From Thozetella sp. PMI_491 (Eukaryota; Ascomycota; Sordariomycetes; Chaetosphaeriales; Chaetosphaeriaceae), in assembly GCA_021432635.1 (NCBI GenBank), contig MU270025.1, positions 1,092,256-1,156,255 of the forward strand: a DNA stretch of 64,000 nucleotides. Direction: 5' to 3'. The stretch's first letter is position 1, and every line of letters begins with the position of its first letter. Shown piece after piece: positions 1-64,000 of the stretch. Under the pieces are notes generated by a model. That model saw nothing but the letters and a program-made list of their open reading frames with translations, ran no database searches and was not told the DNA's origin. The position numbers were made by a program, and so were the translations under genes.

Positions 1-3000
1 CCCTCTAGCGAACTAGTGTCACAGCGGCGTCGTGAGAGCGAGATTCCATCACTCACCGGTGACTTGCTCCTATCGCCAGGCCCGGAGGTTAGCCCTTCGC
101 GCGGGATAATACGCGACTTGACCCCTAGGGAGGCTGCTATGGACGTCCATGTCGGAGATATGCCTCCCTTTGTACCACTTGCCTATATAGGAGGCTATCC
201 GATCTACAAGTTGGAGCAGAAAATGACTGAATTCGGAACAGAGATTTGTTTTCTGGGCTCGTCTAAGCCCTACGCTCCCACGACGGTCGTGCCAATCGCG
301 GCGCCATCTACCCTGTGGAAGGTGACGACAAATGATGGCTCGCTTGAAGGAACAATTGATGAACTAGAATCTATCGTGTCCAAGATGGCCGGATCGACAT
401 CGACCGTGAGCCAGCGCTACGGCCAGGAGCTTGAGCTGAGTCTGCAGTCATTTCGGAATTCCGACCGCAGTGAACTCGAATACTTCAAGCGTCTCGTACC
501 TACTCAGCTTGATCACTCTAAGCTCGAGGAAGAGGTTTGGCGCCAATTCGGAGAGATCAAAACAGCACTGGGACGATCTACGAGTACGAGGTCATGCCAG
601 ACCATTTGGTGGCTTCAAGCCGGGCTGCTGTTCCCCGCTGTAACTCCGGTAACTGTGTTGGAACAACTCCGGTCAACGGCCACCCAGTCTTTCGGTCCAC
701 GGATGAAGGAAGCAATCGTAGAATACGGCAGAGCAATCACCTGTCTCCAGCGAGAAATTCGACTCAATTTCTATCAAGCCAAGGGAGATACCGGTCGATA
801 CAAGGAAGAGGAAAAGAACTGCGGCCCGCTGAGATGGAATCCAATGGAATACCCCGACTGGCTACTCCTAGAGATCGAGTCAAATATCTTGATCAGGGCA
901 GACCAGGTCGATGTCGCGATGGCCACCATTTCCCCAGAATCGCAGGCCAACTCGGTCTTGCAGATGAATATGGGACAAGGGAAAACGTCCTGCATCATCC
1001 CTATGGCAGCCTTGGTGCTTGCAAATCGAAAAAGTCTAGTACGAGTGTCGGTTCCCAAGGCTCTGATCCAGCAAACCGGGCAGCTCCTCCATTCCAGACT
1101 CGGCGGGCTGCTGAATCGCGAGCTTTACCACGCTCCTTTTTCTCGCAAGACTCCTACCACTGAGAACACGATTCGAGCTTTCCATAACCTGCACAAGCAG
1201 GTCCTTAATGGCTCCGGGGTGATGCTCTGCCTACCAGAGCACAACCTTTCCTTCATGCTGAGCGGATTGCAGAGAATTCTCGACAACAGAGTACCCGAAG
1301 CAGGCCCCATGGTGAAGATGCAGCGATGGCTAAGCCGGGTTTGCCGGGACATCCTAGACGAGTCGGACTATACCTTGGCGACGCGAACCCAGTTGATATA
1401 CCCATCTGGCTCTCAGATGGCTGTAGATGGTCACCCCCACCGTTGGCTAGTGGTGGAGCAACTGCTGCGACTTGTGGACGCAGAGCTGACCAGCCTTGCA
1501 GGCGCCTTTTCGCTGAGCGTTGAGATCGTTCGCCGACCAGGAGGAGGATACCCACTCATCTACTTCCTTCGCCCGGACATCGAGGAAGAGCTGATGCGAA
1601 GACTGACGGCGGCCATCTGCGGTGGCCTTTCAGGTCTGCTTCCAGTTGAACTAGACAACGCTGACCGTGTTGCGATCAAGGACTTCATATCGAGCGGCAA
1701 ACCTAGGGCGGCAACCATTGAGCGCATCAAGACCCTCTACCCAGACAAACCTCACGTTCGCAAGAAAGTCTACCTCCTTCGCGGTCTCCTCGTCAATCGC
1801 ATCTTGATGATGTGCCTGAAGAAGCGATGGAACGTCCAGTATGGATTGAACCCTGACCGGGATCCTATCGCTGTTCCATTTCACGCCAAAGGCGTCCCGA
1901 GCGAGCAATCTGAGTGGGGTCATCCGGACGTCGCCATCATCTTCACCTGCCTTGCCTTCTACTATGACGGAGTTAGCCCGAAACAGCTTCAACAGGCTGT
2001 GGAGCATCTCCTCAAGGCCGACGACCCGTCTTGTGAGTACGACCGGTGGGCCCAGCATGCACAGCATCTCCCCGGAAGTCTCAGAGACTGGAATTCTATC
2101 AACATAGACGACGAGGTGCAGTTCCTGGAGCTGTGGTCAAACCTACGGTACAACATGGTAGTGGTTGATTATTTCCTCAATAACTTCGTCTTTCCGCTTC
2201 ATGCGAAGCAATTTAAGACAAAGCTGCAGTCGAACGGCTGGGACATCCCTCTATTTTCGTCGAGCCTTGCTGCCAAAAGTAAGGAGGCGGAGAAGCAAAC
2301 CCGAGCCTTGACTACCGGTTTCAGCGGAACCAACGACAACCGCAGCATGCTTCCATTGACCATCAAGCAAGAGGATCTTCCCAGCCTCTCCCATACTAAT
2401 GCTGAAGTCTTGACGTACCTACTGCACAAGCGAAACCGACGCTACGTGCTGATGGCCGACAAGATGGGACGCCGCATCTCCGAGGAGGGATTTCTCCAGC
2501 TCCTCCACAACCATGGAATACGGGTACTAATCGATTCCGGGGCATCTATTCTTGAGATGGAAAACATGACGCTAGCCAGAAAATGGCTTGAGATCGATAA
2601 CCGCGCCCCCGCAGCGCTGTACTTCGACTCGAGCAATAAGCCGTGGATAATGGGCAGACAGGGCACCCGAACGCCGCTTGTTGCATCGACCTTTGCTGAC
2701 GATCTTTATGAGTGCCTCGTATACATCGATGAAGCGCATACAAGAGGAACAGACTTGAAACTCCCAGCCACCGCCCGTGGAGCACTCACCCTGGGCTTGG
2801 GCCAGACGAAAGACCACACGGTCCAGGCCGCTATGCGCCTACGACAACTTGGGACAACCCAGTCAGTGGTCTTCTTCGCGCCTCCAGAAGTTCATCAGAG
2901 CATTACGGACCACAAGGGAAAGCAAGATGCCGGCAGAATCGACTCAAGTGACGTTATCAGCTGGCTTCTCGCCAACACTTGCGCAGGCATTGAGCAGCTC

Positions 3001-4500
3001 CAACCCCTTTACCATTCGCAGGGAATGGACTTCTGCAAGCGCATGAATGCCGCCGCCTCTTTCCCAGACTTCCTCCAAGATCATCACCAACGCGAGTCCT
3101 ATGTGGCGGAAATCAAGCAGGAAGAGCAGCAAAGCCTTAAGCATCTTTACGAACCGAAAGCCAAGGGCCAAGTCAGCAGTCTCCAGGACGTCAAGGATCC
3201 ACAGATTGCAGCATTTGTGAAAGAGCTGAAGACCCAAAAGCGCGCTTTCCGAGATACCGGCGCAGCAGTCCACGGCTCTGCCCTGCAGGAAGTTGAACAG
3301 GAACGCGAAGTGGCATTCGAGGTCGAATCAGTCCGGCAAATGAAGAAGCCGTTCCATTACGACACGTACCAGTACCCGGGCCTCCACAAGGACCTAGACA
3401 TGTTCGCCAGAACGGGAAGGCTGCCAGCAGGCTCGTATGTGCAGACACACTTTCTGCAAGCGATGGCACGGACTGGCCTCGGCAGGAAGTTTGGGGTCGC
3501 AGCCTCCGACTCGACTTCGAAGCTCTTTGTGTCCGGAGAATTTTGCAGGACCGTCAAGTTTGCAGCTTCGGACAACTTCCTAGTAAGTCTCCCTATAGCT
3601 ATTCTCGAACGTCGTCTAACCTGCCTACAGCGACCCGTCAACTGGATCCTCTGGAGCGAGATAACCCAGACCGCCATCATCATCATCCCCGAGGAAGCCG
3701 ACGCGCTGATTCCCATCCTACGGGAGCCCAGAGAAGCGAATAACACTTATCTCCTAACCTATGCGGCGCCGATCACCCGCAAGATGATGCACTTCAACCA
3801 GCTGGACTACTACACAGTGCCCACGCTGCCGAAGGGCTGGAAAGCCCCGGACTGGCTCATCGCCGACTTGGGCCTGTTTTCAGGACGGCTTTACTTCAAT
3901 TGGTCCGAATACAAGTCGGTCTTTGAAGCACTCGGGATCCAAGGCGAGGCTGAGGAGGAAGAGACCCAGGAAAAGCTGTACGGGTTGCAACTCGACGGTC
4001 GCGGATCGGAGGCGCGGACGGAGACCAGCATGAGTGATTCTGGCAGCATCTCATCGAAGCCTAGAGCTGCCAATATCTCCAAGCCTCTCCTCTTCTTACA
4101 AGAATGGCTTACACTTCGCCGCCGAGGTCAAGACGTCGGCCCGACACCCATGGGATATATATCCCAGGGCAAACCGCTGACGAAGGAGCACCCATTCTTC
4201 GTGCAGAACCAGAAAATCGGGGTCCCAGATTCGGAAGTAAAGCCGGAAGGACCAAAACTGGCGCCTAAGGCGCAGGAGGAGGTGATGGAAGGTGGCGAGG
4301 ACGATCTGCTCCGGCCCAAGGTGCCGGCAGATATCTCTGAGGACGAGTCGGATGACAGCATCCACTATGCGTCCGATGAAATGATGTACAGCTCGGCGGA
4401 AGAAGAGGAGGCGCAGGCCGGTGTGGCCGAGAAGAAGCGGGAACAGGGAAGTAAAGTAGCTCAGGGAGGACTGCGGAGACGACGCGGCGGGAGCAAGTAG
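1..4500 (+). CDS. DUF3638/DUF3645 giant P-loop protein, 3' part only
   Basis: The reading frame is open from base 1 to the TAG at 4498-4500, so the gene is cut at its 5' end by the window; the first in-frame ATG (139) is probably not the true start. The translation matches the C-terminal half of very large fungal DUF3638/DUF3645 proteins, which usually run to about 3000 residues. Visible helicase-like elements are a Walker A-type MGQGKTS (970-990), a DESD motif (1357-1368), an IDEAH motif (2725-2739) and, shortly after, a Q..RLRQLGTTQSV block. The last 120 or so codons are acidic and low-complexity, ending in a basic RRRRGG tail. A 48-nt intron lies at 3583-3630, so the mature frame is 1-3582 plus 3631-4500. 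The biological role of this family is poorly defined; an ATP-dependent activity is inference from the motifs. Confidence 0.85.
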   Translation, partial: PSSELVSQRRRESEIPSLTGDLLLSPGPEVSPSRGIIRDLTPREAAMDVHVGDMPPFVPLAYIGGYPIYKLEQKMTEFGTEICFLGSSKPYAPTTVVPIAAPSTLWKVTTNDGSLEGTIDELESIVSKMAGSTSTVSQRYGQELELSLQSFRNSDRSELEYFKRLVPTQLDHSKLEEEVWRQFGEIKTALGRSTSTRSCQTIWWLQAGLLFPAVTPVTVLEQLRSTATQSFGPRMKEAIVEYGRAITCLQREIRLNFYQAKGDTGRYKEEEKNCGPLRWNPMEYPDWLLLEIESNILIRADQVDVAMATISPESQANSVLQMNMGQGKTSCIIPMAALVLANRKSLVRVSVPKALIQQTGQLLHSRLGGLLNRELYHAPFSRKTPTTENTIRAFHNLHKQVLNGSGVMLCLPEHNLSFMLSGLQRILDNRVPEAGPMVKMQRWLSRVCRDILDESDYTLATRTQLIYPSGSQMAVDGHPHRWLVVEQLLRLVDAELTSLAGAFSLSVEIVRRPGGGYPLIYFLRPDIEEELMRRLTAAICGGLSGLLPVELDNADRVAIKDFISSGKPRAATIERIKTLYPDKPHVRKKVYLLRGLLVNRILMMCLKKRWNVQYGLNPDRDPIAVPFHAKGVPSEQSEWGHPDVAIIFTCLAFYYDGVSPKQLQQAVEHLLKADDPSCEYDRWAQHAQHLPGSLRDWNSINIDDEVQFLELWSNLRYNMVVVDYFLNNFVFPLHAKQFKTKLQSNGWDIPLFSSSLAAKSKEAEKQTRALTTGFSGTNDNRSMLPLTIKQEDLPSLSHTNAEVLTYLLHKRNRRYVLMADKMGRRISEEGFLQLLHNHGIRVLIDSGASILEMENMTLARKWLEIDNRAPAALYFDSSNKPWIMGRQGTRTPLVASTFADDLYECLVYIDEAHTRGTDLKLPATARGALTLGLGQTKDHTVQAAMRLRQLGTTQSVVFFAPPEVHQSITDHKGKQDAGRIDSSDVISWLLANTCAGIEQLQPLYHSQGMDFCKRMNAAASFPDFLQDHHQRESYVAEIKQEEQQSLKHLYEPKAKGQVSSLQDVKDPQIAAFVKELKTQKRAFRDTGAAVHGSALQEVEQEREVAFEVESVRQMKKPFHYDTYQYPGLHKDLDMFARTGRLPAGSYVQTHFLQAMARTGLGRKFGVAASDSTSKLFVSGEFCRTVKFAASDNFLVSLPIAILERRLTCLQRPVNWILWSEITQTAIIIIPEEADALIPILREPREANNTYLLTYAAPITRKMMHFNQLDYYTVPTLPKGWKAPDWLIADLGLFSGRLYFNWSEYKSVFEALGIQGEAEEEETQEKLYGLQLDGRGSEARTETSMSDSGSISSKPRAANISKPLLFLQEWLTLRRRGQDVGPTPMGYISQGKPLTKEHPFFVQNQKIGVPDSEVKPEGPKLAPKAQEEVMEGGEDDLLRPKVPADISEDESDDSIHYASDEMMYSSAEEEEAQAGVAEKKREQGSKVAQGGLRRRRGGSK
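3583..3630 (+). other. Frame-neutral 48-nt intron in the DUF3638 gene
   Basis: The donor GTAAGT follows a codon boundary, a CTAAC branch site lies at 3616-3620, and the acceptor is CTACAG. The length is a multiple of three with no stop, so the frame reads straight through. Removing it joins SDNFL to RPVNW, a smoother protein sequence than the 16 intron-encoded residues. Confidence 0.75.
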
Positions 4501-4867
4501 CGTTAGCTCTTCCAGTTGCTCTCTTTTGATAAGAATATACTGTCAATTTCTGCTGTAAAAAATGCTTTCCGGAGAAATGTGCACTAAATGGTCTGAAAAA
4601 TGTTGAGGTCCCTCTATAACAGGCCCAATCTGCGCCAAACGGCCTAGGTATGTCGGCATCTGACACCCGCCGATCCAGCACATGTCACAGCTAGATATCA
4701 ATGCGTACCAAAGACAGACAGTATAGGGCTACGTATAGAGTAGTGGCATATCATGGGGGAAAGGAAACTCGATTGCAGTACGGAGCACGAAACCAAGCAG
4801 AAAAGCAGAACTACTCGAGCGGCAATATCAGAGGTGCAGTAGTGCAGCGGTCCCGTGGTTTGCAAGA
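4501..4867. other. Convergent intergenic region
   Basis: This 367-nt stretch lies between the 3' ends of the DUF3638 gene and the M3 peptidase gene. It must carry both 3' UTRs. I see no ORF or repeat that I can support. Confidence 0.6.
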
Positions 4868-7153
4868 CTAGGGGTCCTGCTTCACCCCAATCCACCTATA
4901 GTACGCATCTAGGTTACTCTCCCGTCCTAGGTAGTCGGTCAGCGTCTTCCTCGCGGGTTGGCTGCCTCCCACGGCAAGAACACCGTCTCTATATCTCTTC
5001 CCGGCCTCCTTGCTCATCGTGTCCTTGGCGAATGTGCTCTCAAAAATGTCGATGGCCCAGATGCGGCCCCTAGAAAACTCATTAGCTTCCACACCCCTGG
5101 TTTCGGGGGCGACACTGCATCATGAAGACTCACATCACGTAGGCATACTGAGCACCGCCATAGTTGTCGCCGTTTATGAGGCGAAGAACAGACTGTCTCT
5201 GGCTCCACTCCCACCCCTCGCCCAGCGCTTCGCCTCCCTTGAGGCCGGTTATCTCATTCTTAGATTTGTTGAACCACTCGGCGAGGCTCGCATCCTCTAG
5301 CTCCGCATGGGACGCCGGGTTATGCACCATCATGTCGTACACCACGAAATGCAGCTGAAACAGTGCAAGGAGCGGTTTGGCCGACGGCTTCGTGTTCAGC
5401 AACGCTGTCACTATATCATCAGCCAGCTTCTCAGGCGGCAGGTCCTTGCCGGGGTTCGCCTCCCGCCATGAAGCTTCATAGGCCGGAGAAGCCCTAGTAT
5501 AGTGCCGCGAGACCCCCTTGATATGACGCGCCGTCCACAGGAAGTACTCAAACATGATGCTGGGCGTCTCGACAAAATCCTTGTCGACGTGTACCCCGTG
5601 GAGCAGAGCCGTCTCCGTCTTCGAGAGCAGGTTATGGAGCCCATGTCCCATCTCGTGAAAGAAACTTCGAGTTTGGTTCAAGGTCAAGAGAGACGGGCTT
5701 GTCGCCGTCGGAGGGTCGTAGTTCAAGACAATGGCGCCAGAGGGGTAAGAGCGTGATCCATCCGGTCTCGTGAACCCCTAGACCATTCATGTTAGCAAGG
5801 TCTCGGTGGACGAGGGAGACCTAAAGGAAGGCGGTGCCATACCGGCTGCAGGCCGTAGTGGCCCGCATGGGAATATTTGTCCGACCGCGGGAAGAGATCA
5901 AAGTACATGTAGCCGAGGAAAGACTCAGACTTCATGTCCCAGAGAAGGAAGGCTCTAACATCCTCCTGCCAGATAAGATTCTCGACGTCCCCATCAAGAA
6001 GGCTGCGTGCTCGCTCCTCCGTCATTTCTTCGAACTTTATGTCGAAAATGTGCTCGTAGATAGCCATGAGATGCTTGAGGGTGGTCCACACCTCAAAGTA
6101 CTCAGTGGCAGACTTGATGTCTACTGAATTCTCCCTCTCGTCGGCAATCCTGTCGTAGTAAGACGTGTCCCAGTAGAACAGGCTGTGCTTGTCTACATCT
6201 CCCACAGTTGCAGGCTCAGCTTCCTTGAGCTTCAGGAGTCGATCAATCTCTTCCTTCCCTCTCGCGACTAGATTCGGGCGAAGCTGGTCCATGAGTTTGG
6301 CCACCGTCTCGGGGTTTTGGATCATCCTGTCCGCTGTCTTCATCGCCATGTGGCTCGAGAATCCGATCATTCGGGCGAGCTTGTCTCGGGTCACAACAAG
6401 GTCATGGTGCAGGGCGACGTTTTGGGGGAGCTTGTTGTGGTCGGCTGTGAGAACCTTGCGGCGAGTGGCCTCTCGCTTAGCATACTTCAGCACCTTGTCT
6501 GTGACCGAGACCCTCAACGACACCCACAAAAGGCCTTCATGCTCGCCCTCGCCGCGCTTTTGCTTGTCCACGAACTCGGCCGGCATTCCTTCGAGTTCCT
6601 CTAGGGAAAGCCAGATGCCTGCCTTCCCCTCGTCCATGTTTGCGCGGAATTGTCGCTCCATATCGAAGACCCTCTGTTTTTCCTTGCGATACTCCTCCCG
6701 AGAAGAGCCTTCCAGCGCGCACCCATTCACGACAAAGTCCCAGTGAAACTTGGTCAGGTAATGATCCAGCTCGGGGGGCGATATGCTGCCTCCTTGTTGA
6801 GTCTTGATGGCGTCGAGGAGCTTAAACAAGTCGTCTCGGAACCAGAGGTCGATGTCAGATTTGAGGAAGGCCCTGTCGGCCTCTTTCGAAGCATCGCGCA
6901 GTTCCTTCAATGGCGACGTCGAGAGGTAGAAGCGAATGGCACGTCTTCGTATGAGGAGGTGATTCTCGAAGTGAACGATAGGGAGTAGAGTGTTCTCGAC
7001 CGTTGCAGTGTCGGGTGTAATCTTGCCTATGATTTCATTCCAGAGGTGCTCTCTGTCGCTGATCAACTTCTGAGTTTCCTCCGAGATGGAAGACGGAGTC
7101 ATGTTGAAGAGGAGTGGCCCCTGTGGAGGGCGGTGATCCTCGGGAAAGCCCAT
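4868..7153 (-). CDS. M3-family metallopeptidase (thimet oligopeptidase/MepB-like)
   Basis: Exons are 7153-5843, 5777-5134 and 5069-4868, giving 718 aa, the usual size for fungal M3 oligopeptidases. Introns are 5778-5842 (GTATGG...CTAG, branch GCTAAC) and 5070-5133 (GTGAGT...CTAG). Splicing restores the conserved run GHYGLQP-GFTRPDGSRS and the C-terminal AYVMGRIWAIDIFES. The zinc site is HEMGH (H478, E479, H482) with the third ligand E507 in FVETPS. The enzyme is expected to trim short peptides in the cytosol; no convincing targeting signal is seen. The start at 7153 is chosen because it precedes the RPPQGP stretch typical of the family N-terminus; ATG 7102 is an alternative. The gene is tail-to-tail with the DUF3638 gene. 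Confidence 0.92.
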
Positions 7154-7896
7154 GGCGGCGAGTGCGTCAAAGTGTTCTCTGGTAGGCAAATAGTTCGAGG
7201 TATTTCTGGGGGAGCACGTTGATGGAGAAGATTTCCTGGATTCTGATGTTGCCGAACGGGCTGTTTTATAGTCCGTCCTCGCTTTCGCCCTCCCTTCCGT
7301 CTTCCCCTCTGCCCCTTCCTCCTATCTCACAGGTTGCTCACGTAGACAACCGCCGCAAATATTAACTAGATACGGCCGGATATCCGAAGGCAAATAAGGC
7401 GCAGTGGGTACCCCTCATCGCAACATCGAGAGTGTGGTGTTGATCCGTGGTCGAAAGTAAACAAACGGATCCAATGAGAGTCGAGATCCGTACTGACCAA
7501 GTCGTGCGGACCAGGAGACATGGCCGGCCGCGCACCATCAGGAATGTCAGCAAGCAATTGGCCCGGTCGCCTTGTCGAGACAGGGCACGTTGGTGCCTAA
7601 AGCGGGCAGTCTAGCTTCACCGGCGCATCGATAGATGTCCCTGTCCCCCCCTCCAAAAGCGGGGTTGGCAGCCCATGAAAAGGGGATTTTGGGCGAATGA
7701 GCAGTTGCCGGTATCCGATATTGCGCGATTATCGAAACCACCTCGGAGCACAGCCACATGTATGCACTCTCCCAATCCTCACACCAGAATCCACATCCAT
7801 CCAAGGCCTGGAACGTCGGTCTCACCAGAGGACTGGCGCCCGAGGGACACATCTAGATAGTAGGGTACCTTGGACTTTCCGTCCAAGACACTCGGG
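7154..7896. other. Divergent promoter region, M3 peptidase / VOC protein
   Basis: This 743-nt region separates two divergently transcribed genes and should hold both promoters. The short ORFs in it look random in composition. There is a CT-rich stretch near 7275-7320 (on the plus strand) close to the peptidase start. Confidence 0.5.
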
Positions 7897-8361
7897 ATGA
7901 CTACCCCTCACGCGCAGCCGCTCGGGCATCTCTCGATCGGGGTCCGGGACTACAACGTCTCCAAAGCCTTCTACACGGCGGTGCTAGAGACGCTGGGCCT
8001 CCAGCTAGTCTTCGACAGCGAGGCGAACGGCCCCACCACCGGCAAGACCCGCACGCTGGGGTTCGGCCCGGACGCCGACCGCGAGCTGCTCAACATCTTT
8101 GAGATAGGGCCCGACACCCACGCGCCGGGCCCGGGCTTCCACCTCGCCTTCAACGCGCCCACACGCGACTCGGTCGTCGAGTTCCACGCCACCGCCATGG
8201 GCTTCGGCGGCAAGGACAACGGCCTGCCCGGCGTGCGGCGACAGTACGGAGAGACCTACTTCGCCGCCTTTGTCATCGACCCGGACGGCTGGAAGCTGGA
8301 GGCGGTTTGCAAGAACCAGAAGGACGACGGCGCCGAGGACTCGGGCGCCAAGAGTGGATGA
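7897..8361 (+). CDS. VOC superfamily (glyoxalase/dioxygenase-fold) protein
   Basis: A single exon encodes 154 aa, the normal length for one-domain VOC proteins. The N-terminal LGHLSIGVRDY block carries the first likely metal-ligand histidine, FHLAFNAPTRD the second, and DGWKLEAV near the C-terminus the conserved glutamate, in the usual order H-H-E. The frame opens nine codons earlier with TTG; the ATG at 7897 is the first usable start. Members of this fold include lactoylglutathione lyases and ring-cleaving dioxygenases, and the substrate cannot be read from the sequence. The last dozen residues are charged and probably disordered. High third-position GC supports a coding role. Confidence 0.85.
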   Translation: MTTPHAQPLGHLSIGVRDYNVSKAFYTAVLETLGLQLVFDSEANGPTTGKTRTLGFGPDADRELLNIFEIGPDTHAPGPGFHLAFNAPTRDSVVEFHATAMGFGGKDNGLPGVRRQYGETYFAAFVIDPDGWKLEAVCKNQKDDGAEDSGAKSG

Positions 8362-8835
8362 CAGCGGCCTGTGGTCGGGGCCCGTCGGCGCTACGGGGGG
8401 GGTTGCTGACCGGTACTTGGCAGCGATCGGCGTGCCGGTTGGTGGGCTGCTCTGAAACGAAACGGCCCCTCCAGCAGGCCCGGACAGGGGTACGTCATTG
8501 CTTGGCCCGCGTTGCGTAGCTGGGAGTGGTCATCATCGACCACGGCCGCCAACCGCTTGGGTTGATCAGCCACGACGTCAAACCTGGTTTTGCGCCTGCT
8601 TTTCCCTGGATTGCGCCGGTCGTCGCTGCAGTTAATATTCTTTGTAGATCTCGAGGTGGCGGTGGTTGGAATGCCTCTGCCTCCCCCATGATAGAACCTA
8701 CTGTCGTCTCCCACAAAGGCCAAGATCCTTGATACCCGTGCTTTGTCCCATACCACTTCGCGGACCATCTTCTACTGCTATTCTCATCGTAGTTTGGGGG
8801 TTTGCATCGTCGCTGAATCGCGCTGCTCAGCTCCA
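8362..8835. other. Intergenic region upstream of the CAP protein gene
   Basis: This 474-nt gap lies between two genes in the same orientation. It should hold the 3' UTR of the VOC gene and the promoter of the next gene. I see no supported coding sequence or repeat. Confidence 0.5.
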
Positions 8836-9492
8836 ATGGGGTTTCCTCGAAGCTCATATCTGCTTCTGTTCCTAGCCGTTGCGCGCCGCGCGCTCGGCTC
8901 GCCTTCGCCAGCCCCAGACCAAGAGACTACCACAATAACCGTAGGCCCTTCTATCCCGTCCCAGGCCCCGCAGTTCGTCGACAACGACCTCTTCACCTCC
9001 GCCATTCTAAACAGCACCAACTTCTACCGCTCGGAGCACAATGCGTCCGCCGTCGTGTACAACGATACGCTCTCAGACTTCGCGACGGACTATCTAGACG
9101 GCAACAATTGCGACTTCGAGCATTCTGGGGGCCCGTACGGCGAGAATCTGGCACTGGGCTGCTCCGATGCCACGGGCTGTGTCGAGATGTGGGGCAACGA
9201 GAGGCAAAGCTACGACTACGACCACCCGGACTTCAGCGAAGAGACGGGCCATTTTACACAGCTCGTATGGAAGAACACGACGGCGGTTGGGTGCGGGAAG
9301 CGGCTTTGCGGAGATCATGGCTGGTACCTGGTCTGCGAGTACTGGCCCAGGGGCAATGTCATCGGCGAGTTTGGGGAAGAAGTCGGCGCGCAAGTCAACG
9401 GAACTGGAAGCTCGGGGGCAGCAGCGCGTCCAAGCTTCTCACGAGACCTCTTGTTGGCGATGGTGATATCCTCGTACTTGCTATTGTTCTAG
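8836..9492 (+). CDS. Secreted CAP/PR-1-like (SCP) protein, probably GPI-anchored
   Basis: One exon encodes 218 aa. Residues 1 to about 20 form a signal peptide (hydrophobic YLLLFLAVA core, small residues near the predicted cut). The CAP domain follows, with the signature GHFTQLVWKNTTAVGCG and the second signature YLVCEYWPRGNV. Several NxS/T sites fit a secreted glycoprotein. The C-terminus has a GSSGAAA stretch followed by a hydrophobic tail ending in SSYLLLF, the layout of a GPI-anchor signal. Fungal CAP proteins (the Pry family in yeast) bind sterols or lipids and act outside the cell; that role is inferred from the family. The start ATG is the one just before the signal peptide; the frame is open further upstream. 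Confidence 0.88.
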   Translation: MGFPRSSYLLLFLAVARRALGSPSPAPDQETTTITVGPSIPSQAPQFVDNDLFTSAILNSTNFYRSEHNASAVVYNDTLSDFATDYLDGNNCDFEHSGGPYGENLALGCSDATGCVEMWGNERQSYDYDHPDFSEETGHFTQLVWKNTTAVGCGKRLCGDHGWYLVCEYWPRGNVIGEFGEEVGAQVNGTGSSGAAARPSFSRDLLLAMVISSYLLLF

Positions 9493-9744
9493 CGACTTCT
9501 GTATAGCTGCTGGACAACTTTTGTCAAGAAACAACACTATGATACCCATTATCACCCACGGGTGCCGACTTAGCATGTAAGCTAATTTGTCTTGTCCGAG
9601 CCTCGCTAGAAGTGAGTTCACATGAACACTTGGAGGTCCAAAATTAAGTAGGTAAAGCAGTCGAAGCTCGGGCGGTATTTACTAGCTCCACGCTCGCATA
9701 GGTACGGCAGACTTCCGATAACCATCTACCAGCCTAATTCCCTT

Positions 9745-11130
9745 CTAGATCGCAATCCTTGTCCTCGGCGTCGGGACTGCCAATCGTCCCCAGGTCACGC
9801 GTGGGGGAGGATCCTCCCCCGGCCGCTGCTCCAAGTTCATAGCATCGCGCGAGAGCTGTACCCACTCTATCCCACGGGTGAGCATCACGTCAATATACCG
9901 TTCCATGACCTTCTCGAGACTGGCCCCGGTTGCCTTGGTCTGGCTGATCTGGCCGATGGCACGCCCCAGATCGAGGGCGTCCATAAATGCGCAGACACCA
10001 CCTTCTCCTCTAACTGCTCATGTAATCAGTCTGGAAGTAGATGCATAACAGGTGAGGAAAGTGATCAGTAATTGCTCGCTTACAGGGTGTCATGGGGTGC
10101 GCCGAATCCCCCAGTAGCACCACCCTTCCGGCTGGATAGTCTCCATGGTGCAGGTCCAAGTTGTAGAAGGACATTTGTGTCTTTCGCACTCCCTCCGGGG
10201 GTGTCTTGTCGATGACTGTCCTAAAGTCCCCGGGAGGGATAAATGATGTTAGCTCCTTTGCATGCTCCAGTATCTCTTCCTGGCTTGCAGAGCGCGTCCA
10301 ATACGCCTCTGCGTCGACGGCTGCCGGGTCGGAAACGATCGTCATCCAATAATAGTAGCCCGTCTTGCCGTCCGGTGATACTTTATCGAGGCCAACAAAC
10401 ATGGCCTTGCATCGTTCCCTGGCCGCGGCGATCGTGTATGCGGAATGTCCGAGTGCAAGCTGACTCGCGAAGTCTTGACCAGAGAGGGTAAGTTCCCCCA
10501 CGATTGAGCCGATGGGAAGAACATTGGGCTCGGAAACGATGCCTCGTTTGGCGAGGATATGGTCGCGAACTACCATTTTCGTGAGACTGTGTGCCAGAGT
10601 AGACCCCCGCCGTCGTCGCCGGGAGGGTAGGTACCAATGGAATGGGTTCCATCCGCTCCAACGAGTATGTCCCCGGTCGCCGAGGTCCCATCTGCAAAGT
10701 GCAAGGTGACCTTGTCCCCCTCCTCGCTCACCGCAACAGCCCTCCTGCCGTAACGGACTGGTATATTCGCGCGCAGCCAGTCCCGGAGCCTAGGTCTGTT
10801 GGCTCGGATGATATTTCCGCTGCCATCGGCCGTCACACCCATCCGGCGATTGAGGTGGTCGGTGTTATAGAACATGATCTGAGCTGGCAGCTTGAGCGGC
10901 AAGAAGTGGTCAACCTCACTCAGGGGAGGCATGTCGTCGGAAAACGCGGCTACTAGGTCTTCCATCACGGTATGCAGACCGATCGCCCATCCTTGTGGAC
11001 GGACGGTCTCATCGGCATCCCGCTCAAATACCTCGAATGAGATGGCTTGTTTGCGGAGGATCTGGGCAAGGGCGAGGCCGCCGAGGCCACCGCCAATGAT
11101 GAGCACGTGGGGATAACTTCCAGAGGCCAT
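9745..11130 (-). CDS. FAD-dependent aromatic monooxygenase (salicylate hydroxylase type)
   Basis: Exons are 11130-10635, 10569-10084 and 10013-9745, giving 416 aa. The FAD fold starts with LIIGGGLGGLALAQ (GxGxxG dinucleotide motif) near residue 10; the GADGTHS motif (DG) ends exon 1 and GDSAHPMTP (GD motif contacting FAD ribityl) ends exon 2. Splicing of intron 10570-10634 gives GTHSI-VRDHIL, and intron 10014-10083 gives HPMTPF-RGEGGVCAF, both typical of the family. These enzymes use NAD(P)H and O2 to hydroxylate aromatic or related rings. The substrate is unknown. The gene is divergent from a P450 about 2.4 kb away, which suggests but does not prove a shared pathway. The 3' end is convergent with the CAP gene. 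Confidence 0.92.
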
Positions 11131-13528
11131 AGTTGTGTCTTTGAGCTAGAGGTATCACGGGGGAGAGAAGAGACGGCCGGCTTGTTCTTGTCATACTCAC
11201 TTCTAGCTAAGGCGTTTCTTGAACTACCAGATAAACTCGTGCTCTTATCTCATTACCTCCCACAAGTCCGAGCCCACGCCATGTCCGAGCTCACACCATA
11301 TCTTGGTTACACCATATCCTGCCCGCACCATGTCACTGTTCCTCCAGGTCATCGGCTCCACCAACCAGGTCACCCGCCTCACCCGTTCCACCAGCATTGG
11401 CCATCCTGTACGTCGCGGAGACTGTTGGTCGGAGGGCTGCGATGAGCCGAAGCCGCGTTGAGGTACCTGACGCAAAGTCGAGCGACGTCCGCCTCCCACG
11501 CCCTAGCAGACGAGCCGTGGCAGCTGGCATCGAATGCGTATGGCTGACTAAGAGACGATGTCTTCGTGATGATCCCTTACCCACATGTCTTCCCGGAGTC
11601 GGTAACAGCTCAAAGGCGCGACCCGCGAAGTCGGCTTCCAGAAACCAATCAGGGACGACCCAAACAAGAGACCCTGATTCCGAGACACCTCCGTCGACGT
11701 CAGCTGAGATAATGAGAAGTGATGAATGTCGAGATCAGCTGTGTATCCGTCGTACGAGACTGCTTCTGTTTTGCGCTGTCGACATGGCGTCCCCACTCGA
11801 AAGGTTTACATGGCAGACTGGCCGGTCCCCTGATCGGGAAGCCGGGGCCGTGAGCGCAGCAGGGCGAAGAGCGTCAAGACGTCATCTCAGATCTACTAAC
11901 TACCTCAACCTCGATGGCAAGATGAACCAAGGAAGTCCACCCGCTATCATATAGCAACCACCGAACGCTATTTGGATGAGTTTAGCTTCCAGTGCGAGCT
12001 TCCTTTGCACGATTTGAACGGCGCAAGGCGTCAGAGGGAGGAGGGGACGCCGTGCTGTGTTTTATTCCAGCTACCCAAAATTCCATCAATAGAAGCACAC
12101 GGCATTCGCTCCGAGTCTTGAACATGACCCTTCCAGCATTGCAGGCTGCAGCCACCGTTACTTCGGTCATCCGGTAGTCTCACAGCATTAGACCTGGTTG
12201 GCCTGTGGGATAATCGGTACGCCAGCTTCTTATCCGGCTCCAACTTGAGAGAAGCAAGGCATGCAGCCACAACGAGCAGCAATTGCTGCCCTCCAATGCT
12301 TTCCCACGCCAGCCTGCTCAATGTCCCATTCCCCGCTCGGAATGTCTTTTCGCCGTGCCTGCCTGCATAACTCTCTGGCTAGGCCTGCAAGGCCCATTGT
12401 CTGGATGGTTCGTCTCCTGCACGCGTCGTGGCTGTATCTAATATCGTATATATCAACCACCTGTGATTGGACAGAGGTCTCGGCAGTCAACCGGCCGACC
12501 TGTACGGACAACAGTGGTCCAGCCAAAACGCTCCAAACCCTGTCCCCTGCTACAGCTACCATGGTCGCTTTGACAGTGCCGCCACCCTCAGGCCTACATA
12601 TACGTAGGCGCTATCCTAGCCCGCGGGGTAAGGATGCAACATCCCATAGAAACCGAGAACAAAGCAATGTCGCTCTCCATTTCAGCCGTCACTTTCCGTG
12701 TAGCACGGGCCTAGCTCGCGGGTACATGCCCAAGTTTCGTCTCGAGATGATTGATATCTTTGGAGGACGAGGACGCTTTCGGTTCTTCCTCCATGGAAGT
12801 GCCAGGCGACCCAGTTGGAGAGTTTGATGCAGCACTTGGAAGTGCAAACAAAACGTGACAGTGAATGGGAAATTGCCGCATTTTTAGGTCCTTTTGGCGT
12901 CAAGCTTTTCGGAACTTTTGTATCCGCCGGTCTCAAATGGCCTGAGTGCGAGAGCGTGTGCGCGCGCGCGTGCGGTGTGGCTGCCGACATGTTTCATCCC
13001 TGATGAGGAGACCTACCATCAAGAAAGAACTTAAAACAGGCAAAGGGGCCAAACAGTGAGCTGCGCTGCAGCAAGCCAGTCTCGCTCTTCAGGTCAAATT
13101 TGTCCCTTCCGCTTCGTTTTACGCGACTGAGGTCAACGAATGGCCCGGACTGTTTCTTGGGTCACAGCCTGGTGCGAATAAAAAGCAGTGAATCGGCATT
13201 TCATTTTCTGACGCACCGGCCACTGCGAGCTCTTTTTTGGGCTGGGTCTTCGCTGTATTGCATCTGTTGTGTTGCTATAAGGCTATCAAAGGCTCTGCCC
13301 CTTGCCGTCTCAGACGTCTGGCTATTATTATTACCTTATCAGAGCTCTGGCATTCCCAAGCGGCCGAGACAGGCTGTATTGTGCATTTATCAGATCCCTC
13401 GATACCTCAGCCCGCCCTCCTAGTTTCCAACCGCACTCGTACATTTGGTCAGGATCGGGCATTGTTCTGGGGCAATAGTGAGGAGCAGTCCGAATTTCGC
13501 TCGACATCATTCCTATCATACCGCAAAC
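11131..13528. other. Divergent intergenic region, FAD monooxygenase / P450
   Basis: This 2.4-kb region should contain both promoters. Between 11260 and 11340 there is a cluster of imperfect CACCAT/CCATGTC repeats, and a short alternating GC run sits around 12958-12971. ORFs in it up to about 188 codons show no recognisable domain or hydrophobic pattern. Confidence 0.45.
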
Positions 13529-15146
13529 ATGAGCTGGTATCCGGCAGCGCTAGTCGTTGGCTTGGCCATCGCCTATCTTGTTCGTCAGGCATGGCAACGG
13601 CGAGACCGCAGTTTAGGCTTCCCAGTTGTCAACATCCCGCCCGGGGAAGACCCGTCATGGGCTGTCAAGGAAGGCTTCAAGAAGGTATCGTGCCCTCCTC
13701 CCTGCCGCCAGAGAACGCGCGGTCTGAACACGACCGAGCTGACGCTTGTCCCAGTATCCAAACACTCCCTTCATCTTGCCCTTCACGCCTTCGCGTGTGG
13801 TGTTGCCGATGGACATGTTCAACGAAGTGGTATATGCTCCCGATGCAAAACTCTCCCTCTCGCGGGAGGTATACGACTTGTTTCTTGGTCGGTACACCAA
13901 GGTCGGCCAGCACCGGCTCGAGGTGGTCCATACGGTGCGTACCGACCTTACCAAGAACCTCTCCGACGTCATCCCCGTCATAATGTCCGAGTCCAAATAC
14001 GCCACCGCAAAGGAGCTGGGATATCCGGAGGACTGGACCCCCGTCAAGCTCTACAAGACAATGCTGAACATGGTCGCGCTCCTGAGCGCGCGGGTCTTCG
14101 TTGGCTTCCCGCTGAGCCGCGACGAGGAATGGCTGAACATGACGATCGAGTATACCATGCAGATGGTGGCGGTGCAGACGAGGTCGAAGGGCTGGAATCC
14201 GCTTCTACGGCCTCTGATCGCGCCCTTCTTGCCTGAAGTGAGAAAGGCGGCGAGTATGCTGGACAAGGCTCGAAAATACGTGGAGCCACTGGTGAAGGAC
14301 GTCATGGCGGATCACGACCGCGAGAAGACAGGCCCATCAAGAGCTGGCATGAGGGGAAGCTTCATATCCTGGCTCATAAACAACTCGCCCCCGAGCCTAA
14401 AGACGTCTAGGAGGATCGGGGAATCCCAGCTCCTGATATCATTCGCCGCTATCCACACCACGAGCATGTCGGGCAGCAATGTCATATTCGATCTCGCCTG
14501 CCGCCCCGAGTACATCCAACCCTTGCGCGAGGAGATCGAAAGTGTAATCCGCGAGGATGGGATGGAGACAGACGCGGATGGGCTTACGTACCTTGGCAAA
14601 CAGTCCTTCGCCAAGCTAAAGCTTCTGGACTCTTTCATCAAGGAGAGCCAGCGTTTGAGCCCCCTAAGCTTCCTCGGCATGATGCGCACATCGCTGCAGG
14701 ACTACACCTTCTCGAATGGAATCACCATCCCCGAGGGAACTCGTATCGCCTTTCCCATGTGGGCTCTTCATCAGTCCGACACAACCACGACCTACAGCCC
14801 CGAGTATAACAAGGATACCGGGAATGCCGGGCCTGAAGTGTTCGATGGCTACCGGTTTCTGCGCCTCCGCAACCTCCCGGGGCGCGAGACCCGGCACCAG
14901 GCGGTCACGACGGGACCCGAGGCGATCAATTTCGGACACGGGCCCCACTCCTGCCCGGGCCGCTTCTTCGCCATCTACGAGATCAAAGTGCTGCTGGTGG
15001 AGCTACTTCTCAACTACGACATCCGGATCAAGGGCGATGTCGATGGCAAGGGAGGAGAGCATCTGCGGCCGAAGAATTACAGTCATGACAACTCCAGCAT
15101 CCCCAATCCTACTGGCGAGATTGAGATCCGGAAGAGGCGAATATGA
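13529..15146 (+). CDS. Cytochrome P450 (LovA/ent-kaurene oxidase-like group)
   Basis: Exons are 13529-13684 and 13755-15146, giving 515 aa, a normal microsomal P450 length. The 70-nt intron (GTATCG...CCCAG, branch GCTGAC) joins EGFKK to YPNTPF, matching the usual N-terminal layout. The N-terminus has one membrane anchor (residues 5-20) followed by a proline-rich turn. The I-helix reads FAAIHTTSM, the K-helix KESQR provides the ExxR pair, and the haem loop FGHGPHSCPG places the cysteine ligand at residue 452. The AxHTT form of the I-helix is common in fungal secondary-metabolism P450s such as the LovA and kaurene-oxidase groups. The substrate cannot be assigned. It lies divergent to an FAD monooxygenase. 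Confidence 0.93.
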
Positions 15147-18100
15147 AGGATGGAAGCCCGCAAACTAGCGAGATCTAGGCGAGGTGTTGGCTGTAACTAG
15201 GTAAGGGTCGCGAAGGCAATCCTCGTGGTTTGTGAGCTACAGCACTATTCCTGGCAAAAGGGCCGTGATCCGCTCGGCCTATCCGCTCGGCGTCCAGTGG
15301 CCGGAGCCTGAGGTATCCAGTTGGGATGGCTATTGTTTTTCTTTGGTGGCCAAATATGCTTGTAGCTCGCAATGGCGGCGTCGTGGTATCGGCGTCCCAT
15401 CGGCAAACAGAACACGTCGTCCATAACATCCCTGAGCTTGACGGGACCCAAAGGCCCACCGCCGTGAGGCCAGGATGCGATCTACTGCTGATTAGTGGCT
15501 CTAGAGCCCATGTTGTGCTAGAGGCGCGAAGCGGGTGCCCCGGCTGCTGCCCATCGGAGCGGCGGCCGGGCTCACCGGAGCGGCATCGAGCGGCTCGCGA
15601 AGGCAGTTCGGCAGGCCAGGACCCCTAGCCAAGCGCGTTACCTAACCCACCGGCAATGTTCTTGTCCTCTGGTTTTGTGGCGTCGGTGAAGCAGAGATCG
15701 CTTAGCAGTGCCGGCGACCGGGAACCGTTGCAACGCTCCGAGATGGGCCGAGGTGGGTTTGTATCTGTACCCTGAAGCCAGAGTAGCATCTCAGGCGCAT
15801 CACGGTTAGCCCCAGGATCCTGCAGGGGGTGGCCGTAGTGCCGCTCCCGGCCCGCCGACAGGTAGCGCTTCCTGCCCAATATAGAGAGACGTTACTGTCC
15901 GGCAGCTTCCCGGCAAACTCACCGAGACCTACGTTGCAGGTTCCGAAGAACGACCAAGGGCCCTTTAATGTAGGAAATCCCGCCCCTTCCGGGACTTGGG
16001 CTCGTCCAAGCGGAGCGGCACTGATTGCCGTGCGGAGGTCCACGATTGCAGGCATCCTCGAGATGAGGAGCCACTTGCTCTAGATGACCCGACGTGGCCG
16101 GAGCCACGCTACCTAAGGGAGTCTGCTGCTGCCGGCATATCCATGATTCCAGTCGCCGCGCACGGAGCGAGCGCAGAGGCATATGCTGGTACTTTGTACA
16201 CGTCCCCGTTCGGAGGGTTTGGCCGGCCCGACTCGCAATCGATGATCGCCTGAGCCCTGCATGCCGCCCAGCATTACGGAATACTGCCCCCCCGCAAAAG
16301 ACCGACGGCCTACAGTAGCAGTCTTGCTCGAGAGAGTGCGGGGGAGGCCAAAATGTGGGCGAGCGTATAGAGCTACGTGGCCGGCCGGTATGCTCGCGTC
16401 CGACGGATGCCGGGTGAGAAAAAAAACAGGGCGATTTGCCGCCGCCGGGCTTGGACAGTGTGCGGCGCCGGGTCGCAGCGTATGCTCCTAGCGCTCACGG
16501 GCTCCGACGCCCCGACATGACATCAGAGTTTGTCTAAAACCCTGCTGCGTCGTCGCACCGCCCCCGGCTCCGGCATGCAGTGCAGCGATGGGCGTCCGAG
16601 AGACGATGCGGCTGTCTCGGGTTGGTGCGCTCGATCGCGTCTCGGCCCTCGCGCCTCAAGGCATTACGACTTTTTTTTATTATTTTTTTGCCGTCCTGGA
16701 CGTAAATCGAAATCGAAATTCCGGGCGGTCCATCCTTCGGCTCTTGGCGGGAAAGCGTGGGGCTCGCGCTGCACATACGCATTGCCGTCTTGGGCAGGCT
16801 TAGAGTCCCCGAACTTTGTGCAGGGTTTGCCGGGCCAGCCAAGTCAGTGAAGCAAGGACCTCGGGCCAAAAGACGCAAAGCGGGCGTCGCACATGAGGAC
16901 ATCGCGAGGGATTAATGACTCTTAGACCGCCTCATGTGAGACGAGGTGACGTCGGGCACATGAGCCAAGCTCGACGACGTGAGACATCGCGACCGCCTAC
17001 CCTTAGTCAGCGGATCCCGGCCTCAGATGAGCTAAGGCAGATGGATGTGTATTCTGCATTCCATTCTTATCCGCAGCTGAGATAAGGGTACCTTGACCAA
17101 GTACCGACCGCCGATGGCTGTAGCAGTAGCAGCACGACAAATGCTGGTCCGGAGGCCCTGTGCTACGTACCAGGCGGCGGCACCGCCCGCGCCTCCGCCA
17201 GCTGGCGGGATGAACAAAGCCTAGAGGCATCGACATGGCTTGTCATGCCTGCATCCTCAACATTCCTGGCGCGCGCAATCTATTACCCTCAACTCTCTAC
17301 CGCCTTGACCGTCGCATCTCACGACAGCCTCACTCCCCGCCAGCAAGCCACGCGCCAAGCCGACATGGTTGCGCCAAGGCAAGCGAGCAAGGCATCGTGG
17401 GATGGCGGATGGCGGATGGGGACGGCCTGAGATGATAAAAACAAGGGAGCCTGCAAAAGCGCCCGCCACAGCGGACGAATCCAAATGCGTCATGACCGTG
17501 GCTATGCTGACCGAGGCCATCTGCGCGATTCCACACGCCCGCCCCTGTGGATAATATTCTTTTTATCTTAGTTACCCATTTCTGCAAAAGGTAAATGGCC
17601 TACTCTGTCCCCTGCTGTACGCCGGTGGCTTGAACACCCATGGCCCTTGCACCCAAGAGGCGCGGGAGGAGCCTTCTTTTTTGGCATCCCCAACATCCTC
17701 CCATCCGCTAGGCATCAAAGCAGGCAGGCATTCGATGCCATTGCCTGTTTGGTACGATTACGGGGTGTAAGCCTACGGTAGGCGCCCGCAACACCAAAAA
17801 AAATACGGCTGGATTTTTTGTTGGGGCTCTCGTCGGCGTCGCAGCGCAGGCAGTCAACCTCTCAGCCTGGGACCCAGCGAGGCGGCACCGTCACCACTCT
17901 GCGCTGCTGCGCCCGACGTACGCCAGCAACACCGCCGACCCCATAGTTTGCTGGGCCGCACTGGCCTGAAGTCCTGACACGCAGCTGGAGTGATGAACCT
18001 TGTTGTTGGGCCCTTCGCCCCCGCGCCTTCCCTTTCGTTGCTGGCGCGCCGCTCCATCGCATATGATACGGGCACGAGATCGGGAGAAAAAAGAGTCCTC

Positions 18101-18595
18101 GCATGGCCCCGGTTAGCCCGGGCCGAGGCCTATCGTCAGCTCCGGGGTGGGGAGGGAAGCATGCGCGGCGGACCCCCTTCGCCATTGTTAGAAACGCGGG
18201 CCTGCTGAGTTGCCGCCAGCGGCGGTGGCAGGGCGCAAGCGCGCATACGAATTACGAAGTACGAAGCGTACCAAGCGGGCTCGCACTCTCGGTGCGCAAT
18301 ATGTCCCGGCTGTCATTCTGCTGAGGCGACTTTTAGTCCGCCGCCTGGAGGGTCTTACTCGCCTGCCGGCGCGTCACCGCCCGCGCCTGCGTCATCTGGG
18401 TCAGGCAGAGCGCAGCACGGGCATTCTTTTGATCGATCTTACGGCCTCTTTTAGGGGCCGTGTAGCTCCCCTGCAGGCGTAATCCTTCCATCGGTTTTGT
18501 GCGACAGCCACCAACCACGTTTGCGGGGGAGCCCGCCGCCCAGCAAAGATGCCTGGGAATCGCCTCTGGCGCGGGGGGGGAGGGGTGTATGTTTG

Positions 18596-18601
18596 GTGTG
18601 T

Positions 18602-18646
<45 letters not shown>
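18596..18646 (+). repeat. (TG)n microsatellite
   Basis: About 25 dinucleotide units with one TA interruption at 18605-18606. On the other strand it creates apparent Thr-His repeat ORFs in several frames, which are artefacts. Confidence 0.97.
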
Positions 18647-18647
<1 letters not shown>

Positions 18648-20468
18648 CGCATGCACGAGGAGCTAAGGAGGGGAATAGAAATAAACATTGAAGAAAGTCT
18701 GGGGAAGGCTGACTGGGCTGCTCCCGAGGACGAGGCGTCGTGTGTTGACGAGTGATAAGAACGATCCTGCGGGGGCGCACGGCGTGGGCAAACACCCAAA
18801 ATTATCGTCAACCCCTTGCAGAGGAAGGGCTAGTGGAAAAAATAGAGAAGGGGGAGAACGCCTAGGTCGGCCCCCCCCTTCCTGGCCTTTACTGCTTGTC
18901 TGACGTGAGCTCCTACCGCAGGCACTCGCGGGCCTCGCCCTAAGATCGGGGTTGCGGCGTCTGAGTGTGGTGTGTGTGGCTCGCGCGTATCTTAGGCAAG
19001 CGAATCGACGTCTAAGTGCCTGCCCGCCCCGCCGGTACGCCTGCTTGCTCGCTCGCTCGCTCTTCGGGGGGGAGCTTTTACTCAGTAAGGCTTTCGGTCA
19101 TCGCTGTTGGGCCGTTTCGGGCCACTGCCTTGAGCCGTATGTTCACTAGACGCGGGATGGATGTCTGTTGGCTCCTCACTCGCCGCCCACACCGGCGTCT
19201 CAGGTCTAAGGCAAAAAAAAATCCTGCGAGGCCGCTGCTCCTCCTCGGCCCCCCTCGCTCTTCGGTCTCGGTGTTCGCGACCTGGTAGGGTAGAAAGGGG
19301 AGAGAGAGAGAGAGAGAAAAGAACAGGTCGAAAAATTCCTCTTTGCAGACAGCTTGCATTAGCTGGGCCTCACATAGCACCGTTTCGGGCGCTCCTATCG
19401 CCCGCCTAGGTGTAGCGATGCAGGAATCACCCCCTCCGCCGTGGAGTGTTTGTTCCTTGGGGGAGTCTCTTCCCTGGGGGCTTTTTTTTCTCTGCTACCT
19501 AGCTAGGTACACTCTCTAGGGCCGATCGCCCATCCTCTGAGCGCTCCACAATGCACCCGGCGGGCCCCCCATACGGCGGCGTATTCTTGGATTGTCGGAT
19601 GCTACGACGTCAACAAACGTTACGGACCCTTTGGCCGGGGACCGACTCCCTAGAACACAAGCGATTCGGAACAATTTCGCCGTGAGAATCCCTCGGCAGT
19701 GGCATGCAGGCCGCCTACGACCTACAACCCCTACAACCTACCTAGTTCGTACACCCGTATTTGGAGTGGCCGCGACTTTGGTCGCATCCTAGATCAACAT
19801 AATACCGAACACATTGCCTTTCCCGGCGACTTCCTCTTGGAAGGTTGAAAAACGTGCCCTGTACGGCCTAGCGGGGTGCCTGTGGTACAAAGTGCTGAAC
19901 AGGGATCGAGGTCAGCCTTCCTCCACACGCAAACATAGTAGGCACTAAACTAACACACCCATTCATTGCCCACCACATTCGGTAGCGTGCCTTCGGGGGC
20001 CGGGGAAGGGGGGAAGGGGGGAGGAGAGGTGGTGGGGTGTGCCAGTAGACACGGCCCGGACGTCGAGTTGGCTATTGCCGGCCTTCCAGTCCCGAACAGG
20101 CTGCCTGTTCGTTCGGGATGCTGTACCTTGAGTTTGCGTCGCAGTCAAAGTTGACGGTCTCTTTGTTGTTTGCCTCTCGGGCCCCGAATGGCTGCTGCCC
20201 CTCCACCCGCTCTCCCCGCCCTCCCCCTTTTCTTGTAACGATCGGAACGATTGGCATAGATGGGCCGCCGTAGAAGGACGCGGCTGGCCAGTCAGTGCGG
20301 CCCAATCGCATACTATACGTGTTCATGCGTCGCCGACAAACCAGCCAAATGCCTGTAGCGTCCCAGTGGCGGGCCAACTAAATAATAGGCCAGTTAGCGG
20401 CCAGCCTCTCCCCTTTTTTGCCCTTTTTGCCCCAACCCCGCTCTTGCGGAGAGGAAAATAGGGGAGAA

Positions 20469-20486
20469 GGGGGGGGGGGGGGGGGG
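20469..20486 (+). repeat. Poly(G) run of 18
   Basis: An uninterrupted run of 18 G on the plus strand, preceded by a G-rich stretch. Its length in an assembly is error-prone. Confidence 0.95.
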
Positions 20487-21541
20487 TGTAGAGGGGTACG
20501 GGTTTCTAGGTGGGACGCACCACCACCACCCCTTTTTGTTAGTCCAGCTGGTCAATAATTGGGTGGCGTGTCCCTTTGGACCGCCTATCTCGAATTCCTG
20601 CTGCGCTCGGCACGACAGATCATGATGCAATGCAGTGGGCGGAGGAAGGGGCGTGTGTGTCGGTTTATTCAAATTTGACCTCGGGTTTGCTATGGAAGCG
20701 GTGCCAACCCATCCGTGCGGTGCCTAATGCGCATCGCGCCGTCTAAGCCAATCTATGCCGTCTGCCTGGGGTTGGCTGCATTCAGTATATGGGTAGCCTA
20801 TGCGCGATCCCTCCGTAGATCTCATGCGCTTTCCTATTCGGGCTGCCGCCCCTTTCAATAATCTTATCACGCAAACCCGCCTGACGGCGCAGGCGCCGGG
20901 GGTCGGCCGAGTGAAGTGAGGAGTACGGCCGCACGCCATCGGAGGAGGGTGGGGGGGTTAGAAGGGGAGGGGAGGAGGGAAAGTGCCAAGTATCGTGTTC
21001 ATCACAAAGTCACCAAGTCACTGTAGATACTCAAAGTGAAGTCTGGGTATGTGTGGGATGGTCCTTCAATTAGATGATGGATGATGATCTGAGGGAGCGT
21101 TTGCTCCCGTCCCTATTCGAACAAGTGGTTTCAACGACTGCCAAGGACATATGTGTGGTATTGTGGTAGCGCCCCATGCAAGTAAACGCCAGAGCCAGCC
21201 ATCCGTCCAAATTCTTTCGCATACCGGGCGAAGACGAGCGTGTTGAAAGTAGACCACCGTCCATTCCACTCTCTCGTGTATCATGCAGATGCCGGCTGCC
21301 GTGCCAGGCCTCGAAATGCCTTCCTGTCCCAGTGCCAGAATGCCAAAAAAAAAACAAATTCCCAGGGAACACCTCGCTTTTTAGGTGAACAGTGTAAAAA
21401 TCAATCTCCAAATCCAACGCCATTTCCTATGCATGGATGCATTCAATGCGTCTCTTGTCTCTTGCGCCACTGGTCCCGTTCGCTCTCGTCGTGGTATCCT
21501 TGGATCGCTCCTCATCAATGCGTTTCTCGTCCCTGGCCCAA

Positions 21542-22666
21542 TCACCGCACCGAAAGGCTCTGGCTGCTGGCAAACACGCGCCCAAAGACGCCGCGCATTC
21601 GCTTGGGTTGCTGCATCTCGCGCAGCTCCTCGGCGCTGATCTCGTAGGGGAGCAGCTGCTTGCCTGCGCCGTTGATCGTCTTGCGGTGGGCGTAGTCCTT
21701 CTCGGGCATGCACGGGCGCTCCAGCACGATCTCGACGGGCGGGTCGTACAGATCCTCGGCCCCGCTGTAGACATAGGGGTTCGGGTCGGTCTCGGCGTCC
21801 GAGAGCGGCGTCGTCGACCGCGAGCTGGTGGAACCGCTGTAGGACGAGGCGCTGCTGAGGCCGGGCGGCGAGGCGTCCGAGGCGGCGCCGGGGGTGGCGT
21901 GCCGGGAGCGCGAGCGCGAGTGGCCCCGGGACGAGGGGGGTGAAGGATACGAGGCGGCGGCGACAGCGATCCAGGCCTCCTCCTGCTGCTTGCGGAGCAT
22001 CCGCTCGGCGTTCTTGCGGGCGCGGCGTTCATGGCGCACCTGGATGTCGTTCCGGATGGGGGCCAGGAAGAAGTCGAGCTCGCGGTACAGGTCCTCCTCG
22101 GTGATCCTCAGGTCCCAGTCGAGCAGGAAAAGAAGCTGCTTCTCCATCAGGTTGACCTCGGTCCGGCTGAAGCCGAAGTTCGAGTACTCGTTGGTGATGA
22201 CGCTGTAGTTCGCCCAGTGCTTGTTCTTGGGGCTGCTGTCGTTCAGGTACTTGGCGGACAGGATCAGCGAGGCCAGGAAGATGCGGTGGGTGGTGCAGCG
22301 GAGCCCCTTGGCCATGGGCTGCAGCTTCGACTTGAGCCGGTTGAGGTAGACGAGAGTCGACATCAGGGTCGGGACCTGCACGTTGGACGAGACAACGAGC
22401 TGGGTGATGAACTCCTCCAGTGTGGGGAGGCCACCGTCCTCGCTCCGGACCGGCCTCGGGGGCGGCGTCTTTGGGGGGGAGGGGGGAAGGCGTGCTGACC
22501 TCGCCTCGGTGGCCGAGGGAGGCATCATGTTGGGATCGCACTGGATGACGTTGTAGGCAGCATTGGCCAGGTAGGCGATCATCTGGGGATCGACCTGCTT
22601 GTAGACGAAGTGCTCGAGGGCGGCGGCGTTGAGCTCGGCCATGCCCAGGCTCGGTATTGAGTCCAT
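21542..22666 (-). CDS. Pho85-type cyclin (PclA / Pcl1-Pcl2-like)
   Basis: A single exon encodes 374 aa. The cyclin box spans roughly residues 75-220: it opens with LPTLEEFITQLV, continues with TLMSTLVYLNRLK, HRIFLASLILSAKYLNDSS and the NLMEKQLLFLLDWDLRITEEDLY helix, all characteristic of Pcl cyclins that partner the Pho85 kinase. The second half is rich in Ser, Pro and Arg, likely a phospho-regulated tail, and ends in a short conserved-looking basic block. In Aspergillus the related PclA acts in sporulation and in yeast Pcl1/2 act in G1; the role here is inferred. The ATG at 22666 is the first in the frame (the frame opens upstream with GTG). The gene is isolated, with about 6.4 kb empty on one side and 11.5 kb on the other. 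Confidence 0.93.
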   Translation of the reverse strand: MDSIPSLGMAELNAAALEHFVYKQVDPQMIAYLANAAYNVIQCDPNMMPPSATEARSARLPPSPPKTPPPRPVRSEDGGLPTLEEFITQLVVSSNVQVPTLMSTLVYLNRLKSKLQPMAKGLRCTTHRIFLASLILSAKYLNDSSPKNKHWANYSVITNEYSNFGFSRTEVNLMEKQLLFLLDWDLRITEEDLYRELDFFLAPIRNDIQVRHERRARKNAERMLRKQQEEAWIAVAAASYPSPPSSRGHSRSRSRHATPGAASDASPPGLSSASSYSGSTSSRSTTPLSDAETDPNPYVYSGAEDLYDPPVEIVLERPCMPEKDYAHRKTINGAGKQLLPYEISAEELREMQQPKRMRGVFGRVFASSQSLSVR

Positions 22667-24801
22667 GGCGGCTGTGAGTGTGCGTATGTGTGGGTGGGTA
22701 GGTGTGTGAAGGTGTCGTCGAGGGTCGAGTGTCACAACCAGTGGTAGAGGTGTGGTGGTTGTGCGACGGGGTGGTCAGCTACCTTTCTATAGGGATAGAA
22801 GGTAGACGAGAAGGGAATGGGAATGACGAAATGCCGCCTCTATAAGAAGAGAAGTGAGGATAGGCAGGCTTGGGGAAGGGGGTGTCGTTATTAAGAGGAC
22901 AGGTGGGTATGGGTCTTAGACGGGCGTCGTGTGTACGGCGGCGAAGTCCAGGTGCTAATAGGGGGGGGGGGGAGGGAGGTCGTGTAAGTGTGGGGGTGGC
23001 CGGCAATTTGGGCTGGGCGATTTTGGGGAAGGCTGAAGGGCTGCAGGCTCGACTCTAGGCCAGTCCCGAGGCTTTTGAGTAGGCTGGATGTCCAGGTGCT
23101 GGCTGCGTGTCTCGGGGGCTTTTCGTCAAGCGGGTGACGTTTATGTCCACGAGGCTGAGTAGCGAGGGGCGGCGTGCCAGGAGGTGGTCGGCCCAGGCGA
23201 ACAGGGGTGCGGCCAGATGGAGGGGGAGGGGTCCAGAGTAGGGGGTCGGATCCGGCAGTAATGCGATCAGCGGGCTCCAGGCTTGGGCTGGAATGCGCCA
23301 AAACCCAGGGGGAGGGGTGTGGATGCAGGGTGGCAGGGGGCGAGGCGGGCCTGTACGAAGGTACCTGTACCCTGGTGTGGATCACCGCCAATCGGCCGAG
23401 TGGGCTGGCTTACGGGCAGTCCGACAAGGGGTCTCCCCACCGACGAGTGTCCGTCAGGGCTTTTTTCGGGCGGGTTGCTCAGGGATTCCCGGCGATCGGC
23501 TGGGACTTTGGAGCGAGCTCGGCTGGCGCGACTTCGGGGGGAATTAATGCTCGGTCAAGTGCTTCGGCTTAAGCGCCGGAGAACGAAAAAAAAAAAATGG
23601 CAAGAGAGAGAATGATGCGTCGGGGAGGCGTGCCAACGTGTGCACAAATAAGAACCGAGTTCCGGAGCGATCTCGCTGCGAGAGTCCGGAGGAAGGCGGC
23701 GTTCGCGTACTAGTTTTTTTTTGCGTTTGTCCTGGGGCCGAAGGCGAGGTGAGGACACGAGAGATGAGATGGATACAAGGCAGGGACAGTGTGTGTAAGT
23801 CGAACGAACCGCAGCTGTGGCGATCCCCTGGCGAAAAGTGGGCCTTGGAAATGCGAAGGTTGACGTGGACGAGGGCGAACTCTGGGTGGCTGAGGCGCCA
23901 GATAAAAAGAATGCTGGTCTCGAATCCGGGATTGTTGGCGGCGACTCGTAAACCGGTGGAGCTGCCAAGGCCAAAGGAAATCGCGAGTCGACAGCGGCGG
24001 CAGTCAGGTAGATATTAAAAGACGGCCCTAGTCGTAAATCCGGGGTAGTCGTGAGGGAGACAAGAAGCAGACGGCCAGGTGGTGCGTCACGGGCGAGTCA
24101 GGCGGGAGCCTCTAGGCTTTGCTGCTAAACTTGGCACTAAAGAAAAAAAAAAACCTCGGTCGCGGAGAGGGCGGGCGGCTCGCTCGTGGAAGCTGCGAAG
24201 CTTGGGGCTACACGATGCCGGGACGGGGCGGGGAGCCGAAATGAATCGAAGCAAGTGCTGCAAGATTCCGAACCAGCGGAACTCGGGGGGCGCCTTTGTC
24301 GAGCTTTGTCGAGGGAGGTGAAGGGGTGAGTCGTGTTATTTTGGATCCGGCGCTCGAGGGCTCCGAGGACGACTTAATATGGCTGAATGCTGAATGGCGG
24401 TGGAGATGCACACCCGCGGTAAGGGCTGCAGGCTCGAAAGCACGTCGAAAGGGTTGGGTATGGTTGACTGCAGTCTTGTTCGAGCAGTCGCCAGACGACC
24501 GCTCAGCTTGACGATGATTCGACGTCGTGGCCCTGTGACAGCGGCACCTGAGGGGCGAAGCGGGGACCGGGGGCTTGACGAAGGGGGGGCCGGGCCTGCG
24601 TTTTGGCGTGTAGCGTGTAAAAAAAGCGACTGGTCGGGTCGGTCACGGCCAATGGTCAAGCAGCAAACCGATTCGTTTCAGGCTTGGCGGGACGTGTCCC
24701 CAAAAGGTCAGCAGCGAAAGAGGAAGGAATGCCTAGGGCCTTGTCCAAGAAGCTAGGAGCTGCTGTATGTGGCTTCTGCCTTGCTTTGCACAGTATTTTG
24801 C

Positions 24802-24818
24802 TTTTTTTTTTTTTTTTT
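24802..24818 (+). repeat. Poly(T) run of 17
   Basis: An uninterrupted T17 run followed by CCTTTCC; on the minus strand it is an A17 tract. No flanking target-site duplication or retroposed gene is apparent. Confidence 0.93.
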
Positions 24819-27800
24819 CCTTTCCTTTCTGTTTGGTCAAGGCTTGGCAAGGCAGTGATGATGCGGATGCAGACGAGGGATGACTCCGACAGGCGGATGC
24901 AGGTTTGGGATGTGGCTGGTGGATGGGGGGAACACCAAAAAGGAGCGGTTGGATCGAATCAAGGCAGGCCAAGATATATATCAAGATGCAAGCAAGCAGG
25001 AGAGCTGCTCACCCCTGGTGATGGACAGCACGCGGCAAGCAATGCACGCTTCGATATATCGGCCGGCAACGGGAGGAGGCGGCCCAGGGGCGCTGGGGAA
25101 TGCTAACGAGATTTGCAGGGCACGAACGGCCAAAGGGCGGAGGCTCAAGAAAGCCGCCGATATAGTTCCCTCCCGACACGATCTTGAATTAAGGCACTGG
25201 AGGAGGCCCAAACTGGCGGGCGGGTCTTCTAGGGCCGTATGGGATATAGGGATGTGAACGTGCGGAGGCTCGGAGGGGGAGGGTGTGTAAGGCCGAGTCT
25301 GTTCAAGCTCCGCCGGGACGTAATATCAGAGAGAATCGCTGATGCGTACCGTGTATCTCTCTAGAAAGATGCTTCCCTTTTTGGTCTGTTATAGAGAGGT
25401 AGAGAGGGAGCAGAACAGGAAGAAAAAAAGTTTGCTACGGCCCGCCAGACGGGTTTATCATTGTTTCTCGTTTCCATGTCTCTTAATTTTTTATTCCTCT
25501 TCGCCTCTGTTATTTGTTTTCTCCCCGCGTCCTCCGGGTGCGACCGTGTGCTGCCAACAGTTGAGAAAAAAAAGATTTGCTTTTCCTGAGTCTGGTCAAG
25601 TCTCGAATCTACAAATCGGTTGGTAACCCTCCTGGGGGGGGGGCCTAAGAGGAGGGGGTGCGGGCGCTCGTCTGGCCGTGTGGCACGAATTGGATCTTCG
25701 GCTGGCGTGAGCCGAATCGTCCCTGTTGCCTCCGGCACAACTACCCAATGGTTTCCCTCTCCTGGCCGCGTGCCCCCCAGTCTCGCCTCCCTCCTTGGGG
25801 AGGCCGGCGTGGCCCATGATTTGGACGGCTGTGTGGATTTGCATTTTATCCATGCTGGGCCAACCCCTTAAGGGGGGCGGTCCTCGCGACGCATAACCCC
25901 TTTGATGAGCGGTCTTGGGGCGACGGACGCAGGTGCCCAGCGCTGGGACGAGTCCCACCAGGCACGGCCGGGCCAATCGTCAGGACCTGTCGGGTGGTGG
26001 CCCCCCTTCTTCCCCCCCGCCAGACTCGCCATCTGAAACAAGCGAGGGGTTCTTGTCTTGGCCGAAAGCGGTTTGCGCCGCTTACAACCACCAGAGCGGG
26101 AGTGGCAGAGCACAACTCGAGCAATCCATAGAGCCTATCCGCAGAGCATCCAATCCTCAGGCGGCGGCCCGCCGTCAAAGGAAGAATCCATTGGGCTGGC
26201 TCTGCGCCTTTCATGATGGAAGGGGCCCTTGTTTGGGGCCTTCGTGGCGGCCTTCGCTCCCAGCCCTTCCATTTCACCACTTGCCCCTTTCCGGCCCAAT
26301 CATGAGCCCGCGAGCACGTCAACCACAGCAGTCCACGTATCAGCCCGAGCGAATGGCATATAGGGCTCTCCCGTGGCCCTGTCGGGTGCTGGAAGCTTGC
26401 CCCCCGCCCCGCGTAGGCACAACAAAAACAAGTGGCGGTCGCGGCATCAGTGGCCGTGACGGGCCCAAGTGCGCTACATGACTCTATGACTCCATGGATG
26501 CCTTGCATAAGTGCCTCTGCGCTGGCCCGCCTCTGCGGCCCTGCGTGCTGCGGTCTGTTGACTGTTGACGTGCAATGTCGCATCTGCCGCGATCTATGGC
26601 TCCCCCCTGGCTGTTTGTTGTTGTCGCCGCCGCCGCCGCTGCTGCTTTGCCCTGCTCCTTCCCTCCTCCCTCCGGACCAGAGGCGAGACCGCCGTTTGAC
26701 AAGTTGCGATACACAGACACAGGCGCGCCCACACAGTGCAGCTGTCTCTGTTTCGGTTCGCCCATGGCAGCGCAAATTGGCTGTGCATTCACCCCCATCA
26801 CTTGCCTCCGGGGATCTGCGCCAGCCACACCACGCGGGCTGCGGCGGCCGTCATGTTGACAATTCTTGATACTGCAAAAAAGGCCTCCCAGCCCGCGCCC
26901 CCGTCATGACCCACGGTTCCGTCCTTCGGCACGCGGCCGCGGCGCCGGGGGGGAGGGGGGGAGTGACGAGAGGCCATCATCAGCTGGCTTGGCCTGGCCG
27001 AAAGGGGCGGGTCATTCGAGGTCGCTAGCTCGACAGTGCTCGTCCAATCTACAGGCACTTAATCTAAGCTTTCTAGATCCGGGAAGTGCCTAAGGGGAGC
27101 TAGTCGATGGTGCTCCTGCAACCACTTCCGCCCCTTGCGGCCATACAGTAGGCGTGCGGAGGGGGCTCCACCCCTACCTCTGGCCCTCCCCCTCTTCCCA
27201 AGGGAAGCTTCCCCCGCCGGCTGCATAGCGGTGTGAAACGGAACAGGTGGCTAGCCAGAGCTAGTAAGACTCGTTGGGCGCGGTCTTCCCTAGGAGTGGA
27301 TGTCCCTATCTTTTTTCTCACCGCCGCGGAGACGACACTTTCTCGTTGGTGCACGCCCGGCGCAGGAAGGGCGAGGCAAGTCTAGATTGGGCTGTCGACG
27401 CCGTCGACGCCGTCCACCCGTCCACAGCAGCGTCAGAGCTGGATACGGCGGAAGGGATCCGGACAGCCATGGCCCCTTCCTCGAATGCAAGAGGGTGTGT
27501 GCATCACGGGGCAGCTGGATCGCATGTCTCAATCTCGGCCGGCCGTCAGAAGAAGCAGGGGGTGCGGTGCCGCATTCCACGCCCTCTTGAGCGACGCCTT
27601 CGCCGGGCGGCGCTCCACGACCGTAGCCAGCTTGGCTGGCAGTGGACTGCACATGCGATGCGTGCGCGCTGCCGGGCCAGCCAGCGGCCTCCCCTACCGC
27701 CAGCCACAACCGCGCAGCTGGCGGTTACCTCTTTAGCCTGCACCAGCGAGATTGCGCATTGACGGCGGTCATGGCTCTCGGCTGCCGGCTCAGATTGGCA

Positions 27801-30040
27801 CGAGTGACAGCCGGGACAGGATAGCTCTAGAGGGCGAGACGGCGCCGGTGCGTGCGCAGGTTCGTCCAAGCGACGGCCCCGGGCTCAGCTGCCATGGTCC
27901 GCCATGCCCGAGAATGCTCGTGGGCCAGCGAACTGGGTCACGAAGGCGTCATGTCTCTGGTAGCGTGCCACTGCTCACGCCCCCCCTTCCCCCTCTCGCG
28001 AGGCGCCAGCCACCAAGCCCATCTCTCGGGAGACGGGAGATGGCGGACTCCATTCCGTCTTTTGTCTCTTTTTTCCCCCCCACTTCCCTCTTGCTCGAGC
28101 TCGATTTTCCAGAGGGCCCAGCTGCTGGCTGCGTTCACTTGGCCGACGCCTCCTACTTTGGCTAGGCCCTGCTCCCCCCGCCCTCCTGCGTGCCAGAGAG
28201 AGCGGGTCCCCGCTCCGGGCGACGCGGACATATCAACTGTCTCTGCTAGCAACTATGGACGCCCAGTCCAGCTGCTTCCAGACCGCAACCCAGGCAGGGG
28301 GCCCCTAACGGCATCCTCGGGAACAGTCTGGAAGGGAGATCGGCATCGAACAGCAGATCCAGGTTTCCTGGCTGCGGGGGAGGGGAGTTCCTGTTGCCTC
28401 AGGAATTGTCAACTGATGGTCCCGGTTCTCGAAACCCCGCGCAATTTGCAATTGAGCAACTAGCGATCGTCTGAACTGTGATCTGTGATGTTTCAAGTGC
28501 CCTTGTCACCACCACCCGATCTCTCCTATTTCGACAAGCAGATCGCCCTAGGAGTGTGCCCCCCTCCCCCCGGCCCGCAACTCCTGGCACTGTCCTCCGT
28601 CCTATCGCTATCTGTGCGCACCACCGGCTGTCAAGAACGGGCAGCTGACGAACGAGTCAGTGCGCATTAAGGTGCCATCAATGTGGCATCTTTTGCGACA
28701 CGAGGAACCATAAAAAAAAGGGGGCCGAGACTATTTGGCAAGATAAGCTCGTGGTGGTTGTGTCTTCGCCACAGCCTTCGTATGAATGGATACGTATGGA
28801 TTCATAATACATAGTGCGAAAACGATGGGGTGCGAGGGTGCCATTGCATTGCCTCCTCGTTTCCAAGGCATGAAGGAGTGGTAATGAGGGCAGCCGGCCA
28901 GGGAACAAAAAAAAATGATAGTCATACCCTCTCCTTAGCCGAGCACAAATCAGCACAGCACCGATACGAATCTTGCACACCACCCCTGCACCGAGCTCCC
29001 GGATCTAGCAGGACCAGTTCCCCAGCTTGTCCAGCTCGTCCAGCTCTGAATGGCATTGTCCCTGAGAGGGGGTGGTTGCGGTTAGCTTGCTTGGTTGGGA
29101 GGTAAGCGGCATGCGGGCAGGGCTCGGTGATCGTCGAAAACATGGAAGCTTGTGGCCTGGTGGCCGTCTCTTGCTACCCCTTCCTTGCCCGGCTGGAATG
29201 GCCGACCGGCGCCCAGCATGCACATCGCCCCTTTTCTCTCGGTCGTCCATTCACCAGTCGCCCGCCCGGAGGGGGGCAGCGTTGGAGCTCCGCTCCCGGG
29301 GCGCTCTGCAACTCATCGTCCACTCGCATCGCGAGGATGACGACGGGGACAACACGGAGGGGACCCACGGAGGCCACCGCCGCCCCCAACCAGCTACAGC
29401 AAAGGGGAACCTCCACCCCCCTCCCGCTTAACTCCGCGCCCGGCCGGTTTTTTTCTTGGGGTGTCGCGGTCGAGCCCGAGGACCATGCGCAGGTGCGTCG
29501 CGATTGGCCAGCTTCGGTCTGAAACATGCAGCAAGGTGTAGAAACATTTGCCCCAATCACTGGCGGCCGTACGCTGGAGAGAAGCTGGGCTGTGCCCCCT
29601 CCCCAGAGCCAAGCCAGCCAGTGACGAATCCCCTCCACCAAGCCGCCGTCCATTCGGGTGGGTTCGTCTTATGGCGGGTTTGCGACTAATTGCTCTCATA
29701 GGAGCTCCTCGCCTCTGCTAAGGTTTCGCTGAGTAGGACATGAGACGCCGAGCCCGTTATCGCCTCGGTAGACGGATGCGATGGAGCGTGCATGCCACGA
29801 CCGATCCTGCGTGTCGCACGTAACGTTCTCTCGCTGGGTTTGTGTGCCATCGCCTACGGCACATGTGATAGTTTTCTGGATTTGGCTTTGCAGGCTCTGC
29901 CTCTCTCTCTATGCAATACCTAGCGAGTCCACCAAGTCCACTTTGTTGGAACCAGCTAGGCCTAGTCGCTCAGCCGCCTTCTGTAGATAGATGCTCCCGC
30001 GCAGCCCAGCCCAGGCAGTCGGGCAGGTTCAGGGTTCGAT

Positions 30041-30120
30041 ATGCAGCGATGCAGTGATGCAGCGATGCAGTGATGCAGCGATGCAGTGATGCAGCGATGC
30101 AGTGATGCAGCGATGCAGCG
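30041..30120 (+). repeat. Ten-copy 8-bp minisatellite ATGCAGYG
   Basis: Ten head-to-tail copies of ATGCAG(C/T)G fill exactly 80 bp. The variable base alternates C,T,C,T,C,T,C,T and then C,C, so the real unit of expansion was probably 16 bp. Confidence 0.98.
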
Positions 30121-32993
30121 AAACCAATGACCTAACTGGGCGACCGGACGGCAACGCCTGTGCTACTGCAAAGTGTCAAGCCTGGCTGACAGCTGGCCAG
30201 GGGTGTCGCATCCGGGGTTCTCCAGAGTCGTCGAATGGGGTGTGGTGTGGCTGATGACTTGCAGCATCGAGATCTCATTAGTCGCCTTTGGCTCGTTCCC
30301 TAGGGGCTTGGGGTGCCTCCCGGCATGCGCGCGAGAGCATAAGCCACACCTTGGCTGCTGGATGCTGCTTGCAGTGGGTCACCTCGGTCGGCGTCCTCGG
30401 CCTTCTTCCCTATTCTACGCCTGGGCGACACCGGCCCGCGACCGAAGCCAGAGATGCCAGAGATGCCGCGGCTTTCGTCATTGTTCAGCTGTCCCAGGAT
30501 GCCCACGAATCCCGCATCGCCCATCCCATGGCTTCATTGTCTATGGTCCCGGTCCTGGCGCATGCAGAATGGAAGGTAGCCGGCAGCATAGCGACCGGGG
30601 ACGGCCGCGTCCGACCCCAAAGACTTTGGAATCGGGAAGCCCTTCCTGGCTAACAAATTCCATCCCATTTTTCCATGCCAGCCAGACCAGGTGACCCGCC
30701 GTGCCCGAGACCAAAGTCCCCCCATGGCCCCCTCCCACTATCGCTTTCGGCCCCTCTCTCCACCGCTCTTCCGAACACTACGGGCGCCGGCTTCGACGGC
30801 TTTATTGACCGTTTCGAGTAGCATTCGATAGAAGGCCAAAGGACAAAGGAAGGAAAACAAGACTATTTGGCAAGACCCCCCCACCGATACGCTGGGTCCG
30901 GCCGGGCCCTTGGAACAGCATAGGCCGGTCTCGTACTATTACCCCGATGCCTCGTTACGGTAGCCAGTTGGGCGTCACCGAATGCGAGGGTAGCTACCTT
31001 AGCTGCTCATTCATTGATCGCCTGCCTCGTAGCTGCTACAATGTGATTGATTGCAGTCCCGACGAGGCCTCGCGCGTAACCCCCCTCCCCTAGCCGTGTA
31101 TTGCGAAAGGAACCGAGGGCCCAGCTTGGGCGCATACCCGAAACCAGTTGGCAATCGAGCTGATGCCCCTCGTAACCGCGCCCATCGCGGATCGACCTTA
31201 GGCCTAAGTTGGCCGGGCAGACGGGCCTGTAGCTGCGACAGGGCTGTGGCGGCCGCCTGGTTGCGGGCCAGTTTCTCTCTTCGTTCAGCTGTCTGGGGCC
31301 GCGAGATCACGAATAGTAGACAAGAGCCCCCTCCCCCCGGGCCGGGCGCGAAGGATGCGTACCCGCCTCGCACCCGGGAGGCGCAGATGCGTCGAGAGGA
31401 AGCTCTAAGAGCCAACCTCACAGGGCCCGTCAGGCATTCAGCCCTACAACGGCGGTCATCGCTCGCCTGGCGTCATGAGCCGCCCGGTCAGAGGACGACC
31501 AGGGCTCATTTCGCCAAAGCGTAGGAGGCGCCTACTCCGGGATCGTTAACGCAAAGTAGCCGGGGGGTTGTGGTTGGCTAGGCGGGCGGCTATGGGCATT
31601 GAAACCGCCAGAAATAGGACATATTCGGGGTCTCGGACTCTCGACAGAATGGCGTCTAGTATGCTCCATCGTGATACAACCTGGCCCTTAACTCGCGGGA
31701 ATGCACCCGGCGCCTCAGCCCGTTCCGTCGACTTTTACCACGGTTTTGCGATGTGATAGGAAATGCGCTTGTCGCCCGCCGCCAGAAGCAGCCGCGCAGG
31801 CTGCAGTGAGCAACTGTCGAGACACCCCTGTCCTCTTGCCTCGGCTCACTCTCCAACCGGGAGCATGTCTGCGCCCCCCATTGGCTCGTCTAGCCGCGTC
31901 CCGTGCTTTGGACCTAAATTTGATATCTCGAACCCATAGGCGCATGCAGACTCCCGCCAGGGACGCACAGGGTGCAGCGGCTGCTGATGCTCCCGACGCA
32001 GCTTCCCGCACGGGCGCGCGGGCGCACGGGAGAGCAACGCGCGACCTCGGGGCACCCAATAGGACCCTACCATCGTCAGGACCGCGGCGACTCGGCCGGG
32101 GAACGGCGACACGTGTAGGTATGGGTGCAATGCTATGGGTAAGGTAGGTGCCGTAAATAGGACCGGGACGTGCCTGTCGCTCCGGGCATGCCCTTCGGCG
32201 GCCAAGCCCGGAGCGAAGATGCCGGTCACTCGTGCGCGGCCGCCGCCGTGCCTGGCATCGCTAGATAGCCAACGAGATGCTCATCTCGCTGAGCTATTTG
32301 TGGCCCAGAGCCGCCCCATGGCACCCCAGCCCAATATGAAACAGTGAATCTGGGGAAGCAGTGAGCCGCCTGCGGCTGCCCAGCGCTGAAGGTTGCATTA
32401 CTTGAAGCAAACGTGATGAGAAGCTGGGGAAAGGGGTCTTCGCGGCTCGAAAGCTGTGCACTCTCGCTTCTGCAAGCCTAGCATACCTCCCTGCTATAAT
32501 CAGGGTCTTTTGGACGCTGGACCATGGTAACCTGGTAAGCCCAGTAGATGTCAGGGCAGCCTTTGTGCAATATTGATGTCTCGGTTGCCCATCCTTCCGC
32601 CTGAGATTACCAAGCTGGAGCCGCCGACGAGCCTCAAAATAGTCTAACGGATAGGCAATATGCGCAGATCCCCCACAAAAAGTCCATATGCTCACAGCGG
32701 AAGGTCAGTATACTGGTCACCGAGGAGACACAACAGCTTCTTAGTTGCTTGTGTCCAAACCACCAAATTTAAGGCCCCCACGATAGGAGTGCCGAGAGTA
32801 GCGCCGTGATGACTCTGGTTGCACGAGAAGATATTCATAGAGGCACCTAGTCAGGGGATATTGGAGACAGGCTTCGATTAGGTATAGCCTGTGGGTGTAG
32901 TCGGCCGTTGCACATCTCGCTACCGGCAGTATCGACATTGGATGGACGGAATAGGCCGCTGGCCAAGGCCATGTCTAGGTACATCGACCAGTT

Positions 32994-33470
32994 TCATAGG
33001 ATATTTCCGGCATTCTCGCCCTTCGTAGAGATACTTGGTCCACGATCAAGTTGATAATGGCACCCCCGAGAAGGACTCAAGCGAATACAACCGCAGCTCT
33101 GGACGGAGGACGTGAAGATTTCTGCAACACTCCTCAGCTGTGCTTCATTGAGGTATTGCACTTTCTCAAAATAACCTCGAGACATGGCAAAAGCTACTGT
33201 TACGGCCCCGAGGACAGCAAAGGCTAGCCGGACGAACGGAAACAAAGCAGGCACTGCAGCGTCAGTGGCAACGATGGAAGTGAGAAACCAGAAGAGGATT
33301 GAGCCAGGCACAATGCTAGCACTATCTGCAAGGCTGAAGCCTAGCTGGCGCCTGGCCTGGTGATGCCAGCGCCTCTGGGGAGATGCCTCTATTTTGATGG
33401 ATGAGAATGAGGGATCTACTCTACGAGGAGGGCATATGGACACTGCTTGGAAGAGGTGGCGCGGGGCCAT
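32994..33470 (-). CDS. Doubtful small membrane protein ORF
   Basis: This frame encodes 158 aa from the ATG at 33470. Unlike the random ORFs around it, it contains a long hydrophobic stretch of two probable membrane helices (GSILFWFLTSIVA and LAFAVLGAVTVAFAM) followed by a charged amphipathic segment (EKVQYLNEAQLRSVAEIF). Near the end a different frame gives another hydrophobic run (GGAIINLIVDQ), which could mean a frameshift or an unrecognised intron. I do not recognise the protein. It may be a relic or a chance ORF. Confidence 0.25.
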   Translation of the reverse strand: MAPRHLFQAVSICPPRRVDPSFSSIKIEASPQRRWHHQARRQLGFSLADSASIVPGSILFWFLTSIVATDAAVPALFPFVRLAFAVLGAVTVAFAMSRGYFEKVQYLNEAQLRSVAEIFTSSVQSCGCIRLSPSRGCHYQLDRGPSISTKGENAGNIL

Positions 33471-34122
33471 CAAACTGCTTTACTCTCCAAGCTCCTGCTT
33501 GTGTATGTCATAGAAAGACAACGGCTAGAAGTCTCAATCCGTCGTCTCCTCACGTAGATCTAGATCGTAGGTTTGGGCAATCGGGTCTCATTTTGTTCCC
33601 AGGCTCACTGCCTGAGACAACCGTCGTCTACAAGAGACATGATCCTACAACAAAAGAAATAGGTATTGATAGCTATTAGAGAGTTGTACCCGAGATAGGG
33701 ACGGAAAGTTGGTCTATCGGCACAGATAGACGTCGTGGAAGAGAAAAGAGAGGCAGCATGGCCCTAGCTGTCCACCACAGGCTCGGCCGTCCTCATCCTC
33801 TTCTTGGCCCTTCAAAACGAAAGGCCAGCCCTTCCCTCGGGCCCTCGCCGGAATGCTGAGCATGCAATCGCAGTATGTGTGTCCTTCCGCCCCGAAACGC
33901 CGGTCTAAAGCCAGACAAAGCCACAGCGAGACGATAGCGGAATACCTCACTCCATATCCTGAAAGCACACGGGGTAAGCATGCTTTCGTCCATTTTTTGC
34001 TCTGTTCGCCACAAGGTCGAGGGGAGTTGGTGCACCGGACGTGCTCAGACACCAAAGCACGGCTGGTGGCTGCGTCGAGTCCTCGGAGGGACATACTCCC
34101 CGGTTATCTTCGGCTCCAACTG

Positions 34123-35266
34123 CTAGTGGTAGCCGTTGTTGTACTGGGCCGAGCGGAGATAGTCCTCGAAGTACGGGTGGTTGCACGCCTGCTTTGCAGA
34201 GATGCGGCCGGCGGGGTCGTACACCAGCATCATGTCTAGCAGCTCTAGGCCCTGATCGTCTAGGTTGCTGCACAGAGGAGCGACCTGGTCCCGGATCCAC
34301 TTGGGGAAGGATGACTTGAAGTCGGGATACGTCGTCACACCGGGCCAGACGTCCTCGGACGGGGTTCCAAGCAGGCTAATGGCGAAGTTAGCGGATCAGT
34401 AACCTCTTGGCAATCCAGAGCGGGTGGTAGGTCCTCACCGGAAGATCTTGAAGATCTCGTCAATCTCCGAGTCGCCTGGGAAGAGAGGCTTGCGCGTGCA
34501 CATCTCAGCGAAGATGCAGCCCACCGACCACATGTCGACTCCGGTTGAGTACTGGCGACCGCCTAGCAGGATCTCCGGGGCGCGGTACCACAGGGTGACA
34601 ACCTCGTGGGTGTAGGTGCGCAGGGGCACGCCAAAGGCACGGGCCAGACCGAAGTCGGCAAGCTTCAGGTTGCCATCGCGATCGATGAGCAGGTTCTGAG
34701 GCTTCAGATCGCGGTGCAGGATGCGATGGCTGTGGCAGTACTTGACGCCCTCACACAGCTGGCTCATGAACTTGCGGATGATGCTGCTGCCCAGGCCTAG
34801 GTGGTGCAGCTCGGGGCCAGTGCCCTCAGGCAGCGCCTTACCCCGGCCGCCGTCGCTCACCGGCAGCGACTCCATGTACTTCTTGAGATCGAGGTCGAGG
34901 AATTCCATGACCAGGTAGAGCTTGTGGCCGTCGGCGTGGACGATGTTGAACAGGCGCACGACGTGGGGGTCGCGCATCTCCTTCAGCAGCGAGATCTCGC
35001 GGATGGCGGTCGACGGGACGCCCTCGTCCTCGGCCTCGAGGCGGATCTTTTTGAGGGCAACAATGCGGCCATTGTTTTGGAGGTCACGGGCCTTGTATAC
35101 GACACCGTAGGTACCTGTTTGCAGGAGACAAAGAAGGGAAGCAGTCAGCGTGCGCTCGACGATGACCGGGGGGTGGAGGGGGTATGATGTAAACAAGCAA
35201 AAGTCGAACAAGGGAGAGCGGCTACTCACCCTCACCGATCTTCTCCAGTTTCTGGTAATTCTCCAT
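34123..35266 (-). CDS. cdc2: Cyclin-dependent kinase 1 (Cdc2/NimX)
   Basis: Exons are 35266-35230 (37 nt), 35114-34439 and 34375-34123, giving 321 aa. The short first exon encodes [13 protein letters not shown] and splices in phase 1 to TYGVVYKA, rebuilding the glycine loop with the inhibitory Thr-Tyr pair. The cyclin-binding helix reads PSTAIRE exactly, the catalytic loop HRDLKPQN, the DFG motif is present, and the activation loop is [16 protein letters not shown] roughly 20-residue insert after [10 protein letters not shown] ([12 protein letters not shown]...) is typical of filamentous fungal Cdc2. The third exon begins at [13 protein letters not shown] and ends in NNGYH. The protein is the master mitotic kinase acting with B-type and G1 cyclins in nucleus and cytoplasm. 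It is divergent from the AlkB-like gene. Confidence 0.97.
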
Positions 35267-36141
35267 GATGTTAGGTTCTCTCTGTCAAGCCGGTCGTCGG
35301 TAGCTATCTGCAATCGTAACAATCGGTTGGATTTGGGCCGCTCGAGGACCACTTTCCAGGTATTTTCGTCGTGGTGGGGTGCTTGATGCAGTGGTCGTGG
35401 ACGAGAAACGAGGGGCAGATCGAATAGTCGCCAAAGGGAGGGGCGGGCTGGAAAAAGATGGGCGAAATGGAGGACCGAGAGAAAGAAAGATCAGAGTTGC
35501 TTCGCCATCGATGAACTTACTGCGCGGGGCCGTCTCGAATTGTCGTCGTCGAGTGCTGAGCTGTTGTCGTCTCCGGAGCTGGATCGGGGGAGGGAGATTT
35601 GGAGAGATCAATTTGGTCGTCCACGACATTGGACCTCGCCTTGTTTCCCAAACAAACCGATTCCAGAGGAACCACCAACCGCGTCCTGCGCGTACGGCGA
35701 GCCGATTGGAGCTTGAACAATAGCGGCCCCACCGGATTCAGCCGTCAGACCGCCCCCACCAAAGAATTTCCTCGCCCGCGCCTGCCCGGGATATCGGTGT
35801 GGCATACGTTGGAGAGAGAAACCACATGAGAGAGTGAGAGGGAATAAAAAATCCTGACTGTCGGCGAGAAGGATCAAAGGCCATTCCTACTCCCATAAGA
35901 TTATTTTATTTTATTATATTTTATATCATCTGCCGTCGCAGAAGGGGCTCTAGAGAAGTTCTAAAATTCAGTTTCAGTTTGTGCTGTCGGGAATACACAC
36001 CCCGCACCCATCGACTCATCCCTGACTAACCAAATGATCTCCCAGACGGCTGGCTTGTAAGTGCGTAACGAGAAGGGAAAACGCAGGCCTCGTAGGTGCT
36101 GGCTCTTCGCGCCATCCGCGCCGCAATAGGTAGGAGAAGCC
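35267..36141. other. Divergent promoter region, CDK1 / AlkB-like gene
   Basis: This 875-nt region separates two divergent genes. An unusually AT-rich tract lies at about 35899-35932 (ATTTTATTTTATTATATTTT type) in otherwise GC-rich DNA. No coding sequence is supported. Confidence 0.5.
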
Positions 36142-37245
36142 ATGGTGGTAGATATCGCCGAACTCGACGCGCATGAGCAGCCCTCAGACGAGCTCAAGGG
36201 CAAGTGGAAGGTCTACTCGCGTGCGGACCAAAAAGACTTGCTTCAGGGTCCCGACATCGATGACTTGAGCTCCCCGGAGAAGGCCGCCGAGTTTCGTCTC
36301 GCCGGAAGCATCCCGGCGGACCGCATCAACCAGTCTTTCCGGAATCTCCTGGCCGGCACAGGCTCAGAGGTTCGTGTGGAAAAGGATGCCCCCATCTACT
36401 TCCACCCACTACTTCCAGGTTCGTATACCTCATTGACTACCACCCCCAGCGCCAGCTCCTGTGACTGACCTTGCCAAGGCTTGCTGATAATGCCATCCCT
36501 CATCCCCCAAGAAATCCAAAAGACACTGCTGAACCACATCATTCACCGTGACCTGAAGGACCCCAGGCACCAGACCAACATGCACCTGCATTTCAAACTG
36601 CCCTACCCCGGCGGCGAGGGCTCCATGGAGCCGTCCTTCTTCTCCTATCCTCCCGACTCACCCGTCAGGTTCGAGCCCAAGGACCCCTCGGTCCACCGAC
36701 CGCTCTCCGTCAAGCAGGTCTTGGAGCGAAAGCTGCACTGGGTGACACTCGGCGGCCAGTACGACTGGACTAGCCGGGTGTACCCCGGGGAGCGGCCACC
36801 GGACTTCCCACCCGACATTGCCGGCTTCCTCGAGGCCATGTTCCCAGAGACGCTAGCACAGGCCGCCATCGTCAACTTCTACACGCCGGGCGACACCATG
36901 ATGATGCACCGGGACGTGTCGGAGGAGATCGACAAGGGCCTAGTCAGCTTGAGTATCGGCTGCGACTCGCTCTTCATGATCACGGCCGAAGACATGGGCA
37001 AGATGTCGGACGAACAGAAGGCCGCCCTGGACGGCAAGGGCTACCTGCTCCTGCGGATCCGATCTGGCGACGCCATCTACATGACCCAGGACGCGCGCTT
37101 CGCGTGGCACGGCGTGCCCAAGGTGCTCAAGGACACCTGCCCTGAGTTCCTCCAGGACTGGCCCGCGGAGGATGGCAAGTACGAAGAGTGGAAAGGCTGG
37201 ATGAAGAACAAGAGAATCAATATCAACGTTCGGCAGATGAGATAG
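36142..37245 (+). CDS. AlkB-like 2OG-Fe(II) dioxygenase (ABH1 type)
   Basis: Exons are 36142-36418 and 36479-37245, giving 347 aa. The 60-nt intron (GTTCGT...CCAAG, branch CTGAC) splices P-G-LLIMPSLIP in phase 1. The double-stranded beta-helix carries the iron ligands H236 and D238 (MMMHRDVSEE) and H303 (RFAWHGVPKV), and the 2-oxoglutarate/substrate arginines in RININVR (R338, R344), the RxNxxxR motif of AlkB proteins. Full-length similarity to the ABH1 group includes NFYTPGDTMMMHRD. Such enzymes remove methyl groups from nucleic acids (DNA or tRNA); the substrate here is not known. The start has a good context (GCCATGG). It converges on the rap1 gene. Confidence 0.93.
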
Positions 37246-37622
37246 AAATGTCGCGTCAACACGCATTTGATCACCATCAATACGTGAAGCCCGAAAATAC
37301 CGCCTCCGAAAAGAGCTCTCGGGTTTCAACGTGCGCTATGATTGCCCAAGGCGGTCGGTATAGTCTAAGCCACGGAATCGAGGCACTCTGTGCTTGAGAA
37401 GCACCATTCTGAAGGCACCTGGCATCGTAATAGCGAGCAGGCTGTTGGCATGCATTAGAGTCAATAGGGCCATCCGTAGCCAACAGATTCCTATAGAGCC
37501 CAAGGGCTAGGTGTAACACTTAAACGAACCGAGGCAAAGCAATCGCTATATGGGTATTTCTGCAACCGGGCATCCTCGCCAGCATAGACGTATCAATGGG
37601 TTAAATGCACTTCGCCTTCGCC
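37246..37622. other. Convergent intergenic region
   Basis: This 377-nt region lies between the 3' ends of the AlkB-like and rap1 genes and should hold both 3' UTRs. No ORF or repeat is supported. Confidence 0.55.
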
Positions 37623-40195
37623 TTACTTGCCGCCATCCACAGCCTTGGTGAGAGCTTCGTATCCCTGCGGGATCGCCCAGTCCTCCAAGAACTGTCGCCT
37701 TCGGTCCAACGCCTCCTCTCCGTGCTTCTCCACCAGCTTCGCGCGCTGCCTCGCCATCCGCAGCATCCTCTTGCGCTCCCCACCCACCATGTCCTCCGGC
37801 GCCTGAGCTATGATGCGCTCGTCAATGTACCGCAGTGCGGCGTCGTCTGTGGTCGTCCACACGCCGGAGTGCTGCGGGATCGCCTCGTGCTTGCAAAACG
37901 CCTCTAGGACCATACCCGTGAGATGCTTGTCCATGTTGGTGCACTTGTACGCCTTGATCACGTCGTAGGCGTCGATACCGAGGGATACTAGTCGGTCGAT
38001 TTCTTCCTCAAAATTAAAACCCAGTTTGGGCGCGGAGCTCGGCTTAGGGGTGTTGGCCTCCCTAGTCGCCGCTGAGGAGGTGAGAGTTGTGTTGGTGCTT
38101 CTGGGTGGCCCGACTTGCAAACGGGAAGTTGGCGAGGAGGGTTCGCTCGACGGCCCTCCTAGAGGTACCGTGCGAGAGCTCATGCTAAGAAACTCACGCT
38201 GAAGCTGCTGCGAGGGCGATGGAGACGGCGTCCGGTCCTCCCGTCCATATATGAAACCAAAATCCTGAGTCTCCGGCTCGACCGGCCTAGCAGGGACAGC
38301 CTTTTGAGGTGAAAGCTCTCTTGGAGCCTCCGGCCGTGTTACCGATGCTGCTATTTGTTCAGACGACGAGGGTGCGGCCGGGGCCGTCAGGGGAGTGTCC
38401 TCTTGCGGTGACTCAGGGACGACCTCATCTCGGTCATACTCGCGGCGTTTACGCGAAGGAGACTGGAAGGAGATTGAGGATTGGAAGCCGCGCTGGAAGG
38501 TTTGGTCCCATGTTCGCTTGGCGCCTGCTACGGGAGGTGACGATCGAAAGACCGGAGCGGGAGACGGTGCCGCCCGCGCTTGCTCTGCTGTTGCGGAGGT
38601 ATCATCGGCATCGGAATCATCAGAATCCTGGTCTTCATCGAGATACTCCCGTCTTAGAACCTCAAATTTCAGTAAGTGAAGGTCAAATGCCTTCTTGAGC
38701 TGATGGGTGACGGTTGGGTTCGATACCCAGTCAAAGTCTAGTTCCTTGGCCACGTCCTCCCAGTCCCGCACGTCGTGATCAACAGTTTGGCGCGTGACGG
38801 CGGACCAGAGGTCCCACAGATCGACCGGACGCCGCGTAATGGTGACCGACGTCACCGGTGGCTTGTCAATGGCAGTTCGGTATGCTTGGAAGTGCTCATA
38901 GAACTGAGCTCGGGCGTGAGAATTAGATGATGATGGCTGAGCAGCCCCTCTCTGTGTAACAGGCTCCGTTCGCACGGGAGGGAATTCAGTGTCGGACTGA
39001 CCGCTCCCTGAAAGGTCGGACTGAGGCTCGGGAGTGACTGCGACACGGCGAGTCCCAGGGGTAGAAGGCGCGGGCCGGGGACCCGACCTGGCCACCCTCG
39101 GGGACGGGCTTTTGGAAGGTGTGGTCCTTGCTGGAGAGCGGGGCGGGGGGATTCTTTTCGTGCCTTTTTTCTGCGCTGGTTCTGAGCTTTTGTCCTGTTG
39201 ATTTGTCGACGGTGGTGGTGTCGTCGAGGCTGGTTCTTCAACAGAGTGCGAGACCCTCTTGACCCATCGCTCTCGCCACGACTGCCACGTATGTCTAGGG
39301 TTCTACGACCCAAGATTGTGGTTAGAATAAGAATCGAGGACGGGGGCAGGATTGGCAAAGGTCTTACATCTTCTGCCAACTCCTTGAAGATCTTGGTACC
39401 GCTGGTGCCGACTCCTCCGTTCTCGGGACGCAGTATCCACGCACGCAAATATTCATCGTCTTCTTTAGTGAAAGCTGTCCTCGTGCCTTTCGCTACAACT
39501 TTCTCGTCCCTCTTAGGCTCAGGTACCTCGACGGTGGCGGAAGCAGAGACTCCCTGGCCCCCATGAGTCTCCTGGGGACTCTCTCTAATGTCCGCCGAAG
39601 GCGCCAGTTTCTTGACCCATCTGTCTCGCCACGACTGCCAGGTATGCCGTGGATTCTGCCGCACATTAGTGCCCGAAAGAAGAAGAAGAAAGGCTGGCGG
39701 CGAGATCGTACCTTCTCGGCAAGGTCCTTGAAGATGATGTTCCCACTGGTCCCTGCCTCCTTGCTCGCCGGCCGCGCCACCCACAGGCGCAAGAGCTTAT
39801 CATCCTCGCTAGAGAACGGAACTCTTGTGCCTTTGGCGGTGCCTGAGGCTGCGGGGCCAGGGCCTCTGCTGGAGCGGTGAATGCGCCGGTCTTCCAGGTC
39901 CTCCAAGCGGCCATGCTTCACCGACTCGGTGATGAACAACCACGAGACGAAATCACCGGCGGGGACATCCTTTCGTGCATGGTCCGCGACTAGGATGTCT
40001 GCTTGCTTCTCCAGAGGCACTATAGTGCCGCCGTGGTCCTGCGCTGCCGTCAGTGAAGGTTGTTCAAGGGGCAAAAGCACCCACAAGGTGCCGGGCGCGG
40101 AAACGGACCTTGACTGTCTGGACCAGGGACAGGCGACTCGGAACGCGCTGGACGATAAAGAACTTGAGGTCCTTGAACAGTTCCGACGGCGCCAT
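37623..40195 (-). CDS. rap1: Rap1-type telomere protein: BRCT-Myb-Myb-ARID-RCT
   Basis: Exons are 40195-40109, 40038-39712, 39655-39368 and 39302-37623, all joined in phase 0, giving 793 aa. Domains in order: BRCT about residues 1-85 (LFKDLKFFIVQRVPSR, then HGGTIV...ADILVADH); Myb-like repeat 1 about 99-158 and repeat 2 about 195-255, each with GTR..F..EDD...W..RP and NPRHTWQSWR; a disordered Ser/Pro region; an ARID-like domain about 365-450 (FYEHFQAYR, RPVDLWDLWSAV, WEDVAKELDFD, TVTHQLKKAF); another disordered stretch; and a Rap1 C-terminal domain from about 662. Rap1 proteins cap and silence telomeres and regulate length; fungal forms are nuclear. Each Myb repeat is split by an intron at the same site before NPRHTW. 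A telomeric repeat lies in the leader. Identity as Rap1 rests on the N- and C-terminal domains together. Confidence 0.9.
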
Positions 40196-40262
40196 GATGG
40201 CCACCTCGTTGATGTTTATTTTCAGATGCGCGCTGGGGCAGGGGTTGGGAAGGCGAGTAGGC

Positions 40263-40277
40263 CCCTAACCCTAACCC
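40263..40277 (-). repeat. Interstitial telomeric repeat in the rap1 leader/promoter
   Basis: The plus strand reads CCCTAACCCTAACCC, so the minus (rap1 sense) strand reads GGGTTAGGGTTAGGG, two perfect TTAGGG units plus GGG. It ends 68 nt upstream of the rap1 ATG. TTAGGG is the telomere unit of most filamentous ascomycetes. Confidence 0.95.
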
Positions 40278-41160
40278 AGGTGTGGGGAGGGGGGGGGGTT
40301 TGTTTGTGGTCGCGAAAAGGGGGAGTGAAGATGCGACGCAGAGGGCGACCGCGTCGTAGAAAGGGTTGCCGAAAACGAACCACTGATGGCAGATCAAACT
40401 GCAAGATCGGGCGACAATGCAGCCTCTTCGCGCGCGGTCCCTTATAAAGGACCGCCGAAAAGGGAATGCCCTGTCGGCGTCGTGGGCTGACTGGGTTATG
40501 GGAGGCGCGATGTGCTCGGGGGCGGCGTGATGACGGCGACGCGTGATGGGCCCGCGGGCGCAGGCGCGGTCTCACGGGAGTGTGGCCGGAGCACGCTTGT
40601 GCACTGGTCAACTGGGGTGCGCCGGGTCCACGGGCCAACTGACTACGGGTGGTGAGTGTCGATGTGGGGTCTCGTGGCACCCGTGCCGTTTTAGCGCTTT
40701 AGCCATGGGCCGTGAGACGCTGCGTCGGGTGCCTGGCCGTGCGGGCGTTTTGGGGGTTGAGTGTGAGGGAGCAGGCGAAAGAGGACCGCGTCACCCCCAC
40801 GAGGCGACGAGGCGGGAGGCTACGGGAGATCAGCTGAATGGCGCGCCTCGGCTCTGGTGTGTGCTCGCGGATTCGCGTAGGTAGTCCACCGGCCGGCGGT
40901 CCACTGTAGACACTGAAAGGAGTCCCCTGCCGCCGGGGAGCCACTCAGCTGGGAAAGGGAGGGGTTGACTCGGAACGAAGGTGCGGCCGCTGCAAACCCA
41001 TGCGCTGTCAAGAAAAAAAACGGCCGCTGCTCCGGAGCCGCTGACATCACGCTGCGGGTCCCTGGCCACTAATACTGTACTTCGCAAAGTAGCACTGTCG
41101 TATCACGGCTACGGAGTACTCTGGGGGAGGTGACGTCCCGCTAATAAGGGTAGTATGCCC

Positions 41161-41192
41161 CCCCTGTGCCCCTGTGCCGCTGTGCCGCTCTG
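41161..41192 (+). repeat. Four-copy 8-bp repeat CCSCTGTG
   Basis: Four tandem 8-mers: CCCCTGTG twice, CCGCTGTG, then CCGCTCTG. It lies in the rap1/SWF1 intergenic region. Confidence 0.85.
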
Positions 41193-41282
41193 CCGCCCGG
41201 TTGATGGGTCCTAGGCTTGGGCTTCAGAGCGCCGTTCGTATGTGGGCGCAGGGCCGATCCTGACACGCAACCAGCCCGGCCC

Positions 41283-41316
41283 GGAAGGGGAAGGGGAAGG
41301 GGAAGGGGAAAGAAGG
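41283..41316 (+). repeat. GGGGAA purine tract with G-quadruplex potential
   Basis: Four GGGG runs at 41287-41308 are separated by AA spacers, fitting the G4 rule (four G-runs with 2-nt loops). It is about 200 nt upstream of the SWF1 ATG on the sense strand, so it may lie in the 5' UTR or promoter. Confidence 0.8.
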
Positions 41317-41507
41317 CTCGTGCCTATTTTTCCCCCTCGCTTTTCTCCCACCAGCGAAACATCTCCCCGGGGACACACACACAAGACAAAGTCACCGCGA
41401 CCCCTCGCTTACGGGGGACCTGCCATGCATCCCGTGATTTGATTCTTGGACACGGGCGATTTGGTCGCTGGGTCGTTCGGTCAGGAGCAACAATAGGGAC
41501 TGGCAAG

Positions 41508-43105
41508 ATGGGGCCGCTTGCGAAAATCATCGCCGCCATTTTGGGCATCTCCTTCTTTGTTTTTGTCACCTTCTTTGGCCGCCTGCCGGCCCTGAGGTGA
41601 GTGCGCCAACTCCGCCGCGTGTCCCTTTCGACGGCTTTGCCTCCCTTCCAGATTCATGTCGGTCCCGGGCCGCCGCTGACATTTCTTTTTCTCTCTCTTT
41701 TCTCTCTAGGCACACCCCGATCGCCTTCTTGCATCGCGTAATCTGGGTGCATATCCCAAATGCATTGTATAAGGTCGACTTAGCGCTCACCTCGGGCCGG
41801 GTGACATCGTACACGTCGAGGTTTATGAACTACATGCTGTACGACAGGCACCCGACGGTTCTGGTAAGGCCTTCAGGCACCCTCTATCTGTGTTGACACT
41901 TTGTCTTTGGACCACGGCACTCGTGATCGGCAGCGGTTCGCTCTTTGTCTCTTGGAGCCTCGGATGGCTGCCGACAATGCCCGGTCCCCGGCCCCGCTCG
42001 GCTCGGGGGGGGGGGGGTCTTTCAAGACCACAGCATGGCCACACGGCTAGTGCATGCGGGAGTGGCGTGGCTAACATATCTCTAGATATTCTTTTTTCTC
42101 CTGCTTTCGGTTGGGGAGTACATGTACCTGCCCACAGCATGGCCGCAGTTGAGCACCTTCCACAAGGTGGCCGGCAGTTTTGCCATGGTCTTCCCTTATG
42201 TCTTCCTCTACCTGGCCTCCTTCAGCGACCCAGGGTACGTCACGCCGGCGAACCACGCGCACGAGATGGCGCGCTACCCCTATGACTACACCATCTTTCA
42301 CCCGGGTTCCGAGTGCCGCACCTGCAAGCTGCTCAAGCCCGCGCGGTCGAAGCACTGCAGCGTGTGCAAGCGCTGCATATCACGCCTGGACCACCACTGC
42401 ATCTTCATCAACAACTGCGTCGGTGCTGGGAACCAGCACTGGTTCATCCTCCTGCTGCTCAGCACCGGCGCGCTGACTGTGTACGGTGGCGTACTGGGCG
42501 TGAGCATCATTACGGCTAAGATCACCGAGCAGTATCCGTACTGGAGCATGTGGCCCTGGAGCGCGAACGGCGGTGAGGGCATTGTGCTGAAGGAATGGCT
42601 TCTTCTCTGGAGCTGGGGGCTCCAGGACATGGTCTCGATGGGCGCCGTGACGTTCCTGGCCATCATGACGAGCCCCTTGACGTGGAGCCTGCTGGGCTAC
42701 CACATCTATCTGATCTACTGCGGCACGACCACCAATGAGACGCTCAAGTGGGGGGACTGGCAGCTCGAGATGGACGACGGGTGCGCTTTCAAGCGGACTA
42801 TGCCGTCAGACCGGGTGAAGGACTCGCAGGTTGAGGCTATCTGGACCAGGTGGCCCGTCGAGACGGAGCAGATAATGCTGCGAACCAACGACGGCAAACC
42901 GCCGGCGGCGCACCTGATCCTCCCAGGCGAGGGCGAGTGGGAGCGAGTGTGGAACCTCCGGGATGTTGAGAATCTCTACGACCTGGGCTTCTGGGACAAC
43001 CTCATCGACGTGTTCTTTCCCGGCTACCAGTTCAGGGATAGCCAGACCCCGATGTCGGAGGGGAGCTATACGCGGAAGAGGAAAAAGAGAAAAGGACGCA
43101 AGTGA
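41508..43105 (+). CDS. swf1: DHHC palmitoyltransferase, Swf1 type
   Basis: Exons are 41508-41596, 41710-41863 and 42086-43105, giving 420 aa. Introns of 113 and 222 nt have GTGAGT and GTAAGG donors and CTCTAG acceptors. Exon 1 encodes an N-terminal membrane helix (ILGISFFVFVTFF). The cysteine-rich domain begins CRTCKLLKPARSKHCSVCKRC and holds the catalytic DHHC at residues 183-186. Membrane segments flank it: IFFFLLLSVGEYMYL and AMVFPYVFLYLASF before, WFILLLLSTGALTVYGGV and later helices after. The tail is strongly basic (RKRKKRKGRK). In yeast Swf1 sits in the ER and palmitoylates SNAREs such as Tlg1; the role here is inferred from that. The first ATG in exon 1 is used. Confidence 0.93.
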
Positions 43106-43336
43106 GGCGGACGGATTGTCCTTTTGGGGGGGGGGGGGGGTCATCCCAAGCGGAAGAGGCGGGACAATAGTAGAGTAGAACCTCGTGCCAGGCATTCTTT
43201 TATACAGCGGAGGGTGCTGCCCAGACCATTGGCCTTGGCCTGGACACCTCGGGGTATCAGCTCGTCACCGAAAGAAGTTTTGTACAGTGGATAAATATAC
43301 AGGATAAAGTTGTACAAGACATCATCCCCTCTCGTG

Positions 43337-44515
43337 TCAAAAGGACGGTGGTGGCCGCTGCTGCGGGCTTGACGACATGCGCGCGAACAATTCGTCAAAC
43401 GACACAATCTTGCCGCTGCTCGGCGTGACAGCGCCGAACGAGAGGTCCCGGGTGTCTTGGACGAGGCCGGCCATGCGGCAGATAGCAAGCCTTGCTCCTT
43501 CGACGCCAATCCCGCCGTGCTTAGGATCGCCCGCGCCGGTAATCCAGACCTCGGGTTCCCAGCCTTTCCCCTCGACCCAAGTCAAGCTGCCCTTCTCGGC
43601 GGCCCGCAGCTCCTTCCAGACGCTCAGGCACGTCTTCTGGATGTCGGCGTCGCCCGAGCCCAGCCCGTACCCGAGCTTGTCCGCCTTGGTGAGGACGACA
43701 GCCGTCCGCACGTTGGCGTCCCGCAGCAAGCCCAGCACGGCGCGGTCCCCATCCTTCACGCCGGCCACGGCATCGATCAGCAGGATTGCGCCACGCAGCA
43801 TGGCACGGCGACCTAGATATTTGGCTATCTCGACACCCCACGCTGTTTTAGAGTTAAGGCCGTAGCCGGGCATGTCCATCATGACTAGGCTGTGCGCCGG
43901 CGGCCGCTCCCTCCTCTTCTTCTCGGCGCGCTTCTCCGTTCTGCCGACGCCCAAGCCCGACCCCTTCTCGTCTCCTTCCTCCCGTCGCGACGGCGGGAGC
44001 GTCTTCATAGGCAGGCCGAACCCGTAAGCATTCATGGTTGTCGTACAACCCGCCTTGGTGCTCGTCATGGCCAGGCCCGCGCGCTTCGATGCATTTCCGT
44101 GAATCTTCCCGGCGCTCGCGCTGGACCGCCCCGACAGCGCATTGATCAGCGTCGACTTGCCCACGTTGGAGCGCCCGAGGATGCACACCTCGGGCATGTG
44201 GCTATTGATTGGGATGTGTAGGAACCGCGGCGCCGCATACATAAATTTGGGCCGCTGTTTGGTGAAAATCTCGGTCGCCGCCTCGAGGACCGAGGCCGTA
44301 GGGGGCGGAGAGGGGTTGGCGCGCTGGTCGGGGATGTTCGAAGGCGTGGGGAGGTATGAGATAGGGATAGGAGGTTCGGCGAGGTCTTCGGAGGCACCGC
44401 CGGCGCTGGACATAGACCGAGGCGAGAGACTCGACCGCGTCAGGGCTGCCTGGAGGACGAGATGACGCAGCGTGGGCGGCATCGCCAGCAGCTTGGCTAG
44501 TTGTGGCCGCGTCAT
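43337..44515 (-). CDS. EngB/YihA-type mitochondrial GTPase (Mrx8-like)
   Basis: A single exon encodes 392 aa. The G1 loop GRSNVGKST is at residues 114-122, followed by the EngB-type switch region TSTKAGCTTTMNAYGF, G3 DMPGYG and G4 TKAD. A basic insert of roughly 40 residues (SRREEGDEKG... KRRERPP) lies before G3. The first 40 residues are rich in Arg, Leu and Ser with few acids, a likely mitochondrial presequence. Bacterial EngB acts in large-subunit ribosome assembly, and the yeast homologue Mrx8 is a mitochondrial translation/ribosome factor; the role here is inferred. The start at 44515 is chosen; an in-frame ATG at 44692 would extend it by 59 residues and shorten the shared promoter to about 150 nt. 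Confidence 0.9.
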   Translation of the reverse strand: MTRPQLAKLLAMPPTLRHLVLQAALTRSSLSPRSMSSAGGASEDLAEPPIPISYLPTPSNIPDQRANPSPPPTASVLEAATEIFTKQRPKFMYAAPRFLHIPINSHMPEVCILGRSNVGKSTLINALSGRSSASAGKIHGNASKRAGLAMTSTKAGCTTTMNAYGFGLPMKTLPPSRREEGDEKGSGLGVGRTEKRAEKKRRERPPAHSLVMMDMPGYGLNSKTAWGVEIAKYLGRRAMLRGAILLIDAVAGVKDGDRAVLGLLRDANVRTAVVLTKADKLGYGLGSGDADIQKTCLSVWKELRAAEKGSLTWVEGKGWEPEVWITGAGDPKHGGIGVEGARLAICRMAGLVQDTRDLSFGAVTPSSGKIVSFDELFARMSSSPQQRPPPSF

Positions 44516-44841
44516 TTTGTAGCAATCGCGTGCTGGCCGCAGTTTCGTCGTGGCGCGTGAGCAAGCTCGAGCTCTAGTCAAAAATTGAAGTCGTACGGAG
44601 TAGGTTTTTAGAGAGCTTGGGGTAATATTTGCCTGCCGGGGACCCATGCGTCCCGGCGCGACGTTCTCCAAGTGGGCCCTCGAGCTGCGCATGCCAATTG
44701 CCGAGCTTTTTTTTTTCCATCCATAGCTCCTCAACACCGAGCCTCCGGCGAATAACCCCAGCGCCGGACCGGATCAACTTGCGCCAAACCGCCATTCCAG
44801 CGCACCAAAGCACTTCAATCGGCCTCTGGACTATCTTCACA
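44516..44841. promoter_or_regulatory. Bidirectional promoter between EngB-like GTPase and FMC1
   Basis: Two genes for mitochondrial biogenesis start head-to-head 326 nt apart. The interval contains an A/T9 tract at 44709-44717. No individual binding site is claimed. Confidence 0.55.
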
Positions 44842-45216
44842 ATGGCTTCTCCAAGCACCGCCCATGCGCGGTGGCTCTACCGCTCGCTCCTCAAGGAGCT
44901 CCCTGCGCGCTCCGTCCTCGCGACGCCAAGGGCACCACTCCACCAGCGCCTTCGCGACCACTTCCACTCGACGCCGAAAGTCGCATATGCCGGCCTCGCC
45001 CACGCCGCCGCGCCGCCGGAGCACAAGGCCGCCGCCCAGGCCGTGCAGTTTGTGGCGTACCTGCGCGCCCAGCGGACCTACGTGCAGCTGATCGAGCAGT
45101 ACAACCCCGGGATGGGCATGGACGAGGAGGAGAGGGTGCGCTTGACGGCGCGGAGGGTGGGCATGGATCTGCCGGTAGAATTCGGCTCGGAGAGCAGTGG
45201 TGGGAGCAAGAAATAG
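44842..45216 (+). CDS. fmc1: ATP synthase assembly factor Fmc1 (LYR family)
   Basis: A single exon encodes 124 aa, close to the usual size of fungal Fmc1. The N-terminus has the LYR-type motif WLYRSLLKELP near residue 12, followed by an amphipathic helix. A second helical block reads VAYLRAQRTYVQLIEQYNPG, and the C-terminus contains ERVRLTARRVGMDLP. Fmc1 is a matrix protein needed with Atp12 for assembling the F1 sector of ATP synthase, notably under heat in yeast. The start ATG (CACAATGGC) is in a good context; the frame is open upstream but lies in the shared promoter. Confidence 0.88.
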   Translation: MASPSTAHARWLYRSLLKELPARSVLATPRAPLHQRLRDHFHSTPKVAYAGLAHAAAPPEHKAAAQAVQFVAYLRAQRTYVQLIEQYNPGMGMDEEERVRLTARRVGMDLPVEFGSESSGGSKK

Positions 45217-45608
45217 GAGAGTGGTGGTGCTGTGTGGACGATACAGTGTACAGACAGGGACGGCGTTTCGGTTATGGGTTCTTACTGAAAAACTACTGCA
45301 TGGGACACGCGAGCTGGAGGCATATAGACGGCGTTTCTGTGGGACCGTGCCTTCTAAACTGTATTGGTTATTTATTCAGCCTGTACAGCATGTATTCATC
45401 AACGCCACCCCCCCAATTGCCATCTTCTAAATGGTCCCTCGTTGAAGTCTGTGACTGTTGCGCTCCTCTGGCTTCCCTCCTAGCCAAGCCCCAGCCTTGA
45501 CAATTATGGAGAAGCACTCAAATCCATTGGGCTTTCGGAGCCGTAAGACCGTGATGCCTCATCCTCGCTAGACAGCGATGAGGTGCTGTCGAGGGCAGCC
45601 ATAGGCGT
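45217..45608. other. Intergenic region downstream of FMC1
   Basis: This 392-nt stretch separates the FMC1 stop from the 3' end of an interrupted minus-strand ORF. It should contain the FMC1 3' UTR. No ORF is supported. Confidence 0.5.
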
Positions 45609-46292
45609 CTAGCCTGCAAGAGGCATAGCCATATCCTGCCCGATTTCCGTCTCCAGCATGCCCCCAACGGATCTGCCGTGAACTTTCCTCAGCGTGTCGT
45701 GCAGTATTTGAAGGTGCACCCGGAACTCCTCAGTCTCTTCCCCTTCAAATTCTTCCAAGGGGAACGCCAGGTCGTGTGAGAACTGCACCGTGATGCAATG
45801 TACAATGCCGTCAAGTACGAGCCACAGGATCCATGCGGGGGCGGGCAGCAGGTCTTCAGTATACTCCGCGCTGTTGTCCGAGCCGATGCCCAGCCACAGG
45901 CGCATGGTGGTGTGGAACAATGAACGGCGGAACTCCGTCTGCTCGCTGTGGGTGAGCTGCGCCCATGCATCGCGGTGGTTCTCGAAGGCAATGTCCAAGA
46001 GCGAATGATACCGCTGCCACAATTCTTCTTCCGTTCGCGAAGCAAGGGTCTGCTAGTCCTTGTGCCGCACAGAGAGTTTCTCCTCGATGTTGACGTAGAT
46101 ATTACGTGTGAAGGCTGCGTTTTGGAGGCTCTGAACGAAGACATTCCTCTCGCGAGGACCAGCTGACGGAAGGCTCGCCGGTTCCGGAATTAGGTCGTCG
46201 CCGTCGAGCGTGAAGCCTGTCGTGGGAGGAGGAGGGTCTCGTCGTGGCAGAGCGCAGCTCATGTGTGGCGATGTCCAGATTCTCCCTAACAT
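45609..46292 (-). pseudogene. Unknown protein gene interrupted by one in-frame TAG
   Basis: Reading from the ATG at 46292, 79 codons are followed by a TAG (46053-46055), then the same frame continues for 147 more codons to the stop at 45609. The protein-like character is continuous across the stop: NIYVNIEEKLSVRHKD before it and QTLASRTEEELWQRYHSLLDIAFENH after it. The second part looks like a real folded domain (RRSLFHTTMRLWLGIG, PAPAWILWLVLDGIVHCI) with an acidic patch EEFEGEETEE. I find no standard intron that would remove the stop; a 42-nt GTCAAC...CTAG segment is possible but shorter than any other intron here. I do not recognise the family. It could be a recent pseudogene, a readthrough gene or a sequencing error. 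Confidence 0.5.
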
Positions 46293-46854
46293 GGCGTGTC
46301 TCGCGGGACACTGCTATAATGGTTGATCTAGTGAATAATAGATAACCTGGAATGAGAGGCGCAGAACGTTTTCACATAAACCATGGGGCAATAGCTTCCA
46401 TGATGCGAGATGCGCTGACGAGGGTGGCAAGAATTGGGTCGATGGTTGGGAAGTGGCATCAGGAATAATTATATCGAAGGCAGGACCCGGAGGCAAGCAG
46501 TTCCGTACCACTCCCGCCTCCCTTCTCTAGCCGATTACCCAAGTCGAGGCAGGTACATGTTGAGAGGTTTCAGCGTTGTCATTCGACTCCGTTTGGCATG
46601 TGCACACAATAAGTTGATGGTTGGTATCGTAGGAGCTATGTACAAGAATCGTAGCATGAACCGTGAGATCCCGCTGGTCGTTATATATAGGTATATATGC
46701 TCTCTTGTCCAGCCGTATAAACAAAACAGCCAAGTTTGTCATATCGTCATGTGCGATATAGGGGTATCAACAACTGCAACATCAAGGGCAAATCATGGTC
46801 AACGACATCATCATCGTCGCTGTTCGCCTGCACGAACGCATCACCACTCCGTGG
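46293..46854. other. Intergenic region between two minus-strand ORFs
   Basis: This 562-nt region is relatively AT-rich for the window (TATATATAGG type stretches near 46681-46700). It should contain the 3' UTR of the 1195-aa gene and the promoter of the interrupted ORF. No further ORF is supported. Confidence 0.45.
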
Positions 46855-49800
46855 TCACAGTGCCCCAACACCGCCTTCTTCGAAATTTTCGTCCCACCCG
46901 CCAGTCTCGAGAAGGAAGCCTCCGACACGCTCCTTGACGCCATCGATGCTATCCCCTAGGGCGCTCTTCCACTGATCTTGCACCACTCGTACCTTATCCT
47001 TCAGATCATCGGTGAGCCTAGCCATGTCTTCCGCCCGCATCTCCTCCACACGGGCGGCGTCGCGCCCCTCGCTCTCCATAACTTTGCCTTTCGCAACCGT
47101 CACCGCTTCTTTCACCTCATGCATCAAACACAGCAGGTTTGTCTGGCTTTCTATGAACTGGTACGTGCTCTTCTCGGCGTGAAGGAGTAGGCTGAAGAGA
47201 TACTGAAGCGGGTGATCGACATAGCTCGGGTTCTCGTCAAACTCGGAGGCAGGGATCTGCGTCTGGAACCCACCCACATCGGCGGGTATCTTGTCTAGCA
47301 CGCGCTTGAGCAACGGTGCAATGTCCCAGAAAGCAGAAAGCTGCACCTCGACACCGCGGACGACGTTCTCCTCCACGACATCGCGGAATTCCTGTGTTCG
47401 GCGGAGGACTTCGTCAAAGTACGCTAGGGCACGCTTGGCGCCATCCTCGGCGAAGAATGCCTTGGCAGAGTTGAGCTTATCCGTGCTTTTGGCCAGCCGA
47501 TAGGGCGTACACACGAGCTCGCAGTAACGATCGTTACGATCGGTGAGCAGATCGTAGACGGCCTTGTGTAGAATCTCGCGGGCCTCGAAGATCCACTTCA
47601 ACAACGTCAACTTCTCTAGGAGCTCCGGCTGCTCGTCACCCTCCTCCTGCGGTAGGTTGGGGTTGGACTCGGCCGTTTCGACGAACAACCGGCTGCGCAG
47701 CTCGTCGAACATTGTCGTTGCCTTCTCGATTCGGCTGGTCAGCAGGTCGTTAAGCGGAACGACAACGATCGCCTGGAAGGCCTCGAAATCCTCTTTCTCC
47801 ATGGCTGTGATCTTGCCGTCCTCAGCCGTCCTCATGTCGGCCTCTATCGCCGCGGCTTCTGCGTATCCAATATTGCCGGACGCGATCTCCTGCTGGAGAT
47901 TGGCCCGCATCGCTTGCCTCTCCTTCTTGACTTCTTCAGCTGCGTCGCTTCGAGCCTTTGTGCTGCTTTCCTGGAATCGTGTCTTGATAGCCTCCACCTC
48001 GGTCATGTCGCTGAGTGCGCGGACGGAGGTGCGCATGTGGGCTAGATCCGGGTGATTGTTGTTCACGGCAGGATGATGGCGGGGGTATGGCGGAGGCAGC
48101 GTGACAAGTCGAGATACATCCAAATGGGCTGGATTGGGTGTCGGAGTATTGGGAGTCGAAACTGACTGGATCGAGTGGCGGTGGTTGGCTTGTGGCGTAT
48201 CCACCAGGGGAGATTCATGCCAGCCTGACTTCTCGGTAGGGTATTCATCTGAAGTACGCTTGCTCGGCCCCGGGGCCGAGCCAGGGTTGTCTTCCCACTG
48301 AAGGGCCTCTCGAGCCTCTTTCGGGACACTCATGTACTTCGATTCCCGTCTTGATCTCTCAATCCGAGTGGAGGGAGCCTCGGACGAGTCAGCCTCCCAC
48401 CAACGGCTAGGAGGACGGCCACGAGAGTCCTCCTCGTCTACAGCGTCGCTCACACTCATGCTTAAGATGGGCGAAAGCGATGGCATGTAATTGGTGCCCT
48501 GCCAGTTTGGATTCCCGGGCCCGGTGACGGGCGAGGAGCCAGGAAGGCTGGTAGAGGTAGGAGTGGGGTTGGTCTGTGTTCCCGGCGTGTTTATGCCGTA
48601 GCTAGAGCCGATAGAACCTCTATGAGACCTAGAATCGGCTGAGCGAGGAGTTAGCTCGACGCCGCTGGTGACAGAGTTCGTTGATTCTCGCCTAACGGCA
48701 GGCATCGGGCGGAAGAGATCGCGGGTCAGGTCCAGGACCTCGGAACCCATGGCACCAATCGCGGTAGAATAGCGCTCCCGTCGTATCCTAGATTCGGTGA
48801 CGAAGAATTCGGCAAATAGTCTAACTCTCTCAGCATCATCCGTCGCTGCGGCCTCGTTGTGTGCAAAGAGCTTGAAGCGTTCGATAGTGCCACGGGTGAA
48901 CTGGTCAGTCGTTTGGCCGACCACAACTTGCTTGGTCAGAGCTCGACCGGGCGAAAGGGGCGTCGGGACTATCGTTTCGCTGGTCTGCCTCATCTCAGAC
49001 TGAGACGACGCGCGACTCTGCGTGGGCGGGGTTGGAAGAGCCTTCGGTGCGATGGGCGGCCGGTCGTAAGGATTCGAAGCTTTCCGGGGACGTGGAGAGA
49101 AGGGCGGCGAAGATGCGTCCGTCATTAGAGCTCTAGGGGTCGAACCCTTCGAATCCATGCTGTGGTCCGACGAACTACCAGTCCCAGCAGTGCCTGGGGT
49201 ATCAACCATTTTCCCGCTGCTGCGCGGGCCGTTGTTCACAGTAAGCCTTTTTGAGATGTTTGACCCAGCGGGGATGACAATGTCAGATAGCGGCTGGTTA
49301 GAAATGGACGCATCAATAGAGTCGCGGACTCCGCGGGTTCTGCTTTCGTTTCGGCGCTCCCGCAGTGTTTTCTCCCCTCTCACAGCGTGCTGCCTCGTCA
49401 AGCCCGATGAGGCTGTAGATGAGTTTCCAGACTCGGTATGGGTAAGAGCGCTACTCGTGCTCGGTGTCTCAACGACCGGAGTACGTTCAGGAGAAGGCCC
49501 GCGTGAGGCGTGGTTGCCGTTGTCGGTCCAATCAGCAGGAGTAGGCGGGATGGGACCCAGGGCAGCGACGCCGCTCGGAGGCGGACGCCGCGTGGGCGGC
49601 GACGTAATTGGCTCACTACCAAAATCGACGCGGTTCACGCTTTGCGACCGACTCGAGGATGGCGGCGGGCCGGGGGGAGGCGGTGGAACTGGCATCCCGC
49701 CTCCCCATCGGATCTGAGAGGAAGACCGAGACCGAGGGGATAGGGGAGACGCAGCCGCCGGGGTTGAGACTGCTCTGCGTGCTCCTGGTGGCAAGTTGGA

Positions 49801-50489
49801 CAGGTCTGCTTCTGGCCTGTGGATGGGTATTTGCAGGGTCAAGGGGCCCGGATGAGATGGGTGGTGGGAGGGTTGCATGACGGACCGAGACGAGTTTGCT
49901 AATGGATGAGGGGAGTGGACTTCCACTGGGGTGCTCGCCTGCTCGACGTCCCTCCGTCGCGAAAGGGACGGTAACCCGAATCGCCTGTCTCGAGACCCCC
50001 CTCTGCCATTTGGCGGTGGAGGGAATGAAGTGGCAGCAGGAGGCCGTTCTGGAGATATTCTCTGGGTAAGTGGGGGTGGTGTTCCTGAGAGAGCCGTAGC
50101 GGCAATGCTAGCCGCTTGGGTAGAGTCAAATGCCATCGACGCGGGTCGCTGGCTCCGGGGAGGCGAGTATGGAGGTGGCGGAGGGGGTGTCACTTTGAAG
50201 CATTAGCTGTTGTTCTCCATCACTCGGGCTAGCTTTTACCTTGAGGCTCTTGGAACTGATGGCTCCTGTCAGGGCCTGTAGCGGGAGGCGCCACCCATTC
50301 CTGTGGGTTGTATGGCTGCATGGCGCTGACGGGAGTGTGTGTTGAAGAGAAGGGGTTGTGTGAGCTCATGGAGATACCCGACAGTGGTGTGCTGTTGGAG
50401 TTTTGGTTGTGGTAGACACCAAGCGACGCCGTCAAGAGGGGGTTGAGTCCCGCGCGCAGCCGCGCGGTGGGATCGTGAGCCGAACTCAT
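46855..50489 (-). CDS. Large conserved-looking protein of unknown function
   Basis: Exons are 50489-50240 and 50192-46855, giving 1195 aa. The 47-nt intron (GTAAAA...CAAAG) splices in phase 1 and links FQEPQG to VTPPPPPPYSPP. Roughly the first 600 residues are disordered, rich in Pro, Ser, Thr and Arg, with many SP/TP sites. A short folded segment occurs around QVVVGQTTDQFTRGTIERFKLFAHNE. The C-terminal 400 residues are helical: a coiled-coil region (VEAIKTRFQESSTKARSDAAEEVKKER is interrupted here into helices) and a domain with LLKWIFEAREILHKAVYDLLTDRN and HPLQYLFSLLLHAEKSTYQFIE. I do not recognise a named domain. The layout suggests a scaffold or signalling protein; that is inference. Confidence 0.8.
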
Positions 50490-52126
50490 CGTGCCGAATG
50501 GTTGTAAGGGGGGGAAGGGGTTGCGCCTTATTTAAGGGGTCCCTCGAACCGTCCGGTTGTCAGAAGTTGTCCGCCTTCGCCCAAGAGAGAACCCAAGCTA
50601 GGTACAAGATCGACCGTAAGTCCCTCCCGATAGCTCGGTACTGCCCGAGATCCTACACCACAGCAGACTTCCGTCGCCTGGTCACCACTCCATCCACAAC
50701 CACCACGTTGTGTCGATACGGCAGACGTGAAAGTCTCACTGAGCCATGTGGGCTTGTCACTGGGTGCTGGTCAACACCAGCGCGGCCGTGATGCTGTGGC
50801 ACGCCCAACCTCAAGATTGAAAGCGCGGCTGAGAATGCGGGAGTGTTGGGCGGACAGCTAATAGGACTCTCGAGCTGCTTTTGTGGAAGGGGAGATGTGC
50901 AGGATAAAAGAGATTGGGTGCTCTCGGTACGGGCTGCAAGGTGCGTCTGCAGTTGACCACTACCCCGGTCCGCCTAGCGGGATTGTTCTAGTGCACTGCA
51001 GTGCGATGGTGTGAAGGGAGGGGGTGGCCGCTATAGCACGGGCTGCATGGAAAGCGCGGGAAAACCGACCTCCCGCTGCATGTGCTTGGCCCCGGCTCCT
51101 GTTGAAGAGAGGGGCGGGGGGTCTCAGAGGGTGCCAGGTTTGGGAGGGGGGGAGTGGTGTTTGCAAGACCCCAAGACACGGGGTACTGTCCGAGACGGTA
51201 ACACTGTTAATTGTTGCTTTAAATGGCTAGCTGGCTCGGCCCTTGGTCCTTTCGTACCGTGGCTCGTCTGGGGTTGAGACTATGGCCAGGCTGGTGGTGG
51301 GCCTCCGAATCGTCCAACATAGGCATGTACATACATGGTCCCCCTCGACTTATACCTATTGAGTGCCGCGGGCGCTCAGCATAGTGGGTTGAACGTGGGC
51401 GAGCCGCCTCCGAGAGAGCAAAGACATGCAGCAGAAGGAAAATAAGCTAGCAAGCTGCAAGGCAAGACAGAGAAGAACCTGCAGGTGAACCGGCAGACCT
51501 ATCGAAGCAGAATCTTGGTCTCTCGCGCAGACTGACTCGGAGGTGGTGTGCGATTATCGACCGTGACTGGATCCCCAGCCTTCCACGCCCCGTGGGCAAA
51601 GAACGCTGGCGGTGGCCGTATCGAGCACGTTTACGAACAACGAACGAGCAAGGGACACACGAGCTGCTTGCCTAGGAGCTCCTTGCCCTGCAGCTAGCCA
51701 TGCATTGTCCTGCTCGTGGAATGGGCAGGCTGGCTCAGGCGCTGGAGCGAGCGAGCGAGGGTCGGTTCCGCGCGCAGTCACGAACTGGGAAAGGGTCACC
51801 GACACCAGCAAGGACCACCTACCATAGAGGGCGTGTGCCCCTCCCCCTCCCGGCTCGTCCCCCCTTCCGTCTCAACATCCCAGTCGAGAGAAAAATCGAG
51901 GGGCGGAAGGTGGGCATGGGTGGAAGAGGGGCTAATTGGGCAAATTAGGTTGCTGATTGGACAACTCTATCTAGCGGGGGCTGGTCTATTATTGGAAAGT
52001 AACGGGCAAAAAGTGCGATGGCGGCCCCTAATTGGCCGGATGGTGTGGACACGCTTGTTAATGTGTCTGCCGGCGCTTAAATCCCCACGCTGGTTCGCGG
52101 GGCCTGTGATTCGACTGGTCGCCACA

Positions 52127-52158
52127 CTCATGCCCTCATGCCCTCATACCCTCACGCT
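52127..52158 (+). repeat. Four-copy decaying 8-bp repeat CTCATGCC
   Basis: CTCATGCC occurs twice exactly, then CTCATACC and CTCACGCT, head to tail. Confidence 0.7.
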
Positions 52159-55100
52159 ATCTGCTGCTCTCCTGCCTGCCCGCGACCATGCTGCCCTGGC
52201 GTCGGAAGGGCAAATGGCAAATGTCAACCGCATCGACGCTAGGCTCTTCGCAGACTGAACGCGGCTCCTCACCGACATCCCCGCCTAGAATCCGCCCCGG
52301 TTCCCACTGATTGCTCGGGCCACGAGCAGTCCGGCGGCGCATCTAGACAACACCCCATCACCAAAAAAGGGGAGCATAGGGTCGTCCATTCAATCTACAA
52401 GCGGGCCCTTCGAGTGGTAGAAGGGATGGAGGGGCTGTAAAGATCAGCTGATTGCCAATATCGCCTGCCGTCCCCCGTGCAGCCATGATCTACTGGTGTG
52501 CATACAGTGTTTCCCCAGCTCGCCCAGCTTTCTCAGGGGACGGGACGCCGTTAGGCTCGCGATGCTGTACTGCACGAATGTCGTGGTGGCGTGCACAGAG
52601 TCGCAAGCAGCCCACCGTTCCCTAGCCTAACATAAGCTTCTGACCATTAGTCAGTGATCTCTGCGGGCGGTGGTGGGACAGGCCAGCTCGGACGCTATCG
52701 TAGCAACCCCCCTCCCCCCCACCTACCCTTGCTTCCCCCCAACCTTCTGCAGCTCTGACCTGACCTGACCGACCGACCTCGACGCCCTCCTGCGGCCTCG
52801 TGGCACCCACCTGGGCCAGGGGGCCGGTCCTGGGACTGACTGTGAGCCGCGATGGATCCGGGCGCTCGCCTTTCCATCCTCGGATGTGACCGTGATGACG
52901 ACCAAGCTAATAGCCGCCGTTGGTGATGGAGGAAATCCTCCCGCCCTTGTTGGTTGGTCTCTTTGCTTTTGGAATGAGGGGTCCTAGCTGGTGAGCTCCT
53001 CTTACCAGTTCTCGAGTTAAAGCGTTCAGCACGGGTAAATCAAAAACCTATTCCGGAACCGGCAACGGCCCATTCGCTCCAGCAAAGCAACCCTTGTGCT
53101 AGGGACTGGCGCCGAGAAGCGGGCAGATAGACTCACGGCCCACGGGGCTGATATTTTCAGCAACAGCCTTTCAATGCCTTGCCATCGTCACGCGTACACA
53201 TTCTTGGCCAACTCTCTTTATGCCACGGAGTTGCTATTGGGTCAGCCGGGCTAGCTGGCCTCATCGAGGCCCGCTATGCTGCCCTGACTTGCCCGCCTCA
53301 TCTGTCGGGCGCCGAACTAGGACAAGGAAACTTCTCTCTCGATTTTCCTTCAGCTTCAAAAGTCCTTCAGAGGGTGGCCACCAAGGCCAATGAGGCAGCT
53401 CGCCGCTCGCCTAGTACATGGAATCCACTCGTGGCTACCGGCTGGTCTCCACAATTTCTGGTCATCGGTGCTGCAGTCTTGAGCCCGTAATATGTGACGG
53501 GATATTAATAGTAGTGGCCTCTGCTTCAGTCGGTGGTGCATGGACATGTCTTGCCCGTAATCCATGTATCTATCTATCCCACGCGCTGGGCAGCGGCCAA
53601 AAAGGCGTTCGTGCGCGTAAGATATGCTCTTTGCTTCTTTCTTTTCGCCACCAGCAATAAATTAGGCCGAAATGCTCCTCCGCTAAGTCAAGCTATCGAA
53701 CCTAGGAGGCGGCTTGCTAGTTGGCCGAAAATAACGCCCAGAGGGCTGGGAAACGCTATCCCGTCCTTGAAGAGTGCCGTATCTCTCCTCTGCCAGATAG
53801 CCCGGGCGAGCCCATTAGCCCGGCGTCGTGGGTCTGGGTCGAGCACACAGGGTACCCCCACAGGAATCCTGCTCGTGGAGAGAGATCTTAGCTAGGTGTT
53901 GACTTGGTTGTCTGACGCGAAGCTCAGGGGCAGGACGTAGTCGAGCAACGATCGCCAATGGGGAAGAGCTCAAGCAGCTGCCACATGCTGGGCGGAAAGA
54001 CGGAGTGGAGCTTGGCTTCGGTTCTAACATCCTAGACAAGGCGCACTGTTTGTGTGCTCTTTCCGGGAGAGCTATTCTGGATAGGCGCACTAGTTCGCTT
54101 CTCCCCGCCCTCTCCCCGGGTTAGAACTCCTTCTTTGGCCGTCCCCCTCCACTTCGCCGTAACCACGATCGTCGCCTTGGCCAATTGTTGCTCGTTATGG
54201 TAGGACTAGGTGTGTCGTTGCTTAATATAGACTGCACCAGAGTCTTGGGTCGACGTCGTGTTCTCCCTGTGAGACTCCACTGAAAGGATGCCGCGGGAGG
54301 GACCTTATCGAGGGCGAGACGCGGGTAGATTGATTTGGCGCCTGGTGAGCTATTTGCTCCGGCCGAACGACCGGGAGCTCCTAGCAGTATCCCCATGTAG
54401 GTCTTAACCTGAATGCGCCAAGGTAGCACGAAGATAGAGATCCTTGTCTCCAGCGAGCGCGAGCTGCTATTCCCAGGAGTCTGTGGCGTACCGACTCCAG
54501 GGAACGTCGAGCTGCTAAACTCCTGGCAGACCAGGGTGCGGCGAGTCATCCATCACCAGAAGCCCTCCTTCCCAGAGACCCTATCGGATATTCTAAATGT
54601 GGAAGCATTTCTGTGCAGGCCCGGTAGACTTGGTCCAAGCTCGCCTTGGATGCTTGACGCTAGCCCGCCTCTATGGTGAGGCCTAGGAGGGCCTAAGATC
54701 TCTCCTGCCACTGGTCGCTGCCGGAAGGTGTTCGGGACAGCTGGAGCCAGTTAACTCGTAGAACAACACTCCAAGTCTTCAACTATTTCGAGATTTGTCA
54801 CCCCAATAAGAAGAAAGGGGAGACGACCAGGGCATGACACTTGCCCGTCACCCTTGTACACCACGGCACAGTCTGTCTGACGGCGGCAAGACGGCAAAGA
54901 AAGCTTGGATGTCCAGCCAGAGCAAAGAATAATCCATCGTGTCCAACTGAATGTAAGAAAGTGCCTTACTCTTGGAACCTGCCTCACGCTACCGTGCCCG
55001 CGATCAGCAGCATCGGAGCTCTCGATCAGTAAGCAAGAGCCCGCAGACTCCGGTCGTGTCTAGTAGCTAGAGCTACGAGAGGAATGGGCTGAAAACCAGA

Positions 55101-55339
55101 AATATTGCAGTATCAAGATAGTTAGGCCCCCGAAACGACGGCCGATCCTCTTGATAGACGTATTCCCACGTGCCGAACCTGCTGTACGATCTGAATGGTC
55201 TCCAAACTACAATCTTGGTAGTCGAAGGGCTTGACAAGGCTGAGGAAGTCAGGGCATGACGCTGATTGGCTACTTTGCCCCACATAGTTGGTCCGTGCCT
55301 GCCACGGCTGCGCCCACACCAAATATGGGCCCTTTCAGA

Positions 55340-55354
55340 TTTCTAGATGTTTCT
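55340..55354 (+). promoter_or_regulatory. Imperfect heat shock element upstream of AHA1
   Basis: The 15 bases read tTTCt aGATg tTTCt: three inverted 5-bp units in the nTTCn nGAAn nTTCn arrangement with one mismatch in the middle unit. It is about 435 nt upstream of the AHA1 ATG. AHA1 genes are commonly Hsf1 targets, but a site this short could be chance. Confidence 0.3.
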
Positions 55355-55788
55355 TTCACACTTTGTGGTCCGCCGGGCCTGTTCAGGTCCCCCAAGCCTT
55401 CTCCCCTTCCTCTGACAAACCTCCTCCGTAGATTCCCCTCATTCCGCAACTCGCCCTCAAGCAGGTCTTCCGCCTGGGATTCTAGCACGGGATTCGCCCT
55501 TCTCGCCGCACTCAAGGTACGACGCACTCTAGCTGCTGTCTCAGCTCTTCCATCTCCGCACCCCCAAACTGCCTCTCCTGATGATACTCGCGCTGGCACC
55601 AGTCATAGGGCGACTTGTACTCCCTCCCTTGATGATAGAAGCTGCGGTCCACCAGACCATCTCTGATTTTTTCTTTGGCTCCTTGTCTCTATGTCCTCTG
55701 CCTCGCCATTGCGGCTTCCTCGGCTAACCAGGCAGCCTCTCACAGACCCCGCGCTCGAATTTGAAACTCGCCCCGTTGCTTCGCAATC

Positions 55789-57010
55789 ATGGTGCTGCAC
55801 AATCCTAACAATTGGCACTGGGTCAACAAGGACACCTCTGCCTGGGCGAAGCAATGGTTTGAGGACAACCTGACCAAGATCGAGGCCGAGGAGGGCGATG
55901 TGTCGGCCAAGATCAGCAAGATCATCAGCATGGATGGAGATGTTGATGTCAGCCAACGGAAGGGCAAGGTCATTACCATTTTCGATGTCAAGTTAACCCT
56001 GGAGTACTCAGGTACGTGCCTCGTAGAATACAATACCAGTGTCTATCCTTCGCCCATACTTGCTTTTGCTTTTGTGCGTCTCTTTGTAATACCTGTACGA
56101 GGAAGGCTGGGGCTAATCTCGCCGTTCCGTAGGATCCACCGGCGAGGAGGACGACGTTTCCGGCACCATTACCGTCCCCGAAGTCGCCCACGATACCGAG
56201 GAGGATGAATTTGTCGTAGGTCCTAGCCCTTCATCTCTGCGCTGCCCAGGCTCGTCGCTGATGCAGGGACAAAGTTTGATATCGACATCTACTCCGAGTC
56301 CAAGGGGAAGCAGCCGGTGAAAGATCTGGTGCGGTCAAAGATTGTGCCCCAGCTCCGGACCGAGTTCCTGAAGCTCGCCCCGGCCATGATCGCCGAGCAC
56401 GGAAAGGACATCCAGCATGCACCAGGCTCGAACCCCTCGAGTGGCTTCTCCACCCCGAAGTTCCTCCCCCAGGGCTCAGGGGCTGCCCAAGCTGCCCCAG
56501 CGCCCACACAGACCAGCTCCGGCTCGACGGCGGTCAACACCACGACGGTGACAGAGAGTGAAGAATTCCGCACCACAGCAGACGAGCTGTACAAGACTTT
56601 TACCGACCCTCAGCGCATTGCTGCCTTCACCCGCGCTCCACCCAAGCTGTTTGAGGGCGCCAAGAAGGGAGGCAAGTTCGAACTATTTGGCGGAAATGTC
56701 TCTGGCGAGTATCTGGAGCTAGTGGAGCCTACTAAGATTGTCCAGAGCTGGCGGCTTGATCAGTGGCCGAAGGGCCATTACTCGAAGCTGCAGATCGAGT
56801 TTGACCAGAACGACGTCGATAGCGTCACTGTCATGCGTGTGACCTGGAGCGGCGTCCCCGTCGGACAGGAGGATGTTACTAAGACGAACTGGGATCAGTA
56901 TTACGTTCACAGCATTAAGAAGACGTTTGGGTACGCTTCCCTTGCCCTACAGAAGTGGCCTACAGATTGTTTGCTGACAGACATTGCGTAGCTTCGGAAC
57001 CGTCCTCTAA
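55789..57010 (+). CDS. aha1: Activator of Hsp90 ATPase (Aha1)
   Basis: Exons are 55789-56011, 56133-56215, 56275-56930 and 56992-57010 (a 19-nt last exon), giving 326 aa. The N-terminal domain begins NPNNWHWVNKDTSAWAKQWF, the signature that contacts the Hsp90 middle domain, and continues through VPEVAHDTEEDEFV-FDIDIYSES and RSKIVPQLRTEF. A Ser/Thr/Ala linker near residues 150-185 leads to the C-terminal AHSA1 domain (LYKTFTDPQRIAAFTRAPP, GGKFELFGGNVSGEYLEL, RVTWSGVPVGQED), ending KKTFGFGTVL after splicing. Intron 56216-56274 uses the acceptor GACAAAG rather than the nearer GATGCAG, because only that keeps frame and homology. It is a cytosolic co-chaperone that stimulates the Hsp90 ATPase. Confidence 0.96.
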
Positions 57011-57393
57011 AAAGGATCAATAAACCAGGGACTAGAGACGGCGTTCTCGGCGTATCCGAGCCCCAACAGAGCAACAGGTATCATCATGGCAGCTTTGTCT
57101 CTGCCGGGCTTGATCTCGGAGGAGATATCTGGCGCCAGCCTCGACTTAGTTAGCCTCATGTATAGAGGTGTGTAGGCATGATTGAATGAGAAAATAAAGA
57201 CAGGCCCTTGGACCAGCTAGATTGCCTTTATGCCACGTGAACCTGAGCCGCTGCCCCTCGGGAGCAGCCGTGGACCGGCGTTGGGGTGGGGGGGTGCGGC
57301 ATTCAGCTCCGGCATCGCCCCACCCAACACGCCGTTCAAGCATGTCATCCAGCTCGAGGAGCGACTACACTTCCCAAGCACAACAGATTCAAC
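57011..57393. other. Intergenic region between AHA1 and the C-N hydrolase
   Basis: This 383-nt gap lies between two genes in the same orientation. An AATAAA-like context (ATCAATAAACC at about 57017) shortly after the AHA1 stop could serve 3'-end formation. No coding sequence is supported. Confidence 0.5.
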
Positions 57394-58474
57394 ATGGCGC
57401 CAGTATACAAGATTGCGCTAATCCAACTAGAACCCAAGGTAGCTATGCTTTCCGTATACTGGAACTAGACTGGACGATAGCTGGTAACAGTCGCCATCTG
57501 TTCATCTCTCAAAGTGGCAAAGGCCGGCGCCCACTTCCTCGTTCCAGTTGCTGTCGAATTAACAGAGCCTAACTCGCTCATTTCCGCAGGAGCTCGCCGT
57601 CGTCGAAAACTTCGACAAGTCCGCAGAGTACATTCGCAATGCCGCAGCTCAAGGTTGTCACCTAGCGGTTCTCCCCGAGTACTATCTTACTTCATGGTGC
57701 GCGGATGACCCAGGGTTCATACCCGCCTGCGCCGAGTCAGTCAGCTATCTATCCCGATACCAGGAACTAGCCCGGGAGCTCAACATCAATATCGTGCCCG
57801 GGACCATATGCGAACCACATCCGCTTGATCCTGCCGCCTCCAACGGGCAAGAGGCAGACCCTACAAGCGTCATCCGTCTCAACGGCAAGCCCGTCGAGGT
57901 ACGAAACATGGCGTACTTCATTTGCGCTGGCACCGGGGAGTTAGCAGGAACGTACCAGAAGAAGAATCTTTGGCACGGCGAGCGGGCGCACCTCGCCCCG
58001 GGAGTCCACCATCCCCACAGGGCCTTCGACACGCCGCTGCTCCGCGCCGACGGCACGCCACTGCGGGCTGGCCTATTGGTCTGCTGGGACGTTGCGTTTC
58101 CTGAAGCCTTCCGGGCGCTGATCTCGGACGGCGCTGAACTCATCATCATCCCGTCTTACTGGACCATGCAGGACGTCGATCCCACCGCATTGGCGCTCAA
58201 CCCGGACTGTGAGCGCGTCTTCCTGTCATCGGCATTGGTCTCACGGGCATATGAGAACACCTGCGCCGTTGTATTCGTGAATAAGGGCGGGCTGAGTCAG
58301 GTTGCTGCCCCCATTACAGGACCCCTAGGAGGCCTGATGGAGCCGGGAGAGGAAGGCATGAAGGTCGTGGAGCTGGACTTGGACTTGCTACGAATTGCGG
58401 AGGAGAACTATAAGGTGAGACAAGATATCAAGGGTGAGAAGTGGCATTATGGATACGAGTTGGTGAAGGATTAA
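57394..58474 (+). CDS. Nitrilase-superfamily C-N hydrolase
   Basis: Exons are 57394-57438 and 57590-58474, giving 309 aa. The 45-nt first exon encodes MAPVYKIALIQLEPK and the 151-nt intron (GTAGCT...CCGCAG) splices in phase 0 to ELAVVENFDKSAEY. The catalytic triad is visible: E45 in LAVLPEYYL, K139 in TYQKKNLWHGE and C180 in LLVCWDVAFPE. The remaining fold is intact to YKVRQDIKGEKWHYGYE. Enzymes of this family cleave nitriles, amides or carbamoyl compounds; the exact substrate is not readable, and the sequence looks closer to amidase-type members than to plant-type nitrilases. The ATG lies in a good context. The gene is complete. Confidence 0.92.
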
Positions 58475-60231
58475 AGGAATTGTGTTCATCCGGGGATTTA
58501 GTCCTCTATTCCTTCTTCCAGTATAGCATCGGTTCCAATCATAAGCTTGCAGCTCTGCTGCGGGACTGGATTTTTAACTTCTTGGTTATACCTCTTCTAC
58601 TTAAGGAAAAGCTCAAATCATATATCGACACTTTCTTTCTTTCTTGCAGCATGTCCATGGAATATCTATGAGTACATTTCCGGGTGGCCACCTCGGCGCT
58701 GGTTACGAGGTCTTCTATGTTGCAGAGGCCTTACACGAGATACCCAGCGGGCACGACAGTTTCCTTAGAGCACTGGGTGAGGTGTGTAGATGTATGTCAG
58801 AAAAGACCACATTCTTGGTCAACAACGGCCCGGTAGTCACCTTCCACTGCCTTCTACGAAGTGATACGACGCTAGACATCAACTTTGGCAGGGAAACATG
58901 GGACCTTTATTTGGCGACATTTCTCTACAGACAATGACTTTGCCTTCGTTTCTCAACAACTGCTATCTCTAGGTATGAGCCACAAGTCCGGGATACCCAT
59001 GGCTGGGATGCCCTACACCGCATATTGAAGTATCAAGGCCAAGAGAAGCCGATCATTATGGCAGTAATTATTCTTAGGCAGCACCCAAACCCCTAGACCA
59101 GCTCAGAATTATGGGAACGTTGCCTCTGCACAGTCCCCTTGTCTGTGGTGTCTGGCCAATGGACACCGAAGGAGCGAGCCCTATACTCGCAGCCGGTGCA
59201 GAACTTCCTGCAACAACATCGAGTTATCGGAGAAAGCGATCGTAAATATATGCGTGCGAGACAGCCGAGGGGTTTCCAGTGAAAAGAGGCTCGGCTCCCA
59301 GTTGGGCACCACGGAGCCTGTACACTTCTACATGTTACCATAGCTAAAAAGTATACGCAAAGGTGTTGAAATAGTTTGTCGTCGCGGGGGACCAGCGAGG
59401 ATGTCCCTCGTCGCGCAGCGCGTGATAAATAAAACGAGATTCTGGGCCACGGCAACTTCTAGAGTGAAATAGTAGCCAATTCATAGCAAAATACCTGTTC
59501 ACTAACACGGTAGTTCAGCTCCTTATGCAGTTTCGGCTACTGTATACCCCTAACTAAGCTGCCATGGCTTGAATACTGGACTATATAAAACACATCACTT
59601 CCATCAGTCTTCTCTTCTACTGAACTTGTCACTGCTATCAACGACTTACGTTACGAAACCGTTGCAATCCAGCCAGACCAAGTTTCACTTCGGTAAAGAA
59701 ACGGCCCCACGACTTAGTTCGGACGAGCTTGAGCTACGGGTTGTCTAATCCCCCGCCAACCGCCGCTTGACCGGGAGCAAGGCGGTCCGCCGAGGTGGGG
59801 GGAGTCTCCCGAACGGCCCCGCCCCGGAACGTGGGGGAGGTGGGCTGCTTCATGCAGGAGGCCACGCATCTGGGGTATCCTCTAGCATAGTATGTGTACC
59901 AAGCTAGGGTCTGTCGGCTGGTCTCTCAAAAGCTACAAGTATCTCCTCGAGGTCGTGCTCGAAAACCAAAAGCCACAGCTCCAATAAGTTTGCCCAAGGC
60001 GAGTCCGGGCGCCAGCTAGAAGTTTCAGGACCTCTTTCCAAACCATCCTCACCGCTGCGAAGACGGCCGAGATCGGTTGCCTTTGACGTTTTTATACATC
60101 TATACAGGGGTTTGGCCGCTCGAGTGACATCGTTACCGCGACTATTGAGCGGATATACCCCTTGTACCTGACCTCCGTTGAACTACTGAGTTACACCACC
60201 TTCTTTTTCTTCCCCCTCCTGGCCAGCACCA
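58475..60231. other. 1.76-kb intergenic region upstream of the BBE-type oxidase
   Basis: It contains a 97-codon ORF at 58644-58937 with a short in-phase continuation (58974-59096) that may be a decayed gene, a canonical TATA-type promoter at 59582 that no long ORF follows closely, and otherwise nothing I can name. Confidence 0.45.
59582..59650 (+). promoter_or_regulatory. Canonical TATA box with pyrimidine-rich start region
   Basis: TATATAAAA at 59582-59590 is followed within 30-40 nt by a CT-rich stretch (cagtcttctcttctac) and then AACTTGTCACTGCTATCAAC, the usual look of a strong fungal core promoter and early 5' UTR on the plus strand. The next good ORF, the BBE-type oxidase, starts 640 nt further on. 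Confidence 0.5.
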
Positions 60232-61766
60232 ATGGCGGCGTCGCCTGCGATTCTCCTCCGGGAATCCACGGACCCGGCAACCTACCAGGCCGCCGTCTGG
60301 CGCCGTGTTTTCAACCTTCGCCGCGACGACTCCCGTGTGCCGCTCGCCGTCTGCCAAGCCCGGACTACTGCCGACGTGGTCGCCGCCGTCCGCCTGGCCA
60401 AGGAGCGCGGCGCCCGCGTGAGCGTCCGCAGCGGCGGCCACAGCTGGGCTGTGTGGAGCGTCCGTCATGATGCCGTGCTGATCGACCTCCAGGACCTCGA
60501 TGTCCCGGAAGGCCAAGCACCGCAGCAAGTTGCTGGGCCCGCGGACGAGGGTCGAAAGACCCCGCCGGGACGCATCGACTACGACCCAAAGACCAAGATC
60601 GTCTCGTGCCCGCCGCAGACGACTGGGTACTGGCTGAACAAGCATCTGGCCACGGTCGACGGGGGCCGGGCGTTTGCCGGCGGTCATTGCCCAGATGTCG
60701 GGCTCGGCGGGTTCCTGCTCCAGGGAGGCATGGGCTGGAACTGTAAGAACTGGGGCTGGGCGTGTGAGAGTATAGTCGGCATTGATGTCGTGACCGCCGA
60801 AGCGGAGGAGCTCCATCTTAGCCCCGTCGAGAACGAGGAGCTCTTCTGGGCGGCACGAGGCGCCGGCCCAGGATTCCCAGCCGTTGTCACCCGCTTCTAC
60901 CTCCACACCCGGCCGCTGATTTCTATGTGGCAAAGCCTGTACTTCTACCCCATCTCGGAGTACAGAAAGGTTCTGCAGTGGGAGATTGACGTAAGTCCCC
61001 AGCTGATGTGGCTACTGTATAATCTCGACCGCTGACCCTAGCCATCGTTTCCTTTCTCCAGCTGTGCCCGACTGCGGACCCTTCTATAGAGGCCGTCGCA
61101 GTCTCTTTGTGCCTCCCCGGCGGGTCGGAGCCTCTGATACTCGCCAACTATCTAAGCTTCGCGCCAGACGAAGCCGCGGCACAAGCTGCGCTGAAGCCCA
61201 TCCATGACTCCCGGCCGGCCGGCGCCAAGATCGAAAGCTACTGCAAGCCCACCGACTTGCCGGAGCAGTACCGCGGCCAGGCAACCAACAACCCGGATGG
61301 CCACCGCTACTGCTCCGAGAATGCTTACATCTCCAACGATGCAGACGTGGTCGATGTCCTTGAGAAAGCTTTCACAACGGTGCCCAACGCCAAGTCGTGT
61401 GCTTTGTACTTCGCCATGAACCCAACCTCGCGCCGCCCCCTCGCGGACATGGCGCTGTCGATGCAGACAGACCACTACTTCGCGCTGTACACGGTGTGGG
61501 AGGACGCCAAGGACGATGCGAGCAACAACGCCTGGGTGCACAACATCATGAAGGAGGTCGAGCGGCGCGCGGACGGGAGTTACCTTGGCGATTCCGACTT
61601 CCAGCATCGGAGGACCAAGTTCTGGAGCGACGAGGCGGCGGCGAAGTTGATGCAGATTAGGAAGAAATGGGACCCCCAGGGCAGGATCTGTGGGTATCTA
61701 GATGCAGGAGACAAGAGCGGCATCGAGGGGCTGAGGAACGAGTTCGAGTGGCAAGCAGGTGCTTGA
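60232..61766 (+). CDS. Berberine-bridge-type FAD-linked oxidoreductase
   Basis: Exons are 60232-60990 and 61062-61766, giving 487 aa. The 71-nt intron (GTAAGT...CTCCAG, branch CTGAC) joins QWEID to LCPTADPS in phase 0. The N-terminal FAD_binding_4 domain has RVSVRSGGHSWAVWS, where H70 is the likely 8-alpha-histidyl FAD attachment site, and GGHCPDVGLGGFLLQGG, where C153 is placed to form the second covalent FAD bond seen in BBE enzymes. The C-terminus ends with the BBE-type segment WDPQGRICGYLDAG. There is no clear signal peptide, so an intracellular enzyme is likely. Such oxidases act in fungal alkaloid and polyketide pathways; the substrate is unknown. It is tail-to-tail with a P450 only 185 nt away. 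Confidence 0.92.
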
Positions 61767-61951
61767 ACGGACGACGTCGGCGAGGCTTGGTCGGGCCATG
61801 CCTTGGGGGAGCGAAACGCTTCTGTATTGTAATAATTACGGATCCCCCACCCCCCCAAAAGACCCAGACCACTCCTCCCAATGCATAAAAAGAATACAAC
61901 AGAACAAGTCATGATTGTCAGGCATCTACTCATAATCTTTGTCGGTCTCAT

Positions 61952-63839
61952 CTATGCCTTCACTTCCTTCTCGCCCGTGGGGACGCCACCCTCGGGGACC
62001 ACAAGATCCCTCAGCTTGAACGTAGTCGTGAAATTCTTTTGCTTCACGAACCAAGCGTTGACGAGCTCCCACTCCTGAGTGGGATCCTGGAAATTGACCT
62101 GTGGTGTCTCTTGTCAGCGGGGTTCGTTCAAATGCGAAATCTGGGGGATGGCCATCCCAGAGGTGGCGACCTACCTCGAACCGCCGCAGGATGCTGGGCA
62201 CCACCTTGTATATCTCCAGCAGGCTGATGTTCTTCCCGATGCAAGTCCGGCTGCCCATTCCAAACTGGAACATAGTCCCATTCATCTCTCGGATCCGCTG
62301 TGCCTCGGCCTCCCTGCCGGCTTCGCCTAGGCTCTCGTCTGGCAGCCACCGCTCCGGCCGGTACACTTCGACGTCCTCTCCAAACACATCCTTGTTCCGG
62401 TGGATCACCCACGCCGAGCACCCTACGATCGTGCCACCCTGTACGAAGTGGCCAGCGATCTCAGTCCCTCCCTTGGGGACGATACGCTCCAGCGGCAGAC
62501 CAGCGGCCGGGTGGAGCCTGAAGGCTTCCTTCACACAGGCGTCCAAGTACGGCAGCTCCTGACTCTCGTGCCAAGTCACCAGCCCGGTCTCGTAGTCGCT
62601 AAATTTCCCAGTGCGGCCGTGCTCGTCGATTTCTGCCAATAGCTTCTCCATCTTCTCCGGGTGCTTGAGCAAAAAGTAGAAAACGGCAGACAGGCTGATG
62701 GCTGTGGTCTCGGATCCGGCGAAGGCCATGGACACCGCCATAGTCTGGACCATAGCGTCGGACATGAACTCGGGACGCGCCTCCCGGGCGGCCAGGAATT
62801 TGGAGAGAAGGTCAGGCGACTTGACCTTGGGCGGCTTGACCGAGGTCGGAAGGAGCGGCGCCTTGCCGTCGCCGTTCTCAAGCTCGGGAAGACGCTCGGC
62901 CATGCGGGCGCGGGCGAAGCGGGCGACGGGGAAAGTCGAGTCGACAATGCCCCATTGCGAGAGACGTAGGTAAATCGGGTTCTTGAGGAAGATCCGATCT
63001 AGAAGGGGGATTTGGCCGACCTAACACATCCATGTTAACTTAAACACCCTACGTTGAGGGGCCGTGGAACAGCCGAAGGGAATGTACCGGGGCGACGTAG
63101 AGGAACAGCCAAGTGAGATAAGCCACAATTCCCTCAACGTCCTCGTTCTTCTCGATGAACCCGTGTCTCTTCCCGTACGTGATCTCGCCAATGACGTCAA
63201 AGGCATAGAACTGCAGCCATTGCGTAAAATCACATGGCTTCTCTCCGTCCGCGAACAAGCGTTCGGTCTGCTTAAGGAAGATCTTCGTCGTGTTGTCAAC
63301 GAAAGGTTCGTACTGAACCAGGGCGGACATGGCGAAGGCCGAGTTGACGCAGCGCCTGAATTGCTGATGGAAGTCGTTGTCGGTTGTGCTGAACAGCGAC
63401 TGGAGGGAGTTTCCCTTAACGACGGACTGCTGGACGACATAGAAGTCGGACTTGGTACACAATGTCAGCCTCTGAACTCCACACAGTACCAGACCGGGGC
63501 GGAAAGGTTCCAGGCGAATTTTACCTTGATGAAGCCCTTGTTCAGGCCATAGATGGTCTTGAGCGCCTTGGGGTCCGCGAAAGACAGCGAGTTGGGTCCT
63601 AGACGGACAACATCACCGTACTTCTTGTGAAGTGCGATGTGGGTTATATCGGCCCGTCGTCCATACACGTCCACGAATCGCCACCAATCCGTCAGCGAGG
63701 CCAGGAAAGGCCCCGGGTATTTGTTCAGGCCATGCTTATATCTGTTCCTTACCAGCCATCCCGTGCCGAGGACGATAGCGACCAGGACCCAGTGTACGAT
63801 GAGGAGCTCTACGACAGCGCCCGCAATACCCTTCTGCAT
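61952..63839 (-). CDS. Cytochrome P450, pisatin-demethylase-like
   Basis: Exons are 63839-63525, 63450-63088, 63020-62175 and 62098-61952, all in phase 0, giving 556 aa. Introns are 67-76 nt with GTAAAA, GTACAT and GTAGGT donors. The N-terminal anchor spans residues 8-28 (AVVELLIVHWVLVAIVLGTGW). Motifs: KYPGPFLASLTDWW, ITHIALHKKYGDVVRLGPN, I-helix AFAGSETTA, ExxR in KEAFRLHP, YRPERWL, and the haem loop FQFGMGSRTCIGKN with C486 as ligand. This set resembles pisatin demethylase and its relatives, which oxidise aromatic or phenolic compounds. The frame opens upstream at TTG; the ATG at 63839 directly precedes the anchor. Its 3' end abuts the FAD oxidase gene, suggesting a metabolic pair. Confidence 0.94.
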
Positions 63840-64000
63840 CTTGCCGTGAGAAGACAGGGAGGGTAGTGTAGGAGGCAAAGAGGGAGGCTTCTTTGTTGAA
63901 AAGGATTGTCAGCCTGGCGGAAATACTGTGAAGGATCTAGAGACGGGCATAGATGCTTGGCCACCCGGGGGTATTTAACGGGGATGGTGCCGGTGTGGGG
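63840..64000 (-). promoter_or_regulatory. Promoter/leader of the pisatin-demethylase-like P450
   Basis: This 161-nt stretch upstream of the P450 ATG runs to the window edge. On the minus strand TTAAATA at 63972-63978 is a weak TATA-like sequence about 135 nt before the start codon. Confidence 0.35.

Follow-up and report, generated by a model that had tools for sequence, protein, structure and literature searches.

Budding yeast RAP1, the gene of a telomere protein, is autoregulated and has a site for a telomere factor upstream, and yeast Rap1 directly binds a sequence other than TTAGGG. Tbf1-like and Tay1-like proteins have shifted between telomere and promoter work in the course of fungal evolution. 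In the available part of one report Tbf1 has the role of a general regulatory factor at promoters in yeast (PMC6410037), and its consensus is quoted as ARCCCTA in the accessible text of another (PMC10985990). An excerpted account of two yeasts gives the TTAGGG motifs of S. cerevisiae as free in spacing and orientation, and the Tbf1 site of Candida albicans as TTAGGGN6CCCTAA (PMC2834713). S. pombe Teb1 and Ustilago Tay1 appear in partial sources as Myb proteins that recognise TTAGGG or tandem GGGTTA, with Teb1 acting as a transcription factor. For Ustilago Trf2 and Tay1, the available excerpt states that a probe with two GGGTTA copies was bound, more weakly than longer probes, and that a one-copy probe was unbound (PMC7744550).

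We recognised no description of such an element in a filamentous ascomycete in the portions of the literature that were available. The locus studied here, in Thozetella sp. PMI_491, is like budding-yeast RAP1 autoregulation in having a telomere-factor-type site upstream of a telomere-protein gene, and unlike it in that the likely reader would be a Tbf1-type protein. As with the Tbf1 sites of budding yeast and C. albicans, a TTAGGG core lies upstream of genes, and the genome appears to encode a protein of the Tbf1 type that has TRFH and Myb domains. In contrast to those sites, the element consists of two direct tandem units, mainly in one register, and its binding is predicted; the copy at rap1 has no palindrome of the C. 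albicans type, only the direct tandem. Recognition of tandem units by a Myb protein, as in Teb1 and Tay1, is what we propose here.

The rap1 gene and its upstream sequence

The gene lies on the minus strand of the window, by which we mean the whole 64-kb stretch of DNA analysed. Exon 1 (40109..40195) has the ATG at 40195 and begins the BRCT domain, exon 2 (39712..40038) encodes the rest of that domain and the first part of Myb 1, exon 3 (39368..39655) the end of Myb 1 and the first part of Myb 2, and exon 4 (37623..39302) the end of Myb 2, the ARID domain, the Rap1 C-terminal domain and the stop. Over its full length this four-exon model was identical to a database protein of 793 aa from Thozetella sp. 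PMI_491, whose annotated start is thus the ATG at 40195; an in-frame stop 5' of the ATG was read by eye. The database domains of the whole protein are BRCT_2, Myb_Rap1, Rap1-DNA-bind, ARID and Rap1_C. When the exons were searched one by one, Myb_Rap1 (the second copy), ARID and Rap1_C scored above the curated cut-off, and BRCT_2 below it. The domain set and the identity to the database protein bear out the original prediction that this is the gene of a Rap1-type telomere protein.

This Rap1 has two Rap1-type Myb domains. Among the 120 listed of 145 proteins (its own entry included), Myb_Rap1 was counted once in 60, twice in 56 and three times in four. The two Myb domains (window 39302-40038) are very similar, and a phase-0 intron interrupts each of them at the equivalent point, a pattern that suggests origin of the pair by internal duplication. 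The ARID domain stands between the Myb and C-terminal domains (window 37623-39095), as it does in many, though not all, of the listed relatives.

The telomere-like element occupies positions 40262-40277 on the minus strand. The plus strand there reads CCCCTAACCCTAACCC and the rap1 sense strand GGGTTAGGGTTAGGGG, so that the perfect telomere-type repeat predicted before rap1 on its sense strand can be read directly in the window. Its 12-base core, GGGTTAGGGTTA, spans 40266-40277 (minus strand of C11:1132521-1132532 in the genome). The element contains two intact GGGTTA copies and the TTAGGG (ARCCCTA) core of a Tbf1-type site. From its last G (40262) to the ATG (40195) there are 66 bases; the gap was originally given as 68 nt, the difference between 40263 and 40195, and the placement just upstream of the gene holds while that exact figure does not. 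The intergenic stretch (40196..41507) separates rap1 from a divergent DHHC palmitoyltransferase gene on the plus strand, with its ATG at 41508 (by eye) and its DHHC domain within 42122-43105.

All TTAGGG matches of this intergenic stretch fall inside the element, and the nearest others in the window lie at 38044 and 46284. The 64 kb contain TTAGGGTTAGGG a single time, as the sole tandem TTAGGG pair, and it was present in none of 100 dinucleotide shuffles. Single TTAGGG hexamers are rarer than expected (10 observed against a shuffle mean of 23.4); the window is thus depleted of the single hexamer, whereas the tandem word is enriched genome-wide.

The plus strand CCCTAACCCTAACCC is template-like, and one reading is that a telomerase RNA gene lies between rap1 and the divergent gene and that this sequence is its template. 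Fungal templates do contain CCCUAA, for example CUAACCCUAAC in two Aspergillus-group species, according to the available part of one report (PMC3603654). However, the window from 38500 to 43500 gave no Telomerase_Asco match at E values up to 5, and we consider this reading very improbable. Telomerase RNA was also sought at the loci of 29 of the 41 genomic places of TTAGGGTTAGGG, with no match at Rfam gathering thresholds.

Two-unit telomere words in the genome

The genome (72.3 Mb in 157 contigs) was scanned for two-unit telomere words, with each word read backwards as its control. AGGGTTAGGGTT gave 255 matches (18 in the control), GGGTTAGGGTTA 160, with the rap1 site among them (15), and GGTTAGGGTTAG 73 (18), and TTAGGGTTAGGG had 52 overlapping matches at 41 places (12). 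A scrambled word, GGGTATGGGTAT, was found nine times (control 8), and the excess of an 11-base word, TTAGGGTTAGG, was smaller, with 70 matches against 42 backwards. The two-unit word is therefore over-represented genome-wide, chiefly in one register, and short elements that fit (A/G)GGGTTAGGGTT(A) make up a large genomic set. The original prediction had held a match at this place to be unlikely by chance; this stands against shuffled sequence, but not in the sense of a unique site, as the genome has 160 copies of GGGTTAGGGTTA and 255 of AGGGTTAGGGTT. The element before rap1 is real, and it is one of a few hundred of its kind. The rap1 copy deviates slightly from the consensus in having T directly before GGGTTAGGGTTA; in 26 sampled single-copy sites this base was A in 14, G in nine, C in two and T in one.

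Some of the matches lie in repeats. A single AT-rich repeat family accounts for eleven of the 41 TTAGGGTTAGGG places, and other repeats account for a few more. The AT-rich family has at least 11 copies (L001-L008, L014, L068 and L069), each with the site near position 1501, where two to four tandem TTAGGG units stand within a conserved flank; it is probably a mutated mobile element. In addition, GGGTTA followed by TATATGG recurs in apparent mobile elements (L123, L143, L119 and the contig end L079), and part of the 160 GGGTTAGGGTTA matches is accordingly repeat-borne. Three tandem TTAGGG units were matched 11 times at ten places, all within the 11-copy family, and none of 42 contig ends examined (22 starts, four of which read as N, and 20 ends) carried a TTAGGG array. 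On these two grounds the telomere unit of this species was not confirmed.

The unbroken telomere-type runs were short, at 12-15 bases in the 26 sampled single-copy GGGTTAGGGTTA sites and 12-13 bases in ten AGGGTTAGGGTT sites, as expected of a binding site. In 26 single-copy TTAGGGTTAGGG sites they measured 12-19 bases. These lengths bear on the idea that telomerase once healed a break here and that the site is the interstitial telomeric repeat that stayed behind. At rap1 the run is perfect and amounts to about 2.5 units, the genome has a gene for telomerase, and runs of 17-19 bases, about three units, occur at four of the 26 single-copy TTAGGGTTAGGG sites. Yet healing should leave arrays in all registers, some of them longer, and what we observed is that one register dominates and that the run stays within 15 bases at all 36 sites sampled from the two commonest registers. 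Preference for a single register could nonetheless come from a fixed template end; overall, we regard a healed break as a quite improbable origin. The extension of perfect phase beyond the word was tried as a measure of selection and was uninformative (mean 2.47 bases at 30 sites versus 1.75 at 12 control sites).

The Neurospora genome offers a comparison, in that interstitial telomeric repeats of fewer than four units lie inside its chromosomes too. In the accessible sections of that work they are described as rare (PMC5752202), whereas here the two-unit matches number in the hundreds, mainly in one register. The same sections state that in Neurospora telomere repeats are able to bring about methylation of H3K27, and a further partial source lists TTAGGG-like motifs as the top known motifs of accessible regions inside Neurospora Polycomb domains (PMC8214302). 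The rap1 element could on this basis be a seed of Polycomb (H3K27) silencing, or, alternatively, part of an RNA structure in the leader. However, the arrays inserted in Neurospora were 8 and 17 units long, and interstitial repeats with fewer than four showed, in the text available, no preference for H3K27me regions (PMC5752202). The rap1 leader folded no better than its shuffles (z 0.72). Silencing or leader structure therefore appears a highly unlikely role for the element.

Position of the elements relative to genes

To place the elements relative to genes, a simple coding score served as the guide to gene starts; it was a hexamer score, computed for each 290-bp flank at 51 single-copy sites that excluded rap1 itself (L022). 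Thirty GGGTTAGGGTTA places were taken in list order from the 160 matches and pooled with the TTAGGGTTAGGG places; places already covered or in the 11-copy family were left out, and five more (C1:3117034, C5:765385, C5:1333630, C6:1555815 and C9:8873) were omitted without a reason. Three loci were excluded as repeats (L117, L123 and L143) and a fourth, L119, which was a singleton in the repeat clustering, by eye; L024, L062, L066, L067 and the 11-copy family also stand outside the 51-site set. Ten extra AGGGTTAGGGTT sites were taken in list order where uncovered, with C4:46896 passed over.

At scores above 12, a threshold picked after inspection, 15 sides had coding directed away from the element and four had it directed toward the element (p 0.0096). 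Above 10, the counts were 28 and 12 (p 0.008), and above 8 the bias was weak (45 and 35); in all of these counts the two sides of a site are not independent. The ten extra AGGGTTAGGGTT sites gave two away and none toward at the highest threshold, four and two at the next, and eight of each at the lowest. Non-coding positions scoring above 12 divided into 147 away and 159 toward in the window, and into 37 and 57 at off-site positions of the same loci. The 12 control-word sites also leaned slightly away (11 against 8). A strong coding signal pointing away (above 12) was present on 15 of 102 sides, most sides having none within 290 bp. Together, these counts show a moderate tendency of the elements to sit 5' of genes more than 3'.

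Several of the neighbouring genes could be named. ORC2 lies 3' of an element, with its ATG 119 bases away, and the genes for PEX11, UMP1 and an importin are within about 350 bp 3' of one. Within the same distance were an N-terminal piece resembling LeuRS (E 0.008) and one resembling thymidylate synthase (E 5e-5), both matched to solved structures, so that elements probably neighbour these two genes as well. Farther from elements were Omp85/ubiquitin-conjugating, protein-kinase/MFS, Sybindin-family and mitochondrial-carrier genes. The G-rich strand is the sense strand at rap1 and thymidylate synthase and the antisense strand at ORC2 and LeuRS, and this mixed orientation is easier to reconcile with an element in DNA than with one in RNA. 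About 85 bases separate one of the elements from a tRNA gene (L057, 1301-1415) whose length suggests an intron.

These results also bear on neutral coincidence, whereby the word is enriched in the genome and the rap1 copy has no function for rap1. The matches do number hundreds, and the rap1 copy departs from the consensus before GGGTTA. Against this, 41 TTAGGGTTAGGG places in 72.3 Mb, if spread uniformly, would put about 6e-5 within 100 bp upstream of a given gene, and the set as a whole has a 5' bias. We hold coincidence to be an unlikely explanation.

Candidate binding proteins and the control of rap1

One TRFH-domain protein is encoded in the genome (C140:4794-5546, E 7e-40). In an open frame next to the TRFH domain there is a Myb domain that aligns with the solved domains of fission-yeast trf1 and budding-yeast TBF1. 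Judged from these domains in neighbouring open frames, the genome appears to encode a Tbf1-like protein with TRFH and a TTAGGG-type (telobox) Myb. In Aspergillus, the available text proposes that telomeres are bound by Tbf1, with the Aspergillus Rap1 retaining one DNA-binding site (PMC3603654).

We favour, at somewhat better than even confidence, the explanation that the site before rap1 is a Tbf1-type promoter element of which rap1 is one of many carriers. It would be a two-unit site, situated in the rap1 core promoter or leader, at which a Myb protein of the Tbf1/TRF type reads TTAGGG, and would belong to the genome-wide (A/G)GGGTTAGGGTT(A) set, whose function would be general regulatory and often at housekeeping promoters, probably by holding the promoter open. 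Tbf1, or a Tay1/Teb1-like protein, would bind the element, and its binding would alter rap1 transcription. An influence of telomere state on rap1 output could follow from the shared binding protein. The enrichment in one register, the 5' bias and the Tbf1/TRF gene make plausible that part of the original prediction which placed a site for a TTAGGG-binding factor in the rap1 promoter or leader; the dedicated feedback loop that it attached to the site did not fare as well, as discussed below.

A broader proposal, which we consider improbable, is that in this fungus the telomere-repeat reader also drives a few hundred promoters, many of them of housekeeping genes, through the fixed two-unit element, such that telomeres and genes compete for one protein. 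If this is true, a change in telomere length, or in the amount of reader available, would be answered jointly by Rap1, ORC2 and others. Whether a single protein still has two jobs could be tested in such a filamentous ascomycete, where telomere-like elements near gene starts favour one register and include the copy before rap1, and the site set forms a concrete list for a single ChIP experiment.

Dedicated feedback would differ from the Tbf1-type promoter element in that Rap1, by itself or with a DNA-binding partner, would bind its own promoter and set its expression by the amount of telomere-free protein. The position of the element, only 66 nt upstream of the start codon in the gene of a telomere protein, and its two intact GGGTTA copies are compatible with this. 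So is the Myb pair of this Rap1, since in ascomycete species the main part in telomere binding is assigned to Rap1 with two Mybs; however, the Rap1 of fission yeast does not bind DNA and is brought to telomeres by a partner, both statements being from the accessible part of one source (PMC4839565). Rap1 itself as the reader of the element is uncertain, given these two opposing precedents. Also to be set against feedback, the rap1 element is one of a few hundred, and housekeeping genes unrelated to telomeres bear it.

Other telomere genes bear on the same question. TTAGGG was absent from about 2 kb upstream of the TBF1 ATG and from 1.1 kb upstream of the TERT ATG. At the POT1-family locus L110, by comparison, a single TTAGGG stands about 375 bases before the matched stretch, which could be taken in favour of feedback, and two more lie behind its start. 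The two-unit element was not found before TBF1, TERT or the L110 match; a second POT1-like frame, at L109, runs off the stretch, with its promoter beyond it. With unrelated housekeeping genes carrying the element and no TTAGGG in the sequence upstream of TBF1 and TERT, the dedicated loop of the original prediction was not upheld. We consider such a loop improbable, and a special Rap1-sensing role of the rap1 site is, by inference, possible. The TTAGGG hexamers of L110 are antisense, at 1126, 1845 and 2000, around the POT1-family match.
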